Source of the DNA: Verrucomicrobiia bacterium
GTDB taxonomy: Bacteria > Verrucomicrobiota > Verrucomicrobiia > Limisphaerales > JAEYXS01
NCBI GenBank assembly: GCA_036405135.1
Contig: DASWYF010000034.1
Span: forward strand, 1-64,000
Reading direction: 5' to 3'
Length of the DNA: 64,000 bases
Shown here: positions 1 through 64,000 of the stretch, piece after piece
Position numbering within the stretch: the first letter of the stretch is position 1
Layout: each line of letters opens with the position of its first letter
Translations under genes and position numbers: made by a program
Notes under the pieces: generated by a model
Told to the model about the DNA's origin: nothing
Databases searched by the model: none
What the model saw: only the letters and a program-made list of their open reading frames with translations

Positions 1-131
1 AACAAGCCTTGCGCAGTGCCGAAGCCAGAACTTGGGAGGCGCTCTTGGCGGCCATCGCCGCCGCCTTGGCCTCAGTCACCCCACAAGACGCCGCTTCCTG
101 GTTCGCACATTGCGGCTACAACTTTATTTAA
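1..131 (+). mobile_element. IS630-family transposase, 3' end (partial)
   Basis: The frame whose first full codon starts at base 3 reads about 42 residues to a TAA at 129-131 and ends in WFAHCGYNFI. Known: the alanine-rich helix followed by a WF-x-HCGY ending is the typical C-terminus of IS630/Tc1-type DDE transposases. Only the tail is inside the window, so I cannot say whether the element is intact. The stop codon overlaps the end of the small minus-strand gene that follows, which suggests the insertion landed in that gene. Confidence 0.65.
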
Positions 132-394
132 AACGCTCTAACCTTCCAGTTTTGAGGCACTGACGCGACCTCGTATTCATGCTTTGGCTGACCGAGGAAC
201 ACTTCCGTCTGCTTTTCGCTCCAGCCGGGTGTGACGGCATTGAAATCTGCGTAGTTGTTGCTTACGAGATTTTGCGCGGGTTTCCAACGGGACAGGAGGC
301 CGATGAGGCAAAGCACGGCCAACAAAGCGAGAATGGACAACAAGGCGTCACCGCGTTGACGATAGGCGGAGCGAATGGAGTGCGAGCTGTTCAT
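128..394 (-). CDS. small single-span membrane protein, probably C-terminally truncated by the IS
   Basis: 88 residues with a short basic N-terminus, one hydrophobic segment at about residues 18-35 and a soluble tail containing TEVFLGQPKHEYEV. That tail loosely resembles the start of SmpA/OmlA-like repeats (T...V...LG.P), but I would not assign the family. The reading frame stops just inside the IS630 end, so the original C-terminus was probably lost. A plus-strand frame at 179-472 overlaps it, but the minus frame has the more protein-like composition. Confidence 0.45.
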   Translation of the reverse strand: MNSSHSIRSAYRQRGDALLSILALLAVLCLIGLLSRWKPAQNLVSNNYADFNAVTPGWSEKQTEVFLGQPKHEYEVASVPQNWKVRAF

Positions 395-509
395 CTGGGC
401 TATAGAGTGGAGGTTAACACCATTTCCTCGAATTTGTTAAGTTTAAATACAGAGGGCAAACTTGCGAGTTGAGGCGGCTTGACGGCAACGGCTTCTGCCC
501 GCACTTTCC

Positions 510-3500
510 TTGAACTTGGCTGACCGTGATGTGTTGTCCCGTGCGGTGGCCGATCCGATTGGCGCCGTTGCTGCAACTCCCGCCGCGCAGACCCTGCGTG
601 AGCGTGTGGAGTCGGGCGGCGCATTGTCGCTTGCTGGCGTGGCGGAGGCCGCGATGCCGTTTGTGGCGGCGATGATTCATCGGCTGTTTCCCACGCGGAC
701 GATGGTGGTGGTGACGGAATCGCTGAAGGTGCAGGAGCAGTTTCAGCAGGATTATGAGACGTGGAGTAAGGGGCGAGACGGAGGAGGGGCGAAGGGCGAT
801 ACGGCGGGTAGAACATTATTTTATCCGGCTTGGGAGATTTTGCCGAATGAGGAGAAACTTCCGCATGCGGATGTGATCAGTGATCGGCTCGAAACCCTAG
901 TGGCGTTGCGGCGGCATCGGGCGGGTGCAGAAGCGCCGGTGGTGATGACGAATATTTCGGCATTGTTGCAGAAGACTTTGGCGGCGACGCAACTGGAGCA
1001 GTGCACGCGGGCGTTCAAGCGCGGGGATTCGATCGATCCGATGGATTTGATCGAGTGGCTGGAGGATCAGGGTTACGAGCCGGAGGCGCAGGTGACGCAG
1101 CGCGGGGAGATCGCCTTGCGCGGGGGCATCGTGGATGTGTATCCGCTCACGAGTCCGTGGCCGGTGCGGTTGGAATTCTTCGGCAATGACCTGGAGTCGT
1201 TGCGTTACTTTGATCCGACCACGCAGATCTCGCGCGAGGAGATTCCGGAGATCGTGCTGCCGCCGGGTGGTGAGCTGGGCATCATGAAGCGCTTGGTGCG
1301 GGATGGTGCGAGGCCATCCGAGTGCATTGCGACGTTCTTTGATCAGTTGCCAGCGGATACCATTGTGTTGCTGGCGAATCTGACGGAGTTGCAACAGCAC
1401 GGTGAGAGTTATGTTAAGGAGTTGGGCGCGGATAATCCGTTCTTCCTGAACATGGCCGAGTGGGAAACTCGTTTGCAACGAGGGGCCAAGAGTGTGGTGT
1501 GTTTTGGTGAGGAACTGCCGTTGTCGTTTAGTGGGGAGGCGGCGCGCGTTACTTTGGAGTTGGAGAGCTTGGAGACGTATCGGTCGCTGGGTGATCGTCC
1601 GCCGGAGGCTCAGGTGGCGGAGGCGCAGCGGCGGGAGTTTTTCCAACAATTGCATCGCTGGCAGCGGCAGGATTACTCGATGCATGTGGTGTGCAATAAC
1701 GACGGGGAGAGCCAGCGGTTTAAGGAGATTTGGGCGGAGTATGGGTTGGGTGAGTTGAAGGGCGTGACGATTGATCTCGGGGCGTTGTCGCGCGGATTCC
1801 TGAGTGATGAGGCGAAGCTGGCGGTGGTGACGGATGCGGAGATCTTCGGGCGCTACAAGGTGCAGCGGCCGCGTCGCATGAAGACGCAGCACGCGAAGGT
1901 GGCGCGCTCGGCGATGGAGATCAATTTCACGGAGCTGGAGTTTGGCGATTACGTGGTGCATCTGCAGCATGGCATCGGCAAGTATCTGGGGCTGCAAGTG
2001 CTGCCCATCAGTGGCGGGCGCAAGCGTCCGCGTGAGGAGCAGACGCCAGAGGTGATGCAGGAGTGCCTGGTGATCGAGTATGCCGCGAGCACGACGGATC
2101 AAGCACCGCCGAAGCTTTACGTACCGGTGACGGAGGCGCATCTGGTGGGCAAGTACGTGGGTGCGGGCAAGGCGCGTCCGCAACTTAACACGCTCGGAGG
2201 AAATCGTTGGGCGAAGGCGAAGGAGCAGGCGCAGCGGGCAGTGCGAGATCTGGCGGGTGAACTGCTCACCATTCAAGCAGCGCGGGCTTCGCAGCCGGGT
2301 TATGCCTTCGGGCCGGATACGCCGTGGCAACGGGAGTTCGAGGGCTCGTTCTTGTATGAAGAAACCATTGATCAGGTGAAGGCCATCGATGCGGCGAAGA
2401 AGGATATGGAGGTGGCGAAGCCGATGGACCGCTTGATCTGCGGTGACGTGGGTTTCGGCAAGACGGAGGTGGCGATCCGCGCGGCGTTCAAGGCGGTGAT
2501 GGGTGGCAAGCAGGTGGCGATCATGGTGCCGACGACGGTGCTCGCGCAGCAGCATTATCGCACGTTCCGTGAGCGCATGGCGGATTATCCGGTGAAGGTG
2601 GAATTGCTCTCACGCTTCCGCACGAAGAAGGAGCAGGCGAAGGTGATTGAAGACCTGGCGACGGGCGCGGTGGATATCGTGGTGGGGACGCATCGGGTGG
2701 TGCAGAGCGATATCGTTTTCAAAGACCTTGGTCTGGTGGTGGTGGATGAGGAGCAACGTTTCGGCGTGATGCATAAGGAGAAGTTCAAGCTCATGCGCAA
2801 GCTGGTGGATGTGCTGACGCTGAGTGCGACACCGATTCCGCGCACGCTGCATCTCGCGCTTACGGGTGCGCGGGACATGAGCACCATCGAGACGCCGCCG
2901 CATGATCGTTTGCCGGTGGAGACGGTGGTAACGCAGTATGATGAGCGGATGATCCGTGATGCGATCTTGCGCGAGATGCAGCGGGATGGGCAGGTGTTCT
3001 TCCTGCATAATCGCGTGAGCACGATCGACATGATGGCGACGAAGCTCCGCACGCTGGTGCCGGATGCACGCATCGTGGTGGGGCATGGGCAGATGGATGC
3101 GGATGATCTGGAAGAGGTGATGACGGCGTTCGTGAATGGGGAGGCCGATGTGCTGCTCTCCACGACGATCATCGAGAGCGGCCTCGATATCCCGAATGCG
3201 AACACCATCATCATTGATCGCGCGGATCGGTTTGGGTTGAGCGAGCTGTATCAATTGCGGGGTCGCGTGGGGCGTTACAAGCATCAGGCGTATGCGTACC
3301 TGATGATCCCGCGGCATGCGTCGTTGCTGAGTGATGCGCGGAAACGGATGAGCGCGATCAAGCAGTATTCGAAGCTGGGCAGCGGATTTAAGATCGCGAT
3401 GCGGGATTTGGAGATCCGTGGTGCGGGCAATCTCTTGGGTGCACAGCAGAGCGGGCATATCACGGCGGTGGGGTTTGAGCTTTATTGCCAGTTGCTGAAG

Positions 3501-4034
3501 CAAAGTGTTTCCGCGCTGAAGGGCGAGAAGGTGAAGCCGCGCGTGGAGGTGCCGGTGCGTTTGGATTTTCTGGATACGAATCCGAAGGCGGAGGCGGTGG
3601 TGAGCGGTGAGGATGATGAGGCGCTGGAGGAAGAAAGTGAGAAACTTCCGAAGGGGAGGGTGGTGGAGATTGTGCGACCGGGGTTGACGCAGGCGTGTAT
3701 TCCGTTGAGTTACATCCCGGAATCGCAGCAGCGGGTGGATATGTATCGAAAGATCGCGCAGGTGACGGAGTATGCGGAGCTGGAGGCGGTGCGGAAGGAG
3801 TTGCGGGATCGCTTCGGGAAACTGCCGGAGGCGATGGATCTGTTGCTGCGCGTCTCCGAACTAAAGGTGATGGCGGTGGAGCGGAAGATATCATCCATCG
3901 AGGCGAAGGAAGGCAAGCTGATGATCACGCGGAACAATGATTTCATCATGCTAGGCGGGAAGTTTCCGAGGCTGACGAAGAAGGCGGCGCTGGCGAAGGT
4001 GAATGAGATTAAGAAGCTATTGCTGGCGATTTAG
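510..4034 (+). CDS. mfd: transcription-repair coupling factor Mfd
   Basis: 1174 residues, a normal length for Mfd. In order: UvrB-like N-terminal modules (to about residue 350), the CarD-like RNA polymerase interaction domain (FGDYVVHLQHGIGKYLGL near residue 477), Walker A GDVGFGKTE near 645, the DEEQRFG helicase motif near 745, SF2 motif VI (QLRGRVGR) and the C-terminal TRCF domain. Known role: removes RNA polymerase stalled at DNA lesions and recruits UvrA. The proposed start is TTG at 510, with another TTG two codons on; no ATG lies nearby in frame, so the exact start is uncertain. Confidence 0.96.
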   Translation: MNLADRDVLSRAVADPIGAVAATPAAQTLRERVESGGALSLAGVAEAAMPFVAAMIHRLFPTRTMVVVTESLKVQEQFQQDYETWSKGRDGGGAKGDTAGRTLFYPAWEILPNEEKLPHADVISDRLETLVALRRHRAGAEAPVVMTNISALLQKTLAATQLEQCTRAFKRGDSIDPMDLIEWLEDQGYEPEAQVTQRGEIALRGGIVDVYPLTSPWPVRLEFFGNDLESLRYFDPTTQISREEIPEIVLPPGGELGIMKRLVRDGARPSECIATFFDQLPADTIVLLANLTELQQHGESYVKELGADNPFFLNMAEWETRLQRGAKSVVCFGEELPLSFSGEAARVTLELESLETYRSLGDRPPEAQVAEAQRREFFQQLHRWQRQDYSMHVVCNNDGESQRFKEIWAEYGLGELKGVTIDLGALSRGFLSDEAKLAVVTDAEIFGRYKVQRPRRMKTQHAKVARSAMEINFTELEFGDYVVHLQHGIGKYLGLQVLPISGGRKRPREEQTPEVMQECLVIEYAASTTDQAPPKLYVPVTEAHLVGKYVGAGKARPQLNTLGGNRWAKAKEQAQRAVRDLAGELLTIQAARASQPGYAFGPDTPWQREFEGSFLYEETIDQVKAIDAAKKDMEVAKPMDRLICGDVGFGKTEVAIRAAFKAVMGGKQVAIMVPTTVLAQQHYRTFRERMADYPVKVELLSRFRTKKEQAKVIEDLATGAVDIVVGTHRVVQSDIVFKDLGLVVVDEEQRFGVMHKEKFKLMRKLVDVLTLSATPIPRTLHLALTGARDMSTIETPPHDRLPVETVVTQYDERMIRDAILREMQRDGQVFFLHNRVSTIDMMATKLRTLVPDARIVVGHGQMDADDLEEVMTAFVNGEADVLLSTTIIESGLDIPNANTIIIDRADRFGLSELYQLRGRVGRYKHQAYAYLMIPRHASLLSDARKRMSAIKQYSKLGSGFKIAMRDLEIRGAGNLLGAQQSGHITAVGFELYCQLLKQSVSALKGEKVKPRVEVPVRLDFLDTNPKAEAVVSGEDDEALEEESEKLPKGRVVEIVRPGLTQACIPLSYIPESQQRVDMYRKIAQVTEYAELEAVRKELRDRFGKLPEAMDLLLRVSELKVMAVERKISSIEAKEGKLMITRNNDFIMLGGKFPRLTKKAALAKVNEIKKLLLAI

Positions 4035-4272
4035 GGAATGACTAATGACGAAATCCGAATGACCTGGGAAGCAGGGCAGGGGGAGAGATGAGGGGTTGGA
4101 ATCATGTAACGTGAGGGGAAAACCTCTTCCTGTCGGCAGCATTGGGTTTGATTTTGGCTGGCATGGGGTTTTCGAGGATGACGATAAGGACGAGAATGAG
4201 GGAAAATCGGTGGAATTGCGGCTTGAATGGGGCGGGATTTGGTTTTAGCTCAGTTCGTCCACATAATTTATC

Positions 4273-5322
4273 ATGAAGAAGACTATTGTTTATCGCGGGA
4301 CGGCTGGCGCGTTGCTGGGGTTAAGCCTGGTTTTGCTGGCGGGTTGTGGCGAGGCGGCTAAGAAGCCGGAGTCGGCCAACGGTGCGTCGAAGGCGGAGCC
4401 CAATCCCTCGGACATGTCGTGGACGAACGGGATGGTATGGATACCGGCGGGCACTTTTTCAATGGGTTCGGAGAATGGGCAATCTGATGAGAAGCCCGTA
4501 CGCCAGATCACGGTTGACGGTTTTTGGATGGACAAGACTGAGGTCACGAACGAGGAATATGAAAAATTCGTGAAAGCGACGGGGTATGTGACGATTGCCG
4601 AGCGAAAACCTGATCCTAAAGACTTTCCCGGAGCCGATCCGGCGATGCTGGTAGCTGGTTCGATAGTGTTTCGTCCGCCAGAGGGGGATGTGCCGTTGGA
4701 CAATTATTACGTCTGGTGGACCTATATTCCCGGAGCAAATTGGAAGCACCCAGAAGGACCCAGCTCAAATCTGCAAGGGCGTGAGAAGCACCCGGTGGTG
4801 CATGTGTGCTATGAAGATGCACTCGCTTATTGCAAGTGGGCGAGAAAACGTCTTCCGACGGAGGCAGAATGGGAGTATGCTGCCCGCGGTGGCTTGGATC
4901 AGAAAAAATATGCTTGGGGTGACGAGCAGACGCCGGCGGGCAAGTGGGTGGCGAATATCTGGCAGGGGAAGTTTCCCGCTGTGAACTCCATGGACGACGG
5001 ATTCCGCACGACTTCACCTGTGGGCACGTTTCCGCCGAATGGCTATGGGCTCGTAGATATGGCGGGCAATGTGTGGGAGTGGTGCGCGGATTGGTATGGC
5101 GCAGACGCCTACGCCAAGATGCCGGAGAAGAACCCTCATGGTGTCAGCCAAGAACAAAGTTTTGACCAAAATGAACCGGGTGTGGCGAAACGGGTGCAAC
5201 GCGGAGGTTCTTACCTTTGTGCGGACACTTATTGCACGGGCTATCGTCCTAGCGCACGTATGAAGAACACGCCGGATAGCGCGACGTCTCATTCGGGATT
5301 CAGGTGTGCGAGAACGAAGTAA
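4273..5322 (+). CDS. lipoprotein formylglycine-generating enzyme (SUMF1/FGE family)
   Basis: 349 residues. A signal peptide ends in a lipobox (VLLAGC), so the enzyme is probably membrane-anchored outside the cytoplasm. The SUMF1 fold starts at MVWIPAGTFSMGS (about residue 55). Near the C-terminus GGSYLCADTYCTGYRPSAR places two cysteines at about 316 and 321, matching the copper-binding pair of true FGE enzymes; many SUMF1-like proteins lack both. Known role: converts an active-site Cys of sulfatases into formylglycine. Inference: it matures exported sulfatases encoded elsewhere. No sulfatase gene lies next to it. Confidence 0.88.
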   Translation: MKKTIVYRGTAGALLGLSLVLLAGCGEAAKKPESANGASKAEPNPSDMSWTNGMVWIPAGTFSMGSENGQSDEKPVRQITVDGFWMDKTEVTNEEYEKFVKATGYVTIAERKPDPKDFPGADPAMLVAGSIVFRPPEGDVPLDNYYVWWTYIPGANWKHPEGPSSNLQGREKHPVVHVCYEDALAYCKWARKRLPTEAEWEYAARGGLDQKKYAWGDEQTPAGKWVANIWQGKFPAVNSMDDGFRTTSPVGTFPPNGYGLVDMAGNVWEWCADWYGADAYAKMPEKNPHGVSQEQSFDQNEPGVAKRVQRGGSYLCADTYCTGYRPSARMKNTPDSATSHSGFRCARTK

Positions 5323-5327
5323 GGTTA

Positions 5328-6155
5328 CTAAATTGGAGGATTTGCAGCAGCCGACTGTTGCGGCACGCTCTCACCCATAGTCAGAGTTTGCGCGGGAGCA
5401 TCTTGGCTGGTCACGGTTACGTTAACATGCGTGCCGCCGACTTTTTCCAAACGTGAAGCGATGGTCTTATGAGCGATTTCAGGGCGATTGCAATCGCGGC
5501 TGAGGTGGCCGAGGTAAAGTTGTTTCAGATCTGCGTGGACGATTTGTTCGAGAACATCCGCCGCGGCGTCATTGGAGAGATGGCCGTGGCGGCTGAGGAT
5601 GCGCTGCTTCAGGCTCCATGGACGACGCGTGTCTTCCTGTAGCAGACGTAAATCATGGTTGGCTTCCAGCACGACGATGTTCGCGCGACGGATGCGTTCC
5701 ACGACGAGCTTCGTCGCATGGCCGAGGTCAGTCAGGAAGCCGATGGAGCCGACAGCGGTGTTCAGCACAAAGCCGACCGGGTCCTGGGCATCGTGTGGGA
5801 CGGAAAAAGTGTCGATGCCTACCTCACCAATCTCAAAGGAAGAGCCGGTGATGAACATGCGGCAATCGAATTTGGTTTCGAGCTGGCGCTCGATGGCTTC
5901 CCGGGTATCGCGATTGCAATAGATGGGGATGTTCAGTTTGGCGGCGATGGTGGTCAGGCCTTGGATGTGGTCGTGATGCTCGTGGGTGATGAGAATGCCC
6001 GTCAGACCTTCAGGAGCGCGACCAAGGGTGGCGAGGCGTTGGCGGATCTGACGTCCGCTGAAGCCGGCATCGATAAGCAGGCGCGTTTCACCCGCTTCCA
6101 AGTAAGCACAATTGCCACTGGAACCACTGCCTAAAATGGTGAACTGGACCGGCAC
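5328..6155 (-). CDS. YycJ/WalJ-like metallo-beta-lactamase-fold hydrolase
   Basis: 275 residues. The metal-binding motif THEHHDH is at about residues 57-63, preceded by the LGSGSSGNC N-terminus typical of the YycJ/VicX branch and followed by conserved downstream elements (SVPHDAQDPVGF, LEANHD, GHLSRD). Known: family members are cytoplasmic zinc hydrolases with proposed exonuclease activity in DNA repair or cell-wall coordination. The Pro/Ala/Gln-rich C-terminal tail is extra. It is convergent with the FGE gene, 5 bases apart. Confidence 0.85.
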   Translation of the reverse strand: MPVQFTILGSGSSGNCAYLEAGETRLLIDAGFSGRQIRQRLATLGRAPEGLTGILITHEHHDHIQGLTTIAAKLNIPIYCNRDTREAIERQLETKFDCRMFITGSSFEIGEVGIDTFSVPHDAQDPVGFVLNTAVGSIGFLTDLGHATKLVVERIRRANIVVLEANHDLRLLQEDTRRPWSLKQRILSRHGHLSNDAAADVLEQIVHADLKQLYLGHLSRDCNRPEIAHKTIASRLEKVGGTHVNVTVTSQDAPAQTLTMGESVPQQSAAANPPI

Positions 6156-6265
6156 AAGCGCAACGTATCAGTGAACACGCGGGGGACAATGGATTTTTAG
6201 GGGGTAAACCTGAGAAATTGGAGGCTAACACCTGATTGACAGGGGGATGAAAAGTTATTCACAGG

Positions 6266-6280
6266 TGGCACAGTTCTTGA
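6266..6280 (+). promoter_or_regulatory. candidate sigma-54 (-24/-12) promoter upstream of rpoN
   Basis: TGGCAC at 6266-6271, five bases, then TTGA at 6277-6280. Spacing and the -24 element match the sigma-54 consensus (TGGCAC-N5-TTGC), but the last base of the -12 element differs. It lies about 60 bases before rpoN, so auto-regulation is possible. Only sequence similarity supports it. Confidence 0.35.
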
Positions 6281-6342
6281 AAAAGCACGGGGCGTGCCAT
6301 TTCAGCCTTGAGGATTTGGATTTCGAGTTTAGAGTCTAGCCG

Positions 6343-7887
6343 ATGTCGCAAGGGATGCATCTATCGCAGCGGATGGCACTGTCACAGGTGCTGGCACCGC
6401 AGTTGCAGCAATCGTTGGCGCTTTTGCAAGCGCCTACGCTGGAGTTGCGGGCTTTGGTCGAGCAAGAGCTTGAGCAAAACCCCATGCTGGAAGAAGTTGC
6501 GGAGATGGACACGGATGCGAAGGAAAGTCGACTGCGTGAAGAGGATGGAACAGTCGCCTCAGCCGATCCTTGCGAGCCTCCGGAGGATACAAAGGTCGAT
6601 CCCACAAGGGAAGGGGATGGCCCTGATCCGGCAGATACTTTCCGGGAAGAGTTCGAGAAACTGGTGCAACAAGACCAGGAATGGCGCGATCATTATTCCC
6701 AGACAAACAGTCCCAATCGCCACTCGGCCGAGGATGAGGAGAAGCGTGAGTTTTTGCTAAACTCCATCGTGGCGAACACCTCGCTGCAGGAGCATTTGAT
6801 GGATCAGCTCCGCATGTCGGAGTGCTCGAAAGATTTGCGGCCGATCGCTGAGTTGGTCATTGGTAACATCGATGACCGTGGTTATTTGCCGGAACGGAAG
6901 GATGATCCTCGACGCTTTGAGGACGGGCGGAAGTATGATGCGCTGGATGACTTGGCATTTTCTACGGGTATTCCGCGGGCAAAAATCGAGCAGGCGTTTA
7001 AGCTGATTCAATCTTTTGATCCCGCTGGTGTGGGTGCACGCGATTTGCGTGAGTGTCTGATGTTGCAACTGGAGCGGGATCACCGGCAGAACTCGGACGA
7101 ATACGAGATCATCAAAGATTACATGGAAGCGCTGAGCAAACGGCGCATTCCGGAGATCGCCCGCGGGCTGGGCATCTCGAATGAAGAAGCGCAGGATGCG
7201 GTGAACAACATCGCCCTGCTGGAGCCGAATCCGGGCCGTTCCTTCCAGACAGACAATCATCAATACATCGTGCCTGAAGTGTTCGTGCAGGCGGTGGGGG
7301 ATGAATACGTCGTCAGCACAAACAATGATCAAGTGCCGCACTTGCGCATCAGCAATGCGTATAAAGATTTGATGGCGCAACCGGAGAGCGGAGCGGAAGT
7401 GCGCGAATATATCCGCGAGAAGATCCGGGCGGGCAAATTCCTCATCAAGAGTTTGCATCAACGGCAGCAGACAATTCTGAACATCGCGAACGAGATCGTG
7501 AAACGGCAACGGGAGTTTTTAGACAAGGGTATCGCCTTCTTGAAACCGATGACGATGGTGCAGGTGGCGGAAGCCGTGGGTGTCCATGAAACGACGGTGA
7601 GCCGGGCGGTGTCTGGCAAATATATCGAGACGCCGCAAGGGGTGTTCGAGATGAAGTATTTCTTCACGTCCGGCATCATGACGGCCGATGGCGTGGGCAT
7701 GTCGAACACGAGCGTGAAGGACATGATCGCGGATATGGTGAAGGATGAGCCGGGCAATGCGCCTTACTCGGACGACCAGATCGTGAAGATGTTGAAGGAA
7801 AAGAATGTGGTCATCGCCCGACGGACGGTGGCGAAGTATCGGGCGGAGCTGAATATTTTGCCGTCGAATCTGCGGCGGAAGTATTGA
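6343..7887 (+). CDS. rpoN: RNA polymerase sigma-54 factor
   Basis: 514 residues. The N-terminal activator-interacting region is Gln/Leu-rich (LAPQLQQSLALLQAPTLEL at about 18-36), followed by an acidic linker, the core-binding domain, a helix-turn-helix (VAEAVGVHETTVSRAVSGKY) and the diagnostic RpoN box ARRTVAKYR at about residue 492. Known role: sigma factor for -24/-12 promoters that need AAA+ activators. No activator gene is adjacent. Confidence 0.97.
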   Translation: MSQGMHLSQRMALSQVLAPQLQQSLALLQAPTLELRALVEQELEQNPMLEEVAEMDTDAKESRLREEDGTVASADPCEPPEDTKVDPTREGDGPDPADTFREEFEKLVQQDQEWRDHYSQTNSPNRHSAEDEEKREFLLNSIVANTSLQEHLMDQLRMSECSKDLRPIAELVIGNIDDRGYLPERKDDPRRFEDGRKYDALDDLAFSTGIPRAKIEQAFKLIQSFDPAGVGARDLRECLMLQLERDHRQNSDEYEIIKDYMEALSKRRIPEIARGLGISNEEAQDAVNNIALLEPNPGRSFQTDNHQYIVPEVFVQAVGDEYVVSTNNDQVPHLRISNAYKDLMAQPESGAEVREYIREKIRAGKFLIKSLHQRQQTILNIANEIVKRQREFLDKGIAFLKPMTMVQVAEAVGVHETTVSRAVSGKYIETPQGVFEMKYFFTSGIMTADGVGMSNTSVKDMIADMVKDEPGNAPYSDDQIVKMLKEKNVVIARRTVAKYRAELNILPSNLRRKY

Positions 7888-7901
7888 GGGGTGGTTTAGC
7901 C

Positions 7902-7933
7902 ACGGATTTACACAGATGGAACACAGAGCGGGC
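7902..7933 (+). repeat. solo copy of the CCACAGAT/ACACAGAT dispersed repeat
   Basis: The 3' flank of rpoN contains CCACGGATTTACACAGATGG, a diverged copy of the repeat that frames the GxxExxY gene at 40754-40799 and 41203-41235. No gene accompanies this copy, so it may be a remnant. Confidence 0.45.
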
Positions 7934-8035
7934 AGATTTTGGCTTCATTTTCCCTTTGAAAAGGTAGGGGGTTCACGTCAGTATCCGCGCTCCTGATATT
8001 GGTGGATTTCACCGTATATCGGTTTTGGCATAGAC

Positions 8036-9841
8036 ATGAAACGTACGCATCATTGCAATGAGCTCCGGGCGGAACACGCCGGACGGGAAGTGATTTTGGC
8101 GGGTTGGGTCCATTCCCGCCGCGATCTGGGCGGTGTCCTTTTCATCGATCTGCGCGACCGTGAGGGCCGCACGCAGACGGTGCTGGACCCTTCCGATTTG
8201 CCGAAGGACGTTTTCGAGAACGCGACGAAGCTGCACAGCGAATCGGTCATCGAAATCAAGGGCAAGGTGCGGGTGCGTCCGGCGAATACTGAGAATTCCA
8301 AGATCGCGACGGGTGCGGTGGAAGTGCTCGTGAAGGAACTCACGGTGCTGAACTATGCGGAAGTGCTGCCGTTCCCGGTGGACGACCCGGAAGTGGCGAG
8401 CAAGGTGAACGAGGAATTGCGCCTGAAGTATCGCTATCTGGACCTGCGTCGCCCGGAGATGACGCGCAATCTGCGTCTGCGCTCCAAGGTGGCCATCGCC
8501 ACGCGCAGCTACATGGATGGAGAAGGCTTCTTGGAAGTGGAGACGCCTACGATGTTCAAGTCCACGCCGGAAGGTGCGCGGGAGTTTCTCGTGCCGAACC
8601 GCCGGGACCCGGGCACGTTCTACGCGCTGCCGCAATCGCCGCAGCAGTTCAAACAGATTCTCATGGTGAGCGGCGTGGAGCGCTATTTCCAGCTCGCGCG
8701 TTGCTATCGCGATGAGGACTTGCGCGCTGATCGCCAGCCGGAGTTCACGCAGGTGGATATCGAGATGAGCTTCATTGATCGCGAGGACATCTACTCGCTC
8801 ATCGAAGGCTTGCTCAAAAAGGTCTGGAAGACGGCGCTGAACATGGACATCCCGACGCCGTTCAAGCGCATCAGCTTTGACGAGGCGTTGAACCGCTACG
8901 GCATCGACAAGCCGGACACGCGTTTTGGCATGGAACTGGTGGACATGTCGGAAGATTTCAAAGCGAGCACGTTCAAGGTGTTCAGCGGCGCGATCGCCAG
9001 TGGCGGCGTGGTGAAAGCCATCAACGCCAAGGGCCTCGCCTGCGCGACGCAGGGGCAGATCGAGACGATGACTGATTACGCCAAGAGCTTTGGTGCGAAG
9101 GGTCTCGCCTTCATCAAGGTGGAGAATGGCGAATGGAAATCGCCCATCGTGAAGTTCTTCAGCGAAGCGGAGAAGACCGCACTGAAGACGAAGCTGGCGA
9201 TCGAAGAGGGCGACCTCATTCTGTTCGCGGCCGATCAATGGCTGAACGCGTGCGAAATCCTAGGAAAGATCCGCCTCTACTGCGCAGAAGTGCTGAAGGG
9301 GCAGGGCAAGCTGACAATCGACCCGATGCAGTTCAATTTCCTGTGGGTCATCGAGTTCCCCTTGCTCACGTTCGACAAGGAATTCAACCGCTGGTACTCC
9401 AGCCATCACCCGTTCACGGCGCCGGTGGCCGAGGACATTCCGTTGCTCAAGCAGGACCCGAAGAAGGTTCGCGGTCAGCATTATGACATCGTGGTGAACG
9501 GTGTGGAGCTCGGTGGCGGTTCTATCCGTATCCATCAGCCGGACGTGCAGAAGACGATCTTTGAAGAGATCCTGCAAATCCCGCCGGATGAAACGCAATT
9601 GCGCTTCGGTTACATGCTGGAGGCCTTCAAGTATGGCGCACCGCCGCACGGTGGTATCGCGCTGGGCTTCGATCGCCTCATCGCGATCCTCTGCGGCACC
9701 ACGAGCATCCGCGACGTGATCGCGTTCCCGAAGACCGCCAAAGGCGTGTGCATGATGACGGATTCGCCGTCCCATGTGAGCGCACGGCAGTTGAAGGAAC
9801 TTCACCTTGAGGTGAAGGCGGCGGTGAAGAAGGAAGCGTAA
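8036..9841 (+). CDS. aspS: aspartyl-tRNA synthetase
   Basis: 601 residues, the usual size of bacterial-type AspRS. It has an N-terminal OB-fold anticodon-binding domain, class II core motifs (motif 1 around FLEVETPTMFKSTPEGAREF, motif 2 around CYRDEDLRADRQPEFTQVD), a GAD insertion domain near residues 300-400 and motif 3 (GGIALGFDRL) near the C-terminus. Known role: charges tRNA-Asp; some bacterial enzymes also mischarge tRNA-Asn. A GlnRS gene occurs later in the window. Confidence 0.97.
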   Translation: MKRTHHCNELRAEHAGREVILAGWVHSRRDLGGVLFIDLRDREGRTQTVLDPSDLPKDVFENATKLHSESVIEIKGKVRVRPANTENSKIATGAVEVLVKELTVLNYAEVLPFPVDDPEVASKVNEELRLKYRYLDLRRPEMTRNLRLRSKVAIATRSYMDGEGFLEVETPTMFKSTPEGAREFLVPNRRDPGTFYALPQSPQQFKQILMVSGVERYFQLARCYRDEDLRADRQPEFTQVDIEMSFIDREDIYSLIEGLLKKVWKTALNMDIPTPFKRISFDEALNRYGIDKPDTRFGMELVDMSEDFKASTFKVFSGAIASGGVVKAINAKGLACATQGQIETMTDYAKSFGAKGLAFIKVENGEWKSPIVKFFSEAEKTALKTKLAIEEGDLILFAADQWLNACEILGKIRLYCAEVLKGQGKLTIDPMQFNFLWVIEFPLLTFDKEFNRWYSSHHPFTAPVAEDIPLLKQDPKKVRGQHYDIVVNGVELGGGSIRIHQPDVQKTIFEEILQIPPDETQLRFGYMLEAFKYGAPPHGGIALGFDRLIAILCGTTSIRDVIAFPKTAKGVCMMTDSPSHVSARQLKELHLEVKAAVKKEA

Positions 9842-9853
9842 GCTTCATTTCAA

Positions 9854-9891
9854 AAAACAGGCCGGACGAATCACTTCGTCCGGCCTGTTTT
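9854..9891. terminator. bidirectional intrinsic terminator between aspS and fusA
   Basis: Perfect 17-base arms (9854-9870 and 9875-9891) with a 4-base TCAC loop. The stem core is CAGGCCGGACGAA, flanked by A-runs on one side and T-runs on the other, so it can stop both convergent genes. Confidence 0.9.
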
Positions 9892-9897
9892 GTTATC

Positions 9898-12045
9898 TTA
9901 CCTTTGCTGCTTCCTCACCAAGCCTTCCAGCACCGGCTGGAAGCGTTCTGGCTTCATGCTATACGCGGCGCGACCTTTGCTGAGGCTGCGGATGGCGTTC
10001 GCGTAGCCGAACAGTTCCGCCAGCGGCACTTCCGCTTGCACGAGGGCATTGCTGCCCAGCGCTTCCACAGCGAGGACTTGGCCGCGACGACGGGTGAGGT
10101 CGCCGAGAATATCGCCCTGATGCTCGGTGGGCACGTTGACTTCCACGTGCATGACCGGCTCCAGCAATACTGGTCCCGCTTCACGCAACGCCGTGCGCAA
10201 GGCATCGGAGGCGGCGAGCTGGAACGCCAGATCGTTGGAGTCTTTCGCATGGAAATCGCCATCCAATATGGCGACCTGCACATCTACCAACGGATGACCG
10301 AGCACGCCCGCTTTCGCGGCTTCTACGATGCCTTTCTTCACCGCGCCATGATATTGCACGGGGATGCTACCGCCCGTGATTCGGTTCTCAATGGTTAGGC
10401 CGGAGCCCGCCACTGCCGGCGTCACGGACAGGATGACGCGCGCGAACATGCCGACACCGCCATTCTGTTTCTTCAACAGATGATCAGCTTCAGCCGCTCG
10501 CGTGATCGTCTCACGATGCGCGATTTCGGGCGCGCCTGCGATGGTCGCCACTTGATGCTCATCCGCCAGCCGTGTGCGCGTGATGTCCAGGTGCAGTTCA
10601 CCCATGCCGGAGAGCAGGCACTGGCCCGTTTCTGGATGCGTGCTGACACGGAGCGTTGGGTCTTCCTCGCTTAAACGGGCGAGGGCAGCGCCCAGCTTCT
10701 CACGGTCCGCACTGGTGCACGGCTCGATGGCTACGGTCACGACGGGTTCCGGGAACACAGGTGGCTCCAGCAACACCGTTTGCGCTGGCGCACACAACGT
10801 ATCGCCCGTGGTGAATCCACGCAGGCCGATGACGCCGCAGATATCGCCCGCATGTGCTTCCGCGAGTTCAATACGTCGATCTGCAAAGATGCGCACGAGC
10901 CTTCCTACACGCTCGGTTTTGCCCGTGCGCGAGTTCAGCACTGTATCGCCTTTACGCAACGTGCCTGCATAGAGCCGCAGCCAGACGATACGTCCGGCTT
11001 GCGGATCACTCACCAGCTTGAACGCGAGTGCGGAGACCAGTGCGTCGTCATCTGTGGTCAGACGGATCGCTTCACCGGTGTCAGCCACATTAGCTTCCAC
11101 GGGCGGCAAATCCGCCGGACTGGGCAGATAATCGACGATGGCATCCAGCAACGGTTGCACGCCCACATACTTGTAGGCACTGCCGCCGATCACCGGCACG
11201 AGCCGGTTCGCGATGGTCGCACGGCGGAGGGCGCGTTTCAGCACTTCCGCAGTCACGGGCCGGTTATCCAGCCAGAGCGCGGCCACTTCATCGTCCACTT
11301 CCGCGACCCGCTCGATGAGTTCTGAGCGGGCACGATCCACCAGCGCCTCCGCATCAGGAGGAACGTTCTCAACGCTAAAGCCGCCCAAGGCTCCGTCTCC
11401 GAAGACGAAAGCTTTGCGATTCACGATATCCAACTGACCACGCAAGGCATCCTCCGCGCCCAAGGGGATGAGCACGGGCACTGCGTTTGCGCCAAGCTTA
11501 TGGCGGATATCTGCCACTGCCTTGGCGAAGTTCGCACCGGTGCGATCCATCTTGTTCACGAACACGATGCGCGGGACGCGATAACGATCCGCCTGTCGCC
11601 AGACGGTCTCGGATTGCGGCTGCACACCATCCACGCCGCTGAACACGGCGATCATGCCGTCCAGTACGCGAAGCGACCGTTCCACCTCGGCGGTGAAATC
11701 CACGTGGCCGGGTGTATCGATCACATTCAGGCGATGCGGTTCATTGGCGAACAGCTTGAACACATCATCGGCACGTGTCTGCGTCCACGTGCTCGATACG
11801 GCGGCCGCGAAGATGGTGATACCTTTCGATTGCTCAATCGGATTCGAGTCTGTGGTCGTGTTCCCCGTATGGACATCGCCCGCACGATGGATCGCGCCGG
11901 TGTAGAGCAAGATGCGCTCAGTGAGCGTGGTCTTGCCGGCGTCGATATGCGCGGCGATGCCGAGATTACGAGTGCGCGTGAGCGGATACTCGCGACCGGT
12001 TTCGCGGGTGTTGGTGACAAGGGTGCTATTTTTCGTGGTGTTCAT
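9898..12045 (-). CDS. fusA: elongation factor G (divergent, stand-alone copy)
   Basis: 715 residues from the ATG at 12045, chosen because AGGAG sits about 7 bases upstream; a longer frame starts at 12081. The P-loop AHIDAGKTT, DTPGHVDF (G3) and NKMDRTGANF (G4) are present, followed by EF-G domains II-V. The switch I stretch reads HTGNTTTDSNPIEQSKGITI instead of the common GAATMDWMEQEQERGITI. The gene is outside a str operon, so it may be an EF-G paralog rather than the main translocase. Its leader is unusual (12083-12265). Confidence 0.82.
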   Translation of the reverse strand: MNTTKNSTLVTNTRETGREYPLTRTRNLGIAAHIDAGKTTLTERILLYTGAIHRAGDVHTGNTTTDSNPIEQSKGITIFAAAVSSTWTQTRADDVFKLFANEPHRLNVIDTPGHVDFTAEVERSLRVLDGMIAVFSGVDGVQPQSETVWRQADRYRVPRIVFVNKMDRTGANFAKAVADIRHKLGANAVPVLIPLGAEDALRGQLDIVNRKAFVFGDGALGGFSVENVPPDAEALVDRARSELIERVAEVDDEVAALWLDNRPVTAEVLKRALRRATIANRLVPVIGGSAYKYVGVQPLLDAIVDYLPSPADLPPVEANVADTGEAIRLTTDDDALVSALAFKLVSDPQAGRIVWLRLYAGTLRKGDTVLNSRTGKTERVGRLVRIFADRRIELAEAHAGDICGVIGLRGFTTGDTLCAPAQTVLLEPPVFPEPVVTVAIEPCTSADREKLGAALARLSEEDPTLRVSTHPETGQCLLSGMGELHLDITRTRLADEHQVATIAGAPEIAHRETITRAAEADHLLKKQNGGVGMFARVILSVTPAVAGSGLTIENRITGGSIPVQYHGAVKKGIVEAAKAGVLGHPLVDVQVAILDGDFHAKDSNDLAFQLAASDALRTALREAGPVLLEPVMHVEVNVPTEHQGDILGDLTRRRGQVLAVEALGSNALVQAEVPLAELFGYANAIRSLSKGRAAYSMKPERFQPVLEGLVRKQQR

Positions 12046-12082
12046 AGGTTTGCTCCTGTGTTTCTTTAGCCCTGAAAACAAA

Positions 12083-12109
12083 AAGCCCCGACGAATGGCG
12101 TCGGGGCTT
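12083..12109 (-). terminator. intrinsic terminator in the fusA leader
   Basis: Eleven-base perfect arms AAGCCCCGACG (12083-12093 and 12099-12109) with a 5-base loop. On the minus strand the stem is followed by TTTGTTTT. It lies only about 38 bases before the fusA start codon and downstream of a strong promoter, so fusA expression must read through it or start inside it. Confidence 0.75.
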
Positions 12110-12185
12110 CAATCAGGGATAAAAGCTAGGTGAGGAGACGGTTCGTATTACTGGATCAAGACAAAGACAATCCTAGCCCTGACTG
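12110..12185 (-). promoter_or_regulatory. long-range stem in the fusA leader RNA
   Basis: On the minus strand CAGTCAGGGCTAGG (complement of 12172-12185) can pair with CCTAGC (12125-12130) and CCCTGATTG (12110-12118), 15 pairs including one wobble, around a loop of about 40 bases. The stem directly precedes the terminator. Together they look like a regulated 5' leader or a small RNA. Confidence 0.45.
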
Positions 12186-12224
12186 AAGCCGGGCATTCTG
12201 AATTGTTTTGATGATACGAGCCAT
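12156..12224 (-). CDS. possible leader peptide upstream of fusA
   Basis: A 22-codon frame (MARIIKTIQNARLQSGLGLS then LS, stop) begins a few bases after the expected transcription start of the promoter at 12237-12265, with a second ATG immediately before it. There is no room for a normal Shine-Dalgarno site, so translation would be near-leaderless. Its position before a paired stem and terminator resembles attenuation leaders, but translation is unproven. Confidence 0.3.
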   Translation of the reverse strand: MARIIKTIQNARLQSGLGLSLS

Positions 12225-12236
12225 CATTATGAATGA

Positions 12237-12265
12237 CCTATAAGGGGTAGAGGCGGGTTTGTCAA
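12237..12265 (-). promoter_or_regulatory. strong sigma-70-type promoter for the fusA leader
   Basis: On the minus strand TTGACA (12260-12265), a 17-base spacer and TATAGG (12237-12242). Transcription would begin near 12230 and give a leader of about 185 bases before fusA. The stretch 12270-12357 upstream holds only a hairpin repeat. Confidence 0.65.
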
Positions 12266-12318
12266 ATCGGAGGGAGAACCGCGGGATACGCTGAAGACAC
12301 GGCCCCAACTGAGTGGGG

Positions 12319-12350
12319 AGACTGGACAGGCGGTGGCGCCTGTCCCACTG
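12319..12350. repeat. palindromic intergenic repeat (copy 1)
   Basis: GGACAGGCG at 12324-12332 and its complement CGCCTGTCC at 12337-12345 form a 9-bp hairpin inside a GTGGG...CCCAC context. A related copy is at 14800-14826. Such short GC-rich palindromes are commonly dispersed in intergenic DNA; no gene is associated. Confidence 0.4.
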
Positions 12351-12357
12351 CAAGCTA

Positions 12358-13551
12358 TTAGCGCAGGGGGCGGATGTAGATGTTGGCGAATTCCAAGGGT
12401 TGGCCTGCGTTGGCCAGACCTACTTCGGCGCTGCGTTTGGTGGCGACGGTAGTTTTGCCGATGAATTGGCCGTTCAGGTAAACGGAAAATCTTTCGAAGT
12501 CGCGGACCAAGCGTACGCGATTCCATGCTTTTGGTTTGAGCTTATCTAGGCCGATGCTCATGGGGGCTTCGCTATCGCCGAAGCTGACGATGGTTTGATC
12601 ATCCAAGGTAAGTCCACCGATGGTGCCGCTAGTCGGTAATTTCGCAGGGGTTTTAAAATCTACGGACAGCTCGAAGTCGCGATAGGATTTCGTGGTGGAG
12701 AGAGACGCTTTCTTCTGCTCATCAGGGATCAAGAACAGTTGCCAATCATTAGATTGCCACTCGGCGAGGTTAGAGGATTTCCAGCCGCGAAGATCTACAC
12801 CGTTGTAGAGAGCGGTCCAGTCGGTTTCTTCAGGAGCGCTTTGTTCCGGCGTGGCACCGGTGGAGGGTAGTTCTTGGATACGGATATTGCGAAAGTCCAC
12901 GCGGGAGCCTTCGGATTCGAGACCGATGTAGCCTTTGCGCCAGTTGCAATTGCTGCCGCCGGAGACTTCCTTGCCGTTCACACTGAGACGGATGACGCCG
13001 TTCGTGGCGACGATACGATATTTGTTCCATTCAGGCGAGGGATTCGACCGTTGCTCAGAAGGAAAGCTGCGCATGCCGCGATGCTTCCCAAAAGGTTCCA
13101 TGGTGGAGCCGTGGATCGGGAAGACATCGCCGTGAGTGGTGTAGTTCTCGGTGTTGCCGTAGCCGTGATCGAGGACTTGGACTTCGACGGCTCGGAGGAA
13201 AGGAACGCCGGGTGCGCTGATGGGCGAGGACCAGATGAAGATGCCCGCATTACCGCCGGACTTCAGGTGACGCCATTCGAGTTCGAGGATGAAGTTCTCA
13301 TACTGCCGCTCGGTGCGTAGTGCGCCGATGGGATTACCCGTGCAATGAATCAGGCCATTGGTGACAGACCATGTCTCCGGTGCGCAGTTCACATTCACCC
13401 AGCCATCGAGGTTTCTGCCGTTGAACAAGGGCAGAAAGCCGCGTGAGTCCGGCTTGGGCGGGTTGGAGAAAAACGAGGACGCATGACTGTCGAGGTTCAG
13501 GCCCGACAACCATATAGCGAGCAGGACCGCCTGGCAGGTTTTGATGAACAT
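12358..13551 (-). CDS. exported DUF1080 (3-keto-disaccharide hydrolase-like) protein, two domains
   Basis: 397 residues. A hydrophobic N-terminus (about 1-25, ending HASS) looks like a signal peptide. Two DUF1080 concanavalin-like beta-sandwich modules follow: FLPLFNGRNLDGW near residue 40 and WTALYNGVDLRGW near residue 246. Known: DUF1080 proteins abound in Planctomycetes and Verrucomicrobia and some hydrolyse 3-keto-glycosides. Substrate here unknown. The second module is less conserved. Confidence 0.82.
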   Translation of the reverse strand: MFIKTCQAVLLAIWLSGLNLDSHASSFFSNPPKPDSRGFLPLFNGRNLDGWVNVNCAPETWSVTNGLIHCTGNPIGALRTERQYENFILELEWRHLKSGGNAGIFIWSSPISAPGVPFLRAVEVQVLDHGYGNTENYTTHGDVFPIHGSTMEPFGKHRGMRSFPSEQRSNPSPEWNKYRIVATNGVIRLSVNGKEVSGGSNCNWRKGYIGLESEGSRVDFRNIRIQELPSTGATPEQSAPEETDWTALYNGVDLRGWKSSNLAEWQSNDWQLFLIPDEQKKASLSTTKSYRDFELSVDFKTPAKLPTSGTIGGLTLDDQTIVSFGDSEAPMSIGLDKLKPKAWNRVRLVRDFERFSVYLNGQFIGKTTVATKRSAEVGLANAGQPLEFANIYIRPLR

Positions 13552-13688
13552 GGGGTTAAAATGGAAATTTTAGACGGTGACTACAAGCGAAGTTTTAATG
13601 GGAAGCGGCAAGAATAGGAGGATTGCTAGATGGTTTTTTGCAGATTCGGAGTGTTGCCAAGGCAGAAGATTGCTAAGGTTTTCGGGAA

Positions 13689-14723
13689 ATGGACCCGGTG
13701 ACACATACAGTTTTGGGAGCAAGCTTTGGTTATGCGCTATTCCAACAACGATTGGGGAAGCGCGCTGCTGTGGTTGGGGCATTGGCCGGGGCGACGCCGG
13801 ATATTGATGTGCTCATCAAGAGTGCGACGGATCCATTGCTGGCGGTGGAGTTGCACCGGCATTTCACGCATGCGTTGCCGTTTGCGCCGATCGGGGCCTT
13901 GATCGTGGCTTCATTGTGGTTTTTGCGACCTGCGCAGAGGCAAGATTGGAAGCCGCTTTGGCTTTGTGCGCTGGTGGCGTATGTGAGCCATTGCTTGCTG
14001 GATGCGGCGACAAGTTATGGGACATTGTTACTGTGGCCGTTCACACGGCAGCGGTATGGGTGGGATTGGATCTCGATCATTGATCTGCTGTTCACTGTGC
14101 CGTTGCTGGTATTGCTGATCATCGGGGTGGTGAGGCAGAAGGCGAGGTTTGTGCAGACGGGTTTGGTTTGGGGGGCGGCGTATATGTTGCTGGGAGTTTG
14201 GCAGCATCAGAAAGCTTTGGATGCACAGGCGCAACTGGCTCTGCAACGCGGGCATGGGATGGAGAAACGGGAGGCGATGCCGACGATGGCAAACAACACG
14301 GTGTGGCGTTCGTTGTATCTGGCGAAGGGACAACTTTATAGTGATCGTATCCGGGTGGGATGGTTTTCCGGGGCGACGGTGAAGGAGGGGACACATCTGC
14401 CGTTGGTAACGGTGAAGGAGTTGACGGAAGCAGAATCGACGCGGGATGGGAAGGCAAAGGCGTTTGAACGATTCACCTGGTTCTCTGAGGGATGGGTGGC
14501 GAGGTCGCCGGTGGATGCGACGGTGTTAGGGGATATGCGATATTCGCTGAGCACGGAGGCGTTTGACCCGATCTGGGGGATTCAATATACGGCGGCGGAT
14601 GAGGCAATCGCGGTTAAGTGGGTGAACCGGTCGCGGGATCGGAAGATTGATCGGCAGAAGTTTTGGGCGGAGATTGCGGGGAAGGCGGAGGGGTATGAAA
14701 AGATTTCGGAACGGGGGAAATAG
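13689..14723 (+). CDS. membrane-bound metal-dependent hydrolase-like protein (YdjM/DUF457 family)
   Basis: 344 residues. The N-terminus MDPVTHTVLGASFGYAL and GATPDIDVL, HRHFTHALPF and SHCLLDAATSYGT are the conserved His/Asp clusters of the DUF457/YdjM family, spread over about five membrane segments up to residue 180. A soluble C-terminal domain of about 150 residues follows. The biochemical role of the family is poorly defined. Confidence 0.8.
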   Translation: MDPVTHTVLGASFGYALFQQRLGKRAAVVGALAGATPDIDVLIKSATDPLLAVELHRHFTHALPFAPIGALIVASLWFLRPAQRQDWKPLWLCALVAYVSHCLLDAATSYGTLLLWPFTRQRYGWDWISIIDLLFTVPLLVLLIIGVVRQKARFVQTGLVWGAAYMLLGVWQHQKALDAQAQLALQRGHGMEKREAMPTMANNTVWRSLYLAKGQLYSDRIRVGWFSGATVKEGTHLPLVTVKELTEAESTRDGKAKAFERFTWFSEGWVARSPVDATVLGDMRYSLSTEAFDPIWGIQYTAADEAIAVKWVNRSRDRKIDRQKFWAEIAGKAEGYEKISERGK

Positions 14724-14752
14724 AGAAGGTGGGGAAACATCGAAAGAAGGGG

Positions 14753-14826
14753 AGGTTAGAGCCTCCTTACGTCGGCTGCTACGTTATAGGCTGATAGGAG
14801 GTTGGGCAGGCGGCGCCTTTCCCACT
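14753..14826. repeat. intergenic repeats upstream of the topoisomerase gene
   Basis: GAGGTTAGAGCCTC at 14753-14766 is a short hairpin, followed by a variant of the 12319-12350 palindrome (TGGGCAGGCGGCGCCT near 14803-14818, then TTCCCA). The 14724-14922 gap holds nothing else I can support. Confidence 0.35.
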
Positions 14827-14922
14827 ACGAGCGGTTACATGGGTGCATCTCAGTCTTGCATCTGAGGGCAAGGACCGTTTGAATCTGCGGCTTAACTTTG
14901 GAATCACTGCCGACGAAGCATC

Positions 14923-17037
14923 ATGGCACCGAAAAAGAACGCTGAAGAAGGACAACCGGAATTGCCGATTGACGGAAAGGCCGCTGAGGCGGCGAAGTCG
15001 AATGGCGCAGCCGTTAATGGCAACAGCAATGGGGAGACGCATGTACAGGCTGAACAGGTCGAGGTGCCGGTGCATAAGCCGTTTGTGCCGTCGAACAAGG
15101 AGCTGGCGATCCACAAGCGCGTGGACCAAGGCTTCTTGGATTATGCCTCATACGTTATCCGGGATCGAGCGATTCCCAACTTGGCGGATGGTTTGAAGCC
15201 GGTGCAGCGCCGCATCATGTGGGCGTTGTATGAGAAGGATACGGGCAAATTCATCAAGGTGGCGAACATCGTGGGTCACGCGATGCAGTATCATCCGCAT
15301 GGTGATGCATCCATCAGTGATGCAATCGTGGTGCTGGCGAACAAGCGCTATTTGATCGAAGGGCAGGGGAATTACGGCAACATCTACACAGGCGATGTGG
15401 CGGCGGCTTCGCGTTATATCGAGTGTCGTCTGACGGATCTCGCCAAGAACGAGATCTTCAACAATGACCTGACGGAGTTTGTGCCGAGCTATGATGGCAC
15501 GAACAAGGAGCCGGTGACGTTGCCTTGCCGGTTGCCGTTGTTGCTGATGCTGGGCACGGAAGGTATCGCGGTCGGCCTGTCTTCCCGTATTCTGCCGCAT
15601 AACTTCATCGAGTTGCTGAAGGCGCAGATCTGCATTTTAAAGGGTGAATCATTCAAATGCTTGCCGGATTTCCAGACGGGCGGTTTGATGGATGCGCGCG
15701 AGTATGCGGACGGCAAGGGCAGTATCAAGGTGCGCGCGAAGATCAAGGAGAAGGACGAGTCCACGGTGGTGATCAAAGAGATCGCACCGACCACGACGAC
15801 GGAGTCCCTGATGGCGTCCATCGAGGACGCGGTTAAGAAGGGCAAGCTGAAGGTCAAGAGCGTGAACGATTTCACGTCTGAGGACGTAGAGATCGAGATC
15901 AAAGCGCCGCCGGGTGTGAGTGCAGAGAAGCTGATCGATGCGCTGTACGCCTTCACGCAGTGTGAGGTGTCCATTAGCAGCCGCATCATCGTCATCAAGA
16001 ACAACCGCCCCGTGGAACTCACGGTCACGGAGGTCTTGAAGGAGAACACGGCGCAGCTCATGGAGCTCTACAAGCGCGAGCTAGAGCTGAAAGAGCGCAA
16101 TCTCCAAGAGGACATGCATTTCCGCACATTGGAGCGCATCTTCATCGAGGAACGCATCTACAAGAAAATCGAGCAGTGCAAGACGAACGAAGCGGTCATA
16201 GCGGCAGTGTATGAGGGCTTCAAACCGTTCACCAAGGAATTGGTGCGTGAGATCCGCAATGAAGACGTCGAGCGCTTGCTGCAAGTGCGCATCCGCCGCA
16301 TCTCGCTCTTCGACATCAACAAGCATCGCGAAGAGATCGAGAAGGTCAAAGCGGAGTTGAAGGATATCCAGAAGCATCTCAAGAACCTTACGAAGTATGT
16401 TATCGGACGCATTGAAGCGTTGATCGAGAAATATGGACCGATCTACCCACGCCTGACGAAATCCAGTCGCTACGACGAGGTGGAAGCGAAGGATGTGGCG
16501 TTCAAGGCGTTCAAGGTTTCCTACGATCGCGAGTCAGGTTACGTGGGCTACAAAGTCTCGGGCGATGAGTTCAAGACCGAGTGCACGAAGTTCGACAAGC
16601 TGTTGCTGGTCTTCAAGGATGGACATTACAAAGTCGTGGAGCTGCAGGAAAAATTATTCGTGGGACCGGATGTGACGTATTGCGCAATACCAGATCGCGA
16701 CAAGGTATTCACGCTGGTGTATACGAATCGCGAGGCGACATACATCAAGCGCTTCACATTCGGCGGCATCATCATGAACCGCGACTACTCGTGCATCCCG
16801 GAGAAGTCTAAGATCCTGTTCTTCACAGAGGGCACGCCAGCGCAGATGTTCATCCGTTACAAGCCCGCGCCGCATCAGAAGGTGAACCAGCAGACGTGCA
16901 ATCCTAACGAAGTGGAAGTGAAGGGTGTAAAGACGTTGGGCCGTCAGATGACGATCAAGGACATCGCAGCCATCAACAGCAAGCCGCCGCGGAATTGGGA
17001 AGAAGGCGAGACAACGACAGTTCTGAAGTTTTTATAA
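14923..17037 (+). CDS. parC: DNA topoisomerase IV subunit A (GyrA/ParC family)
   Basis: 704 residues. A low-complexity Ala/Asn-rich extension of about 55 residues precedes the breakage-reunion domain (LADGLKPVQRRIMWAL near 87). The catalytic tyrosine is Tyr165 in AAASRYIECRL. A coiled-coil region (about 440-490) and a short C-terminal domain without clear GyrA-box blades favour ParC over GyrA. No parE/gyrB gene lies next to it. Known role: ATP-dependent decatenation together with subunit B. Confidence 0.85.
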   Translation: MAPKKNAEEGQPELPIDGKAAEAAKSNGAAVNGNSNGETHVQAEQVEVPVHKPFVPSNKELAIHKRVDQGFLDYASYVIRDRAIPNLADGLKPVQRRIMWALYEKDTGKFIKVANIVGHAMQYHPHGDASISDAIVVLANKRYLIEGQGNYGNIYTGDVAAASRYIECRLTDLAKNEIFNNDLTEFVPSYDGTNKEPVTLPCRLPLLLMLGTEGIAVGLSSRILPHNFIELLKAQICILKGESFKCLPDFQTGGLMDAREYADGKGSIKVRAKIKEKDESTVVIKEIAPTTTTESLMASIEDAVKKGKLKVKSVNDFTSEDVEIEIKAPPGVSAEKLIDALYAFTQCEVSISSRIIVIKNNRPVELTVTEVLKENTAQLMELYKRELELKERNLQEDMHFRTLERIFIEERIYKKIEQCKTNEAVIAAVYEGFKPFTKELVREIRNEDVERLLQVRIRRISLFDINKHREEIEKVKAELKDIQKHLKNLTKYVIGRIEALIEKYGPIYPRLTKSSRYDEVEAKDVAFKAFKVSYDRESGYVGYKVSGDEFKTECTKFDKLLLVFKDGHYKVVELQEKLFVGPDVTYCAIPDRDKVFTLVYTNREATYIKRFTFGGIIMNRDYSCIPEKSKILFFTEGTPAQMFIRYKPAPHQKVNQQTCNPNEVEVKGVKTLGRQMTIKDIAAINSKPPRNWEEGETTTVLKFL

Positions 17038-17049
17038 GCGAAAACATTG

Positions 17050-17085
17050 AAACTCCATCAGCCAAAACTGATGGAGTTTTATTTT
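17050..17085. terminator. intrinsic terminator after parC
   Basis: Twelve-base perfect arms AAACTCCATCAG (17050-17061) and CTGATGGAGTTT (17068-17079) with a CCAAAA loop, followed by TATTTT. It can also serve the convergent acyltransferase gene, whose stop codon lies at its right edge. Confidence 0.88.
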
Positions 17086-18200
17086 CCAGATGCTGACTTC
17101 AAAAATCCTTTCCCGAAATTGATACTGGGCACTTCCACATAACGATAAAACAGATTCGCCAGTAAAACCACGGCAGGCCACAATAACAAGCAGGCGGCAA
17201 AAGTGACTAGCGGATGAACTGCGACACCGGTGATATAACGGGCTTTCAGCCACGGAATCATCATCAAAAATGGCTGATGCAGCAGATATATGCTGTAACT
17301 CCACAAGCCGGCCTGGCGCAGATGTACGACGGCAAAACTGGAAGAAATCGGCAGCTTGATGGAACCGCTCAAAAGGCGACTAAAGATGACAAACGTCGTT
17401 AATGCTGCGAAAAGGAAGGTTAAAGGCTCCAAAGGCTTCACTTGATAGCTGACGATCATCAAAATAAGCCAAGGCCAAAGGGGCAGCTTAGCGAGCGAGG
17501 GTTCTTGACGATTTATATAGGCATCGGCAAGCCATGCCCCCAAAGTCCAACTAAACCAATAGGCCAGCGGCATGTCAGTGAACCAACGAGGCAGGGGTTG
17601 TGACCAGGTTTGAGTGATCCCGGTGATTACGCGTATGGAGCCTTCTATCAAAGCAAGCAGGCATAGCGCTCGTGTCCACCCCAAGCGTTTTATCAATACC
17701 AACAGCACAGGATACAGCAAGTAGAGCTGGACCTCGACGGCAATGCTCCAGAACGAAGGATTGATTGCATAGAAATCTGTTTCGAAGAAATTCTGCAGTG
17801 AGAGCACATGCACAAAAAAATCCAACCAACCGGTGCCGGAATAGGAGATGCGCGAAACAGGCAGGACAAAAGCAAAGAAAAGCAAAGCCATCAAATAGGG
17901 GGGATAGATGCGCCAGAAGCGACGGATGAAAAACGGCTTAAAACCGTCTGCATGATTCTTTTGAAAACTCAGATGGATGCAAAAACCGCTGATGACGAAG
18001 AAAAGCGCCACAGCCATTTTCCCATAAGTAAATGGAAGTAAAAACAACAGAGTGTCAGAGTATCTGTAATCACGAATGATTCCATCCCAAGGCAAGTTGT
18101 CACCGAACGATGAATTCAGGCAGTGAAAAAGAAAGACGGCGAAAACGGCAACACCACGGAAGATGTCGAGAAAATCAATATGGTCTGGCGATGATTTCAC
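17079..18200 (-). CDS. membrane acyltransferase (acyltransferase-3/OafA family)
   Basis: About 373 residues if it starts at the GTG at 18200, just before DFLDIFRGVAVFAVFLFH, the conserved beginning of the family. An upstream TTG at 18341 would add about 47 residues that do not look conserved. About ten membrane segments. The catalytic-type His lies in LFHCLNS, and FFVISGFCIHLSF is the second conserved motif. Known role: transfers acyl groups to extracytoplasmic sugars or lipids. Substrate unknown. Confidence 0.82.
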   Translation of the reverse strand: MKSSPDHIDFLDIFRGVAVFAVFLFHCLNSSFGDNLPWDGIIRDYRYSDTLLFLLPFTYGKMAVALFFVISGFCIHLSFQKNHADGFKPFFIRRFWRIYPPYLMALLFFAFVLPVSRISYSGTGWLDFFVHVLSLQNFFETDFYAINPSFWSIAVEVQLYLLYPVLLVLIKRLGWTRALCLLALIEGSIRVITGITQTWSQPLPRWFTDMPLAYWFSWTLGAWLADAYINRQEPSLAKLPLWPWLILMIVSYQVKPLEPLTFLFAALTTFVIFSRLLSGSIKLPISSSFAVVHLRQAGLWSYSIYLLHQPFLMMIPWLKARYITGVAVHPLVTFAACLLLWPAVVLLANLFYRYVEVPSINFGKGFLKSASGK

Positions 18201-18334
18201 AGTGCGGCGACATCGTAAACAGTGCCACCAATAGCAAACTTGGCCAAACCATAGAAATAGGTGCTGATAAAGCAAGCAAGGACAAGCCCCCCACTCACCC
18301 GGATTTATTTCACAGAGCCGGATCAGCTCAAAAA

Positions 18335-18721
18335 TCACCAAATCGGATTAGGCCGGTAGAGTGGCGCTCCCCAAGGGGTTTCTTTAGCCTTTTCCAATCC
18401 GGGGTCTGAGGGAGGTTGGGTGGCGGCAAGATAATCGAGAATCTGATTGCGGATGGATGGCGCGATCGGCCACATGCCGTTTTGCTTCTGCATCTTCGTG
18501 ATCGTTTGATCCCAGCGTTCACGGGGCAGATGGGTTGCAGCGATGACGGCGGTGGAATGGCACGGCATGCAGTTGGCAAGAATCAATTCACGTCCTTTGC
18601 CGGGTTTCAACTGTTCGATCGCACTGATGTTGGATGGAGAAAGCGGTGGTGCATCAGCGGCGTGAAGGCAGCCATAAGCCAATACGGCTAGCGCCAGGAA
18701 TGATTTGAGCGCATGTCTCAT
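18335..18721 (-). CDS. exported monoheme cytochrome c, sulfite dehydrogenase-like small subunit
   Basis: 128 residues with a signal peptide (cleavage near residue 21) and one heme site CMPCH (Cys51, Cys54, His55); candidate axial methionines are in MQKQNGMWP. The gene overlaps the end of the molybdenum-cofactor enzyme gene by 4 bases, so the two are translationally coupled. Known: SorB-type cytochromes accept electrons from SorA in periplasmic sulfite oxidation. That pairing is inferred from context. Confidence 0.8.
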   Translation of the reverse strand: MRHALKSFLALAVLAYGCLHAADAPPLSPSNISAIEQLKPGKGRELILANCMPCHSTAVIAATHLPRERWDQTITKMQKQNGMWPIAPSIRNQILDYLAATQPPSDPGLEKAKETPWGAPLYRPNPIW

Positions 18722-20013
18722 ACGGCTTTGATGGCGATGCGGTGCATGGCGTTATTCGCGTAGCCTTCCGGGTTCCAACCCGGCACAAGCATCGGTTGCA
18801 TCTTGCCAATGTGATCGGTGGCGCGAGCCCATAATTCATAGTAGCCCTTTTTCGGCAACTTGACTTCGGCGGTCCATCGTTGCCAGGCGAATTTGTTGCG
18901 AGGCTTTTTGATCTCGCACTTGATCCAGGTGGCACCGAAATCATAGCTGACGTGCATGGCGGTGACGTCGCCGGAGCCGCTCCATGCGTGACCACGCAAT
19001 GCGAGCGGCTTGTTCACTTGGGTTTCCATGCCAGAGGCGACATTTGTGATGAGTGATTTCACGGGCAATTCCTCGAGAATCGCCATGTCTTGCGGTGGCA
19101 CTTCAGTGCCGGGGGCGACGGGATATTTTGGCATGCGGTAGGACATGCCGGTCATCTTCTCGCCATCGTGTTCACGGTCACGCACCCAGATGCGCTTGAG
19201 CCATTTGCCTGATGTCGAGGCAGGCCAACCAGGGCACATGAGACGTAGCGGCCAGCCGTGTAAGGCGGGCAGGGGTTCGCCATTCATATTCCAGACGAGC
19301 ATGGTGTTTTCATCCAGCGCCTTGACGATAGGCACACCGCGAGAGATCGCATTCTTGTTCGGCAAGCGGCTGAGGTGCGGGTCTTCGCCATAGTAACCGA
19401 TGTAAACGGCGGAGGATTTCAAACCTGCATCTTTGAGAACATCCTTCAGCAATACGCCAGTATATTCAGAACATCCGACGCCCCCGAGAGTCCATTGATT
19501 GCCGCTTGTAGGCGGATTGAATCCAGCACGACCATTGCCAGCGCATTCGAGGACAAGTGCGCGGGTGTAATTTTTGTAGTTCTTTTTGAGCTGATCGAGT
19601 GTGAGTTGGAGAGGCTTGTTCACTTCGCCATCGATGGTGAGATTCCAGCCCGTGAGGTCTTTTTTCTCAGCGCGTTCGGGAACATGGCCGTTGTTGCGAA
19701 TGAAATGGTGTTCGATAGGCGTGATATCAGCATCAAGCAGAGTAGGGGGTGTCTCGGCGTTCAGGGGGCGATCACCGAGGATGCGTAAGCCGCGTTTACC
19801 AGGTATTTCTGTGATGGGAGTTGCGGTAGCTTGTTGGGCCAAGGCCTCCGGAATCAGGCCGGAGGCGAGTTTATCAGCAAACGGAATCGGCGCGCCCAAA
19901 GCGGCAGCCAAGGCGGCCAGACCGCCAGTTTTCAGGAAATGCCGCCGGTTCAAATCGGCGCTTATGGATGGCCCGGCGGTTTCTTCAAATGAGTCGCGAA
20001 ACGTTTGTTGCAT
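18718..20013 (-). CDS. Tat-exported sulfite oxidase-family molybdoenzyme (SorA-like)
   Basis: 431 residues. The twin-arginine signal LNRRHFLKTGG is at about 22-32. The oxidoreductase molybdopterin domain carries the molybdenum-ligand cysteine Cys157 in LECAGNGR, followed by the Mo-co dimerisation domain in the last 120 residues. With the cytochrome gene downstream it probably forms a periplasmic sulfite dehydrogenase. It could also be another member of the family acting on a different substrate. The FGE gene earlier hints at sulfate-ester use by the same cell. Confidence 0.85.
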   Translation of the reverse strand: MQQTFRDSFEETAGPSISADLNRRHFLKTGGLAALAAALGAPIPFADKLASGLIPEALAQQATATPITEIPGKRGLRILGDRPLNAETPPTLLDADITPIEHHFIRNNGHVPERAEKKDLTGWNLTIDGEVNKPLQLTLDQLKKNYKNYTRALVLECAGNGRAGFNPPTSGNQWTLGGVGCSEYTGVLLKDVLKDAGLKSSAVYIGYYGEDPHLSRLPNKNAISRGVPIVKALDENTMLVWNMNGEPLPALHGWPLRLMCPGWPASTSGKWLKRIWVRDREHDGEKMTGMSYRMPKYPVAPGTEVPPQDMAILEELPVKSLITNVASGMETQVNKPLALRGHAWSGSGDVTAMHVSYDFGATWIKCEIKKPRNKFAWQRWTAEVKLPKKGYYELWARATDHIGKMQPMLVPGWNPEGYANNAMHRIAIKAV

Positions 20014-20140
20014 GATGGTCTGTATGCCTGGCGCGGTAGCACCTCAGCGATAAAGGTATAGGTAAAGACTACATCCAGAATTTTTCTATTCAACCGAGAT
20101 GTGCTTACTTAGACTACCGGCCTATTTTTGAGCGGGAATT

Positions 20141-21964
20141 ATGAGCGAAGCAAATGCAGTTGGAACTCCTGAGAACAACGAGCCAGTGCGTCCGTCGGAT
20201 TTCATCCGGGACATCGTGGCGGCTGATTTGGCGTCCGGGAAGCACCAGCAAAGCATCACTCGTTTCCCGCCTGAGCCGAACGGTTACCTGCACATCGGAC
20301 ATGCGAAATCCATTTGTCTGAATTTCGGCATAGCGCATGAGTTTGGCGGTATCTGCAATCTGCGCATGGATGATACGAACCCGACCAAGGAAGAGGTCGA
20401 GTATGTGGAATCTATCATCGCTGATGTGAAATGGCTGATTGGTGGCTGGGCGGATGGTCAATTCGGTTTGAAGCCAAAAGGCAAGACGCCAGATACCACG
20501 ACGGTAAATGGCAAATCGGATTTCCATCTGCCGGCTGTGGTCGGCAAGCCTGAGGAAGCGGGCAAATTACTGGAGCCTTTTTACGCATCAGATTACTTCG
20601 ATCAGATCTACGAGTATGCGGTGCAATTGATCAAAAAGGGCAGGGCGTATGTGTGCGATCTGACTCCTAAAGAAACGGACGAGTATCGTGGAGCGCCGGA
20701 TAAGCCGGGCAAGGATAGTCCGTATCGCAATCGCAGTATCCAGGAGAATCTCGATCTCTTCACGCGGATGAAGAATGGCGAGTTTCCTGATGCCACCCGG
20801 ACCTTGCGTGCGAAGATCGATATGGCATCGCCGAACGTGTGGTTGCGCGATCCATTGATCTATCGCATCCGGCACGCAGCGCATCATCATACCGGTGATA
20901 AATGGTGCATCTATCCGCTGTATGATTTTGCACATTGCTTGAGCGATTACATCGAAGGCGTGACGCACTCGATCTGCACATTGGAATTCGAGGTTCATCG
21001 TCCGCTTTACGATTGGATTCTTTCGAGCCTGGAATTGCCACGTCCATTGCCGCACCAGTTCGAATTCGCGAAACTCATTCCGAGCTACATGATCGTTTCC
21101 AAGCGGAAACTCATCCAGCTCGTGAATGAGAAAATCGTCACGGGTTGGAGCGATCCGCGGATGCCGACAATCTCCGGTTTGCGACGTCGCGGAATTCCAG
21201 CAAGCGCCATCCGGCAGTTTGCTTACAACATCGGCGTGACGAAGTATCGCAGCGTGACGGACATCGCGGTGTTCGAGCATGCGATCCGTGATGACTTGAA
21301 CAAGCGTTCGTGGCGACGGCTGGGCGTGTTGCGACCGATCAAGGTCGTGCTGACGAATATCGGTGAAAATGAAGTCATCGAGTTCGATGCGACAAACAAT
21401 GCCGAAGATCCGAATGCCGGCACGCGCAAGATCAAGTTCACGCGTGAGGTGTTCATCGATCAGGAGGACTTCATGGAAGTTCCACCACCCAAGTATTTCC
21501 GTCTGAAGCCCGGTGGCGAGGTGCGGCTAAAATACGCGTGCATCATCAAGTGTGACGAGGTCATCAAGGATGCCGCGGGAAATGTCACCGAGCTGCGTTG
21601 CACGGCAGATCTGGAAACCCGGTCTGGCGGCTCCAATGCAGCCAAGAAGGTCAAAGGTACGATCCATTGGGTCAGCGCCAACAACGCCGTGGATGCCGAG
21701 GTGCGTCTGTATGAGCGGTTGTTCACGGAGGCTGAGCCGGAAAAGGACGGCCGGGATTTCAAGACGGTCCTGAACCCGAACTCGCTGGAAGTCGTGAGCG
21801 CCAAGCTGGAAGCATCGCTGGCAGACGCCAAGGCGGAGAGCCGGTATCAGTTCGAACGAGTCGGCTACTTTGCTTTGGATAACGACAGTCAGCCGGGCAA
21901 GTTGGTATTCAATCGAATCATCACGCTTAAGGATGCTTGGGCCAAGGAAGCCAAGAAGGCTTAA
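20141..21964 (+). CDS. glnS: glutaminyl-tRNA synthetase
   Basis: 607 residues. The class I signature HIGHAKS is at 51-57 and the KMSKS-like VSKRKL at about 320. The C-terminal half is the GlnRS-type two-barrel anticodon-binding domain. Known role: direct charging of tRNA-Gln. This is the last host gene before the integrated element; its stop lies 75 bases left of the dif-like site. Confidence 0.95.
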   Translation: MSEANAVGTPENNEPVRPSDFIRDIVAADLASGKHQQSITRFPPEPNGYLHIGHAKSICLNFGIAHEFGGICNLRMDDTNPTKEEVEYVESIIADVKWLIGGWADGQFGLKPKGKTPDTTTVNGKSDFHLPAVVGKPEEAGKLLEPFYASDYFDQIYEYAVQLIKKGRAYVCDLTPKETDEYRGAPDKPGKDSPYRNRSIQENLDLFTRMKNGEFPDATRTLRAKIDMASPNVWLRDPLIYRIRHAAHHHTGDKWCIYPLYDFAHCLSDYIEGVTHSICTLEFEVHRPLYDWILSSLELPRPLPHQFEFAKLIPSYMIVSKRKLIQLVNEKIVTGWSDPRMPTISGLRRRGIPASAIRQFAYNIGVTKYRSVTDIAVFEHAIRDDLNKRSWRRLGVLRPIKVVLTNIGENEVIEFDATNNAEDPNAGTRKIKFTREVFIDQEDFMEVPPPKYFRLKPGGEVRLKYACIIKCDEVIKDAAGNVTELRCTADLETRSGGSNAAKKVKGTIHWVSANNAVDAEVRLYERLFTEAEPEKDGRDFKTVLNPNSLEVVSAKLEASLADAKAESRYQFERVGYFALDNDSQPGKLVFNRIITLKDAWAKEAKKA

Positions 21965-22038
21965 GGAAAGCCTTAACCACCACAGCTGGAACCCCATGAA
22001 TCAGACGGGGAGGCTTAGTCGTTTTCGCCTATAGCTTT

Positions 22039-22066
22039 ATTAAACATAACAAACAGGCTGCTTTTC
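22039..22066. other. left hybrid dif-like attachment site (attL)
   Basis: ATTAAACATAA (22039-22049) is a XerD-type arm: its complement TTATGTTTAAT differs from the E. coli dif arm at one of 11 positions. The core CAAACA (22050-22055) follows, then a degenerate XerC-side arm GGCTGCTTTTC. The first 17 bases recur at 34499-34515 with one mismatch. Inference: left junction of the element, with host XerD arm and element XerC arm. Confidence 0.72.
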
Positions 22067-22100
22067 GTTAAAATAGGTAGGATTCAAGTCGGGCCGAGAA

Positions 22101-22391
22101 ATGGGCCTGATGTCAGTTGCCGCTGAAACGACCCCTCAAAAAAAACTACGTGGACCGAAAAAGCGTCGGTTCATGTCGTTTGTAGTGCCTGCGAAAGGGG
22201 AGCAGGCAGAAAAAACCGTCCGTCTGACTGTCAGCTCTTCCTGCTTGACTTTCAGGGAGCATTATTCGCGCAAGCCTCTCAAATTGTCGCTCGTTGCTGC
22301 ATGGCAGCACGCGGACAACATGGCTAACGCGCCGCTCTTCACTGCGCCTGAATCTCCAACGTTGTTCACGAAAGCTGGAGGTGCATCGTGA
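22101..22391 (+). CDS. element protein 1, basic, unknown
   Basis: 96 residues (or 93 from the ATG at 22110). The N-terminal third is very basic (KKLRGPKKRRF), the rest mixed. No family recognised. First gene of the plus-strand operon, 35 bases after attL. Its stop overlaps the GTG start of the next gene by 4 bases. Confidence 0.6.
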   Translation: MGLMSVAAETTPQKKLRGPKKRRFMSFVVPAKGEQAEKTVRLTVSSSCLTFREHYSRKPLKLSLVAAWQHADNMANAPLFTAPESPTLFTKAGGAS

Positions 22392-22849
22392 ATATCCCGC
22401 TTCCTCCTCCCGGCATGGTGATTCTGAATTTCAACGGCAGCTTCGCCGATGTGCGAGCGGCCATTGATCTGTCAGGACTCAAATTTTACGAACCCGCTGG
22501 CGTAATGGAAGGCTCCGTAAACCATGCGCTTGTCTCCGCTAATATCCAGCGCGTTGAATGTGTCCAGAGTCAACTTCATGTGCTCGTCACTGCTGCGGGT
22601 TCGCGCTTCCTGAAAGAAACGATCAACGGCAAGCAGGCCGTCCGTGGCGAACTGGTATTCATGGGCATAGACGCCCAAAAGAAAGAAAAACTGGCGTCCA
22701 AGCTCTGTGACGTTTGTGTTTTTCTCGATAAATCCAGCCTTCCGCAAAACGGGAGTAAGGTCGCGGTAGATGGCTTCAATATCAGTGAAGTGACTCATGG
22801 CGGGGACACTATCAACGCGGGCTCTGTCGTCAATGGAGGTGCATCGTGA
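22388..22849 (+). CDS. element protein 2, unknown
   Basis: 153 residues from a GTG start. Hydrophobic beta-like N-terminus (GMVILNFNG), a Gly/Asn-rich C-terminus, no recognised motif. GTGA overlaps on both sides couple it to its neighbours. A minus-strand frame of 108 residues (22472-22798) also looks protein-like, but it breaks the operon pattern. Confidence 0.6.
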   Translation: MNIPLPPPGMVILNFNGSFADVRAAIDLSGLKFYEPAGVMEGSVNHALVSANIQRVECVQSQLHVLVTAAGSRFLKETINGKQAVRGELVFMGIDAQKKEKLASKLCDVCVFLDKSSLPQNGSKVAVDGFNISEVTHGGDTINAGSVVNGGAS

Positions 22850-23013
22850 TCGCTGTTGATGACATTGGAAGGGCGCAAGATGATGAGCTTGTTGTAGAGG
22901 TTCAAAATCTGGCGGACATGCTGGCTCGTATTGCTGCGCGTGGTGAGTCTGTTAAGGCTATTGCGTGGAAGCTGGCTCTAGTGGCCGCTGAGATTGAAAG
23001 GAGGGCTCTATGA
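22846..23013 (+). CDS. element protein 3, small helical
   Basis: 55 residues from GTG, starting MIAVDDIGRAQDDEL and ending AAEIERRAL, amphipathic and probably helical. Supported only by GTGA and ATGA overlaps with both neighbours and by composition. Function unknown. Confidence 0.5.
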   Translation: MIAVDDIGRAQDDELVVEVQNLADMLARIAARGESVKAIAWKLALVAAEIERRAL

Positions 23014-23159
23014 CCTATCGCATGCAAATGCGGATGTGGGCATTGATGTGGCGCGGGACGCGTCGCACCTCGCCGCATGAGGCTTCGGTGTATCTCATGG
23101 AAGCCATCACGTTCCGAAACATCGACAGGAACTTCGTGGGAACGGGGGTGCTGTCGTGA
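23010..23159 (+). CDS. element protein 4, small Met/Arg-rich
   Basis: 49 residues, MTYRMQMRMWALMWRGTRRT at the start. GAAAGGAGG lies about 6 bases upstream, one of the clearer ribosome binding sites in the element. Overlaps both neighbours by 4 bases. Function unknown. Confidence 0.5.
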   Translation: MTYRMQMRMWALMWRGTRRTSPHEASVYLMEAITFRNIDRNFVGTGVLS

Positions 23160-23620
23160 ACGTTCTATCACTCGTCGTTCTCTACGTGGCCGTCACTTCG
23201 GCCATTTCATCTCTCGCTGTGCTTGCAATCTTCCGCTGTGCGGTATCGAAAATGCACACGTGGGAGGATCTGCGGGGCGTCGCTTACATCATCGCCTTCA
23301 TGTCGCCGCTCTACGGCTGGTTCCTGTGGGCCGTGCTGCTCTTTGTGGCGGCTTTGGGCTTCCATGACGTGTGGAGGCGGCGGAAAGCGGAGGCGGCTCG
23401 TTTCGTCCCTGAGCAAGACTGTTGGCAGGACATATCAACGGCTCCGGTTTCCCGCATTATTTTGGTGCAAGACGCTGGGTGGGATGTCTGGGTGGTCTAT
23501 CAAACTGCTCCCGGAATATGGATGGTTTGCCGTCCTGACGCGGTGAACTACGCGGCTCGCCCTGGAGATGTTGCGGACTTCAAACTCTGGTGCCCGATGC
23601 CGAGGCTTCGCTCGATATGA
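23156..23620 (+). CDS. element membrane protein with a DUF551-like C-terminal domain
   Basis: 154 residues. Two hydrophobic spans (about 4-28 and 42-68) precede a soluble domain that starts WQDISTAP, carries IILVQDAGWDVWVV and ends FKLWCPMP. That W..I..AP ... W.P.P pattern resembles DUF551, a small domain common in phage genes; the similarity is by eye. GTG start, overlapping the previous gene by 4 bases. Confidence 0.6.
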   Translation: MNVLSLVVLYVAVTSAISSLAVLAIFRCAVSKMHTWEDLRGVAYIIAFMSPLYGWFLWAVLLFVAALGFHDVWRRRKAEAARFVPEQDCWQDISTAPVSRIILVQDAGWDVWVVYQTAPGIWMVCRPDAVNYAARPGDVADFKLWCPMPRLRSI

Positions 23621-23721
23621 ATAACGAGAGCGAATTAATTGCGGCCATCATCGGCGGTGCGGTTTACCTCGCCGTCGTGGTGGTCGCAATTACGTGGGAC
23701 GAAAGGGGGCGGCGGAAATGA
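23617..23721 (+). CDS. element protein 6, tiny single-span membrane protein
   Basis: 34 residues: MNNESELIAAIIGGAVYLAV and on to WDERGRRK. One membrane span with a basic C-terminal tail, starting in an ATGA overlap and ending in another. Contains the first ATTAAT site (23634). Function unknown. Confidence 0.5.
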   Translation: MNNESELIAAIIGGAVYLAVVVVAITWDERGRRK

Positions 23722-23996
23722 AAGCCCTTGGCCGCAATGCTCAATTCCGCATGCTCGCGTGGTTCTATAACCACCCTGAGCAGATTTTCCGCCCGCCTTA
23801 CTTTGGGGCGATTGCTGAAAAGAAAATCGGCATCACTGACCCTCGCGCCGTCTGGCTCATGGATGTGCTTTGGCTTTTTTCAAAGCAGCTCCATTTGCTG
23901 CCTGAAATCGCGGTTCGTAACGGACATGGGGATTGGATTGAAGGCTTCCTCGCGCACGCCCGTATGCCCGATTACCCGCAACCCCCTCAAATCTGA
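23718..23996 (+). CDS. element protein 7, unknown soluble
   Basis: 92 residues from the ATG at 23718, which overlaps the previous stop. Aromatic-rich middle (FRPPYFGAIAEKKIGITDPR, then VWLMDVLWLF). It might be a helical DNA- or protein-binding adaptor, but I recognise no family. Stop and next start share TGATG. Confidence 0.55.
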   Translation: MKALGRNAQFRMLAWFYNHPEQIFRPPYFGAIAEKKIGITDPRAVWLMDVLWLFSKQLHLLPEIAVRNGHGDWIEGFLAHARMPDYPQPPQI

Positions 23997-24376
23997 TGGA
24001 ATACGAAATCCATCCTAAACCCGGCTCCCCCGATCAACTTCCCACGTGGATGATGAACGCGAGGAGTTGGGTCAATTTGCGGCCTACGTTTGACGAGATG
24101 GTGGCGGAGGCTGCTTCGGAGCTGAATCACTGCATCACGCTTTATCCGCTGCTGGTGAGGCAGGGGGAGATGACGGAGCAGCAGTCGCAGCACAAGCTCG
24201 CGTGCAAAGCCGCTACGCTCGAATACCTCCGCACGTTGGCTGAATTAAATGCGCCGGATTATGCCGAGGTGAAGGCGTATCGAATTAATCGCGCTCGCAA
24301 ACGCCCGCAGGGCTGGTGCGGGCATGGGCTCAAAAAGGCGGAGTGCCCGGAGTGTTCAAAGGTGGTGGAACCATGA
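23996..24376 (+). CDS. element protein 8 with a possible C-terminal zinc ribbon
   Basis: 126 residues. Mostly helical; the last 20 residues contain CGHGLKKAECPEC, a Cys/His arrangement able to bind zinc. It lies directly before the replication gene with an ATGA overlap, so a replication accessory role is plausible but unproven. Confidence 0.55.
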   Translation: MEYEIHPKPGSPDQLPTWMMNARSWVNLRPTFDEMVAEAASELNHCITLYPLLVRQGEMTEQQSQHKLACKAATLEYLRTLAELNAPDYAEVKAYRINRARKRPQGWCGHGLKKAECPECSKVVEP

Positions 24377-25764
24377 CAAAAGAACTGCCGCTAAAGCGTG
24401 CGAATAAATCGGAACCATTCTTCCGCATGGAGCTGGTTCCGGCTGCTAAAAAAGCCATCTGGCGGGCGAACACGGGGCACAAGATTCGGGATGATGATTT
24501 AATTGATACGCAGGCGGCGCGTGAGAAATTGAAGCGGCAGACAGAAACTATCGTGGACCGGCTGGCGATGGTCTGGCACGAAACCAAGGGGCGATGGGGC
24601 GCGAAATTGCGGATTCACAGTGATCTAACAATGGTCTGCTCAGTGGAGAATGTTTCCCGGCCTCTGCCGGGTTTCGCGCATCAGGTATTTTTGCCCATCA
24701 TGGCCCATGACTCACGGGCCGCATTAATTAAAGAGTTCCAGCTTTGGATGGAACGGCACCAATATACGCGCTACTACGTCGTAACAACGGGCGAGCGGTG
24801 CGGCATCGGTGAATTAAAAGACCGCTTCCAGTGGTTGCATGAGCAGATTTCCGAATTCCGTCGCTGGCTGCGGACGATGCCGGAATATCACGGTATCGAA
24901 GTCGTTTTGCGCTGTGATGAGTTCACTATCCGGCGCGAAAGCAACGGCATCTTGAGCTTCCATCCGCACACGAACCTTGCAATTCACTTCCCCCGATTAA
25001 TCGGCGGGCGCAATCTGGACAAGGAAGAGCGGAGCGCGGCCTTCCTGCAATTCAAGGCCCGCGTGGATGCGTTCTTTGGCACGCACGTCAAGGACAACGG
25101 ATTAATTCGGAACCAGCGCGAATTAATCAAATACATCTGCAAATACGAAAAGGACGCGTCTGGCGATGGCACCATAGGGCTTTTGGACGTTACACCCTAT
25201 GAACTGGCGGAAATCTACTCCGTGCGCCGTGGGCTCAAGCCTGTGCAAACGCTAGGTGATTTCAAAAAGTTCCGTGGTGGGCTTCGCCGGGACCGCAAAA
25301 AGGTCGTCTCCAAGTGGTTTGAAAAACTTGGGCAATTCAAACTCACGACATACGACCAAGGCCCGGTGAAGAAAAAGGAAGTCGTTGAGGATCTGTTGCC
25401 GAACCGGCGCGAGATAGCTCATAAAAACCAACTGGTGGCGATTACAGACCCTTCGCCGTGGCATGATGTGGTGGCACGGCCTGCGGTCATCATCCGCAAT
25501 TTTGACGGGAATTACCAAGGATTGCGCGACTCTCTGAAATTAGGCGTTTTACGCGACTTTGTAAAAACGATTTGCGAACAACGCGCAATTTCGCGTGCGA
25601 CTAAGGACGGCTCTTCGGCTTCGTCATATTGGGTCCACACTTTCACGGAAACTCCGGAAGGTTTTTTTGACCCAGACCCATCCGGTTGTGCATGGGATGA
25701 CATGCCACCACCAGAAATGGTGGAAGAGTGGGCAGATAACCACCTGATGAACGGAAAAATATGA
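24373..25764 (+). CDS. HUH-family rolling-circle replication initiator
   Basis: 463 residues from the ATG at 24373 (ATGA overlap); the frame is open 19 codons further upstream. Motif I-like YYVVTTGERC at about 134-143; motif II FHPHTNLAIHF with the metal-binding His pair His197-x-His199; motif III Tyr254-ICK-Tyr258 in YICKYEKD, like the Y-x-x-KY-x-x-K of the Rep_1/gpA-type superfamily. Known role: nicks the plus-strand origin, attaches to the 5' end and primes rolling-circle synthesis. The long C-terminal half has no helicase motif I can see, so a host helicase may be needed. Confidence 0.75.
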   Translation: MTKELPLKRANKSEPFFRMELVPAAKKAIWRANTGHKIRDDDLIDTQAAREKLKRQTETIVDRLAMVWHETKGRWGAKLRIHSDLTMVCSVENVSRPLPGFAHQVFLPIMAHDSRAALIKEFQLWMERHQYTRYYVVTTGERCGIGELKDRFQWLHEQISEFRRWLRTMPEYHGIEVVLRCDEFTIRRESNGILSFHPHTNLAIHFPRLIGGRNLDKEERSAAFLQFKARVDAFFGTHVKDNGLIRNQRELIKYICKYEKDASGDGTIGLLDVTPYELAEIYSVRRGLKPVQTLGDFKKFRGGLRRDRKKVVSKWFEKLGQFKLTTYDQGPVKKKEVVEDLLPNRREIAHKNQLVAITDPSPWHDVVARPAVIIRNFDGNYQGLRDSLKLGVLRDFVKTICEQRAISRATKDGSSASSYWVHTFTETPEGFFDPDPSGCAWDDMPPPEMVEEWADNHLMNGKI

Positions 25765-25997
25765 GCGAACTGTTAAAACCCGACTGGGATTCGTGGAAGA
25801 TTCATACCCGCAAAGAGCGGAAGGAAGTCATCTGCGAAGCATTGAAGCTTTTGGGCAACAATCCGAATAACTGGATTAATAGCCTGATTAATCGTGCTGC
25901 GCCTGCGCTGTGCCGTGCTGCGGACCGGCGTAAGGCAGAATTACGCAAGCTTGTCAATAGGGGCAAAACGAACCGAAAGACAGGCGCGAAAAAATAG
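25761..25997 (+). CDS. element protein 10, small basic
   Basis: 78 residues, strongly basic and helical (RKERKEVICEALKLLG, NRGKTNRKTGAKK). ATGA overlap with the replication gene. It may bind DNA. Two ATTAAT sites lie in it (25875, 25887), both read in the Ile-Asn frame. Confidence 0.55.
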   Translation: MSELLKPDWDSWKIHTRKERKEVICEALKLLGNNPNNWINSLINRAAPALCRAADRRKAELRKLVNRGKTNRKTGAKK

Positions 25998-26003
25998 TTC
26001 ACG

Positions 26004-26240
26004 GTGGCGAGCATGACGGATGGAACTGAACAGGCGGGCGCGAAGCCCAAGAGTGTAGAGGCGGCGGAACGGGGCAAGGCTCCCGCGAAGCAAGCGGCCA
26101 AGAAAGCCGCTGGCAAGCCCGCTAAAACGCAGACAACGGCACCGGCTGCGGTGTCACCAGCCAAGGCAACGAATGAACCAGCCAAGGAAGGTTTTTTTGC
26201 CCGGTTTACGAAAAGCTTGGCTGAGGAGTGGGGCCTTTGA
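26004..26240 (+). CDS. lysine/alanine/proline-rich histone H1-like protein
   Basis: 78 residues from a GTG (or 75 from the ATG at 26013). The middle is a Lys-Ala-Pro tract (KAPAKQAAKKAAGKPAKTQT), followed by a short amphipathic end FFARFTKSLAEEWGL. Such tracts are typical of histone H1-like bacterial and viral DNA-binding proteins. Inference: genome condensation or nucleoid interaction. Composition alone supports it. Confidence 0.55.
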   Translation: MASMTDGTEQAGAKPKSVEAAERGKAPAKQAAKKAAGKPAKTQTTAPAAVSPAKATNEPAKEGFFARFTKSLAEEWGL

Positions 26241-26243
26241 TCT

Positions 26244-26789
26244 ATGGACGGCTCTGAACTTGAAATTCCGCCTGTGGTGGATGCTTCACCGGGGCAACCT
26301 GCGGAACCGGGTGCTGTCGAATCTGGTGGCAGTCGTGCCGGACGGAAAAGCCGGGAAGAGGAAGTCGCTGCATGGCTCAAAGCAAACGGCCTTGAAACAG
26401 TTCCCGCAGGTGGCGACGGGCCTGCGGGAGATGAAGTGGCGGATGGTGGCGACTTTGATGAGGCTGGCACTCGGATGGGGCTTGAAATGGTGGTGGACTC
26501 GGTTGACTCATGCGCGGTCGCTTACGTTGGCAGCAAGGCGGAACGCATCACGGGAAACGCCGAAGCCGGGGCCAAGTTCGGGCAACAAGTAGCGGTGAAG
26601 GAAAAGACACGCAACGTGATCGTGAACAGCGGTGTGGAGCTGTGCCGTAAGCATCAGGTGAACATCGGGCCGGAATGTCCGTTGATCGCGGGCGTGACAC
26701 AGTGGGCCTATCAGGTGCGGACGGCGATTAAAGAGCTGGATGCCATCGCCCGGTGGCAGGAAGAGCAACGGGCGAAAAAGGCGCAATGA
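26244..26789 (+). CDS. element protein 12, unknown
   Basis: 181 residues. Acidic, Gly/Pro-rich, probably disordered N-terminal half, then a folded helical C-terminal half (about 75-181). No motif recognised. It is the last gene of the replication block; after it the gap 26790-27172 holds a tRNA gene and three ATTAAT sites. Confidence 0.55.
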   Translation: MDGSELEIPPVVDASPGQPAEPGAVESGGSRAGRKSREEEVAAWLKANGLETVPAGGDGPAGDEVADGGDFDEAGTRMGLEMVVDSVDSCAVAYVGSKAERITGNAEAGAKFGQQVAVKEKTRNVIVNSGVELCRKHQVNIGPECPLIAGVTQWAYQVRTAIKELDAIARWQEEQRAKKAQ

Positions 26790-27172
26790 ATTAATGCCTG
26801 TGCGTGTCGAATTAATAGGGAGCGGCAACTCCACGGGGCAAGGTCTAGTGACACGCACGGGCAGGATATGAGAGTAAAGCCTGAAAGCCTTGGAAGGCGA
26901 GTAAGGCGAACTGCGGGCGAGTGTAAAGGTTGCACGGTTGGCTCATAACCAACAAGACACGGTTCAATTCCGTGGCCCGCTACCAATCTTAAGTGGTGAA
27001 CGGTTCTCCCGAATGGGGCTGCATTAATCAAACAGCAGGCACACGAACCAAGTAACCACCATTTTCTTATGTATAAATCCCGAAAGACAGCACGGCGGCA
27101 GTCCTTTGAATACTGGTGCTTCATCAGTGGCCGTTGGTGTCAGTGGGATTGGTTCAAATTCCGCATGCCGAT
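26790..27172 (+). other. non-coding gap with tRNA and ATTAAT sites
   Basis: Largest gap in the element. It contains three ATTAAT sites (26791, 26812, 27023) and the tRNA gene. The rest, 26990-27172, shows no convincing ORF; it could hold a promoter or the double-strand origin, but I could not identify a nick site. Confidence 0.4.
26912..26985 (+). tRNA. tRNA with CAT anticodon (Met, or Ile if lysidine-modified)
   Basis: Cloverleaf read by eye: acceptor 26912-26918 with 26975-26981 (six pairs; first position is a T-T mismatch), D-arm 26921-26935 (stem GTGT/GCAC), anticodon stem GTTGG/CCAAC, loop CTCATAA with CAT at 26944-26946, T-arm 26958-26974 with loop TTCAATT and stem CACGG/CCGTG. CCA is encoded at 26983-26985. 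The unpaired first position resembles initiator tRNAs, but the anticodon stem lacks the three G-C pairs of true initiators. It sits inside the element, not at its edge. Confidence 0.85.
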
Positions 27173-27322
27173 ATGAACGACGACGAATGGAAGCTGACTG
27201 GGATTCTTGTCGCCATGTGCGCTTTGTGTGTGGCTGTGGGTTACTACTACGGCGCGAAGGATTCAAAACGCGAACTGCTCAATCCTGAGAAAGTTTCCTG
27301 CTGTTGTGCAATACGACCATGA
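27173..27322 (+). CDS. small single-span membrane protein
   Basis: 49 residues, MNDDEWKLTGILVAMCALCV start, one membrane span, then a hydrophilic Cys-containing tail. It overlaps the start of the ATPase gene by 17 bases. First gene after the tRNA gap. Function unknown. Confidence 0.45.
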   Translation: MNDDEWKLTGILVAMCALCVAVGYYYGAKDSKRELLNPEKVSCCCAIRP

Positions 27323-27926
27323 CCCATTCCGTGTTTTGATCGTGGGCCAGTCTGGTTCCGGCAAAACAACCTTCGCCATCAACATGCTGCACGGCCTCAA
27401 GGCGTCGTGCATCTTCATTCCTGATACAGAGACGGAATTTCAGCACAAGCTGCGTAAGCCTGCTGGCCGGACGGCGGCGGAATTAATCGCTTTAATCAAA
27501 ACGGGCTGGTGTCTTTTTGACCATAGCCAGATGTTTCCCGGTGAACCGCGTAAAGGGGTTGCGTGGTTCTCAAAATTCGCGTTCTACGCTTCGCACAAGA
27601 TTCCCGGCCGCAAAGTCTATTTCAATGATGAGCTGCAAAAGGACGCGGGGCATGGCGAGCTTGGGGAGGGGTTCAAGCTAATTCTTGATACGGGCCGTCG
27701 CTACGGTTTGGACTTTGGTGGCATCTCTCAAGCTCCCAACCGGATTAATATGGTCGTGCGGGATCAATTAACTGAGGTGGTGGCGTTCAAGACCGTGGGC
27801 AAGCGTGCGCTGGAGTATCTGGAGGAAATGGACATGCCTTCCGATGACATAAAACGTCTCCCCCGAGGAAGCTACATTGCCCGCAATCTTTTGACCTCTG
27901 GCGAGTCCCGTGGCCGCGTATTCTGA
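27306..27926 (+). CDS. FtsK/HerA-like packaging-type ATPase
   Basis: 206 residues from the GTG at 27306; the frame is open upstream to 27207. Walker A GQSGSGKT at residues 14-21, Walker B KVYFNDE, then GGISQAPNRI, which fits the sensor region of the FtsK/HerA superfamily. At about 200 residues it is the size of the genome-packaging ATPases of PRD1, PM2 and relatives. It lies just upstream of the putative capsid gene, the usual order. Zot-like secretion ATPases of filamentous phages are the main alternative. Confidence 0.75.
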   Translation: MQYDHDPFRVLIVGQSGSGKTTFAINMLHGLKASCIFIPDTETEFQHKLRKPAGRTAAELIALIKTGWCLFDHSQMFPGEPRKGVAWFSKFAFYASHKIPGRKVYFNDELQKDAGHGELGEGFKLILDTGRRYGLDFGGISQAPNRINMVVRDQLTEVVAFKTVGKRALEYLEEMDMPSDDIKRLPRGSYIARNLLTSGESRGRVF

Positions 27927-28038
27927 CCGCCCCATTTTGCCCCAAACGTTCCTATTCTGCCCCTAAAGACAATTCTGCGCGGATGCCGCATGAGTGGTGG
28001 CGTGAAAGGTAACGACTAACAAACGACTGGCGGCAAAT

Positions 28039-28167
28039 ATGATGGGCATCCTGAAAAGTAAGGCACTGTGGTTGACGATTGGCGGAACGCTTCTGACGCT
28101 CTTCCTCCTCAACCGGGCTCCGGCGAAAGTCCGGAATTTCATCAACAATACGGCACCTGCTGCCTAA
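28039..28167 (+). CDS. tiny membrane protein upstream of the capsid gene
   Basis: 42 residues: MMGILKSKALWLTIGGTLLT with one membrane span and a basic Asn-rich tail (NRAPAKVRNFINNTAPAA). It lies between the ATPase and capsid genes, 20 bases before the latter. A minor virion membrane protein is plausible. Confidence 0.5.
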   Translation: MMGILKSKALWLTIGGTLLTLFLLNRAPAKVRNFINNTAPAA

Positions 28168-28187
28168 GCGGGAGAGAGGGGGAATTA

Positions 28188-29231
28188 ATGAGTCTTTTTC
28201 GTCCGATTAAAGAAACTCTCCTGCCGACAGCACAAAACAACGTGCTGGGCGGCTCCTGCGAGTTTGAGCTGACACGTGAGTATCCGATTGACCAGATGTA
28301 TTTGGTCGTCAACGTCACCTGCTCTGGCGCGGCGGCAACGCCCTCGGCTGATGGTCTGTTTGGGTTGGTGAAGAAAATCCAGCTCACGGGGCAGGACAAC
28401 GGCGTGAACCGCATGATTGTGGACGCGTCCGGGGCCACGCTGGTGGAACTGGGGTATCACACGAACGATGGCCGTTTGGACCGTAACACGCGTGGCCGTA
28501 TCAACTCGGCTTCGGTGGCGGCAACGTCCTACGAGTTGATTGTTCCCATCAACTGCTGCCATCCGCAGTTCCCTGATCCGGTGGGCTCCATGCTGCTGCT
28601 GCCGGTGGACCGTTACAGCTCCAATCCCAAGCTCTCCATCACGTGGGGTGCGCAAGCGGATGTGGACGTGAATGGTGCGCCGACGTTCGCCATCTCAGCA
28701 CTCACTGCGCGTCTGCGCGTCGTGCGCCGAATCGTGGACCGCCTCAACTGGCCAATCCTCAACTGGGAAATTTTCGAGCAGACGGTCAACGACGCGACAG
28801 GCGGCGGCGACAATCTGATGACGGACATTCCGTTGGGCGGCAACTATACCGGCATCCTCATGCGCTGCCAGACCTCCACGTCTGCGCGTGGCGACTACAG
28901 CGCGGGCGATTGGGATGTGCGGCTCAATACGCAAGTGCTAGACAAGTTCACGCTGCTGGACAAGCAACGCGAGAACGATTACAGCGCGGAAATCGGCACG
29001 GGCACGACGGACAGCATGAACGGAAGTTACTATCTGGACTTCGTGAATGACCGCCTCGGCGGCACGAACGATACCCGGAGCTGCTTTGGTTCGCTGCTGA
29101 ATGCGAACTTCCTCGTCAACAGCGGTCTGGCCCTGCGCATCCGGCGCAACGTCAACGCGGCTGCGGGTCGCAAGACTACGTTCGCGTTCCATCGTATCCA
29201 CGGCATTTTGGACGCTTTGAAATACAAGTAA
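28188..29231 (+). CDS. putative double jelly-roll major capsid protein
   Basis: 347 residues from the ATG at 28188, preceded by GGGAGAGAGGGGG, the strongest ribosome binding site in the element. There is no signal peptide or membrane span and the strand-rich pattern is uniform. A first half (YLVVNVTCSG ... DGLFGLVKKIQLTG) and a second half (IPLGGNYTGILMRCQTST ... VRLNTQVLDKF) suggest two barrels. The size fits PRD1 P3-type capsid proteins. A strong terminator follows, as for highly expressed capsid genes. The fold assignment is inference from pattern and context. Confidence 0.62.
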   Translation: MSLFRPIKETLLPTAQNNVLGGSCEFELTREYPIDQMYLVVNVTCSGAAATPSADGLFGLVKKIQLTGQDNGVNRMIVDASGATLVELGYHTNDGRLDRNTRGRINSASVAATSYELIVPINCCHPQFPDPVGSMLLLPVDRYSSNPKLSITWGAQADVDVNGAPTFAISALTARLRVVRRIVDRLNWPILNWEIFEQTVNDATGGGDNLMTDIPLGGNYTGILMRCQTSTSARGDYSAGDWDVRLNTQVLDKFTLLDKQRENDYSAEIGTGTTDSMNGSYYLDFVNDRLGGTNDTRSCFGSLLNANFLVNSGLALRIRRNVNAAAGRKTTFAFHRIHGILDALKYK

Positions 29232-29256
29232 GCGGCGACGGTGGTGGCAAAACTGG

Positions 29257-29291
29257 GGCCGCTGGTTCGTGATTAACCAGCGGCCTCTTTT
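29257..29291 (+). terminator. intrinsic terminator after the capsid gene
   Basis: Perfect 11-base arms GGCCGCTGGTT (29257-29267) and AACCAGCGGCC (29275-29285), 7-base loop, then TCTTTTCT. It sits in the middle of the operon, so it would boost capsid transcript relative to the downstream genes. Confidence 0.88.
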
Positions 29292-29297
29292 CTACTT

Positions 29298-29627
29298 ATG
29301 GAAGCGAATGATTTTTTCGGGAAGCTCTTCGAGAAGGGCTTGGGCGTCGGGGAGATGATGCTGGAGCGCGAGCTGTTTGGTGAACCTGCCAACGAGCGGG
29401 AAATGTTGGAAGAGCGCGAGCGGTGGAACCGAATCAACGGCTCTGGTTCCGTCAATTACGAGGCGTCACGCAATGCGCCTGCCGGGTGGTTTGAGACGTG
29501 GTTCGGCATCTCGAATGACGGGCGCAACGCGGCGTCGGTGGCGAATCCGAACCGGGGAATGTTCATGCTGGTGGGCGTCATTCTCTTCGTGGTTCTGCTG
29601 TTTGTTTTCTTCCGTAAGCGTGCGTAA
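29298..29627 (+). CDS. tail-anchored membrane protein
   Basis: 109 residues. Acidic helical N-terminal region (MMLERELFGEPANEREMLEE), a soluble middle, and one membrane span at about 86-105 ending FFRKRA. This span-plus-basic-tail ending recurs in at least three other element proteins. TAATG joins its stop to the next start. Confidence 0.6.
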   Translation: MEANDFFGKLFEKGLGVGEMMLERELFGEPANEREMLEERERWNRINGSGSVNYEASRNAPAGWFETWFGISNDGRNAASVANPNRGMFMLVGVILFVVLLFVFFRKRA

Positions 29628-29818
29628 TGGCGGTGGAGATTCCAGAACGGGTGGCGGAGGAAATCGGGTGGCGTAACAGGCCCTTTGCGCGAGTAGAGGG
29701 CCTGTATCTCCCGCAGACCTCGTTGAACATCGCTCCGCAAGGGCAGGGTGGGGGCGGTCTGCCGGTCTGGGTGGTCGTGGTGGCGGTTGTGTTCCTTGTT
29801 TACTACTTCAAGCGATGA
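29627..29818 (+). CDS. small tail-anchored membrane protein
   Basis: 63 residues. Soluble N-terminus, Gly-rich linker (GQGGGG), membrane span and a basic end YYFKR. It may be a virion membrane component. Stop overlaps the next ATG by 4 bases. Confidence 0.55.
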   Translation: MAVEIPERVAEEIGWRNRPFARVEGLYLPQTSLNIAPQGQGGGGLPVWVVVVAVVFLVYYFKR

Positions 29819-30192
29819 ATGCGCGGGATCAATATATGACGGTGGGGCAACCGGTGCCCGTCCGTCCTGATGGTGACACGAAGGTTGCTCAGAACCAGCC
29901 GGGGGCGCGTCTGCGTAACGTTTCCCGCACGGGCGGGCCGGTGAAGGTGCTTTTGCCTGCGGGCGATACCAAGCTTGCGCTAGGTGATAATCCGCAACGG
30001 CGTCGGGCCATCTTCTGGAATAGCACACCTGGCATTGTCTATCTCGCGTTTGGGAGCCGTGCCACGACGACGGAATACAGCGTCGAAGTGGCGAGCGGGC
30101 AGGGCTACGAATTTTACTGCGATGATTTCAGCGGTGAAGTTTATGCGGTGGCCGTGAGTTCGGGGACGTTGCGCGTTACGGAATTCGTCTGA
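29815..30192 (+). CDS. beta-rich protein, spike or penton candidate
   Basis: 125 residues, no membrane span, alternating hydrophobic strands in the second half (AIFWNSTPGIVYLAFGSR, then YEFYCDDFSGEVYAVAV). It lies in the structural block downstream of the capsid gene. A small beta-barrel penton or spike protein is an inference from composition and place. Confidence 0.5.
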   Translation: MNARDQYMTVGQPVPVRPDGDTKVAQNQPGARLRNVSRTGGPVKVLLPAGDTKLALGDNPQRRRAIFWNSTPGIVYLAFGSRATTTEYSVEVASGQGYEFYCDDFSGEVYAVAVSSGTLRVTEFV

Positions 30193-30193
30193 T

Positions 30194-30553
30194 ATGCCCT
30201 TCATCGGAAATACTGGCGGCGGGGGTAGTGGATTGGACCTAGTGAAGCGTTACGTGCTGTTCGCGGTGGCGGCGGGCACGCCGTCAATCGTGAAGGCTTC
30301 CGGGGTGAACAGCATCACGGACCACGGGGCGGGGGACTACACGATTAACTTTGATGCGGTGACTGATGCCAACTATGGCGTGGTGATGAATGGCCGGGCT
30401 TTGGCTGGCGCGATGAATGCCGGTTGGGTTGGGATGGAAAATCACGACTTCATCACGCGCACTACGACGGCGGTGCGGATCTATACGCTCGCTAGCAATG
30501 TCATCACGCCGACAGATTGGCCGTTGGGGTCAGTCGCCATTATCAATACATGA
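30194..30553 (+). CDS. beta-rich protein with a fibre-like repeat
   Basis: 119 residues. Gly-rich N-terminus (GNTGGGGSG), then a strand-rich module GVNSITDHGAGDYTINFD ... NYGVVMNG that resembles a module common in phage fibres (G.YT..F ... Y.V...). It overlaps the next gene by 4 bases. Receptor-binding is possible but unproven. Confidence 0.5.
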   Translation: MPFIGNTGGGGSGLDLVKRYVLFAVAAGTPSIVKASGVNSITDHGAGDYTINFDAVTDANYGVVMNGRALAGAMNAGWVGMENHDFITRTTTAVRIYTLASNVITPTDWPLGSVAIINT

Positions 30554-30894
30554 AGCGCATAGTTTACACTGATGAGCGAGGGGCTTTGTGCATCGTCATT
30601 CCGGCTGATGTGCCGCGAGTTGGTGAGACTGAGGCGGCGTGGCTTGGCCGTCATAAGTCGGTGGTGCCTGACGGCCTGAGCTGGTTCGTGGTGGACGAAA
30701 AAGATTTTCCGCCGACACGCGAGCTGCGGAACGCGTGGAAGCTGACGGCGATGGACAAGGTTGTTGTGGACCTTGCACGGGCAAAAGTGGTGGTGGCGGA
30801 ACGGCTGACGGAAAAGGGCAAGTCGTTGCCGGTGGAAAAACAGGCGGCGATTACTGCGGCAAAAAACGTGGCGGAATTGTTGTTGGTGAAATGA
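30550..30894 (+). CDS. element protein 21, possible fibre-associated protein
   Basis: 114 residues from the ATG at 30550 (ATGA overlap). The segment FPPTRELRNAWKLTAMDKVV followed by VDLARAKVVVAERL recalls small phage proteins encoded next to fibre genes (F..AW ... VD..KA). No firm family. Confidence 0.5.
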   Translation: MKRIVYTDERGALCIVIPADVPRVGETEAAWLGRHKSVVPDGLSWFVVDEKDFPPTRELRNAWKLTAMDKVVVDLARAKVVVAERLTEKGKSLPVEKQAAITAAKNVAELLLVK

Positions 30895-31403
30895 TTGAAG
30901 CTCCTCCAGTTCGGTTGGTGAGCATGTCGGATTTTTCCGGCGACAGGCAGGCGCGTTTTGAGCTGTTCGTGGCGGGCGGTGCTACGCCTCCGCCTATCGT
31001 GTTTGATTTCAGTGTGCCGGTGGACATGTATCGGCGTTACGTCTGGCTGGCTGCGGGCGTGTCCAAGCCTTACGGTGGCGGTTTGGTGAGCTGCCGGGGC
31101 GTCCTGCGGTTCATGCTGAATAACCGGGATATGTTGGTGCTGCCGTTTGAAGTCACGCTTGGCGGTGTCGGTGGCAACCGGACGGCGATTTCCTACGGTG
31201 ATCCTGATTACCCGGTAGCGGGGCCGCAACCTTACATCAAACTGACGAATACCACGTCGAACAATTATCTCTACGTGCCGTGTTATCAGTTCAATGTGAA
31301 GTGCCAGCGCATTCGCATGGATATTGACCAAGGGAACTACGTGAACAGCGGGCAAAGCATCTTCCTTGGGGCGCAAGTGGTGAGCCAGTACGAAAGCATC
31401 TAG
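30891..31403 (+). CDS. beta-rich structural candidate
   Basis: 170 residues from the ATG at 30891 (ATGA overlap); the frame is open upstream but composition changes there. Strand-rich, with conspicuous aromatic residues (YIKLTNTTSNNYLYVPCYQF). Could be a single jelly-roll minor capsid or penton protein. Inference only. Confidence 0.5.
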   Translation: MIEAPPVRLVSMSDFSGDRQARFELFVAGGATPPPIVFDFSVPVDMYRRYVWLAAGVSKPYGGGLVSCRGVLRFMLNNRDMLVLPFEVTLGGVGGNRTAISYGDPDYPVAGPQPYIKLTNTTSNNYLYVPCYQFNVKCQRIRMDIDQGNYVNSGQSIFLGAQVVSQYESI

Positions 31404-31405
31404 TT

Positions 31406-31717
31406 ATGGCAGAATTTGGCGGATTTTTTTCAACGGATAGCGAGTCCACACAGTATTCGTCTCAAACGACGAACACGACGACGAACAACATTGCGGATAG
31501 CTACAATACGAACATCACCGAAACTCACCAGATTGAGAACGCGGGAAACACGGTGGTGTCGTTGGGAGGGTCTGGTGGTGGCGGTGCGCTGGATTTGGGC
31601 AACCTCACGGCATCGTTGAACGGCGACCCGGAGGCGATAAAGAAGATGGCCATTCAGGGCGTGATTGCGGTGATTCTAATTTTTGCGCTCTTGTGGGCGT
31701 TCAAGCGGAAAGGCTGA
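31406..31717 (+). CDS. tail-anchored membrane protein with Thr/Asn/Ser-rich head
   Basis: 103 residues. The N-terminal half is unusually rich in Ser, Thr and Asn (STQYSSQTTNTTTNNIADSY), then a Gly-rich linker and a C-terminal membrane span ending WAFKRKG. Same architecture as the other span-plus-basic-tail proteins of the element. Confidence 0.55.
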   Translation: MAEFGGFFSTDSESTQYSSQTTNTTTNNIADSYNTNITETHQIENAGNTVVSLGGSGGGGALDLGNLTASLNGDPEAIKKMAIQGVIAVILIFALLWAFKRKG

Positions 31718-31720
31718 AAG

Positions 31721-31978
31721 ATGATTCCTTTGATGGGAGCGATGGGCGGCGGCGGAACTTCGTTGCAAGGCGGACAGGCGAAGTCCGGCAATGAGAACGA
31801 GCAGACGACGAAGCAAGAAATTGCTGGCCGTATGGAGTCTGGCGCGGGCAACCGTGGGCCGGTCATCACGATTGGTGATGGCAACAAAGTGGATGCGTCG
31901 TCCAGCAATATTCCTGTGCTGGTGGGTGCGCTGGCAATCGGTGGCGTGGTGATCTTCTTCTTGCTGCGTAAATTATGA
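31721..31978 (+). CDS. small tail-anchored membrane protein
   Basis: 85 residues: Gly/Gln/Asn-rich head, C-terminal membrane span (VLVGALAIGGVVIFFLLRKL). Overlaps the next ATG by 4 bases. Confidence 0.55.
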   Translation: MIPLMGAMGGGGTSLQGGQAKSGNENEQTTKQEIAGRMESGAGNRGPVITIGDGNKVDASSSNIPVLVGALAIGGVVIFFLLRKL

Positions 31979-32409
31979 GCGAAACGACTGGTGCAATCGG
32001 TTCGGTGCTGCTGCCTACGGGCCGCGTGATTCCGTTGGATGCTGTCTCCTTCGATTCGGAGACGCACCGTTTTTGGTATGGCGTCGCGGAAGTGACTGAT
32101 TTCCTCACGCGTGCGCAAAAGCAGGTTTTTCCCGGCTTCAACGTCCTCCAAGAGAATGACCGCTTGGCAGACCAAAAGCGCATTGATGCGGGCTTGCCGC
32201 CTGTGGTGGTGGGCTCTACTTCCGTTACGGAAATGTTCGTCAAGGGCGTGACTGATGACGTGGCGGGCGCGGCGACTGCGGCGCGAAATTTCGTCACGGG
32301 TGAAGATGACCCGGAAAGCATGAGTTCACTTAAAAAGTGGAGCATCGCGGCGGCGTTCCTTCTCGGCCTGTTCCTTGTGGTGCAACTGGTGAAATCGTTA
32401 AAAGCATGA
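31975..32409 (+). CDS. membrane protein with C-terminal span
   Basis: 144 residues. Soluble N-terminal domain (about 1-115, containing FWYGVAEVTDFLTRAQKQVF) and one C-terminal membrane span (AAAFLLGLFLVVQLVKSLKA). ATGA overlaps at both ends. Probably a virion membrane protein by context. Confidence 0.55.
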   Translation: MSETTGAIGSVLLPTGRVIPLDAVSFDSETHRFWYGVAEVTDFLTRAQKQVFPGFNVLQENDRLADQKRIDAGLPPVVVGSTSVTEMFVKGVTDDVAGAATAARNFVTGEDDPESMSSLKKWSIAAAFLLGLFLVVQLVKSLKA

Positions 32410-32591
32410 TTCTGGCTGACATAGTTTTGCCTGCTGAGGTGGTGGGCATATTGGCAACGGGCGTGGCCGCGTGGGCGGTTTACGTCACCAAACAAATCAT
32501 CTCGATACGCATGGAGCTGCATGCGTTGAAACTGACCCTGACGCCGAAACAGCAAGCGGCGGCAAATGTTGTTCCGTTCCCGACTGTATGA
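32406..32591 (+). CDS. small membrane protein with helical tail
   Basis: 61 residues from the ATG at 32406 (ATGA overlap). N-terminal membrane span (VVGILATGVAAWAVYVT), then a helix with basic and polar residues. The shape would also suit a small holin, but nothing decides this. Confidence 0.45.
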   Translation: MILADIVLPAEVVGILATGVAAWAVYVTKQIISIRMELHALKLTLTPKQQAAANVVPFPTV

Positions 32592-33145
32592 AGAAGATTC
32601 TCTCGCTCGTATTGGTGGCCTTCGTGGCCGTGATGGTGTCCGGTTGTGCTGGTGGTCTGCCGTGGAAGCCGATGGCTTACACGACGAATTCCGTGCCGCA
32701 AGTTGTGATGGTGCCGGGATCAACGAACGTCGTGGACGTGCCTGAGCTGGTGGACGCGGCTGGCAATGTCACGCGAGCTGCGGGGCGTGTCGAAGTGGTT
32801 TCGCCGGCGAAGCTCGTAACCAACTGGGTGGAGCAAGTGACGGTGGACGTAAACCCGGTTTGGGATAAGGGCATTGCTGGTGCGCGTTCGCTCAATACGA
32901 AGCTGAATCCCACGCCTACGGCTCCGTTTGTGGAATGGGGGCTGGCGGCGTTGTCGGCGGGCCTCGGCTGGTGGGCGCGAGTGGCCACTAAGCGTGCGAA
33001 TGGAAACCGGGACATGTTGAACACGGTGATTGCGGGCGTGGAAGAGGCGAACAATCCGCAGGTGAAAGAAGCCATCGCGACCATCTCCCGGCTGCGGAAG
33101 AATCGGGCTGCGCTGCAAACTGTGGTGGAAGAGCAAACGGCATGA
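32588..33145 (+). CDS. element lipoprotein
   Basis: 185 residues from the ATG at 32588 (ATGA overlap). Signal peptide with lipobox VSGC (Cys about 19), a strand-rich middle, a hydrophobic segment near 125-140 and a helical C-terminus (LNTVIAGVEEANNPQVKEAI). A lipoprotein in a phage block might help envelope passage or lysis; function unknown. Confidence 0.55.
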   Translation: MKKILSLVLVAFVAVMVSGCAGGLPWKPMAYTTNSVPQVVMVPGSTNVVDVPELVDAAGNVTRAAGRVEVVSPAKLVTNWVEQVTVDVNPVWDKGIAGARSLNTKLNPTPTAPFVEWGLAALSAGLGWWARVATKRANGNRDMLNTVIAGVEEANNPQVKEAIATISRLRKNRAALQTVVEEQTA

Positions 33146-33435
33146 AAAATTTAATCATCATCGGTCTGGCCATCGCGGCCTATCTCCTTTGGAAACGCAC
33201 CGGGCGCGAACCGGGGCAGACTACGCCCGCGTATCGGGCAAAGAGTGACGTGAACGTTGATACGGGCCTTGTGGTGCCTCCCGTGGCCACTGGGGACCGT
33301 TTACCGGGATCTGTGGCGTTCGGCCTGTCGCCGGAACAAATGCCGCGTATCAACGATATGGACTTTGCGCGGGGCTGTTGGGACTCCTACGGGCTGATTA
33401 ACCAGCCGATGGCGGTGAATCCGAACCTGAACTGA
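33142..33435 (+). CDS. membrane protein with N-terminal span
   Basis: 97 residues: MKNLIIIGLAIAAYLLWKR anchor followed by a soluble, Pro-rich domain. The next gene starts with a nearly identical plan (MKN..I..GLA), suggesting duplication. ATGA overlap with the lipoprotein gene. Confidence 0.55.
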   Translation: MKNLIIIGLAIAAYLLWKRTGREPGQTTPAYRAKSDVNVDTGLVVPPVATGDRLPGSVAFGLSPEQMPRINDMDFARGCWDSYGLINQPMAVNPNLN

Positions 33436-33439
33436 TACC

Positions 33440-33796
33440 ATGAAAAATGCACTGATTACTTTGGGCCTCGCCGTGGTGGGTTTCTTGGCACTTAAGAAAT
33501 TCCTCGCGAACAAGGATAATGCGGACCCGGTGAAATCGAACCAGTTGCTCTACCGGGATTTGTCCGTGTTGGGCATGACGGCAAGCAACGTGGCGCGGGC
33601 CAATGACGTGCCGCTCGCACAACGCGGCGCGGGCGAGTGGGAAGGTGTGAATCCTGAATCGTGGTGGCCGACGTTCGCGGACAAGCCGCGTAAGGGCGCG
33701 GTGTTCCTGCCGAAAGGTCCGGGGGATTATCCGTATGACCAAATTCTCCCGGCTGTGCCGGTGGACCGGCTGAGTGATTACGGCATCACGGCATGA
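33440..33796 (+). CDS. membrane protein with N-terminal span (similar plan to its neighbour)
   Basis: 118 residues: MKNALITLGLAVVGFLALKK anchor, then a soluble domain with WEGVNPESWWPTFADKPR. Last well-supported plus-strand gene of the element. Probably virion or envelope associated by context. Confidence 0.55.
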   Translation: MKNALITLGLAVVGFLALKKFLANKDNADPVKSNQLLYRDLSVLGMTASNVARANDVPLAQRGAGEWEGVNPESWWPTFADKPRKGAVFLPKGPGDYPYDQILPAVPVDRLSDYGITA

Positions 33797-33828
33797 GCGG
33801 GGGCGCGAACAAAGGGCAGGGCAGGGGG

Positions 33829-34332
33829 CTAACTGGTTGGGTTGGTCCCCTGCTCATCTTGGGGTTTATCACCGGTTTTTGGCTTTTTGCGCTTGACCGG
33901 TTTTTCTGGCAAGGGCTTGCCGTCGGCTCCGTCGAAGTGGTGTTTTTTGTAGCTGCCTTGGGCCTCTATGCCCTTGGGCATTGTCTCAGGTGGTGTCCAA
34001 TCCCATTTCTTCCGCTCGCCTATGATGTGAAGTCGTTGTTCCTCTTCGGCTGTGGGCACAACCGGGATGTATTTCCCGTCCTTGGTGCGTCGGACCCGCA
34101 AAAGCTGCTCTATGGTCACGCCAAGCGTCTCGGCAAGGGCGGGGATGATGTCCCTGCCTCCAAGGTTGCCTTTGCGTTCCCAAATTGAAAAAGCGGATGT
34201 TGAAATCTCTTCACCGAGGCGCGCTGATAGTTTTGCCTGCGCTTCTTCCTGCGACAGTCCGGCCTGTTTACGTAAATAATGGAGCCATGCGCCGAGGGGG
34301 TCTCGGCGCGGGTTTTTCGGTCTGCGACCCAT
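33829..34332 (-). CDS. XRE-family transcriptional repressor
   Basis: 167 residues from the ATG at 34332; the frame is open 40 codons further up, and neither start has a good ribosome binding site. Helix-turn-helix at about residues 14-70: LRKQAGLSQEEAQAKLSARL, SAFSIWERKG, LAETLGVTIEQLL. The C-terminus is Lys/Pro-rich and lacks a LexA/CI-type peptidase, so it is probably not cleaved on DNA damage. As the only minus-strand gene of the element it is the likely lysogeny regulator. Confidence 0.78.
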   Translation of the reverse strand: MGRRPKNPRRDPLGAWLHYLRKQAGLSQEEAQAKLSARLGEEISTSAFSIWERKGNLGGRDIIPALAETLGVTIEQLLRVRRTKDGKYIPVVPTAEEEQRLHIIGERKKWDWTPPETMPKGIEAQGSYKKHHFDGADGKPLPEKPVKRKKPKTGDKPQDEQGTNPTS

Positions 34333-34383
34333 CTTAAAAGAATAGTGGTATAAGCCGCCCATATATTCACTATTGTGACTAAT

Positions 34384-34413
34384 GCCACAAAAGTGTTGCA
34401 ACAATTTTGTGGC
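34384..34413. promoter_or_regulatory. 30-bp palindrome, candidate repressor operator
   Basis: GCCACAAAA (34384-34392), central GTTGCAAC (34395-34402) and TTTTGTGGC (34405-34413) form one symmetric palindrome with 14 of 15 position pairs complementary. It lies 52 bases upstream of the repressor start. No T-run follows, so an operator is more likely than a terminator. Confidence 0.6.
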
Positions 34414-34498
34414 TTTAGTAGAAATTCTGGCGTGCAAAACGAAAGCAGCCAAAACAACAAAACTGGTCCGATTTGAGTCATTTTTAGCCTATTTGCAA

Positions 34499-34526
34499 AT
34501 TAAATATAACAAACATTGTGCGAAAT
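34499..34526. other. right dif-like attachment site (attR)
   Basis: ATTAAATATAA (34499-34509), core CAAACA (34510-34515), then TTGTGCGAAAT (34516-34526). Read on the minus strand this is ATTTCGCACAA, TGTTTG, TTATATTTAAT, the XerC-arm/core/XerD-arm layout of dif. The XerC arm shares 7 of 11 positions with E. coli dif. Inference: element XerD arm joined to host XerC arm. Confidence 0.72.
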
Positions 34527-34572
34527 ATTTAGCTGCGTGGCTTAGCATATGGATTTCACGTAAATGCTTGGT

Positions 34573-35766
34573 TTACTTGGTCTTCCAGCCGAACCGGCTG
34601 GTTAATGGCCAATAGACGAAATATGAGCGGCCGATGACGTTTTCTTGTGGTAAATCGCCCCAGTCTCGGGAATCCAGACTGTTCAGCGTGTTGTCACCCA
34701 TGGCCATGTAATGTTTTGGGCGGATGGGAAATGTGACGGTTTCGTCCTGAAATATCGAAGCCAACGAGCGCGGGTATCCTTGCGGGGTCGGATACTTCTT
34801 GGCGGTCACGTAGTTCACGTGGCCTTGATATTGGTTGTTATCCAGTTCGACCTTGTAAGGGCTGAAACTGTAGACGTTCTCAAATCCCCGGTCTGAGGCG
34901 GTCAACTGCCTGCCGTCTACGACCAGATGCTGGTTCGCTCCGATTTGAATCTTTTCATTGGGCATCCCCGTCAGTCTCTTGATGTAAAACAGATCCTGCT
35001 GGAGGCCTTGGATGCCTTTGGTGGCGAACACGAAGATGTCGCCGCGTTGCGGTCGGCAGAAATTATAGGTCAGGCGGTCCACGAAAAGATGGTCGCCGCT
35101 TTTGATTTTAGCCAAAGCAATCGTGTCGCCTTTCTTATACTGGCGTCCGAATTCGAAGCGCAAACGGTTCGGAAGATCATCTGGAGGCATGAAAAAGGTC
35201 GCTGAACCCAAGCCATACTCCAAGCGTTTAACGAGCGGGAAAATCTTTTTCAGCGAGACATCACCGGTGAAGGCTCCGTCCACCTCAGCCTTGATCTCAT
35301 AATAACTGGCCCCTTCAAAAACCTTTTCCTTCCAGCGCTGGAAAAAGCCGGGAACGACAGGGTTTGGATTCTCCGCAGTGACCAAGTTCTCGTGTGTGAT
35401 GCCATACAAGGTCGGCTGCATGGAGCCGGTAGGAATCTTGAACGGCTGCAGGACGAATGTCCGGATGGCCACGGCTACGGCGATGGCGACGAGGAAGACC
35501 TCGACGTTTTCGCGCATGGAAGCGTCTGAATACGGCTTGAGGTTGCTATTGGCCACATCCTCGAGATCCTTCATTTTTTGAAGGAGCACTTCGGAGCTGG
35601 CGGCGGAATCCACCGCCAACTTCAACTCTGAATTGGCTTTCGTGATGTTGCCGATGGCCTCGGAAGAGAGCAGGTCGCACTGAGCCCGCAAGAGTTTGCG
35701 GACATGCTTGTGCATGTCCACAGCGTGGCGGACCGTTTTGGAAGTGAACCAGCGTAGCAGCAACAT
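34573..35766 (-). CDS. lepB: signal peptidase I
   Basis: 397 residues, long for the family. An extra helical N-terminal region of about 85 residues precedes the membrane span (VFLVAIAVAVAIRTFVLQPF). Catalytic Ser115 lies in IPTGSMQPTL. An insertion of about 100 residues separates it from DHLFVDRLTYNF, where Arg231 stands at the position of the usual catalytic Lys. YIKRLTGMP and the C-terminal MGDNTLNSLDSRDWG box are conserved. Known role: removes signal peptides at the outer face of the inner membrane. It lies 18 bases after lepA, probably one operon. Confidence 0.93.
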   Translation of the reverse strand: MLLLRWFTSKTVRHAVDMHKHVRKLLRAQCDLLSSEAIGNITKANSELKLAVDSAASSEVLLQKMKDLEDVANSNLKPYSDASMRENVEVFLVAIAVAVAIRTFVLQPFKIPTGSMQPTLYGITHENLVTAENPNPVVPGFFQRWKEKVFEGASYYEIKAEVDGAFTGDVSLKKIFPLVKRLEYGLGSATFFMPPDDLPNRLRFEFGRQYKKGDTIALAKIKSGDHLFVDRLTYNFCRPQRGDIFVFATKGIQGLQQDLFYIKRLTGMPNEKIQIGANQHLVVDGRQLTASDRGFENVYSFSPYKVELDNNQYQGHVNYVTAKKYPTPQGYPRSLASIFQDETVTFPIRPKHYMAMGDNTLNSLDSRDWGDLPQENVIGRSYFVYWPLTSRFGWKTK

Positions 35767-35784
35767 TCCCCTGCCCTTTTCTCT

Positions 35785-37575
35785 TTAAGACTTGAGCACT
35801 TCGATGAACGCCTCTTGCGGGATGTTCACGTTGCCGATGGACTTCATGCGCTTCTTACCTTCCTTCTGCTTCTCGAGCAGCTTGCGCTTACGGCTGATAT
35901 CACCGCCGTAGCACTTCGCGGTCACGTCTTTGCGGAAGGCGCTGATGGCTTCGGAGGCAACGATCTTGCCGCCGATGGCCGCCTGAATCTTGATCTGGAA
36001 CTGCTGGCGCGGGATGACTTCCTTCAATTTCTCCGCCAATGTGCGACCACGCCCTTCGGCTTTGGAACGATGCACGATGCATGAGAACGCATCCATTGGC
36101 TCGCTGTTCACGAGCATGTCCAGCTTCACCATGTCGCTCTCCATGTATTCATCCGGCTCGTAATCCATGGAGCCGAAACCGCGGGTGATGCTCTTGATGC
36201 GGTCGTGGAAGTCGATGAGGATCTCGTTCAACGGGATGAGGCTGGTCATCATCACGCGCTTGGAATCCAACGTTTCCGTGTGATCCACACCGCCGCGTTT
36301 TTCAGAGATGAGCGCCATCATGTCACCGATGTTTTCGTTCGGGCAGATGACGAACGCTTTCACCATCGGTTCTTCGATCTTCGCGATGTAGGTCACGTCC
36401 GGCATGAAGGATGGATTGTCGACTTCCTTCATCGTGCCGTCGGTCATGTAAACTTTGTAAACCACGCTGGGATACGTAGCGATGATGTCCATGTCGTATT
36501 CACGACGCAGACGTTCCTGCACGATTTCCAAATGGAGCAAGCCGAGGAAGCCGCAACGGAAACCGAAGCCGAGAGCCACAGAGGTTTCGGTGGCATACAC
36601 GAACGCGGAGTCGTTCAGTTTCAATTTTGCCATCGAAGTTTTCAGCGCTTCGTAATCCGCCGTATTGATCGGATAGATGCCGCTGAACACCATCGGATGA
36701 ATCTCTTTGAAACCGGGCAGTTCACCGGATGGATTGCGGGCGTCCGTGATGGTATCGCCCATCTTCACATCAGCCGCGCTCTTGATATTCGCGGTCATGT
36801 AACCGGTTTCGCCAGCTTCCAATTTCTCGCGGATGTAAGGCTTCGGATTGAAGCTGCCGACTTCCTTCACTTCGAAGTTTTGGCCGGAGTGCAGGAGCTT
36901 CACCATCATGCCGGGCTTCAACTCACCATTGAAGACGCGCACATGAGTCACAACGCCTTTGTAGGTATCGTAGTACGAATCGAACGCGAGCGCTTGCAGG
37001 CTTTTCTCGCCAGTCGGTTTCGGTGGCGGAACGCGTTCAACGATCGCTTCCAAAATATCGATGATACCGATGCCTTGCTTGGCACTGCATGGGATGGCCC
37101 ATTCACTCGGCACGGCAAGCACGTCTTCCAACTGCTGCAATGCTTGTGGCACGTTCGCATGGCCGAGGTCGATCTTGTTGATGACGGGAATGATCGTGAG
37201 ATTCTGTTTCGCAGCGAGGTGGTAATTGGCCACCGTCTGCGCTTCGACGCCTTGGGCGGCATCGATCACGAGCAAGGCACCTTCACACGCGCTCAAGCTG
37301 CGGGAGACTTCATAGGCGAAATCAACATGGCCTGGAGTGTCGATGAGGTTGAGCTCATACGTCTCACCATTCTTGGCCTTGTAAAGCATCGTGACCGGAT
37401 GCGCCTTGATGGTGATACCGCGTTCCTTTTCCAAATCCATCGCGTCGAGCATCTGGTCCGACATGTCGCGTGTGGCGACGGTGCCAGTGCTATGCAGCAA
37501 GCGGTCCGACAAGGTAGTCTTGCCGTGGTCGATGTGAGCAATGATGCTAAAATTACGTATGTGCGCTGAATCCAT
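35785..37575 (-). CDS. lepA: elongation factor 4 (LepA)
   Basis: About 596 residues from the ATG at 37575 (MDSAHIRNFSIIAHIDHGKT); an upstream in-frame start at 37626 would add 17 unconserved residues. G1 AHIDHGKTT, G3 DTPGHVDF, G4 NKIDL, and the LepA-specific C-terminal domain ending in KEGKKRMKSIGNVNIPQEAF. Known role: ribosomal back-translocase. Same order with lepB as in many bacteria. Confidence 0.97.
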   Translation of the reverse strand: MDSAHIRNFSIIAHIDHGKTTLSDRLLHSTGTVATRDMSDQMLDAMDLEKERGITIKAHPVTMLYKAKNGETYELNLIDTPGHVDFAYEVSRSLSACEGALLVIDAAQGVEAQTVANYHLAAKQNLTIIPVINKIDLGHANVPQALQQLEDVLAVPSEWAIPCSAKQGIGIIDILEAIVERVPPPKPTGEKSLQALAFDSYYDTYKGVVTHVRVFNGELKPGMMVKLLHSGQNFEVKEVGSFNPKPYIREKLEAGETGYMTANIKSAADVKMGDTITDARNPSGELPGFKEIHPMVFSGIYPINTADYEALKTSMAKLKLNDSAFVYATETSVALGFGFRCGFLGLLHLEIVQERLRREYDMDIIATYPSVVYKVYMTDGTMKEVDNPSFMPDVTYIAKIEEPMVKAFVICPNENIGDMMALISEKRGGVDHTETLDSKRVMMTSLIPLNEILIDFHDRIKSITRGFGSMDYEPDEYMESDMVKLDMLVNSEPMDAFSCIVHRSKAEGRGRTLAEKLKEVIPRQQFQIKIQAAIGGKIVASEAISAFRKDVTAKCYGGDISRKRKLLEKQKEGKKRMKSIGNVNIPQEAFIEVLKS

Positions 37576-37754
37576 GCTGTTACAACTATGCTTCGACAGT
37601 TCAAACGGCGAAGGGCAATATAGCATTCTCCGCCTGTAAAAGACAGTCGCGAGAAGATACTAGCAGGGAACGGCTTGGGAAGGGAAAACTTTTGCCTAGA
37701 GTTTCAAGTTTATGCCTGTTTCACGTACGCTTATGTTCACATCTGAGATGCAGG

Positions 37755-38684
37755 TCATTGTCCGGGGCTGGCTGGCGAGGAGGCTGTTTTAGTAGCGTTG
37801 GTGGGACGGCTGAGCCAGGACTCCAAAAATTGCTGGACATCGTCGTGCTTGCTCATGCGAAAAGGAGGCCGTACGCGGCGGACCAAGTCTATAGGGGTGG
37901 CTCCGCTTGAAGTTCTAAGGCTAAAATCAGCCCCCGATTTATCAAGTGCTTCCAAGGTTTCCTTGTGGCCGTTTTGGGCGGCGAAGTGGCCCGGGGTGAA
38001 TTTGTCCTTATTGAGCGAATTGACGTCGAGCTTCAATTCAAGGAGTTGTCTTACAATATCCGGGCTGCCACCGCCTGCAGCGAGATGAAGGTAGTTGTTT
38101 CCGAAATTATCCACAAACTTGTAGTCCGCCCCGGCTTTTATCAATGCTGCCATCGCCTCGGCGCTCGAACCCATGATGCTCATATGTAACGGACGACGAC
38201 GGAAAGCATCATGGGCATCATACTCGCCTTTGTGATCGAGCAGCAGCCGGACGATTTCGTCGTGCCGACGTTGAGCCGCCAGATGAATCGGTGTGACGCC
38301 CTGGCTGTCCCGGCCATTGACCTCCGCCCCAGCAGCCACCAGTGCCTTGGCGATCGCGAGATTGCCATTGATCATAGTCCGATGCAGCGGAGTCTGTCCG
38401 AACTTGTTACGGGCGTTTACATCAGCGCCCTTGGAGATCAAAAAAAAGACGACATTGGTGGCCCCTCTCAAAGCGGCAAGATGCAGCGGCTTGTTCAGTT
38501 GAGAATCCTTGTCCTTTATAAGCTTCGGATCCGCTTCCATCAGCTTGATGGCGTCATCAACGCGATCTTCGGCGATGGCGAGGTGGACTTCACTGGCGGA
38601 CACCTGAACCCCAGAAGCAGCGAGCGCAAAAGCAACTAAAACTGCCCGAAAGCTGCCTTGCGCGATGGCGTTATAGGGCTTCAT
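37755..38684 (-). CDS. exported ankyrin-repeat protein
   Basis: About 309 residues from the ATG at 38684 (MKPYNAIAQGSFRAVLVAFA, a signal peptide); an earlier start at 38726 is possible. About seven ankyrin repeats follow (PLHLAALRGATNVV, TPLHRTMINGNLAIA, TPIHLAAQRRHDEIV and others), then a Thr/Ser/Pro-rich tail. Likely a periplasmic protein-binding scaffold; partner unknown. Confidence 0.85.
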   Translation of the reverse strand: MKPYNAIAQGSFRAVLVAFALAASGVQVSASEVHLAIAEDRVDDAIKLMEADPKLIKDKDSQLNKPLHLAALRGATNVVFFLISKGADVNARNKFGQTPLHRTMINGNLAIAKALVAAGAEVNGRDSQGVTPIHLAAQRRHDEIVRLLLDHKGEYDAHDAFRRRPLHMSIMGSSAEAMAALIKAGADYKFVDNFGNNYLHLAAGGGSPDIVRQLLELKLDVNSLNKDKFTPGHFAAQNGHKETLEALDKSGADFSLRTSSGATPIDLVRRVRPPFRMSKHDDVQQFLESWLSRPTNATKTASSPASPGQ

Positions 38685-38753
38685 GGGTATGACTGAAACG
38701 GTACGCAAGGATGAGTGCAAGGGCAATCCTTGAATTGAACGGAATATCCCCTT

Positions 38754-38781
38754 TTGACAAGTGCGCGAGCAGAACTAGACT
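38754..38781 (+). promoter_or_regulatory. sigma-70-type promoter for the FKBP gene
   Basis: TTGACA at 38754-38759, 16-base spacer, TAGACT at 38776-38781. It lies about 110 bases before the FKBP start codon and points toward it. Confidence 0.55.
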
Positions 38782-38893
38782 GCAATACCGGCAAACGCTT
38801 TCGAAACACGGGTAAACCGTTGACGGGCATTATGTGTCTGGTAGCGTTCGCGCACTCCCTGCGGCAATGTCGTCGTAGGTCTAGAAAGAATAA

Positions 38894-39583
38894 ATGAAAC
38901 ACGTTACTGCGGCGATCCTCGCCGTCTCCCTCGCCGCCGCGGCGGTCAATGCAGCGGACCCTACCCTAAAAGACACTAAGGACAAGCTGGGCTACGGCAT
39001 CGGTTTGGACATGGGCAAGACATTCAAGAAGCAAGGTCTCGAGGTCAACCCGGATGCTTTGATGAAGGGATTCAAGGACGGGCTTTCCGGAGCTGCACCC
39101 AAGATTTCCGAGGAAGAACTGAAAGCGGTGTTCATGCAAGTGCAGCAGGAGATGGCCAAGAAGCAGCAAGAAGAGGCGACGAAGGCATCAGCCAAGAACC
39201 AAACAGAAGGAAAGGCATTTCTGGAAGCAAACAAGAAGAAACCGGGCGTGGTGACGACTGGCAGCGGCCTCCAATACAAGGTGATCACAGCGGGTACCGG
39301 ACCGAAGCCCAAGGCTGATAGTCTGGTGAAGACGCACTACAAGGGCACGTTGATTGACGGCACGGAATTCGACAGCTCCTATAAGCGCAATGAACCGGCA
39401 GAATTTGAAGTCGGCCAGGTGATCAAAGGCTGGACGGAAGCTTTGCAACTCATGCCGGTGGGCTCCAAGTGGCAACTCGTGATCCCTTCGGAACTCGCTT
39501 ATGGCGAGCGTGGCGCAGGCGGCACAATCCCGCCGAATGCAACATTGGTCTTCGAAGTGGAACTCCTCTCCATCTCAAAGTAA
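38894..39583 (+). CDS. FKBP-type peptidyl-prolyl isomerase, exported (Mip/FkpA-like)
   Basis: 229 residues. Signal peptide (cleavage near AVNA-AD, about 22), an N-terminal helical dimerisation domain (about 25-110, with MQVQQEMAKKQQEEATKA) and a C-terminal FKBP domain with VKTHYKGTLIDGTEFDSSY and IPSELAYGERGAGGTIPPNA. Known role: folding of envelope proteins. Confidence 0.93.
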   Translation: MKHVTAAILAVSLAAAAVNAADPTLKDTKDKLGYGIGLDMGKTFKKQGLEVNPDALMKGFKDGLSGAAPKISEEELKAVFMQVQQEMAKKQQEEATKASAKNQTEGKAFLEANKKKPGVVTTGSGLQYKVITAGTGPKPKADSLVKTHYKGTLIDGTEFDSSYKRNEPAEFEVGQVIKGWTEALQLMPVGSKWQLVIPSELAYGERGAGGTIPPNATLVFEVELLSISK

Positions 39584-39604
39584 GAGCAGCAGGATTTGTT
39601 CAAT

Positions 39605-39636
39605 GACCGGCAGAATCACTCTGCCGGTCTTTTTCT
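39605..39636 (+). terminator. intrinsic terminator after the FKBP gene
   Basis: GACCGGCAG (39605-39613) and CTGCCGGTC (39621-39629) with a 7-base loop, then TTTTTCTTTT. Confidence 0.88.
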
Positions 39637-39744
39637 TTTACCTTGCTCCTCGGCGATGGAATCAAGCGCTCACACACGATCGCGACTTTGTTCGCAATCC
39701 AGATTAAGGCTTGTTCGGGTGGCTGGCTCAGGTTGTAGTGGTCT

Positions 39745-40434
39745 GTGATGCTTAAGGCACGAGAAACCAGCGATAATCCCCTGCCCGTCCATTCGCATGA
39801 AGGCAAAGTTAGTCTTCAGCACAATCGCAGAAATTTTCTGCGCGCATTGATCTTTGGCGGATTCACAGTCGCAACCACTATTCCATTTTCGGCCGGGGCG
39901 AAAACAACCAAAAAACAACCGGTTTACCTCTACACGAAGAATGTCCGATCTGCCACCTCTGCCCTCAATATCTCATCCACCCGCTGGCGCTGGATCGTGG
40001 TTCATCATAGCGCAATCAAATACGGAAATGCGACCATCTACGACAGGGCCCATCGCGAACGCGGAATGGAAAACGGCCTCGCGTACCACTTCGTCATCGG
40101 CAATGGTGTGGATTCCGGCGATGGCGAGATCGAGATCGGGCCACGCTGGAGAAAACAACTGAACGGCGGCCATGTGCATCGCGAGGATATGAACGCGGTA
40201 GGCATCGGCATCTGCATGGTGGGAAACTTCGAAGCAACCAAGCCTACCACAAAGCAAGTCGCCGCGCTGAGTGAGTTGATCAACTACCTGAAAGGCGCAA
40301 CCTGGGGCAGAAAGCTGAAATTCACCATCCACAAGGAAGTGGAGCCCGGAAGAACGGTTTGCCCGGGGAAGAATTTCCCGCTGGTAAAGATGCAGATGAT
40401 GTATGGGAAGAACAAGGTGCCCAAGATAGCCTAG
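39745..40434 (+). CDS. N-acetylmuramoyl-L-alanine amidase (PGRP/Ami_2 type), probably Tat-exported
   Basis: 229 residues from a GTG, or 228 from the ATG next to it. A twin-arginine-like signal (HNRRNFLRALIFGG, about 26-39) precedes the amidase domain. Zinc ligands fit the family: His in IVVHHSA, His in GHVHRED, Cys in TVCPGKNF. Known role: cleaves the lactyl-peptide bond of peptidoglycan. A host cell-wall enzyme, far from the prophage. Confidence 0.85.
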   Translation: MMLKARETSDNPLPVHSHEGKVSLQHNRRNFLRALIFGGFTVATTIPFSAGAKTTKKQPVYLYTKNVRSATSALNISSTRWRWIVVHHSAIKYGNATIYDRAHRERGMENGLAYHFVIGNGVDSGDGEIEIGPRWRKQLNGGHVHREDMNAVGIGICMVGNFEATKPTTKQVAALSELINYLKGATWGRKLKFTIHKEVEPGRTVCPGKNFPLVKMQMMYGKNKVPKIA

Positions 40435-40646
40435 AGCCTGTCCTGAGCCATTCTGGAGCAAAGCACCAGAAACAGGTGATGGATAGCAGGCAATGTAAAG
40501 CGCCGGGAGGTTTGCGTCCCTCTCACGAACCAAATCTCATCAGCCATTTTATCCTCTGGTGTCTTTTATTTGAGTCAACGCGTGCTTTTCCCCTTTCCAA
40601 CTTTGAACTTGGCCCCTCCGCCCCTTTCCCCTACTTTCCGCCCACC

Positions 40647-40682
40647 ATGATCTGTGGCCTGACCACGACAACGACGATTTAG
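40647..40682 (+). CDS. threonine leader peptide of the thrS attenuator
   Basis: An 11-codon frame MICGLTTTTTI: five consecutive Thr codons (ACC ACG ACA ACG ACG) then Ile and a TAG. The stop lies at the base of the hairpin that follows. Known: stalling on such codon runs when charged tRNA-Thr is scarce controls thr operons by attenuation. No Shine-Dalgarno site is obvious, which is common in this genome. Confidence 0.7.
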   Translation: MICGLTTTTTI

Positions 40683-40740
40683 GCGTTTGGGACATCCCGA
40701 ACGCCAACGCCTCAACCTGCCCGGTTCGAGGCGTTTTTAT
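40682..40740 (+). promoter_or_regulatory. attenuator hairpins and terminator upstream of thrS
   Basis: Hairpin one pairs 40682-40691 with 40696-40705 (GGCGTTTGGG with CCCGAACGCC, one wobble). The terminator pairs 40706-40717 with 40723-40735 (AACGCCTCAACC with GGTTCGAGGCGTT, one bulge) and is followed by TTT. The segment AGGCGTT at 40681 could alternatively pair with AACGCCT at 40706, giving a mutually exclusive fold. This is the layout of amino-acid attenuators. The rest of the gap 40435-40646 holds nothing I can support. Confidence 0.72.
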
Positions 40741-40753
40741 TTGGAGAATCGAA

Positions 40754-40799
40754 GTTAAACCACAGATAAACACAGATGGACATAGATGGACATAGATAG
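40754..40799 (+). repeat. left inverted repeat of the GxxExxY cassette
   Basis: TTAAACCACAGATAAACACA at the start, then GATGGACATAGATGGACATAG. The inverse complement of 41203-41235 matches the first 27 bases of the CCACAGAT unit with about three mismatches. The start codon of the GxxExxY gene lies inside this repeat. Confidence 0.75.
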
Positions 40800-41184
40800 A
40801 AATCCTGACGGACGTCCAGAACCGCTCTACAAAGCGGAAACGCACGCCATTATCGGATTCTCCTTTGCCATCTTGAACGAGATCGGTCATGGCCTGAACG
40901 AGAAGCTGTATGAGAACGCCCTGACCGTGGAATTCCGCTTGAACAACATTCCCTACGATCAGCAGCGCAATTTCAAGGTAACCTACAAGAATCACGAAAT
41001 CGGCAAATTCATCCCCGACCTGATCGCCTATGATAAAATCATCGTGGACACCAAAGTCATCGACCGCATTACCGACCATGAGCGCGGCCAGATGCTCAAC
41101 TACCTGCGCATAACCAAACTCCGCGTCGGCCTCCTCCTAAATTTCAAGCACGCCCGCCTCGAATACGAACGACTACAGCTTTGA
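40786..41184 (+). CDS. GxxExxY protein (PD-(D/E)XK nuclease-like)
   Basis: 132 residues. The family signature is GLNEKLY (G-x-x-E-x-x-Y) near residue 39, followed by the nuclease-like core FIPDLIAYDKIIVDTKV (D...DxK). Known: the family belongs to the PD-(D/E)XK fold group, is frequent in Planctomycetes and Verrucomicrobia, and its role is not established. The gene is framed by inverted repeats and separates the Thr attenuator from thrS, so it looks like a mobile cassette. The start codon is provided by the left repeat. Confidence 0.85.
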   Translation: MDIDRNPDGRPEPLYKAETHAIIGFSFAILNEIGHGLNEKLYENALTVEFRLNNIPYDQQRNFKVTYKNHEIGKFIPDLIAYDKIIVDTKVIDRITDHERGQMLNYLRITKLRVGLLLNFKHARLEYERLQL

Positions 41185-41202
41185 GGCTCACGGACCGGAA
41201 AA

Positions 41203-41235
41203 TTATCTGTGTCCATCTGTGTCCATCTGTGGTTA
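41203..41235 (-). repeat. right inverted repeat of the GxxExxY cassette
   Basis: Reads TTATCTGTGTCCATCTGTGT then CCATCTGTGGTTA; its complement begins TAACCACAGATGGACACAGA, mirroring the left repeat. It lies 18 bases before thrS. The extended thrS reading frame from 41181 is just translation through this repeat. Confidence 0.75.
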
Positions 41236-41252
41236 AAAATCCCCCAGACTTT

Positions 41253-43343
41253 ATGCAAGACGAACGTAAGACTCTCGACGAACGCAACAAGATGTCCGAT
41301 CTGGAGCGCCTCCGGCACTCCTGCGCCCATGTGCTCGCCACCGCCATCCTGCGCCTCTGGCCGGATGCCCAGTTCGCCTACGGCCCGCCCGTCGAGAACG
41401 GCTTCTACTACGATGTCCTCCTCACCCACCGCATCACGCCGGAAGACTTTCCGGCCATCGAAGCGGAGATGAAAAAGGAGACGAAGGCGAACAACGTCTT
41501 CCAGAAGATCGTCGTCACCCGCGAGCAAGCCATCAAGGATGCCCAGAGCGGCCGCCTTGGTGCGCTCACCGAACGTGGCACCGTCAGCACCTTCAAGCTG
41601 GACCTGCTAAACAGCATCCCGGAAGGCGAAGCGATCTCCTATTACCAGAACGGCGACTTCATCGACCTCTGCGCCGGGCCGCACGTCATGCGCACGGGCA
41701 ACATCGGCGCGTTCAAGCTCACGAACGTGGCCAGCGCCTACTACAAGGGCGATGAGAAGAACCCGCAGCTCCAGCGCATCTACGGCACCGCCTTCAAGAA
41801 CAAGACGGAGATGGAAGCCTACTTCAACATGATTGAAGAGGCCAAGAAGCGCGACCATCGGAAGATCGGCCAGGAAATGGGCCTCTTCTCCATGGACCCG
41901 GACTTCACCGGCCCCGGCCTGCCCCTCTGGCTGCCCAAAGGCACCGCCATCGTGGAAGAACTGGAAAAGCTCGCGAAAGAAACCGAATTCGCCGCCGGCT
42001 ACGTGCGCGTAAAAACGCCGCATCTGGCCCGCGAGAAGATGTACAAGACGTCCGGCCATTTGCCATATTATGCGGAGAGCATGTTTCCGCCGATGGTGAT
42101 GGATGAGTTTTCCTCGAAGCGTAGAGAACTCGAGGCCAAAAAGAATGAAGCTGGTAAAGCTGTCTATGGTTGGGCTGGAAGCCAGATAACTGACGCAATG
42201 GCCAAGGAGGGAGAACCTAATGCGTTGATGGACCAGATTATTGCGGAACATCAGCACATGAACAAGCTGCCAGATAATGTTTCATCTTCATTAAACGATT
42301 TGCGTTCCTCCAATCGTGCATTGCGTGAGCTTCCTTTAGCTGAGACTTACTACCTCAAAGCGATGAACTGCCCGCATCACCATCGCGTGTTTGCGGCAGA
42401 ACCCAAGAGCTATCGCGATCTCCCCCTGCGCCTCGCGGAATACGGCACCTGCTATCGCTTCGAGCAGTCCGGTGAATTGTTCGGCCTCATGCGCGTTCGT
42501 TCCATGAACATGAACGATGCGCACATCTATTGCACCGAGGAACAGTTCGCCGACGAGTTCCGGGCGGTGAATGACATGTATCTGAAATACTTCAAGATCT
42601 TCGGTCTGGAGAAATATCAGATGCGTTTCAGCACGCACGATCCCAAACGCCTCGGCGAGAAGTTCGTCAACGAACCCGAGCTGTGGAAGAAGACGGAAGA
42701 CATGGTGCGCAAGGTGCTTATCGAGTCCGGCATCAACTTCGTGGAAGTGGCGAATGAAGCCGCCTTCTACGGCCCGAAGATCGACGTGCAAGTCTGGAGC
42801 GCCATCGGCCGCGAATTCACTATCGCCACGAACCAGGTGGATTTCGCCGTGCCCGCCAAGTTCGGCCTCACTTACAAAGACCGCGACAACACGAACAAGA
42901 CCCCGCTGTGCATCCATCGCGCCCCGTTGGGCACGCATGAGCGTTTCATCGGCTTCCTCATCGAGCATTACGCCGGCAACTTCCCGCTCTGGCTCGCACC
43001 CGATCAAGTCCGCGTCATCACCATCGGTGATGACGACAAACTCGTCGGCCACGCCAAAGCCATCGTGAACGAACTCCGCGGCAAGATGGTCCGTGCCGAA
43101 GGCGATTACGGCGCCGAACCCATCAAGGCCAAGATCCAAAACGCCGAGCACGCCAAGGTCCACACCATGCTCGTCCTCGGCACCCGCGAACTGGAAAACG
43201 ACAGCGTCGCCATCCGCCTCCACGGCAAAGGCAACGTCGGCACCAAGCCGACGAATGAGGCCATCGCGGATATCGTGGCCTCCATCACCGAGCGTCGCGC
43301 CAATCCGGTGCATACGGCTGCGCCTGCTCAGAAAGCTCAATAG
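41253..43343 (+). CDS. thrS: threonyl-tRNA synthetase with a 78-residue insertion
   Basis: 696 residues from the ATG at 41253; the frame upstream only covers the repeat. It lacks the N-terminal TGS domain and starts with the editing domain (HSCAHVLATAI). The catalytic core has MNCPHHH (zinc Cys/His), FRFEQSGELFG-type motif 2 (YRFEQSGELFGLMRVR) and IHRAPLGTHERFIGFLIEHY, then the anticodon domain. Between MFPPMVMDE and ETYYLKAMNCP, where other ThrRS have no gap, 78 residues (bases 42108-42341) are inserted in frame. Known role: charges tRNA-Thr. Confidence 0.95.
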   Translation: MQDERKTLDERNKMSDLERLRHSCAHVLATAILRLWPDAQFAYGPPVENGFYYDVLLTHRITPEDFPAIEAEMKKETKANNVFQKIVVTREQAIKDAQSGRLGALTERGTVSTFKLDLLNSIPEGEAISYYQNGDFIDLCAGPHVMRTGNIGAFKLTNVASAYYKGDEKNPQLQRIYGTAFKNKTEMEAYFNMIEEAKKRDHRKIGQEMGLFSMDPDFTGPGLPLWLPKGTAIVEELEKLAKETEFAAGYVRVKTPHLAREKMYKTSGHLPYYAESMFPPMVMDEFSSKRRELEAKKNEAGKAVYGWAGSQITDAMAKEGEPNALMDQIIAEHQHMNKLPDNVSSSLNDLRSSNRALRELPLAETYYLKAMNCPHHHRVFAAEPKSYRDLPLRLAEYGTCYRFEQSGELFGLMRVRSMNMNDAHIYCTEEQFADEFRAVNDMYLKYFKIFGLEKYQMRFSTHDPKRLGEKFVNEPELWKKTEDMVRKVLIESGINFVEVANEAAFYGPKIDVQVWSAIGREFTIATNQVDFAVPAKFGLTYKDRDNTNKTPLCIHRAPLGTHERFIGFLIEHYAGNFPLWLAPDQVRVITIGDDDKLVGHAKAIVNELRGKMVRAEGDYGAEPIKAKIQNAEHAKVHTMLVLGTRELENDSVAIRLHGKGNVGTKPTNEAIADIVASITERRANPVHTAAPAQKAQ
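42108..42341 (+). other. in-frame AT-richer insertion in thrS
   Basis: 234 bases coding for a helical, polar stretch (starting FSSKRRELEAKKNEAGKAVY, ending LRSSNRALRELPLA). By hand count its GC content is about 46%, clearly lower than the surrounding gene, and codon endings shift from C/G to A/T. Too short for an intein with known motifs. It probably forms a surface domain. Confidence 0.7.
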
Positions 43344-43362
43344 TCGATTTATTTAACCAAAG

Positions 43363-43399
43363 GGCGTGAGTTGCCGAAAGACAACTCACGCCTTTTTTT
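43363..43399. terminator. intrinsic terminator after thrS
   Basis: Perfect arms GGCGTGAGTTG (43363-43373) and CAACTCACGCC (43382-43392), 8-base loop, then seven T. It ends at the stop codon of the convergent gene. Confidence 0.92.
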
Positions 43400-43811
43400 A
43401 CTCATAAACCGGCAGCAGATCCACCGCTTCCCGTATCCGGCGGATCTTCTCCACCGTGAGTTCGCACACTGCATCCAGTTGGATCAGGGATTTTTCCGGC
43501 GTTTCCACCAATCCTACGCACATGGTGACAAGCCAGTGATTCGCCAAGTATATCTTGGCTTCCTCTGGTTTCACTAGACTGAACAATCCGGCGTAGAACC
43601 ACGGCTTCGGATCTTCCATCGGATCGCAGCGATGCACCATCAGATAGGCGTTTCGACAGGAGCGTGCCAGGCGCTCTGGGTCTTCCCTCTCCAGATGCTC
43701 CATATACGCCTGCGCATTCTTGCCCAGACCATGATGCACGATCCAGCGGCTGTTGCCCCGGCGCACCCACGCCACGTGATCTATCGGATTAAGCGTGTTC
43801 AACATGATCAT
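43398..43811 (-). CDS. hypothetical protein, unknown family
   Basis: 137 residues, soluble, with several Trp and His residues (WIVHHGLGKNAQAYMEHLER). No family recognised. Its start overlaps the end of the Rnk-like gene by 23 bases, so the two are probably co-transcribed. Confidence 0.65.
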   Translation of the reverse strand: MIMLNTLNPIDHVAWVRRGNSRWIVHHGLGKNAQAYMEHLEREDPERLARSCRNAYLMVHRCDPMEDPKPWFYAGLFSLVKPEEAKIYLANHWLVTMCVGLVETPEKSLIQLDAVCELTVEKIRRIREAVDLLPVYE

Positions 43812-44238
43812 CCTTTCGTGGTTGAGGAGTGTCTGGGCGCCATATTTGCGCTGTTTGTTGCCGTTTCACGCGGCATATCTTCAAGGACAGCATCCCTCCC
43901 GGCACCGGCCATCGGAATTCATCGCCTTCGCGATAACCCAGCATCGCCGTACCCAACGGGGCCAGCACTGAAACCAGACCGAGCGTGATGTCCGTCCGTT
44001 CGGGGAACACCAGCGTGTAAGTCATCAATTCCCCACTCTGGATATCCTCCAGTTCCACGGTGGAATCCATGGTTACAACATCTTCCGGCACCTCGTCATC
44101 GGGCACAATGCGTGCCCGTTCCAACTCAAGCTCCAGCCGATGCAAATTCTCAGCCGAGACTCCATTTCTTCCCTGTTTGCGGGCTTGGATCAGCAGCTTC
44201 AGCCGCCGTGCATCCCGCTCCGATACGATCAATTTCAT
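43789..44238 (-). CDS. rnk: Rnk-like regulator (GreA/GreB C-terminal domain)
   Basis: 149 residues. A short N-terminal coiled coil (about 1-45) and a GreA/GreB-type C-terminal domain with VTMDSTVELED, YTLVFPE and LAPLGTAMLGYREGDEFRWPVPGG. The short coiled coil without acidic tip residues is the Rnk arrangement rather than GreA. Known role: binds RNA polymerase near the secondary channel; first named as nucleoside diphosphate kinase regulator. Confidence 0.8.
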   Translation of the reverse strand: MKLIVSERDARRLKLLIQARKQGRNGVSAENLHRLELELERARIVPDDEVPEDVVTMDSTVELEDIQSGELMTYTLVFPERTDITLGLVSVLAPLGTAMLGYREGDEFRWPVPGGMLSLKICRVKRQQTAQIWRPDTPQPRKDDHVEHA

Positions 44239-44321
44239 GACACAATTTTTCCATAAAGAGATTGGGCACAGACCAGAGACAACCGGTCTATGCGAATATA
44301 GATAAGATAACCGTTGAAGAA

Positions 44322-44445
44322 GGGAGCTGAGAAAGGCTGCTAGAAGCCGGCCCTGTCAGCTCCCGCAAGCGCGGAAGGCCGAAAGGCGGTGCAATGAGAC
44401 GCCACAATACACGCTGCCCGGATTAGTTCCGGTAGCTGGCAAGAA
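44322..44445. other. structured intergenic sequence, possible small RNA
   Basis: GGGAGCTGA (44322-44330) and TCAGCTCCC (44356-44364) form a perfect 9-bp stem. GCCGGC (44346-44351) can instead pair with GCTGGC (44435-44440), enclosing hairpins CCGC-AAGC-GCGG, GCC-GAAA-GGC and CCGG...CCGG. I could not match it to a known RNA family: not SRP RNA, RNase P or a riboswitch I recognise. The remainder of the gap 44239-44525 shows nothing. Confidence 0.3.
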
Positions 44446-44525
44446 GACTTGCAGTGGCAATAAATTCATCACGCGCATAATTTACTACACCGTGAAGAAT
44501 TAGCAACCGATAGAAGTGAAAAATC

Positions 44526-46352
44526 TTACTGAGCCGATGATTTTTTATAAATCGTCCGCAACCACTCGCCACGCGTCATCTTGCCGTCCGCTTTGATCGC
44601 ATCCACTTTGATCCCCAAGCCCGTCGCCAGCTTCATCCAACGCGCAGCGAGTTCTGGATCGAGAACTTTATCCAGTCCCACCTCGTGGCCCGGATAATTC
44701 TCGTGATATTGGCTGATGATCTTCTTACCGCGCGCACCCGGTTTGTCTGGCATCGGCGCGAGTCCATGCAGCCCACCCGCTGTGCCCCACCATTGCACCA
44801 TGGCGAAATCAGGATGTACCGGCGGCACATCAGTGGTGTAGATGGTGCCGGAACCGACTTCATGCAGACGCTTTTGCAGTTTCGGCACATTCACGCTCCG
44901 CACGTCGGTCTTTGCTCTCACGGCTTGTGCCGCTGCATGTCCCGATGCCTGGCCAAGCGAAGTCCAGATAGGTTCCAAACGCAGCGCACAAAAACCGACA
45001 TGCGAAGAACTCACCGCCCCCGGCACCAGCAGGTTCTTCACATCCTTCGGCAATAGAACGCCATACGGGATCTGATAAGGCGGCGTGGCCTGATAGAACT
45101 CGCCCGTGTGCTTGCCGCCAAAGTGCGAGCCTTCATGCAAGGTGCCGTGGCAGTTGTGCGTGTATTCACCCAATGCGATGGCATTTGTATGCAGGATGCC
45201 GCGTGCATCACCGGGCGCATGCTGCGTGTCGTTCTGCGTATAGACATGCACCCCGATCATACGGCGCGCCTCACGCACGTAAATTTGTCCCGGAATGTTG
45301 TCCGTCTCCACAAATTCATCTTTGCACAAACCCCAAGTCAACGCTTCCTCGCGTAGATGCTTGGGCACCGCCGGGTCATTCTGGAAAAAATACAGCAGCC
45401 CCAAATTCCACAGCAGATGATACTCGTAGATCCCCTGACGCACCTTGGCATCGCCTTCCGGCCAGCCAAGCTGGTCGCCCGGTAATGACAGGCGCACCAA
45501 TCCACGTGACTGATCATTGATGTCGTGCTTGCCATTCGGCAGCGGAGGGATGTGCGCTTTGTAGATGTTCGCTTCGTTATACCCGAAGATCTTTTTCAGC
45601 TTGCCGTTAGCGAACAACTCCAACACACCCGCGAACTGCTCACGCTTGTATCCCTTTGGCATCTTGGGCAGCACCCGGTTCGTCGGATTCTGCGTCATGC
45701 AAAAGCGGAAATTGTAGCCCTGCAATTGTCCATCGCTCTTTTCTGGAGCCAATGTTTCACGATAAACATCTTTGCCTTCCCGTCCGACATGATAGTTCAC
45801 CTTCGCTGCAGCCATGAGATCACCCTCATAGGAGGCATCGATGAACACCTTGGCTTTGCATTCGTGCCGCTTGCCTTGAGCATCGGTGAAAGTGGTTGTT
45901 TCGATACTGCGTCCTTCACCCGGTTTATCCATTTCCACTGAAGCAAGCACCCACGATTTCTTCACCTTGATGCGAGGCTGCTCATTGATCATCTGCTCAA
46001 GGATCATCAGGTTCACCTTCGGTTCGCCGTGCGCCCCGCGAAACGAATCCTTCACCTGCTGCGAATTCTCGCCATAAGTCTGGCGGTAATACGCTTCGAC
46101 GCGTTTGCAGAAATCGAGATAGGTGCCCGTGATGCCCTCAAGCACATGAAAATCCGTATGGGACAACCCATGTGTCAGCAACCCACCGATGCGGGGTGTC
46201 GGTTCTATCAGTAGAACATTCTCACCATCCTTCGCCGCACCGATTGCAGCCGCTATGCCTGCGGGTGTGCTTCCATACACCAAGATCGGAACATTCTCCG
46301 CTGCTTGGGCAGACAAGGTCAGTGCCAGAAACAATCCAAGGAGGAAACGCAT
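44526..46352 (-). CDS. exported FAD-dependent oxidoreductase
   Basis: 608 residues. A signal peptide (about 1-17, SAQAAE) is followed at once by the dinucleotide-binding loop VYGSTPAGIAAAIGAA and IEPTPRIGGLLTHG of the FAD_oxidored family (PF12831-type). The large C-terminal part carries conserved YEGDLMAAAKV and GAVSSSHVGFCALRLEP segments. Known: these exported flavoproteins abound in Planctomycetes and Verrucomicrobia; substrates are mostly unknown, probably sugars. Confidence 0.85.
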   Translation of the reverse strand: MRFLLGLFLALTLSAQAAENVPILVYGSTPAGIAAAIGAAKDGENVLLIEPTPRIGGLLTHGLSHTDFHVLEGITGTYLDFCKRVEAYYRQTYGENSQQVKDSFRGAHGEPKVNLMILEQMINEQPRIKVKKSWVLASVEMDKPGEGRSIETTTFTDAQGKRHECKAKVFIDASYEGDLMAAAKVNYHVGREGKDVYRETLAPEKSDGQLQGYNFRFCMTQNPTNRVLPKMPKGYKREQFAGVLELFANGKLKKIFGYNEANIYKAHIPPLPNGKHDINDQSRGLVRLSLPGDQLGWPEGDAKVRQGIYEYHLLWNLGLLYFFQNDPAVPKHLREEALTWGLCKDEFVETDNIPGQIYVREARRMIGVHVYTQNDTQHAPGDARGILHTNAIALGEYTHNCHGTLHEGSHFGGKHTGEFYQATPPYQIPYGVLLPKDVKNLLVPGAVSSSHVGFCALRLEPIWTSLGQASGHAAAQAVRAKTDVRSVNVPKLQKRLHEVGSGTIYTTDVPPVHPDFAMVQWWGTAGGLHGLAPMPDKPGARGKKIISQYHENYPGHEVGLDKVLDPELAARWMKLATGLGIKVDAIKADGKMTRGEWLRTIYKKSSAQ

Positions 46353-46406
46353 GACTTAATTAAAGGTATATCCGGAGCCGAGGCAATGCTCACCTGAAGG
46401 GAATTC

Positions 46407-48002
46407 TTATTCGCCTTCAGTCTTGGCATGAGTGCGAACTTTCAAACCGCCTACCACCAGTTTGCGCCGCTCTTCCTTCGGCGGTTCATCTGTAGCTGGC
46501 GCATCTGAAGATTCCGCCTTGCCCTCCTGTTCTGGCCGGTAGAATTTGGCCAGTTCCGTTTCAATGCCTAAATCCTCCGTGTAGTGCAACAAGGTCACTT
46601 GTTTGCATAGGCCATTGTAACTGGCAAAAAGGGATGATGCCGGACCATCCATATGCAATACCCCGTCCGCTTGAGTCTGGCGTGCCTTGCGAATACGGTC
46701 GCCATCAGCCGGATGCGTATCAAAGAATCCGGTTTTGCCCAGTCCCACACGGTCTTCTATATCGATTTTTTTCTGCAATGGCACCAAGGCATCTGTATTC
46801 GTGAAATACTCCATGAAGTTCTCGGGCAAGCGGCGGTCATTGTTCCAGGGGACGCGCATGGCCTTGTAAGCAAGCTCCAGCGAATTGCCCATCGTATGCA
46901 GACGTTTGGTTGTGCTTTCAACTGTCTCGCTACCGACAAGCTGGATCGCATAACTATCTGCGTCGTATTCCATCTGCCGGAGCATGAAGCAGCCGATCGC
47001 ATGACCGATCCACAGGAGAATTTTCAAAATCAGCCGGGAAAACCAGACGGCCAGACGGCCAAGGTTGACAATGATGCTGACTCGAAAATCCTCAGTCCGG
47101 CCCCACTCTTCCAAGGTCATATCCCATTCATCGCGCTCGTATGCGATGCGGGCAAACCACGCGTTGATGCTGCGAATGACATAGGTCAAACGCATGCCGA
47201 AGCCTTGGGTGAAATGACCAAATTCGTGCGCCAACACACCCGCTAGCTGTTTGGCGCTTAAACCTGCCACCAATGGCATGCCAATGGTCAGCACCAGATC
47301 TGAACTGAAAAAACTCTGCATGCCGCGCCGGAAACTGGCGGATGCATTCAACTGGCAATCCACATCGACCCGGCTTGGTTTTGGTGCACCTACTATGATG
47401 CAGACTTTTTCGATCAGTTCATACAAGGCCGGTGCTGCATCTTTGCTCAAGCCGAGCGGGTGCGGTGGTGGAGCGCGTCGAGCCAGCAGGGGCTTGATCA
47501 TGAACAGCACCACCACAATCCCACTGAACAAGGGCGTCAGATAGATCGCCAGCTTGAGAAGCATCGCCCGCCCGCCACCTCCTCCTTCAAATATGAAATT
47601 ACCTTTCGTCGCCCAGAGATAAACTCCCCACCCGGCCGCGCCGATTAGGGCAAAATAGATTATCGGCAGGATGACCATGGTGACCAACACGACGATCATG
47701 CCGAGCTTATACAAGAACCCCACAGGAGACGGTGTTATGGATCCTGTGAATGTGGCGTTGAGATTACTTTCTGGCTCTTCTTCAAAAATATGTGGTGTTT
47801 CTGGAACTTCAGAAGGTGGCGTATCTGGCATGAATAGAGTGGTACGATTGGCACAAGTCGGGCAATCGATCTCCAATCCCGCAGATTCCAGTGGAAACGC
47901 AAGATTGGTCCCACAAGCCACACACGAACACTTAGCTAGTGATTCTCCTCCCATATTCAGTGATGTATGGCGAAATCTTGGAGTTCCCAACCGGGACATC
48001 AA
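46407..48002 (-). CDS. membrane M48-family metalloprotease with zinc-ribbon N-terminus
   Basis: 531 residues. An N-terminal zinc ribbon (CVACGTNL ... CPTCANRT, about 27-55), a Pro/Glu-rich linker, two membrane spans (about 95-135 and 150-175), then the M48 domain with His259-Glu-Phe-Gly-His263 in LAHEFGHFTQGFG and a downstream EYDADSYAIQ glutamate site. Known: M48/HtpX-like enzymes degrade membrane proteins. The acidic C-terminal tail is extra. Confidence 0.85.
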   Translation of the reverse strand: MMSRLGTPRFRHTSLNMGGESLAKCSCVACGTNLAFPLESAGLEIDCPTCANRTTLFMPDTPPSEVPETPHIFEEEPESNLNATFTGSITPSPVGFLYKLGMIVVLVTMVILPIIYFALIGAAGWGVYLWATKGNFIFEGGGGGRAMLLKLAIYLTPLFSGIVVVLFMIKPLLARRAPPPHPLGLSKDAAPALYELIEKVCIIVGAPKPSRVDVDCQLNASASFRRGMQSFFSSDLVLTIGMPLVAGLSAKQLAGVLAHEFGHFTQGFGMRLTYVIRSINAWFARIAYERDEWDMTLEEWGRTEDFRVSIIVNLGRLAVWFSRLILKILLWIGHAIGCFMLRQMEYDADSYAIQLVGSETVESTTKRLHTMGNSLELAYKAMRVPWNNDRRLPENFMEYFTNTDALVPLQKKIDIEDRVGLGKTGFFDTHPADGDRIRKARQTQADGVLHMDGPASSLFASYNGLCKQVTLLHYTEDLGIETELAKFYRPEQEGKAESSDAPATDEPPKEERRKLVVGGLKVRTHAKTEGE

Positions 48003-48070
48003 TCAAAAAAGCAGTGCCAAAAATGCCTAGTTGAAGTGACAGGTGCATTTATCGCAGACATAGTTCACCC

Positions 48071-48670
48071 ATGCTTTTCGATTTTGAAGGAGCCCATAAA
48101 GAACGCGCCTACGCTATTCTGGCCAGCCTCATCACCCCGAGGCCGATCGCTTTGGTCACCACTTTGAGTCCTGATGGCAAAGTAAATGCCGCCCCGTTCA
48201 GCTTCTTCAATATCCTAGGTGATGAACCGCCCATCGTAGCCTTCGCCCCGGCCGACCGCGATGACGGCACTCCCAAGGACACCGCCCGCAACATCCGGGC
48301 GACGCATGAGTTCGTCGTGAACTTGGTGGATGAACCGATCGCTGAAGCCATGAACAAATGCGCTACCGCCCTGGCCTACGGTGAGAATGAACTGACGTTG
48401 GCCAGACTGACCGCTGCTCCTTCCCTCACCGTAAAACCGCCACGCATCGCGGAATCCCCCGCCAGCTTTGAATGCACGGAATGGGGAACGTTACACATCG
48501 GCAATAACCGCATCGTCATCGGCGAGATCAAACGTGCTCACGTGCGGGACACCTTGGTGGATGCCACCAGACTGCGGATCAAGAGTGAGGAACTGCACAT
48601 CATCGGGCGCATGGCCTCCCCGCATTGGTATTGCCGGACTAGGGATCGCTTCGAGATGCAGCACCCTTAA
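48071..48670 (+). CDS. flavin reductase-like FMN-binding protein (DIM6/NTAB family)
   Basis: 199 residues. LITPRPIALVTTLSPDGKVN and NAAPFSFFNILGDEPPIVAF are the FMN-binding hallmarks of the family; RNIRATHEFVVNLV and CTEWGTLHIG follow. Cofactor partner and substrate cannot be told from sequence. Confidence 0.85.
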   Translation: MLFDFEGAHKERAYAILASLITPRPIALVTTLSPDGKVNAAPFSFFNILGDEPPIVAFAPADRDDGTPKDTARNIRATHEFVVNLVDEPIAEAMNKCATALAYGENELTLARLTAAPSLTVKPPRIAESPASFECTEWGTLHIGNNRIVIGEIKRAHVRDTLVDATRLRIKSEELHIIGRMASPHWYCRTRDRFEMQHP

Positions 48671-48675
48671 AAAAA

Positions 48676-49974
48676 CTATGCCAGCAACTCCTTGATCACT
48701 GTGCCTTCGCTCAAAGCGATGGGCCGCCCGATGGGTGTCACAATCTCCTTCTCGTGGTTGATGCCCAGCGCATGCAGGATGGTGGCGTGAATATCTTCCA
48801 CCAGCACCGGGTTCTGCGGCTCTTTTTTCTCGCCCTTGGGATCGGTCGCTCCCACCACGCGTCCGCTCTGAATGCCGCCACCCGCCATCGCCACTGTAAA
48901 GCCATGCGGCCAGTGATCGCGGCCTTCGAGCGGGTTCAGCTTGGGCGTACGACCGAATTCGCCGCCCCATAGCACGATGGTGCGGTCCAGCAGGTCGCGG
49001 CGTTTCAGATCCGTCATCAGCGCAGCCAATGCCGGGTCAAGTATATTTACCAGTTTGCCCTGAGATTCATGATTGTTCGTGTGGGTGTCCCAGCCGTTCA
49101 AAGTCACTTCCACACAGCGCACACCCCGCTCCACCAAGCGCACCGCTGCAAGACAGCCGCGACCAAACGCCGTGTCGCCATAAGCCATTCGTTCGGCCAC
49201 GGGTACTTGCGAGACATCAAACGCCTTCACCTGGTCCGAGGTCATCATGTTCGCCGCCTTGTGCATCGTTTGTTGATGCAATGTCTTGGTGGCGTCAAAA
49301 TCGGGCTGTCGGCCTTGGCTAAAGGCGCGCTCAACCACATCGAGATTCTTCATCCGCACCGCCTGGCGCTTCGCATCAACCTTGGCTTTCAAATCGGGAA
49401 GAGAATTGGCGGGGTCGTTCGTCTTGAATGCATCATACGCCGCGCCAAAATGCCCGCCTCTCGCTGGCCATTGCCCGGGCAAAATGGAGATGTGTGTGGG
49501 GATCTCGATCTTTTGATCCGGCATTTCGTGCGCGATGATCGCACCAATAGCCGGATGCAAGATCGTCGGGTTCGGACGATAACCCGTCTTCATGTTATAG
49601 GTGGCCCGCTCATGATCGCCCTCTTTGCTCACCACCGAACGCACCAAGGCCATATCCGACAAAATCCCCGCCGTCTGCTCCAGACCAGCCGCCACCTGCA
49701 CATCCTTCAACGAAGTCTTGATGGCCCGCGTGCCATAGGCGATGGTCGAGCCTGGATGCGGGTCGAATGTCTCCAACTGGCTGGGAGCGCCCTGCATCCA
49801 CAGCACGATGACGGACTGCGCCCGCGTCTCACTTTTCTTCTCTGCATCCAATGCGAGTATCTGCCCCAGCGGTGTAAGCCAAGTGAGTCCAGCCAGGCCT
49901 GCCGCCTTCAACAAGGTCCGGCGGGAAAAGTGATCCATCGTTCCACAACCCGGATTCATCTCTGGTGAAATCAT
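48676..49974 (-). CDS. DUF1501 protein (sulfatase-like, Tat-exported)
   Basis: 432 residues from the ATG at 49974, which has a GAGAAG box upstream and lies 13 bases after the DUF1549 stop; a start at 50016 is possible. Tat signal HFSRRTLLKAAGLAG. VLWMQGAPSQLETFDPHPG and TIVLWGGEFGRTPKLN are DUF1501 landmarks. Known: always paired with DUF1549/DUF1553 proteins in Planctomycetes and Verrucomicrobia. Function unknown, probably envelope or glycan related. Confidence 0.88.
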   Translation of the reverse strand: MISPEMNPGCGTMDHFSRRTLLKAAGLAGLTWLTPLGQILALDAEKKSETRAQSVIVLWMQGAPSQLETFDPHPGSTIAYGTRAIKTSLKDVQVAAGLEQTAGILSDMALVRSVVSKEGDHERATYNMKTGYRPNPTILHPAIGAIIAHEMPDQKIEIPTHISILPGQWPARGGHFGAAYDAFKTNDPANSLPDLKAKVDAKRQAVRMKNLDVVERAFSQGRQPDFDATKTLHQQTMHKAANMMTSDQVKAFDVSQVPVAERMAYGDTAFGRGCLAAVRLVERGVRCVEVTLNGWDTHTNNHESQGKLVNILDPALAALMTDLKRRDLLDRTIVLWGGEFGRTPKLNPLEGRDHWPHGFTVAMAGGGIQSGRVVGATDPKGEKKEPQNPVLVEDIHATILHALGINHEKEIVTPIGRPIALSEGTVIKELLA

Positions 49975-49987
49975 ATCGTCACGCTTC

Positions 49988-51664
49988 TCAATGGTTCCAG
50001 GAAAATTCGGTGGCATTCAGTAAGGACCAATACAGGTCTTCCATGACCCTGAACCGGGCTTTTCCCTTGATGCCTTTCAACAGTTCCACGAAGTGATCCT
50101 GCTCGGCGGCGGTAGGCCGTCGCGTCAAAGCGCAGAGGTAGGCCGTCTCCACGGCTGAAGCATCATCAGGCGCGAGTGAGGCGATACGTGTCGAAGCGTT
50201 CATCACGATGTTCTCATCAGAGCGTTCATCCACCAGCTTGCCATTCATCATCAATAACCTTTGAGGAATCGTGCCGCTGCGCTGGTTGAACTCATCCTCA
50301 CCGATGTCACCATAACGCTTCACGAAATCACCTTGCTGGAAGAAGCGTGTCAACTGCCACAAGATGTGTGCTTCCGCATCGATCGTTCGCAAGGATGATG
50401 CCTGAATGATACCACCCGCAACCTGTTCAGGACGCAGACGGGTGATGGGGAATGAAGCATAGAGTTTCTCCTGCGCATCCGTCACATGGTGCTCGCTATC
50501 GCGCGTGGTACTGTCCAAATGGAACACCCGCGACGCGGCTATCAGGCGGATGAGCCTTTGCAGATCGTAATGATTTACCACCAGATCTCGGGCAAGGATT
50601 TCCATGCCCGGGGGATACGTTCCTTCCAGAGGAATATCATCAATCGGCTCCACGAGCGGGCGATTAAACATCAGCGCCCAGATGCGGTTCACCGTGGTAC
50701 GGGCGAATGCCATGTTCTCCGGATGCGTCACCCACTTGGCCAAACGCTCTCGCAAGGCACCTTCTTGCGGCAGCAATTCCTCTTTGAATGGAACCCTTGG
50801 AGAAACCACCTGATCGTCCATTTTACCGTGATAACGAAATTCGTATTTCTTCTTCTTGCTATCCCTGACACCCGTCATGGACATCTCAGCTGGCGCGAAG
50901 AAGGCCGCAAGTTCATGGAAGTGTTTCTGCTCCCACGAGCCTCCCATGAAATCATTGTGGCATTGCACGCAATCCAATCGGACACCAAGGAAAGCTCGCG
51001 AGACTCGACCGGCCAGTTTGATTTCATCAGGTCCACGCTTCTTGTTGTTTTGATCAACAGTGACGGTAATGAAATTCACTTCTGGTTGGGTTGTCCAAAT
51101 ACCGTTGGCGTTGATGAGTTCACGGGTGATTTCATCGTAAGGCCGGTTCTTTTGGATCTCCGTGCTGAGCCAGTCCACCATGCGGTGGCGGCGATAGATC
51201 AGGAACGGACCGTTCTCAACGCCTACATAAACCCGGGCGAAGCGCTCGGCCAGATAATCGCTGTAGCGGCGGTCTTCAAGCAGGCGGGCCAGCCACCATT
51301 GCAAGGCCAGTTCGGCGGGCTGCTGTTCCAGCGCGCGTATTTCCTCCAAGGAAGGCAATGTCCCGGTCAAGCCAAGCGAGAGACGTCGCGCCAAAGTCAG
51401 GATGGGGGCTGCTGGTGCCGGCTTCACACTGGCCGCCTGCCATTCTTTCTCAAAAGCAGCATCCACTCGTGCGACCACATCTGCAAATGCGGCATCCGGT
51501 TGTGTTTTGCTTTGGAAGTTTTTGGGCGCAGGAGGGGGTTTGTTTCGCCAGAGAGGCAACAAGACACTCCCGGCGAGCACCAGACAAATCACTGCAAATA
51601 CCGCTGTGCGCCATTTACCAGATCGGTTTGGCGACGACGAAATCTCTGGGTTGGCATCGTTCAT
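49988..51664 (-). CDS. DUF1549/DUF1553 membrane protein
   Basis: 558 residues from the ATG at 51664 (an earlier in-frame start at 51829 adds 55 atypical residues). One N-terminal membrane span (AVFAVICLVLAGSVLLPLW), then DUF1549 (LARRLSLGLTGTLPSLEEI, RLDCVQCHND) and DUF1553 (FARTTVNRIWALMFNRPLVE). CVQCH is a heme-like CxxCH also found across the family; no separate cytochrome domain is present. Operon with the DUF1501 gene. Confidence 0.88.
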   Translation of the reverse strand: MNDANPEISSSPNRSGKWRTAVFAVICLVLAGSVLLPLWRNKPPPAPKNFQSKTQPDAAFADVVARVDAAFEKEWQAASVKPAPAAPILTLARRLSLGLTGTLPSLEEIRALEQQPAELALQWWLARLLEDRRYSDYLAERFARVYVGVENGPFLIYRRHRMVDWLSTEIQKNRPYDEITRELINANGIWTTQPEVNFITVTVDQNNKKRGPDEIKLAGRVSRAFLGVRLDCVQCHNDFMGGSWEQKHFHELAAFFAPAEMSMTGVRDSKKKKYEFRYHGKMDDQVVSPRVPFKEELLPQEGALRERLAKWVTHPENMAFARTTVNRIWALMFNRPLVEPIDDIPLEGTYPPGMEILARDLVVNHYDLQRLIRLIAASRVFHLDSTTRDSEHHVTDAQEKLYASFPITRLRPEQVAGGIIQASSLRTIDAEAHILWQLTRFFQQGDFVKRYGDIGEDEFNQRSGTIPQRLLMMNGKLVDERSDENIVMNASTRIASLAPDDASAVETAYLCALTRRPTAAEQDHFVELLKGIKGKARFRVMEDLYWSLLNATEFSWNH

Positions 51665-51907
51665 CGGATGCGACTTGTGCTTAAATATTCCAGCACTATT
51701 CACCTCTAGACAGGTTCTGACAACAGAACTTTTCCCCCGCGCAAGGGATCGGCTGAAAAGGCTTGGCCTTACGCTAGATGACGTTGCTTCAGCCTTTCGG
51801 TTACAATGGAGCTCCTTTTTTGGCGACATTTCTCCCGCTGAGGGATATAGGAGTGAATAAGCCGTAACCGGCTGCTTTCCCAGACGTCATACACCTTGAA
51901 CTGGTTG

Positions 51908-53116
51908 ATGAACGAAACGCTAGAATTGCCTGCACAACAATCGGCTCCGTCGCCTCAGGGGTCGGAAGTCCCGGTGGCGATTACGTCTGCGAGCTTCGGC
52001 AAGCGTATCCGGAATTTTGCAGGTCGTGTGGTGCGTTGGATCAGTTCAACTATTGAATGGATATTTGGGGCCATCACACTCATCGCCACCATCGCGGTTT
52101 TCTCGGTTATCCCTTTCCTGAATTTTCTCACGTTAGGCTATTTCCTTGAGGTAAGCGGCCGGGTAGCACGCACCAAGCGGCTTCGTGACGGTTTCATTGG
52201 TGTTCGCAAAGCTGCTGTCTTTGGCCGGATCGTGTTCGGTTCCTGGCTGATGTTTTGGCCGGTGCGCTTCGTCTCCGGCATGTGGCAGGATGCGGAGCTC
52301 ATCGCCAGCGGCAGCAAAACCGCGATCGGCTGGCGGGTGGCTTTATTTATCGTGATGATCCTCACTGTCGTGCATGTCCTTTGGGCGTGCCTGCGTGGCG
52401 GCAAGTTGCGCCACTTTTTCTGGCCCGCTCCCTGCCGCTTCTACAAATGGCTCAGGCAAGACGGCAAGTTTGATGGTGTTCAAACCAGAGTGATGGATTA
52501 TCTGGCCGGTCTTCGGTTGGGTTATTATTTCAAGCTTGGCGGTTTAGGCTTTTTAGGCGGTCTGATCTGGCTGTTCATCCCGGTGAGCATTTTGGTTTTT
52601 GCCAGCAAGCTGCCAGAAGGCGTGGCGTTCTTGGTCAGCGTGTTTGGTGGAGGACTGCTTTTGATTGTGGCAGCTTACTTGCCGTTCGTGCAGGCATACT
52701 ACGCCATGGAGAACCGTTTCGCGGCAATGTTTGAACTAAAACGTGTTCGCCATTTGTTCCGTCATGCCCCTGTCGCCTTCTGGACGGCACTCTTCATCAC
52801 GGTGCTCTTCTCGATACCGCTGTACCTTTTGAAGATTGAATTTCCACCCAAGGAAATCGCCTGGTTGCCCAGTCTCCTCTTCGTGGTGTTCATATTCCCC
52901 GCCCGTCTGTTGACGGGGTGGGCGCTTGGACGAGCGCTGAAACGAGAACAACCACGCCATTTCTTTTTCCGTTGGGTTGCCAGGTTGGGTGCGTTACCAG
53001 TCGCATTCTTCTACGTATTCGCCGTTTATCTGACGCAATACCTTTCATGGAACGGCGTGCTGAGTTTGTTTGAACAACACGCCTTCCTCGTGCCTGCGCC
53101 GATGTTGAGCCTGTAA
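51908..53116 (+). CDS. multi-pass membrane protein, unknown
   Basis: About 402 residues from the ATG at 51908 (TTG at 51896 is an alternative). About seven membrane spans, basic loops (RVARTKRLRDGF, RALKREQPRHFFFR), a polar N-terminus of 30 residues. It resembles DUF4013-like membrane proteins in its ILPFLNFLTLGYFLEV-type segment, but I would not assign the family. Confidence 0.75.
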   Translation: MNETLELPAQQSAPSPQGSEVPVAITSASFGKRIRNFAGRVVRWISSTIEWIFGAITLIATIAVFSVIPFLNFLTLGYFLEVSGRVARTKRLRDGFIGVRKAAVFGRIVFGSWLMFWPVRFVSGMWQDAELIASGSKTAIGWRVALFIVMILTVVHVLWACLRGGKLRHFFWPAPCRFYKWLRQDGKFDGVQTRVMDYLAGLRLGYYFKLGGLGFLGGLIWLFIPVSILVFASKLPEGVAFLVSVFGGGLLLIVAAYLPFVQAYYAMENRFAAMFELKRVRHLFRHAPVAFWTALFITVLFSIPLYLLKIEFPPKEIAWLPSLLFVVFIFPARLLTGWALGRALKREQPRHFFFRWVARLGALPVAFFYVFAVYLTQYLSWNGVLSLFEQHAFLVPAPMLSL

Positions 53117-53122
53117 TCCGTC

Positions 53123-54115
53123 TCACGGCTTCAACACGATTTTGCCACCCAGCGCCCCGGACTTTTGCAGGGTGCTCTCCTCTTGCAAACGATGCGCTTC
53201 CGCCGCTTGAGATAACGGCAGCACACGATCAATGCGGGATCTCAATTTACCTTCGAGCAGCCAGCGATTGATATCCACCGAGCAATGCTGCTGCTCCGCC
53301 GGTGTCGCATTGAACATGGCAAAACCGAACAACGAACAACCCTTTACATAGAACGGGCCAACGGGGAACGGCGGACGCGCTTCCCTGCCCGCCATGAGAA
53401 TCATACGTCCACGCGCTGTGAGCGTGCTGACTGCCAGATCAAAATCCGGCTCGCGCAGAGTTTCCCACCAGACATTCACGCCCGATGGCGCAAGTTTCTT
53501 CAACTCCTCATCCAGTTTCTGCGTGCGATAAGCGATGACGTGGTCTGCTCCCAGTTCTTTGGCCAGTTTAACTTTGTCCTCGCTACCGGCTGTGGTGATG
53601 ACCCGCGCGCCCGCTGCCTTGGCCATCTGCACAACCATGGAGCCGACACCACCTGTGCCACCTCGCACGAAAATCGTTTCACCAGTTTGCAGCTTCGCAT
53701 CACGGAACAGACCCAGATGAGCCGTAATACCGACCAGTGCGACCGCCGCTGCGCACTCATCTTTAACACCGGATGGAATCGGATAGAGCCATTGCTCTTC
53801 CACCACAATCTGTTCGGCGAAAGTACCCTGACGTCCCAACAATCCCTGATTCGTTCCCCATACACGATCGCCTACCTTGAGCGTCTTCACATCGGGACCG
53901 ACCGCTTCCACCATGCCTGCGACATCGCAGCCGATGATGAATGGCTTGGGCAGAGCCATCGCAATCATGCCCGCGCGAATATAGGTATCGATGGGATTGA
54001 CGGAAACTGCTCCGACCTTGACGCGAACTTGTGTGCCAGTCGGCTGCGGCACCGGCAATTCGCCGTAAATGATTTTATCCGTCGGTCCGGTTTCGTTGAT
54101 GAAGGCTGCTTTCAT
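53123..54115 (-). CDS. zinc-free quinone oxidoreductase (MDR/QOR family)
   Basis: 330 residues. VNPIDTYIRAGM and the NADPH motif VRGGTGGVGSMVVQMAKAAGA (Rossmann AxxGGVG) are typical of NADPH:quinone oxidoreductases. The structural-zinc cysteine loop of alcohol dehydrogenases is absent. Convergent with the preceding membrane-protein gene, 6 bases apart. Confidence 0.88.
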   Translation of the reverse strand: MKAAFINETGPTDKIIYGELPVPQPTGTQVRVKVGAVSVNPIDTYIRAGMIAMALPKPFIIGCDVAGMVEAVGPDVKTLKVGDRVWGTNQGLLGRQGTFAEQIVVEEQWLYPIPSGVKDECAAAVALVGITAHLGLFRDAKLQTGETIFVRGGTGGVGSMVVQMAKAAGARVITTAGSEDKVKLAKELGADHVIAYRTQKLDEELKKLAPSGVNVWWETLREPDFDLAVSTLTARGRMILMAGREARPPFPVGPFYVKGCSLFGFAMFNATPAEQQHCSVDINRWLLEGKLRSRIDRVLPLSQAAEAHRLQEESTLQKSGALGGKIVLKP

Positions 54116-54209
54116 GAAAATTTAGTGTGCTCAAGCTAGCGTGCAGACTGCGGCATCGCAAGCGACAGGAATAATTGTCACCTTGAAAAGCTCTGCTACG
54201 TTGGCGGCA

Positions 54210-55610
54210 GTGAAAAGGGTCATCCATTGGTTCCGCCGGGATTTGCGCGTGAGCGATAACACTGCCTTGAGCGAAGCTGCTCGTCAGGCGGAAATTATCA
54301 TCCCTGTTTTCATCCTGGAGGATGCGTTCAAAACTGGTCCCGATGTGGGTGCAGCCCGTGCCGCTTTCCTGCTGCATTCGGTGGATTCACTGCGTAAGAA
54401 CTTGGAGCATCTCGGTTACCCGCTGATCATCCGCTGCGGCAAATCCATTGAACTAATTCCACTACTGGCGAAGGAATTGAAAGCGGAAGCTGTCTTCTGC
54501 AATGCACGCTATGAACCTTATGCTGATGCGAGGGATGAGAAAATCGCGACCGCTTTGAGCAAAGTGAATATTCCTTTTCGGATATTCAAAGACGCTGTGG
54601 TTTGGGAGCGGAAGGAGATCCTGACCAAGACCGGCAACCCTTATACTGTCTTCACGCCTTATTCCAAAGCCTGGAAGGCTTTTCCGGTCCCTGCTCCCCG
54701 TCCAAAATTAAAAGCCTCCACTCAGAAATTTCCTGACATCAAGAGCGATCGCTTGCCTTTGGACCCGAATGAGTTCGGTTTCCCGCTCTCGCAGACAATC
54801 GGTGCAGCTGGCGAACGTGCGGCATTGGAGCGATTGAAGCATTTCCTGCAACACAGCGTTCATCGTTACGCGGAGCAAAGAAATTATCCGGCGGTGGACG
54901 GCACATCTCAGCTTTCTCCGCACTTGCGTTGCGGCACGATCGGCATTCGCACCATATTGGCCGAATTAGCCAAACGCAAAACAAGTGCCACAGCGGATGA
55001 AGCAAAAAATTGCGATGTATTCCTCAGCGAATTGATCTGGAGGGAATTCTACACACAAATTCTCGCCAATTTTCCTCATGTAAGCAAAGGCGCCTTTCGC
55101 CCGGAATATGACAATCTGAAATGGAGCGATAACAAAAGCCACTTCAAGGCTTGGTGCGATGGCATGACAGGTTTCCCCATTGTAGACGCCGCCATGCGCT
55201 GCCTGAATACCACCGGGAACATGCACAATCGCCTGCGCATGATCGTGGCGATGTTTCTGACAAAAGATCTGATGATTAACTGGCAGCGCGGTGAACGCTA
55301 CTTCATGCAACAGCTGGTCGATGGCGACAAAGCGGCGAACAATGGCGGCTGGCAATGGAGCGCAGGGACAGGCACCGATGCGGCTCCTTACTTCCGCATC
55401 TTCAATCCAGTGTCCCAAGGAGAAAAATTCGATCCGAATGGCGATTTTGTCCGCCAATGGATACCGGAACTGAAAACACTTCCCAGTGCGGTGATCCACC
55501 AACCCTGGGAATATCCCCTCTTTGCCAAAACTGGATACGTGAAACGCATCATCGACCACTCTGAACAACGCGAGAAGTGCCTCGCGATGTTCAAAGCGGT
55601 GAAAAAGTGA
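54210..55610 (+). CDS. phrB: deoxyribodipyrimidine photolyase
   Basis: 466 residues from the GTG at 54210, just before RVIHWFRRDLRVSDNTAL; the frame is open to 54141. An N-terminal antenna-binding Rossmann domain (about 1-130) is followed by the FAD domain with RCGTIGIRTI, ELIWREFYTQIL, MRCLNTTGNMHNRLRMIVAMFL and WQWSAGTGTDAAPYFRIFNP, all class I CPD-photolyase marks. Known role: light-driven repair of pyrimidine dimers. It could in principle be a cryptochrome, but motifs favour repair. Confidence 0.9.
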   Translation: MKRVIHWFRRDLRVSDNTALSEAARQAEIIIPVFILEDAFKTGPDVGAARAAFLLHSVDSLRKNLEHLGYPLIIRCGKSIELIPLLAKELKAEAVFCNARYEPYADARDEKIATALSKVNIPFRIFKDAVVWERKEILTKTGNPYTVFTPYSKAWKAFPVPAPRPKLKASTQKFPDIKSDRLPLDPNEFGFPLSQTIGAAGERAALERLKHFLQHSVHRYAEQRNYPAVDGTSQLSPHLRCGTIGIRTILAELAKRKTSATADEAKNCDVFLSELIWREFYTQILANFPHVSKGAFRPEYDNLKWSDNKSHFKAWCDGMTGFPIVDAAMRCLNTTGNMHNRLRMIVAMFLTKDLMINWQRGERYFMQQLVDGDKAANNGGWQWSAGTGTDAAPYFRIFNPVSQGEKFDPNGDFVRQWIPELKTLPSAVIHQPWEYPLFAKTGYVKRIIDHSEQREKCLAMFKAVKK

Positions 55611-55612
55611 GC

Positions 55613-55915
55613 TTACAGCTCGAAGTCAAACGCCAGCACAGAATCCACGTTGGCTTGCAGGAGTTGCTTGATCTTCTCGTGTTCCGCGTGCGTGAGATAG
55701 CCATCGCGCGAAGCGGCATCCACAAAAGTCATCACAAAACCATGGGTGTAACCCTGGTTCAAACCCTCGGGGCTGTTATTCGGACCCGAAACGTAATCTT
55801 CAATGCCCGGGATCTCTTCCGTGGCGTTAAGAACCTGATCAAAGATGTCCGTGATCTGGTCGTCCGTCACTTCCGGCTTAAACTTAAACAAAGCGATGTG
55901 CTTAACCTTTGACAT
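55613..55915 (-). CDS. Dabb (stress-responsive A/B barrel) protein
   Basis: 100 residues, one ferredoxin-like barrel: VKHIALFKFKPEVTDDQI at the start, GIEDYVSGPNNSPEG and THGFVMTFVDAASRDGYLTH. Normal Dabb length; members form dimers with varied or unknown roles. Convergent with photolyase. Confidence 0.88.
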   Translation of the reverse strand: MSKVKHIALFKFKPEVTDDQITDIFDQVLNATEEIPGIEDYVSGPNNSPEGLNQGYTHGFVMTFVDAASRDGYLTHAEHEKIKQLLQANVDSVLAFDFEL

Positions 55916-55998
55916 ATATCTGCTGATTGCTGTCCGTATTGTGCTTCGGAAATGGCCTCACGTAAAGCCCTCACCTTAAAAAAGTTTTGCGCGAACGA

Positions 55999-56547
55999 TT
56001 ATTTCGCAGCCAATGCCGCCTCTACCGCTTTGCTCATCTCCTCGGTGTCCGGCTCCACATCCGGATCAAATCGTTTCAATATCTTGCCGTCCTTGCCCAC
56101 CAGGAATTTCGCGAAGTTCCATGTGACATCTCCCGGAAATGGTGAACTCTTTCCCGTCAGTTGCTCATACAATGGATGCTTCCCCTGTCCTGTGATCTTC
56201 ACTTTGGCGAACATCGGGAACGTCACCTGATAGCGGGTCTGGCAAAAAAGTTTGATCTCTTTTTCCGCCCCCGGCTCTTGCTCGCCGAAGTCATTGCAGG
56301 GGAAACCCAACACCACGAATCCTTTGTCCTTATACTTTTTGTATAACTCCTCCAGCCCGGCATATTGTCCGGTCAACCCGCACTCGGACGCCACATTCAC
56401 CACCAGCCACACCTTGCCTTTATACTCGCCCAAGGATTGCTCCTTGCCGTCGATGCTCTTCACCTTGATGCCCTGGAACCCAGTCTCTGCGCTCCGGACA
56501 TTGCCAGTCACCAGCATAATCAGCAATATGGCTGCCAGTCTTCTCAC
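55999..56547 (-). CDS. exported glutathione peroxidase-like protein
   Basis: 182 residues. Signal peptide (about 1-20), redox Cys56 in NVASECGLTGQY, FPCNDFGEQEPG and WNFAKFLVGKDG (catalytic Trp/Asn) as in GPx/BsaA proteins. Known role: thiol-dependent peroxide reduction, here outside the cytoplasm. Overlaps the upstream isomerase gene by 4 bases. Confidence 0.9.
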   Translation of the reverse strand: MRRLAAILLIMLVTGNVRSAETGFQGIKVKSIDGKEQSLGEYKGKVWLVVNVASECGLTGQYAGLEELYKKYKDKGFVVLGFPCNDFGEQEPGAEKEIKLFCQTRYQVTFPMFAKVKITGQGKHPLYEQLTGKSSPFPGDVTWNFAKFLVGKDGKILKRFDPDVEPDTEEMSKAVEAALAAK

Positions 56548-57542
56548 TTCTCTTCGTCCAGAAAATACTCGAGCTTCGCTTCGTCCTTCACCTTTTTGTA
56601 ATAAGCAGGCAGTTGTTTCTGCACCTCTTGGGCCTGCAAGCTATCCTTGATTCGCGATGACACTTCTGTGAGCGGAATCTTTCTGGCCGGCATCTTCTCG
56701 ATCACCTTGATGATGTGATAGCCGTATTTCGATGTCACCACATCGCTGATCTGTCCGGGCAGCAATGCAAACGCCACCGCCTCGAACTCCGGCTCCATCT
56801 TGCCGCGCGGGAAGGTATACTCGCCGCCGTTATCCTTTGAACCACGGTCTTCCGAAAACTCCTTCGCCAGTTTGGCGAAATCTTCACCCGCCTTGGCTTT
56901 CATCAGCACCTGATCTGCTTTCGCCCGTTTCTCTTTCTTTTGATCCTCGGGTAAATCCGTGCGCGTTGTCGAATCCAGCGTCACCAGGAGAACATGTGCG
57001 GCCTTTACCATCTCCGGCTGGTCAAACGCCTTCTCGTTCTCGGAGTAGAACTTCTTGATCGCATCTTCGCTGATCACCACCGTATTGGCCAATTCACGTT
57101 CCACCACTTTGCGGACGATCATCTCTTCTTCCGCCCGTTGGAGGAACGTCTCATACTTCATCCCCACCGCCTCCAGGCGGCGCTTAAACGCTTCCTCATT
57201 TGGGGCGCGCTTCTTCGCCTCTTCCACCACTTTCTCAGCCGCTTTTTTCGCCTCGCTCTTCTCGTCTGCGGTCGCTCGGTTAACAATCAGGCGTGACAGC
57301 ACGATACGATCCACCAAGTTCGTGCGGAGACGGACGCGGTCAGCTTCCGAGAGTGTCTGCCCTTGTGCCGCCATGGTCGCGCGCAACCCCAAGATCGCGT
57401 CATCCAGCTCACTTTGCTTGAGCTCCACGCCCTTGCCTTTGACGAGCACCTTGTCCGCGAATAACGGCTCAGCCGCTTGCGCGTTTTGCATCAAGCTCGC
57501 TGCTCCAATGATCGCTACCAACCATTTACCAAAAGACTTCAT
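56544..57542 (-). CDS. parvulin-type peptidyl-prolyl isomerase (SurA/PrsA-like)
   Basis: 332 residues. Signal peptide (about 1-23), an N-terminal SurA-like helical region (about 30-155), the parvulin domain (VKAAHVLLV ... FAKLAKEFSEDRGSKDNGGE ... FALLPGQISDVVTSKYGYHI) and a C-terminal helix. Known role: chaperone/isomerase for exported proteins. Translationally coupled to the GPx gene (ATGA). Confidence 0.9.
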   Translation of the reverse strand: MKSFGKWLVAIIGAASLMQNAQAAEPLFADKVLVKGKGVELKQSELDDAILGLRATMAAQGQTLSEADRVRLRTNLVDRIVLSRLIVNRATADEKSEAKKAAEKVVEEAKKRAPNEEAFKRRLEAVGMKYETFLQRAEEEMIVRKVVERELANTVVISEDAIKKFYSENEKAFDQPEMVKAAHVLLVTLDSTTRTDLPEDQKKEKRAKADQVLMKAKAGEDFAKLAKEFSEDRGSKDNGGEYTFPRGKMEPEFEAVAFALLPGQISDVVTSKYGYHIIKVIEKMPARKIPLTEVSSRIKDSLQAQEVQKQLPAYYKKVKDEAKLEYFLDEEK

Positions 57543-57552
57543 ATTTCTATCC

Positions 57553-59151
57553 TTACAGATTCACGACCTTCACATTGGTGATGTCCGTATCCTTCTCCAG
57601 TTCTGCCAGGAGTTCCTTCGGCGGCAAACTGTCGAGGCTCAACACCGTTAACGCCTGACCACCTGCGGTATCGCGGCTCAGGCTCATGTTCGCGATGTTC
57701 ACCTTATGCTTGCCCAGCAGCGTACCTACATGGCCCACGATGCCCGGACGATCGTTGTTGTTCAGCAACATCAACACCCCGTTCGGCACGATCTCCACCG
57801 GCTGGCTGAAGAGGCGCACGATACGCGGATTGTTCGGCGAACCGAAGAACGTGCCGCCGGCCGACACCACCTTGTTCTCGCCTTGGAACGCCTGCACGTG
57901 CAACCACTCGTTGAACGTCACCGGCTCCGTCGAGCGTTTCTCTTCCACCGTCAATCCCAACGTAGATGCGACGCTCCGCACGTTGATATTGTTCAAATCC
58001 TTCACCGACGCCTTGCTCAAGAAACCTTGGATAACAGCGCGCGTCACTGGATCGATGTTCGGCAACTCTTGCGCCTTGCCGCCATATGTGATGTGGATGC
58101 GATCCACTTGGCTCGGTGCGAGCTGCGTGATCAACTTGCCGAGCTTCTCGCCGAGAGTCAGATACGGCTTCACCTGCTCGTACGTCTTCGCATCGAGGTA
58201 AGGCATGTTCACTGCATTACGGACTTCGCCCGTGAGCAAGTAACCCGCGATGACCTCCGCCACTTCGATACCGCACTTCTCCTGTGCCTCATTCGTGCTC
58301 GCGCCAAGATGAGGCGTGAGGATGAGCGAAGGATGTTTGCGGAATGGATGATCTGCCGCCAACGGCTCTTCTGCGAAGACGTCCAGACCTGCGCCTGCGA
58401 TTTTGCCCGATTCTAAAGCCGCCAGCAGATCCGCCTCCACGATGATCTCACCACGTGCGCAATTCACGATCCGAACATTCGGCTTCATCTTCGCGAACGC
58501 CGAGGCGTTCAACATGCCTTTCGTCTGTTCCGTCACAGGCATATGCACCGTGATGAAATCAGCCGCACCATAGATCTCGTCCAAATCACCGCTGAGCGTC
58601 ACGCCCATCGCTTTTGCCCGCGCTTCCGTCAGGAACGGATCATAAGCCAGCACCTTCATGCCGAAGGCCAGCGCCCGCTTCGCCACTTCACTGCCGATAC
58701 GGCCCATGCCCAGCACGCCGAGAGTCTTGTTCAGCAGTTCCACCCCTTGGAACGCCTTGCGATCCCACTTGCCCGCCACCATTGTGCCGTGCGCTTGGGG
58801 AACTTTGCGCGCAAGGTTCAGGATCATCGAGAAGGTCAACTCCGCCGTGGTCACAGTATTACCGCCCGGCGTGTTCATCACGATCACACCCTTCGTCGTG
58901 GCATACTCCACGTCCACGTTATCCACACCCACACCAGCGCGACCGACCACCTTCAACTTCTTCGCCGCATCCAGCACGTTCTTGGAAATCTTCGTCTCCG
59001 ACCTCACCACGATCGCATCCACATCGGCCACCACCGGCAGCAACTCCGCTTCCGGCAGACGCTTGTCCAAGACTACGACATTGAACTCCGGGCGCTGCTT
59101 AAAGAGCGCGATACCCTTCGGCGAAATCGGATCACAAATCAAAATCTTCAT
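57553..59151 (-). CDS. serA: D-3-phosphoglycerate dehydrogenase
   Basis: 532 residues, the long SerA form: substrate and NAD domains (GRAGVGVDNVDVEYAT, LGVLGMGRIGSEVAKRA, catalytic His in LTPHLGAST), an intervening allosteric domain (about 320-450) and a C-terminal ACT domain (NRD-PGIVGHVGTLLGKH with NIANMSLSRD). Known role: first step of serine biosynthesis, usually serine-inhibited. Confidence 0.96.
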   Translation of the reverse strand: MKILICDPISPKGIALFKQRPEFNVVVLDKRLPEAELLPVVADVDAIVVRSETKISKNVLDAAKKLKVVGRAGVGVDNVDVEYATTKGVIVMNTPGGNTVTTAELTFSMILNLARKVPQAHGTMVAGKWDRKAFQGVELLNKTLGVLGMGRIGSEVAKRALAFGMKVLAYDPFLTEARAKAMGVTLSGDLDEIYGAADFITVHMPVTEQTKGMLNASAFAKMKPNVRIVNCARGEIIVEADLLAALESGKIAGAGLDVFAEEPLAADHPFRKHPSLILTPHLGASTNEAQEKCGIEVAEVIAGYLLTGEVRNAVNMPYLDAKTYEQVKPYLTLGEKLGKLITQLAPSQVDRIHITYGGKAQELPNIDPVTRAVIQGFLSKASVKDLNNINVRSVASTLGLTVEEKRSTEPVTFNEWLHVQAFQGENKVVSAGGTFFGSPNNPRIVRLFSQPVEIVPNGVLMLLNNNDRPGIVGHVGTLLGKHKVNIANMSLSRDTAGGQALTVLSLDSLPPKELLAELEKDTDITNVKVVNL

Positions 59152-59527
59152 AAAACAGAAAGCGGACTGTAGGCAGCACCACGGGTCAGGTCAAATCACA
59201 ACCTGCACCGATTTTTCATCTACTTTTCACCCTCCCGCTTTCGATGTTTGGTGTCGGATGCTTTCCCATCTTTAACTTTTGCCTTCCTTGCTTCTGATTT
59301 ATTTTTCATACCTCATCCTAAACCGGTCACTAGGACAATGGCTGTCCTACCCTCTCTTTTTATCAAGCGCACAAAACAAACCTAACCGACTATCCATTAA
59401 CACGTTACGAAAAATTATTTTTGCGGCCGAAAATTTCAAAAAAAAAGACAAACGCCTTTTCGATGCTTGCTGAAGCAAAAAGCCCCAGAGAGATCTCCGG
59501 GGCTTTTGAATTTTATCCCTTCAGAAC
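59152..59527. other. intergenic region between serA and rng
   Basis: 376 bases, AT-rich for this genome. It contains an upstream region for serA, a short inverted repeat TAGGACA/TGTCCTA (59331-59349) and the rng terminator. The 64-codon plus-strand frame at 59279 has no support. Confidence 0.5.
59478..59506 (-). terminator. intrinsic terminator after rng
   Basis: AAAAGCCCC (59478-59486) and GGGGCTTTT (59498-59506) enclose a GAGATCTC inner palindrome. On the minus strand the stem runs into TTTTTG downstream of the rng stop codon. Confidence 0.82.
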
Positions 59528-61474
59528 TTAACCACCAACGTGGGCGAGTTCCTCGTTATTGATGCCGTTGAGGATCTTGAACTCCTCGGCGTGGAAGGCT
59601 GGTTCCGCACGGAACGCCAGCTTGCCGAAGTAGCGCTTCTCCATCTCGATGAGGAGCTTCTCATCTTCCGTGCGCAGACGTTGCAGCACGGACGGATGCA
59701 CCACGATCTTGAGCTGGAAGTCCGATTCATCGCGACCGCGCTTCTTCAGGATTTCGCCCAGCTTGCGCTGGATCTCGACGCTCATCGTCTCAGAGCTCTT
59801 CACCTTGCCCTTGCCCTTGCAGTACGGGCAATCGTCGTACACGGCAGAGCGCACGCTCTCGCTGTGGCGTTGGCGCGTCATCTCCATCAGACCGAGCTGG
59901 GAGATGGGCAGGATGTGCGTCTTGGCCTTGTCGCGGCGCAAACCATCGCGCATGCGGTTGTAAACCATCTGCTGATCACGGCGGCCCTTCATATCGATGA
60001 AGTCCAGCACGATCAAACCGCCCATATTGCGCAGACGCAACTGGCGGCAGATCTCTTCCGCCGCTTCCAGGTTCACTTTGAGGATGGTCGTCTCCTGGTC
60101 CTTGCTGCCCTTATGGCTGCCGGTGTTCACGTCGATAGCTACCAAGGCCTCAGTTTCATCGATCACGATGTAACCGCCGCTCTTCAAATGGACCTGACGT
60201 GAGAACGCGTTCTCCAACTGGCGGGCGATGCCGAACCGGTCGAAGATGGATTGCGATTCGCTGTAGAGCTTCACCTTGCCCATCGAGCGCTTGGAGATAC
60301 GGCCGATCAGCTCGCGCATGCGGTCGTATTCCTTAGGGCTATCGATGACGATGCGCTCCACATCTTCCGTGAGGAAGTCGCGGACGGTGCGTTCGACGAG
60401 GTCGGGTTCTTGGAATACACAAGTGGCCATGGGCTGCTTGTTGATGCGTTCCTGTATCTCTTTCCATTCGTCCAGTAACATGGCGAGATCGCGCACGAAG
60501 TAACGCTTCTGCTGGCCTTCACCCACCGTACGGATGATCACACCCATGCCCTCCGGGATGGAAAGCTCGCGCAGAATCTTTTTCAAACGCTGGCGCTCTT
60601 CCGGGTCTTCAATCTTGCGGGAGATACCGCTCTGATCGGAGTTCGGCAACAGCACGAGGTAACGTCCCGGCAAAGCCAAGTGCGTGGTCACACGCGGGCC
60701 CTTGGTGCCGATCGGCCCCTTGGTCACTTGGATGATGATCTCGCTGCCCACAGGATAGAGGCGCGGGATGTCCTTCTGCGTGATACGCGGCTTCTCGCGG
60801 CGTTTGTTACCGCGATCCACCAGCTCTACGCCGGAGTCGAGGTTGCTCGGGACGATGTCCCAGTAATGCAAGAAGGCATTCTTCTCGAAACCGATGTCCA
60901 CGAACGCGGCTTTCAGGCCGTCTTCGAGGTTCTTGATCTTGCCCTTGAAGATACTGCCCACGAGGCGCTCTTCCGAGGTACGCTCAATGGTGAACTCTTC
61001 CAGCTTGCCCTCTTCGAGCACGGCCACGCGAGTCTCGAGAGACTCGGCGTTGATCACCACTTCCTTGTGGATGCGTTTCTCTGGCGGCTTGATGAGGCGC
61101 TGCACCTTGCGGATGACCTTCTCGGCCGTCTGCTTGATGGACTCGAGCAAGTTACGCGGTTTCGCGTCCGGCACAGGCACGGGCACGAAGGATTTTTCCT
61201 CTTCAGGAGGCAGGACGGTGGCTGGCGCGTCAGCATCGGAGACTTCGCCTTCGACCGGTCCCCCGGGAGGCAGTCCAGCTGCGATGTTCTCTGAGCGTTC
61301 GATCTCACCTTCACTGCGATGCCGTTGGAATACCGGCTCATCTGAGATGGTTTCCCCCACGACCGCGGCACGGGCGTCCTGAGCCTGTTTGTCAGGCTTG
61401 GGCGCCTGTGGACCACCCGGTGGGCGGAAGCGCATGCCGGGCCGGCGGCGTCGTGAAAAATTACGGTCACTCAT
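59528..61474 (-). CDS. rng: ribonuclease G/E family
   Basis: 648 residues. A disordered Arg/Pro/Glu-rich N-terminal extension of about 150 residues precedes the S1 domain (VGSIFKGKIKNLEDGLKAAF), the RNase H-like and DNase I-like core (DVNTGSHKGSKDQETTILKVN, IVLDFIDMKGRRDQQ) and the zinc-link Cys pair CPYCKGKGKV. No RNase E-type C-terminal scaffold is present, so RNase G is the better name. Known role: 5'-end-dependent endonuclease. Next to rodA and mrdA. Confidence 0.92.
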   Translation of the reverse strand: MSDRNFSRRRRPGMRFRPPGGPQAPKPDKQAQDARAAVVGETISDEPVFQRHRSEGEIERSENIAAGLPPGGPVEGEVSDADAPATVLPPEEEKSFVPVPVPDAKPRNLLESIKQTAEKVIRKVQRLIKPPEKRIHKEVVINAESLETRVAVLEEGKLEEFTIERTSEERLVGSIFKGKIKNLEDGLKAAFVDIGFEKNAFLHYWDIVPSNLDSGVELVDRGNKRREKPRITQKDIPRLYPVGSEIIIQVTKGPIGTKGPRVTTHLALPGRYLVLLPNSDQSGISRKIEDPEERQRLKKILRELSIPEGMGVIIRTVGEGQQKRYFVRDLAMLLDEWKEIQERINKQPMATCVFQEPDLVERTVRDFLTEDVERIVIDSPKEYDRMRELIGRISKRSMGKVKLYSESQSIFDRFGIARQLENAFSRQVHLKSGGYIVIDETEALVAIDVNTGSHKGSKDQETTILKVNLEAAEEICRQLRLRNMGGLIVLDFIDMKGRRDQQMVYNRMRDGLRRDKAKTHILPISQLGLMEMTRQRHSESVRSAVYDDCPYCKGKGKVKSSETMSVEIQRKLGEILKKRGRDESDFQLKIVVHPSVLQRLRTEDEKLLIEMEKRYFGKLAFRAEPAFHAEEFKILNGINNEELAHVGG

Positions 61475-61475
61475 A

Positions 61476-62693
61476 TCAATACGATTTGCGGTGTATATAG
61501 ATGTTCTGCAACAGGCCTGCTGCGATCAGCGAACATAACACTGAAGACCCGCCGTAACTTAACAGCGGCAGTGGTATGCCCGTGACAGGCATGATGCGGA
61601 TGTTCATGCCGATATTGATGAACACATGGCTGAACAGCAGGGCTACCACCCCGCTGGCCATGATTTTACCCAGGCGATCGCGTGCCTGGCTGGCAATCCT
61701 TATGCCAGTAAACAACATCACAGTGTACAGGGCCAGGACCGTCGCGCTGCCCACGAATCCGCTCTCCTCGGCAATGACAGAGAATATGAAGTCGTTATGG
61801 GCGACGGCGCGCGGCAGGTAACCCAGGGCATTCTGCGTGCCTTCACGCCAGCCCTTGCCAGTCAACCCGCCTGATCCGACCGAGATCAGTGCCTGTCTGA
61901 TGTTGTACGATTTTGTATCCTGGACAGCCTTGGCCGCCGCACGTTCCCTTTCGGTCGCACCGGGCGGGGCAAAATCCAGGCCAAAGTAAACGAGGAGCCT
62001 TTGTTTCTGGTAATCCTCGAGCTTGATGAACTGCAAATTCTTGGGGGCGAAAAGCACATCAACCATCACCAACGCTACGACGATCGTCACCCCGCCTATC
62101 AACCGTCGCAGAAACTGCACCGGAACGCCCGCCACAAACATCATGACGAAGCCCACCGGAATGAATACGAGCGCCGATCCCAGGTCTGGCTCCTTCAAAA
62201 TCAACACAAACGGCAAAATCATCAATCCAAGCGATTTCAAAAATATCTTGGGCTGGCGCAATTCATCCACTGGCCGGCTGAGGAAATGCGCCATGAACAG
62301 GATGAACGCCATTTTGGCGAATTCCGATGGCTGTATCTGGAAGAATGGGAATTTGATCCATCGCTTGGCACCCCAGCCGTTGTCCACTCCCACGCCCGGG
62401 ATATAAAGCGCCAGCAGAAACAGGATGGATGCCCAATAAGCGATCAATGACCAACGCGTGAGAATCGGATAATCCACCAGACACACCACGGTTGCACAGA
62501 ATGTGCCTGCGGCATACCAGATCATCTGCCGGAAATAGGGCTGATCCCAGAGGGCGAGCTGGGCGGCACCTTCACGATTCATCGTGGCACTGAAGATGAA
62601 CAGCACTCCGAACACCATCAGGCCAAAGAGGCTCGCCACCATCAGCCAGTCCAGCCGTGGTTCGCGCGTGTTCAATGATGCTTTTCCAATCAT
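61476..62693 (-). CDS. rodA: rod-shape peptidoglycan glycosyltransferase RodA
   Basis: 405 residues, about ten membrane spans, SEDS family. Conserved KRWIKFPFFQIQPSEFAKMA, KEPDLGSALVF (with the catalytic-type Asp), FIFSVIAEESGFVG and MPVTGIPLPLLSYGGSSVL. Known role: polymerises lipid II with PBP2 during elongation. Its start overlaps the PBP2 stop by 4 bases. Confidence 0.96.
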   Translation of the reverse strand: MIGKASLNTREPRLDWLMVASLFGLMVFGVLFIFSATMNREGAAQLALWDQPYFRQMIWYAAGTFCATVVCLVDYPILTRWSLIAYWASILFLLALYIPGVGVDNGWGAKRWIKFPFFQIQPSEFAKMAFILFMAHFLSRPVDELRQPKIFLKSLGLMILPFVLILKEPDLGSALVFIPVGFVMMFVAGVPVQFLRRLIGGVTIVVALVMVDVLFAPKNLQFIKLEDYQKQRLLVYFGLDFAPPGATERERAAAKAVQDTKSYNIRQALISVGSGGLTGKGWREGTQNALGYLPRAVAHNDFIFSVIAEESGFVGSATVLALYTVMLFTGIRIASQARDRLGKIMASGVVALLFSHVFINIGMNIRIMPVTGIPLPLLSYGGSSVLCSLIAAGLLQNIYIHRKSY

Positions 62694-64000
62694 CCGTTAT
62701 TTGGCGTCCAGTTTGCACCGGTCACCCGGTTGCTCTGTTCCAGCTTTTGCAGTGCTTCGTAAACCCATTTGGTCATCGGCGCACAGGTTCTGCCGCCAGA
62801 AGCGCCGCTTTCCACCATCGCCACAACGGCATAACGCGGGGCGTCAAAGGGGGCGTAAGAGACAAACCAAGTCGTGCGCATGGTTTTTGCATCGGCAGTG
62901 CCCGTCTTGCCGCACACTTGCCAGCCGCTGATCGCGGCACCCTTGCCCGTCCCTTCGGGATCGGCGACATCGTCGCGCATCGCTTCTTGCACCAGTTTCA
63001 GATGGGCAGGGTTGAACTTGATCTCATTGCGCACATGGCCTTTGGGAAATATTTCCGCCACTTTGCGAAACCCGTTTACCTCTGACTCCAGACGGTCGAC
63101 CAGGCGCGGCCAAAACACCTTGCCGCCATTGGCCACGGCGGCGGTCATCACGGCCATTTGCACGGGCGTCACCGCTATGTCACCCTGCCCGATGCTCAAA
63201 TTCGCCGTGTCACCGGCAGTCCACTGCCCGCCCATGTTCTTTCGGCGCGTCCCGACCTCAGGAAAATATCCGCCCACATCCTGCCGCGTGGGCAGTTCAG
63301 TCTTCTCACCCAGGCAGAATTGATGGCCCATCCGTAAAATATTATCCAGTCCCGCATCCAGTCCGTGATCAATGAAATAGCAGTTGCAAGATTTGATGAA
63401 GGCCCGGCGGAAATCGAAACTGCCTGCTCCAGCGGTGCAATTCTTCTTTTCCTTTCCAACAAAGTACAAGCCCCGGCTCTCAAACTGCGCATGGGGGTTC
63501 AATTTCCCCGCCTCCAAGGCGGCGAGCGCGACTACGATCTTGAACGCTGAACCGGGCTGGTAGATCGCAAAGGAGGCGCGATTAAGCATCGGCTTGAGCT
63601 CGGGATCATTTATTTTTGCATATTCTGCATGGGTGATGCTGGGCACGAAAGAATTTGGATCAAATGTCGGCGCCGAGGCCATCGCCAGGATATCGCCATT
63701 TCTCACATCCATGGCGACCAAGGCAGCACGGGCACCGAAACCCTGTGCTTTGAGCGCATCTTCCGCCGCCTTTTGCACCTGTGTATCAATCGTCAGAATC
63801 ACATCATCCCCTGGTATCGGCGGTTGCCACAAGTTCTCTGCCTGCCGATACTGCAGGTTGTTTACGAGCAGTGATTTCACGCCCGCCATACCGCGCAATT
63901 CCTCATCAAACGCTCCTTCGATACCTACCATCCCTTTGAAATCCGGCAGACGGTAGTCAAATTTGACATCCTCGATCTCTCCGGGCGCCTTCTCGGTTTT
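62690..64000 (-). CDS. mrdA: penicillin-binding protein 2 (5' part beyond the window)
   Basis: The open frame continues to the window edge (KTEKAPGEIEDVKFDYRLPD at the extreme right), so about 436 C-terminal residues are visible and the N-terminus is missing. The transpeptidase domain has the active serine motif QPGSAFKIVVA (SxxK), the SCN motif (KSCNCYFID) and CGKTGTAD (KTG). Known role: cross-linking partner of RodA in the elongasome. Order mrdA-rodA is usual. Confidence 0.95.
   Translation of the reverse strand, partial: KTEKAPGEIEDVKFDYRLPDFKGMVGIEGAFDEELRGMAGVKSLLVNNLQYRQAENLWQPPIPGDDVILTIDTQVQKAAEDALKAQGFGARAALVAMDVRNGDILAMASAPTFDPNSFVPSITHAEYAKINDPELKPMLNRASFAIYQPGSAFKIVVALAALEAGKLNPHAQFESRGLYFVGKEKKNCTAGAGSFDFRRAFIKSCNCYFIDHGLDAGLDNILRMGHQFCLGEKTELPTRQDVGGYFPEVGTRRKNMGGQWTAGDTANLSIGQGDIAVTPVQMAVMTAAVANGGKVFWPRLVDRLESEVNGFRKVAEIFPKGHVRNEIKFNPAHLKLVQEAMRDDVADPEGTGKGAAISGWQVCGKTGTADAKTMRTTWFVSYAPFDAPRYAVVAMVESGASGGRTCAPMTKWVYEALQKLEQSNRVTGANWTPNNG

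Follow-up and report, generated by a model that had tools for sequence, protein, structure and literature searches.

Between a threonine attenuator and thrS, a small gene of the GxxExxY family is enclosed by inverted arrays of the 10-bp unit CACAGATnnA (positions 40754–41236 of the window, which is the whole analyzed stretch of 64,000 nucleotides from a Verrucomicrobiia bacterium). To our knowledge, GxxExxY proteins form a large orphan family over many phyla, and their role is not known. The locus raises the question of how the gene and the repeats around it are connected and whether they move together. A reading of this DNA from the sequence only had proposed a mobile unit of repeats and nuclease, inserted here and now co-transcribed with thrS under threonine control. 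Here, we propose that the cassette is the gene-bearing form of a REPtron-like repeat system, in which a PD-(D/E)XK nuclease recognizes and probably disperses its own arms, and we give this proposal a slightly better than even chance of being correct.

The features of the locus are collected in Table 1. The inverted repeats framing one GxxExxY gene were found as the sequence-only reading had described them, and so was the start codon in the repeat; the ATG lies inside the left arm, where units 3 and 4 meet. The right arm is separated from thrS by 16 bases. The Thr attenuator was borne out by the leader peptide, the hairpins, the terminator, and the fold of the RNA (−46.6 kcal/mol, z −5.28 versus shuffles), and no fewer than 14 genomes of the order keep it upstream of thrS, as judged by eye (window region 40640–40742). 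From the layout, the GxxExxY gene is probably co-transcribed with thrS via read-through of this attenuator. An Rfam scan of the cassette region matched no family, and the PADLOC models of known anti-phage defence systems gave 0 families. The window ThrS apparently has a variable insert, as the matches of its relatives break at approximately residues 288–358.

Table 1. Window coordinates of the cassette, its surroundings, and a solo array, with the arm unit of the sufB–sufC clade
Feature	Position	Strand	Description
Solo array CCACGGATTTACACAGATGGAACACAG, gene-less	7901..7929	+	Resembles the CACGGAT/CACAGAT arms of the sufB–sufC GxxExxY gene of the same genome (L005)
Thr leader peptide MICGLTTTTTI*	40647..40682	+	From sequence; equivalent leaders and terminators before thrS in relatives
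Alternative hairpins and intrinsic terminator of the attenuator	40683..40742 (terminator region 40706–40742)	+	RNA fold
Left (upstream) arm	40754..40797	+	4 units CACAGAT/CATAGAT, period 10, outer end TTAAACC
Left-arm array sequence CCACAGATaaACACAGATggACATAGATggACATAGAT	40760–40797		4 units, two of them CATAGAT, 3-base spacers
GxxExxY (PDDEXK_3) nuclease-like gene	40786..41184	+	132 aa; TIGR04256, PF13366
Right (downstream) arm	41205..41236	-	3 units CACAGAT, period 10, outer end TTTAACC, inverted relative to the left arm
Right-arm array sequence CCACAGATGGACACAGATGGACACAGAT	41205–41232	-	3 units
thrS, threonine--tRNA ligase	41253..43343	+	TIGR00418, 579 bits
Arm unit of the sufB–sufC GxxExxY clade CACGGATTGAA

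The solo repeat that had been reported near position 7902 is present, but it is more degenerate than described. A search with ACACAGATGGACACAGAT, allowing two mismatches at most, gave 55 matches in the 5.8-Mb genome versus 1 when the pattern was reversed as a control. By itself, the 8-mer CCACAGAT is barely enriched in the window (5 occurrences versus 2.1 expected; 4 of 100 shuffles reach 5), and the significance rests in the arrays, not in this 8-mer.

The window protein is a member of TIGR04256 by the curated score (123.2 bits; cut-off 35), and PF13366 (PDDEXK_3; 116.3 bits, cut-off 22) is the sole domain detected in it. Its AF2 model (pLDDT 87.6) has a PD-(D/E)XK core. In the motif D78...D88-T-K90, the residues D78, D88, and K90 fit the predicted catalytic motif; D88 is Glu in most relatives, and the columns are invariant or near-invariant; the D..(D/E)xK residues are conserved. 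The best Foldseek match was the homing endonuclease I-Bth0305I (E 0.036, by itself not significant), and further PDB structures matched at Z 6–8, among them Hjc, XisH, and EcoRV, belong mainly to the PD-(D/E)XK superfamily. A PDB sequence search with the family profile gave no credible relative. The fold matches are middling; with the model and the motif residues, they place the window protein in the PD-(D/E)XK superfamily as a predicted nuclease. The gene is under purifying selection, with pN well below pS (pS being near saturation). Viral contigs contained two relatives only, and GxxExxY genes are therefore not mainly phage genes.

The same genome has five further TIGR04256 matches besides the window gene. 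Inverted arrays that differ from those of the window gene but have a similar period frame four of these genes (CCACGGAGnCACGGAG, AACAGGAGnnAACAGAGGGAACAGAG, GCCGCAAAAAGGCGCAAAA, and CCACGGATnnAACACGGA), and no framing array was found for the sixth, most divergent gene. One uniform repeat for the family, by which the unit had initially been defined, was ruled out; each GxxExxY lineage has its own unit, the other genes of this genome included. About 90 GxxExxY genes were collected from 58 genomes of the same order, and an arm score was defined as the local alignment of the upstream flank to the reverse-complemented downstream flank. At the same-order threshold of ≥16, inverted arms frame 78% of 83 GxxExxY genes versus 5.4% of 336 other ORFs on the same contigs. 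The arms match themselves best at a period of 8–11 bp, with a mode of 10. An independent scan of species genomes gave 80 loci, 76 of which were scored. The contig scans were seeded with a 4-sequence alignment; a broad 16-sequence alignment could not serve as seed. The 80 loci are titled as Chloroflexi, Bacteroidetes, Deltaproteobacteria, Ignavibacteria, Acidobacteria, Planctomycetes, candidate phyla, and one archaeon. A score of ≥20 was reached by 42 of the 76 loci versus 7.8% of mismatched flanks, a control that is conservative because it contains same-clade arms. The arm consensus common to loci across phyla is ATAGAACrCnGATGACrCnGAT.... The claim that repeats and gene form a unit thus extends to the family as a whole. 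At one locus (L127, G053:C357), two tandem GxxExxY genes of equal score have CGCGGAT-type arms around both.

The arm sequence follows the protein lineage. Among 66 same-order genes, arm similarity averages approximately 9 for pairs with protein identity below 40% and 21 above 70%, and it is still 19.1 above 70% when genes at homologous sites are excluded. A first covariation test with no orientation handling gave a rho of 0.07, and 50 of 999 permutations were as high. The test was redone with both orientations and then without same-site pairs; with homologous sites excluded, the pairs above and below 50% identity differ by 5.7 on average, the maximum in 999 permutations being 1.4. When ten arm classes were placed on a tree of the 66 domains, 15 changes were required, whereas 200 shuffles needed 40 on average and never fewer than 34. 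The tree has few columns and many open forks and therefore serves as an association test, not as a resolved history. Recognition of its own arms by the GxxExxY protein is the best account of the covariation, and we infer it because the unit covaries with the protein lineage at unrelated sites.

The gene-bearing cassettes appear to be long settled. Same-clade GxxExxY genes stand before thrS in three other families (G007, G027, and G035; loci L038, L039, and L040), and a single clade for the four thrS-site genes was not rejected (p-AU 0.54). The attenuator lies directly before thrS, with the site empty, in G013, G014, G015, and G024, and a gene-less pair of units (CACGAAG, CGAAGG, CGAAG, or CACAGAT) lies at the site in G004, G016, G008, and G012. 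thrS was not found in the congeners G001 and G002, and the comparison of the thrS site thus comes from outside the genus. The occurrence of the same gene at the same place in diverged relatives, which the sequence-only reading had itself named as counting against a mobile unit, is what we found for the thrS copy; together with the purifying selection, it speaks against a recent insertion only now under thrS control. GxxExxY genes also recur before valS, between sufB and sufC, and at several further junctions (the gene names valS, sufB, sufC, and cysD were assigned by reading translations). The downstream neighbour is shared with a GxxExxY gene of another genome by 15 genes and the upstream neighbour by 14; ten draws of 53 random ORFs gave none. 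The valS junction (L073, L077, L089, L092, and the pseudogene L271) and the sufC junction (L129 and L148) are occupied by different clades. Vertical inheritance followed by loss, homing, and a preference in insertion are all candidate reasons for such shared junctions.

The gene-less arrays behave differently. Exact matches of CACAGATNNACACAGAT number 48 in the genome of the window, 90 in G007, 37 in G050, and 36 in G035, versus 13 at most in each of the other 54 genomes and none for the control pattern. Each of the four genomes with at least 36 CACAGAT matches has a window-clade gene between CACAGAT arms; the one in G050 lies before valS and is a pseudogene with a frameshift. In G027, the arms of the thrS-site gene are CGCAGAT, and the matches number 11 for CGCAGAT and 0 for CACAGAT. 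High numbers of gene-less arrays occur only together with a gene, living or dead, that has the same unit, with some exceptions: arrays were found without a matching gene in G001 (13), G012 (8), and G025 (7), as were CGCGAAT arrays in G045 and G055, possibly because of gene loss or assembly gaps. Many arrays are inverted doublets with loops of approximately 20–160 bases, which vary within one genome, unlike those of freshly copied elements. The doublet L007 is cleanly absent in the congener G002 and present with a different loop in G001, the doublet L016 is absent in the congener G001, and neither congener has the solo array L022. The fourth site, L018, is occupied in the congeners by a doublet of a different unit type. 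Gene-less arrays are gained or lost within the genus, and which of the two took place at a given site would be a matter of interpretation. The proposed mobility would apply to the gene-less repeat copies rather than to the gene-bearing copy; the doublets look like the mobile part, and the thrS cassette looks like an old resident. No target-site duplication signal beyond the conserved outer ends was found in 48 cassettes, and none is visible at the empty-site junctions of the doublets in congeners, which are too diverged to define one.

Several other arrangements were noted among the arrays. One CACAGAT doublet subfamily of G007 (L252–L269) lies inside a larger repeat of approximately 170 bp with the outer inverted ends CCTAAA..GCAGTTG. 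ACGAATT-type doublets are nested in or beside CACAGAT doublets (the L016 loop; L302/L303), and in L024 and L035 one unit is broken by the same CCGGTAGCACCGGTGGCAAA stretch, CCACAGA[CCGGTAGCACCGGTGGCAAA]CACAGAT. G036 has approximately 30 CGCAGATTAACGCAGAT-type matches, including several outward-facing pairs about 50 bp apart, unlike the cassettes. A DUF559-like ORF (L213:1448 onward, by reading) is framed by CCCTCACCCC-type inverted repeats, and the related CCCCTCACCCCGGCCCTCTCCC repeat sits in the L007 doublet loop and has many matches in G001/G002.

Here, we outline how such a system might work. The GxxExxY protein would bind its own flanking inverted arrays, probably with one subunit per ~10-bp unit along one helix face; an oligomer on one face is suggested because the layout provides one unit per turn. 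The gene-bearing copies would be few and old residents at certain operon junctions (between attenuator and thrS, before valS, and between sufB and sufC), and the gene-less arrays of the cognate unit, single or as inverted doublets, would be the dispersed form. Doublets would reach further extragenic positions by being cut or copied, probably with the help of the nuclease and with no target-site duplication. Binding, cleavage, nuclease-driven dispersal, and expression are what we infer for this system.

In REPtrons, RAYT (TnpAREP) nucleases are tied to cognate REP/REPIN sequences (PMC3116915, PMC8266576). The likeness lies in a nuclease gene that stands between its cognate extragenic repeats, in the gene-less dispersal of these repeats as inverted doublets, and in the coevolution of protein and repeat. 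In contrast, the GxxExxY enzyme is a predicted PD-(D/E)XK protein, whereas RAYT is an HUH Y1 transposase (IS200/IS605-like); the GxxExxY arms are direct iterons with a period of 8–12 bp, whereas REP is a palindrome with a GTAG/CGTC-type tag; and the loops of the GxxExxY doublets are not conserved. Since both the enzyme and the repeat architecture differ, the proposed working is REPtron-like, and the system is not a member of the REPtrons. The TIGR04256 and PF13366 models define the protein only, and the arms and gene-less arrays are outside the definition used. The predicted fold core is shared with PD-(D/E)XK homing endonucleases, Hjc resolvases, and XisH, but the cassette has no intron or Holliday junction-resolvase context. 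Arms and their dispersal are, as far as we know, not features of these families.

A small S23 four-helix-bundle ORF has been described in the 23S rRNA intervening sequence, a selfish element (PMC4990558). Stand-alone TIGR02436 genes (four-helix-bundle, S23-like) of the same order (L272–L301) likewise lie between inverted arrays, here with a period of 7 bp and units including CAGTGTT, GAGTTGA, CGGAGGT, and TATGAGT; 18 of 24 score ≥16. The GxxExxY cassette differs from the intervening sequence in its place between attenuator and thrS, not in rRNA, and in its protein and period. We know of no TIGR02436 protein described as a nuclease. Inverted arms therefore need no encoded nuclease, which is the main doubt about our proposal; either the TIGR02436 proteins, too, act on DNA through host enzymes that they recruit, or the encoded enzyme is not needed for dispersal.

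This analogous layout also favors the strongest alternative, which we consider rather unlikely: the arms would be DNA or RNA-hairpin binding sites, GxxExxY an autoregulator or processing factor, and the scattered arrays its targets or decoys, spread passively by host recombination and replication errors. The position of gene-bearing cassettes within operons and the solo arrays that often end just before a start codon (L013 and L036) would suit such a role. However, the conserved catalytic residues would be needless for a pure binder, orthologous sites differ in having or lacking entire doublets, and the arrays are abundant only alongside cognate genes.

Less probable still is homing, in which the nuclease would cut a conserved empty operon junction (the thrS leader, valS, or sufB/sufC) and repair would copy the gene in, with the arms secondary. 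The shared junctions are compatible with a homing endonuclease gene, since one junction is occupied in several families and by different clades, and both the gene-less pairs of other units at thrS and the top Foldseek match point the same way. Vertical descent with loss also explains the shared junctions, however, and homing leaves unexplained the clade-specific arms, the gene-less dispersal, and the recurrence of the arms of one clade at unrelated sites. We see very little prospect for arms that are the ends of a miniature transposon moved in trans by an unrelated transposase, with GxxExxY as a passenger. The G007 doublets that are part of a longer repeat bounded by inverted ends of its own fit this scheme, but most doublets have only the arms in common, no target duplication signal was found among the cassettes, and a passenger would not predict the arm sequence as the protein clade does. 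A repeat that arose by chance or through base composition and is unrelated to the gene, to which only the weak 8-mer enrichment could appeal, was discarded on the control matches (55 versus 1) and the gene association (78% versus 5%).

In the open-access literature searched, no earlier report of a GxxExxY-repeat system was found, and one may exist elsewhere. There, GxxExxY occurred in unrelated papers only, PDDEXK_3 in none, TIGR04256/PF13366 in passing mentions, and the array sequences in unrelated eukaryotic papers. More tentatively, and with greater doubt than for the REPtron-like proposal itself, there might be a general class of elements with one gene each, which encodes a small DNA-binding protein between inverted iteron arrays, the period being set by the family (~10 bp in GxxExxY and 7 bp in TIGR02436) and the unit by the lineage; the proteins would disperse gene-less copies of the arms in a way unlike any transposition or REP system described so far. 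If the members are cognate to their lineage-specific arms, the family would provide dozens of natural protein–repeat pairs, a ready-made recognition code. Under the same condition, it would also account for abundant, unexplained extragenic repeats of 10-bp period in environmental genomes and would constitute a second, independently evolved REPtron-like system.
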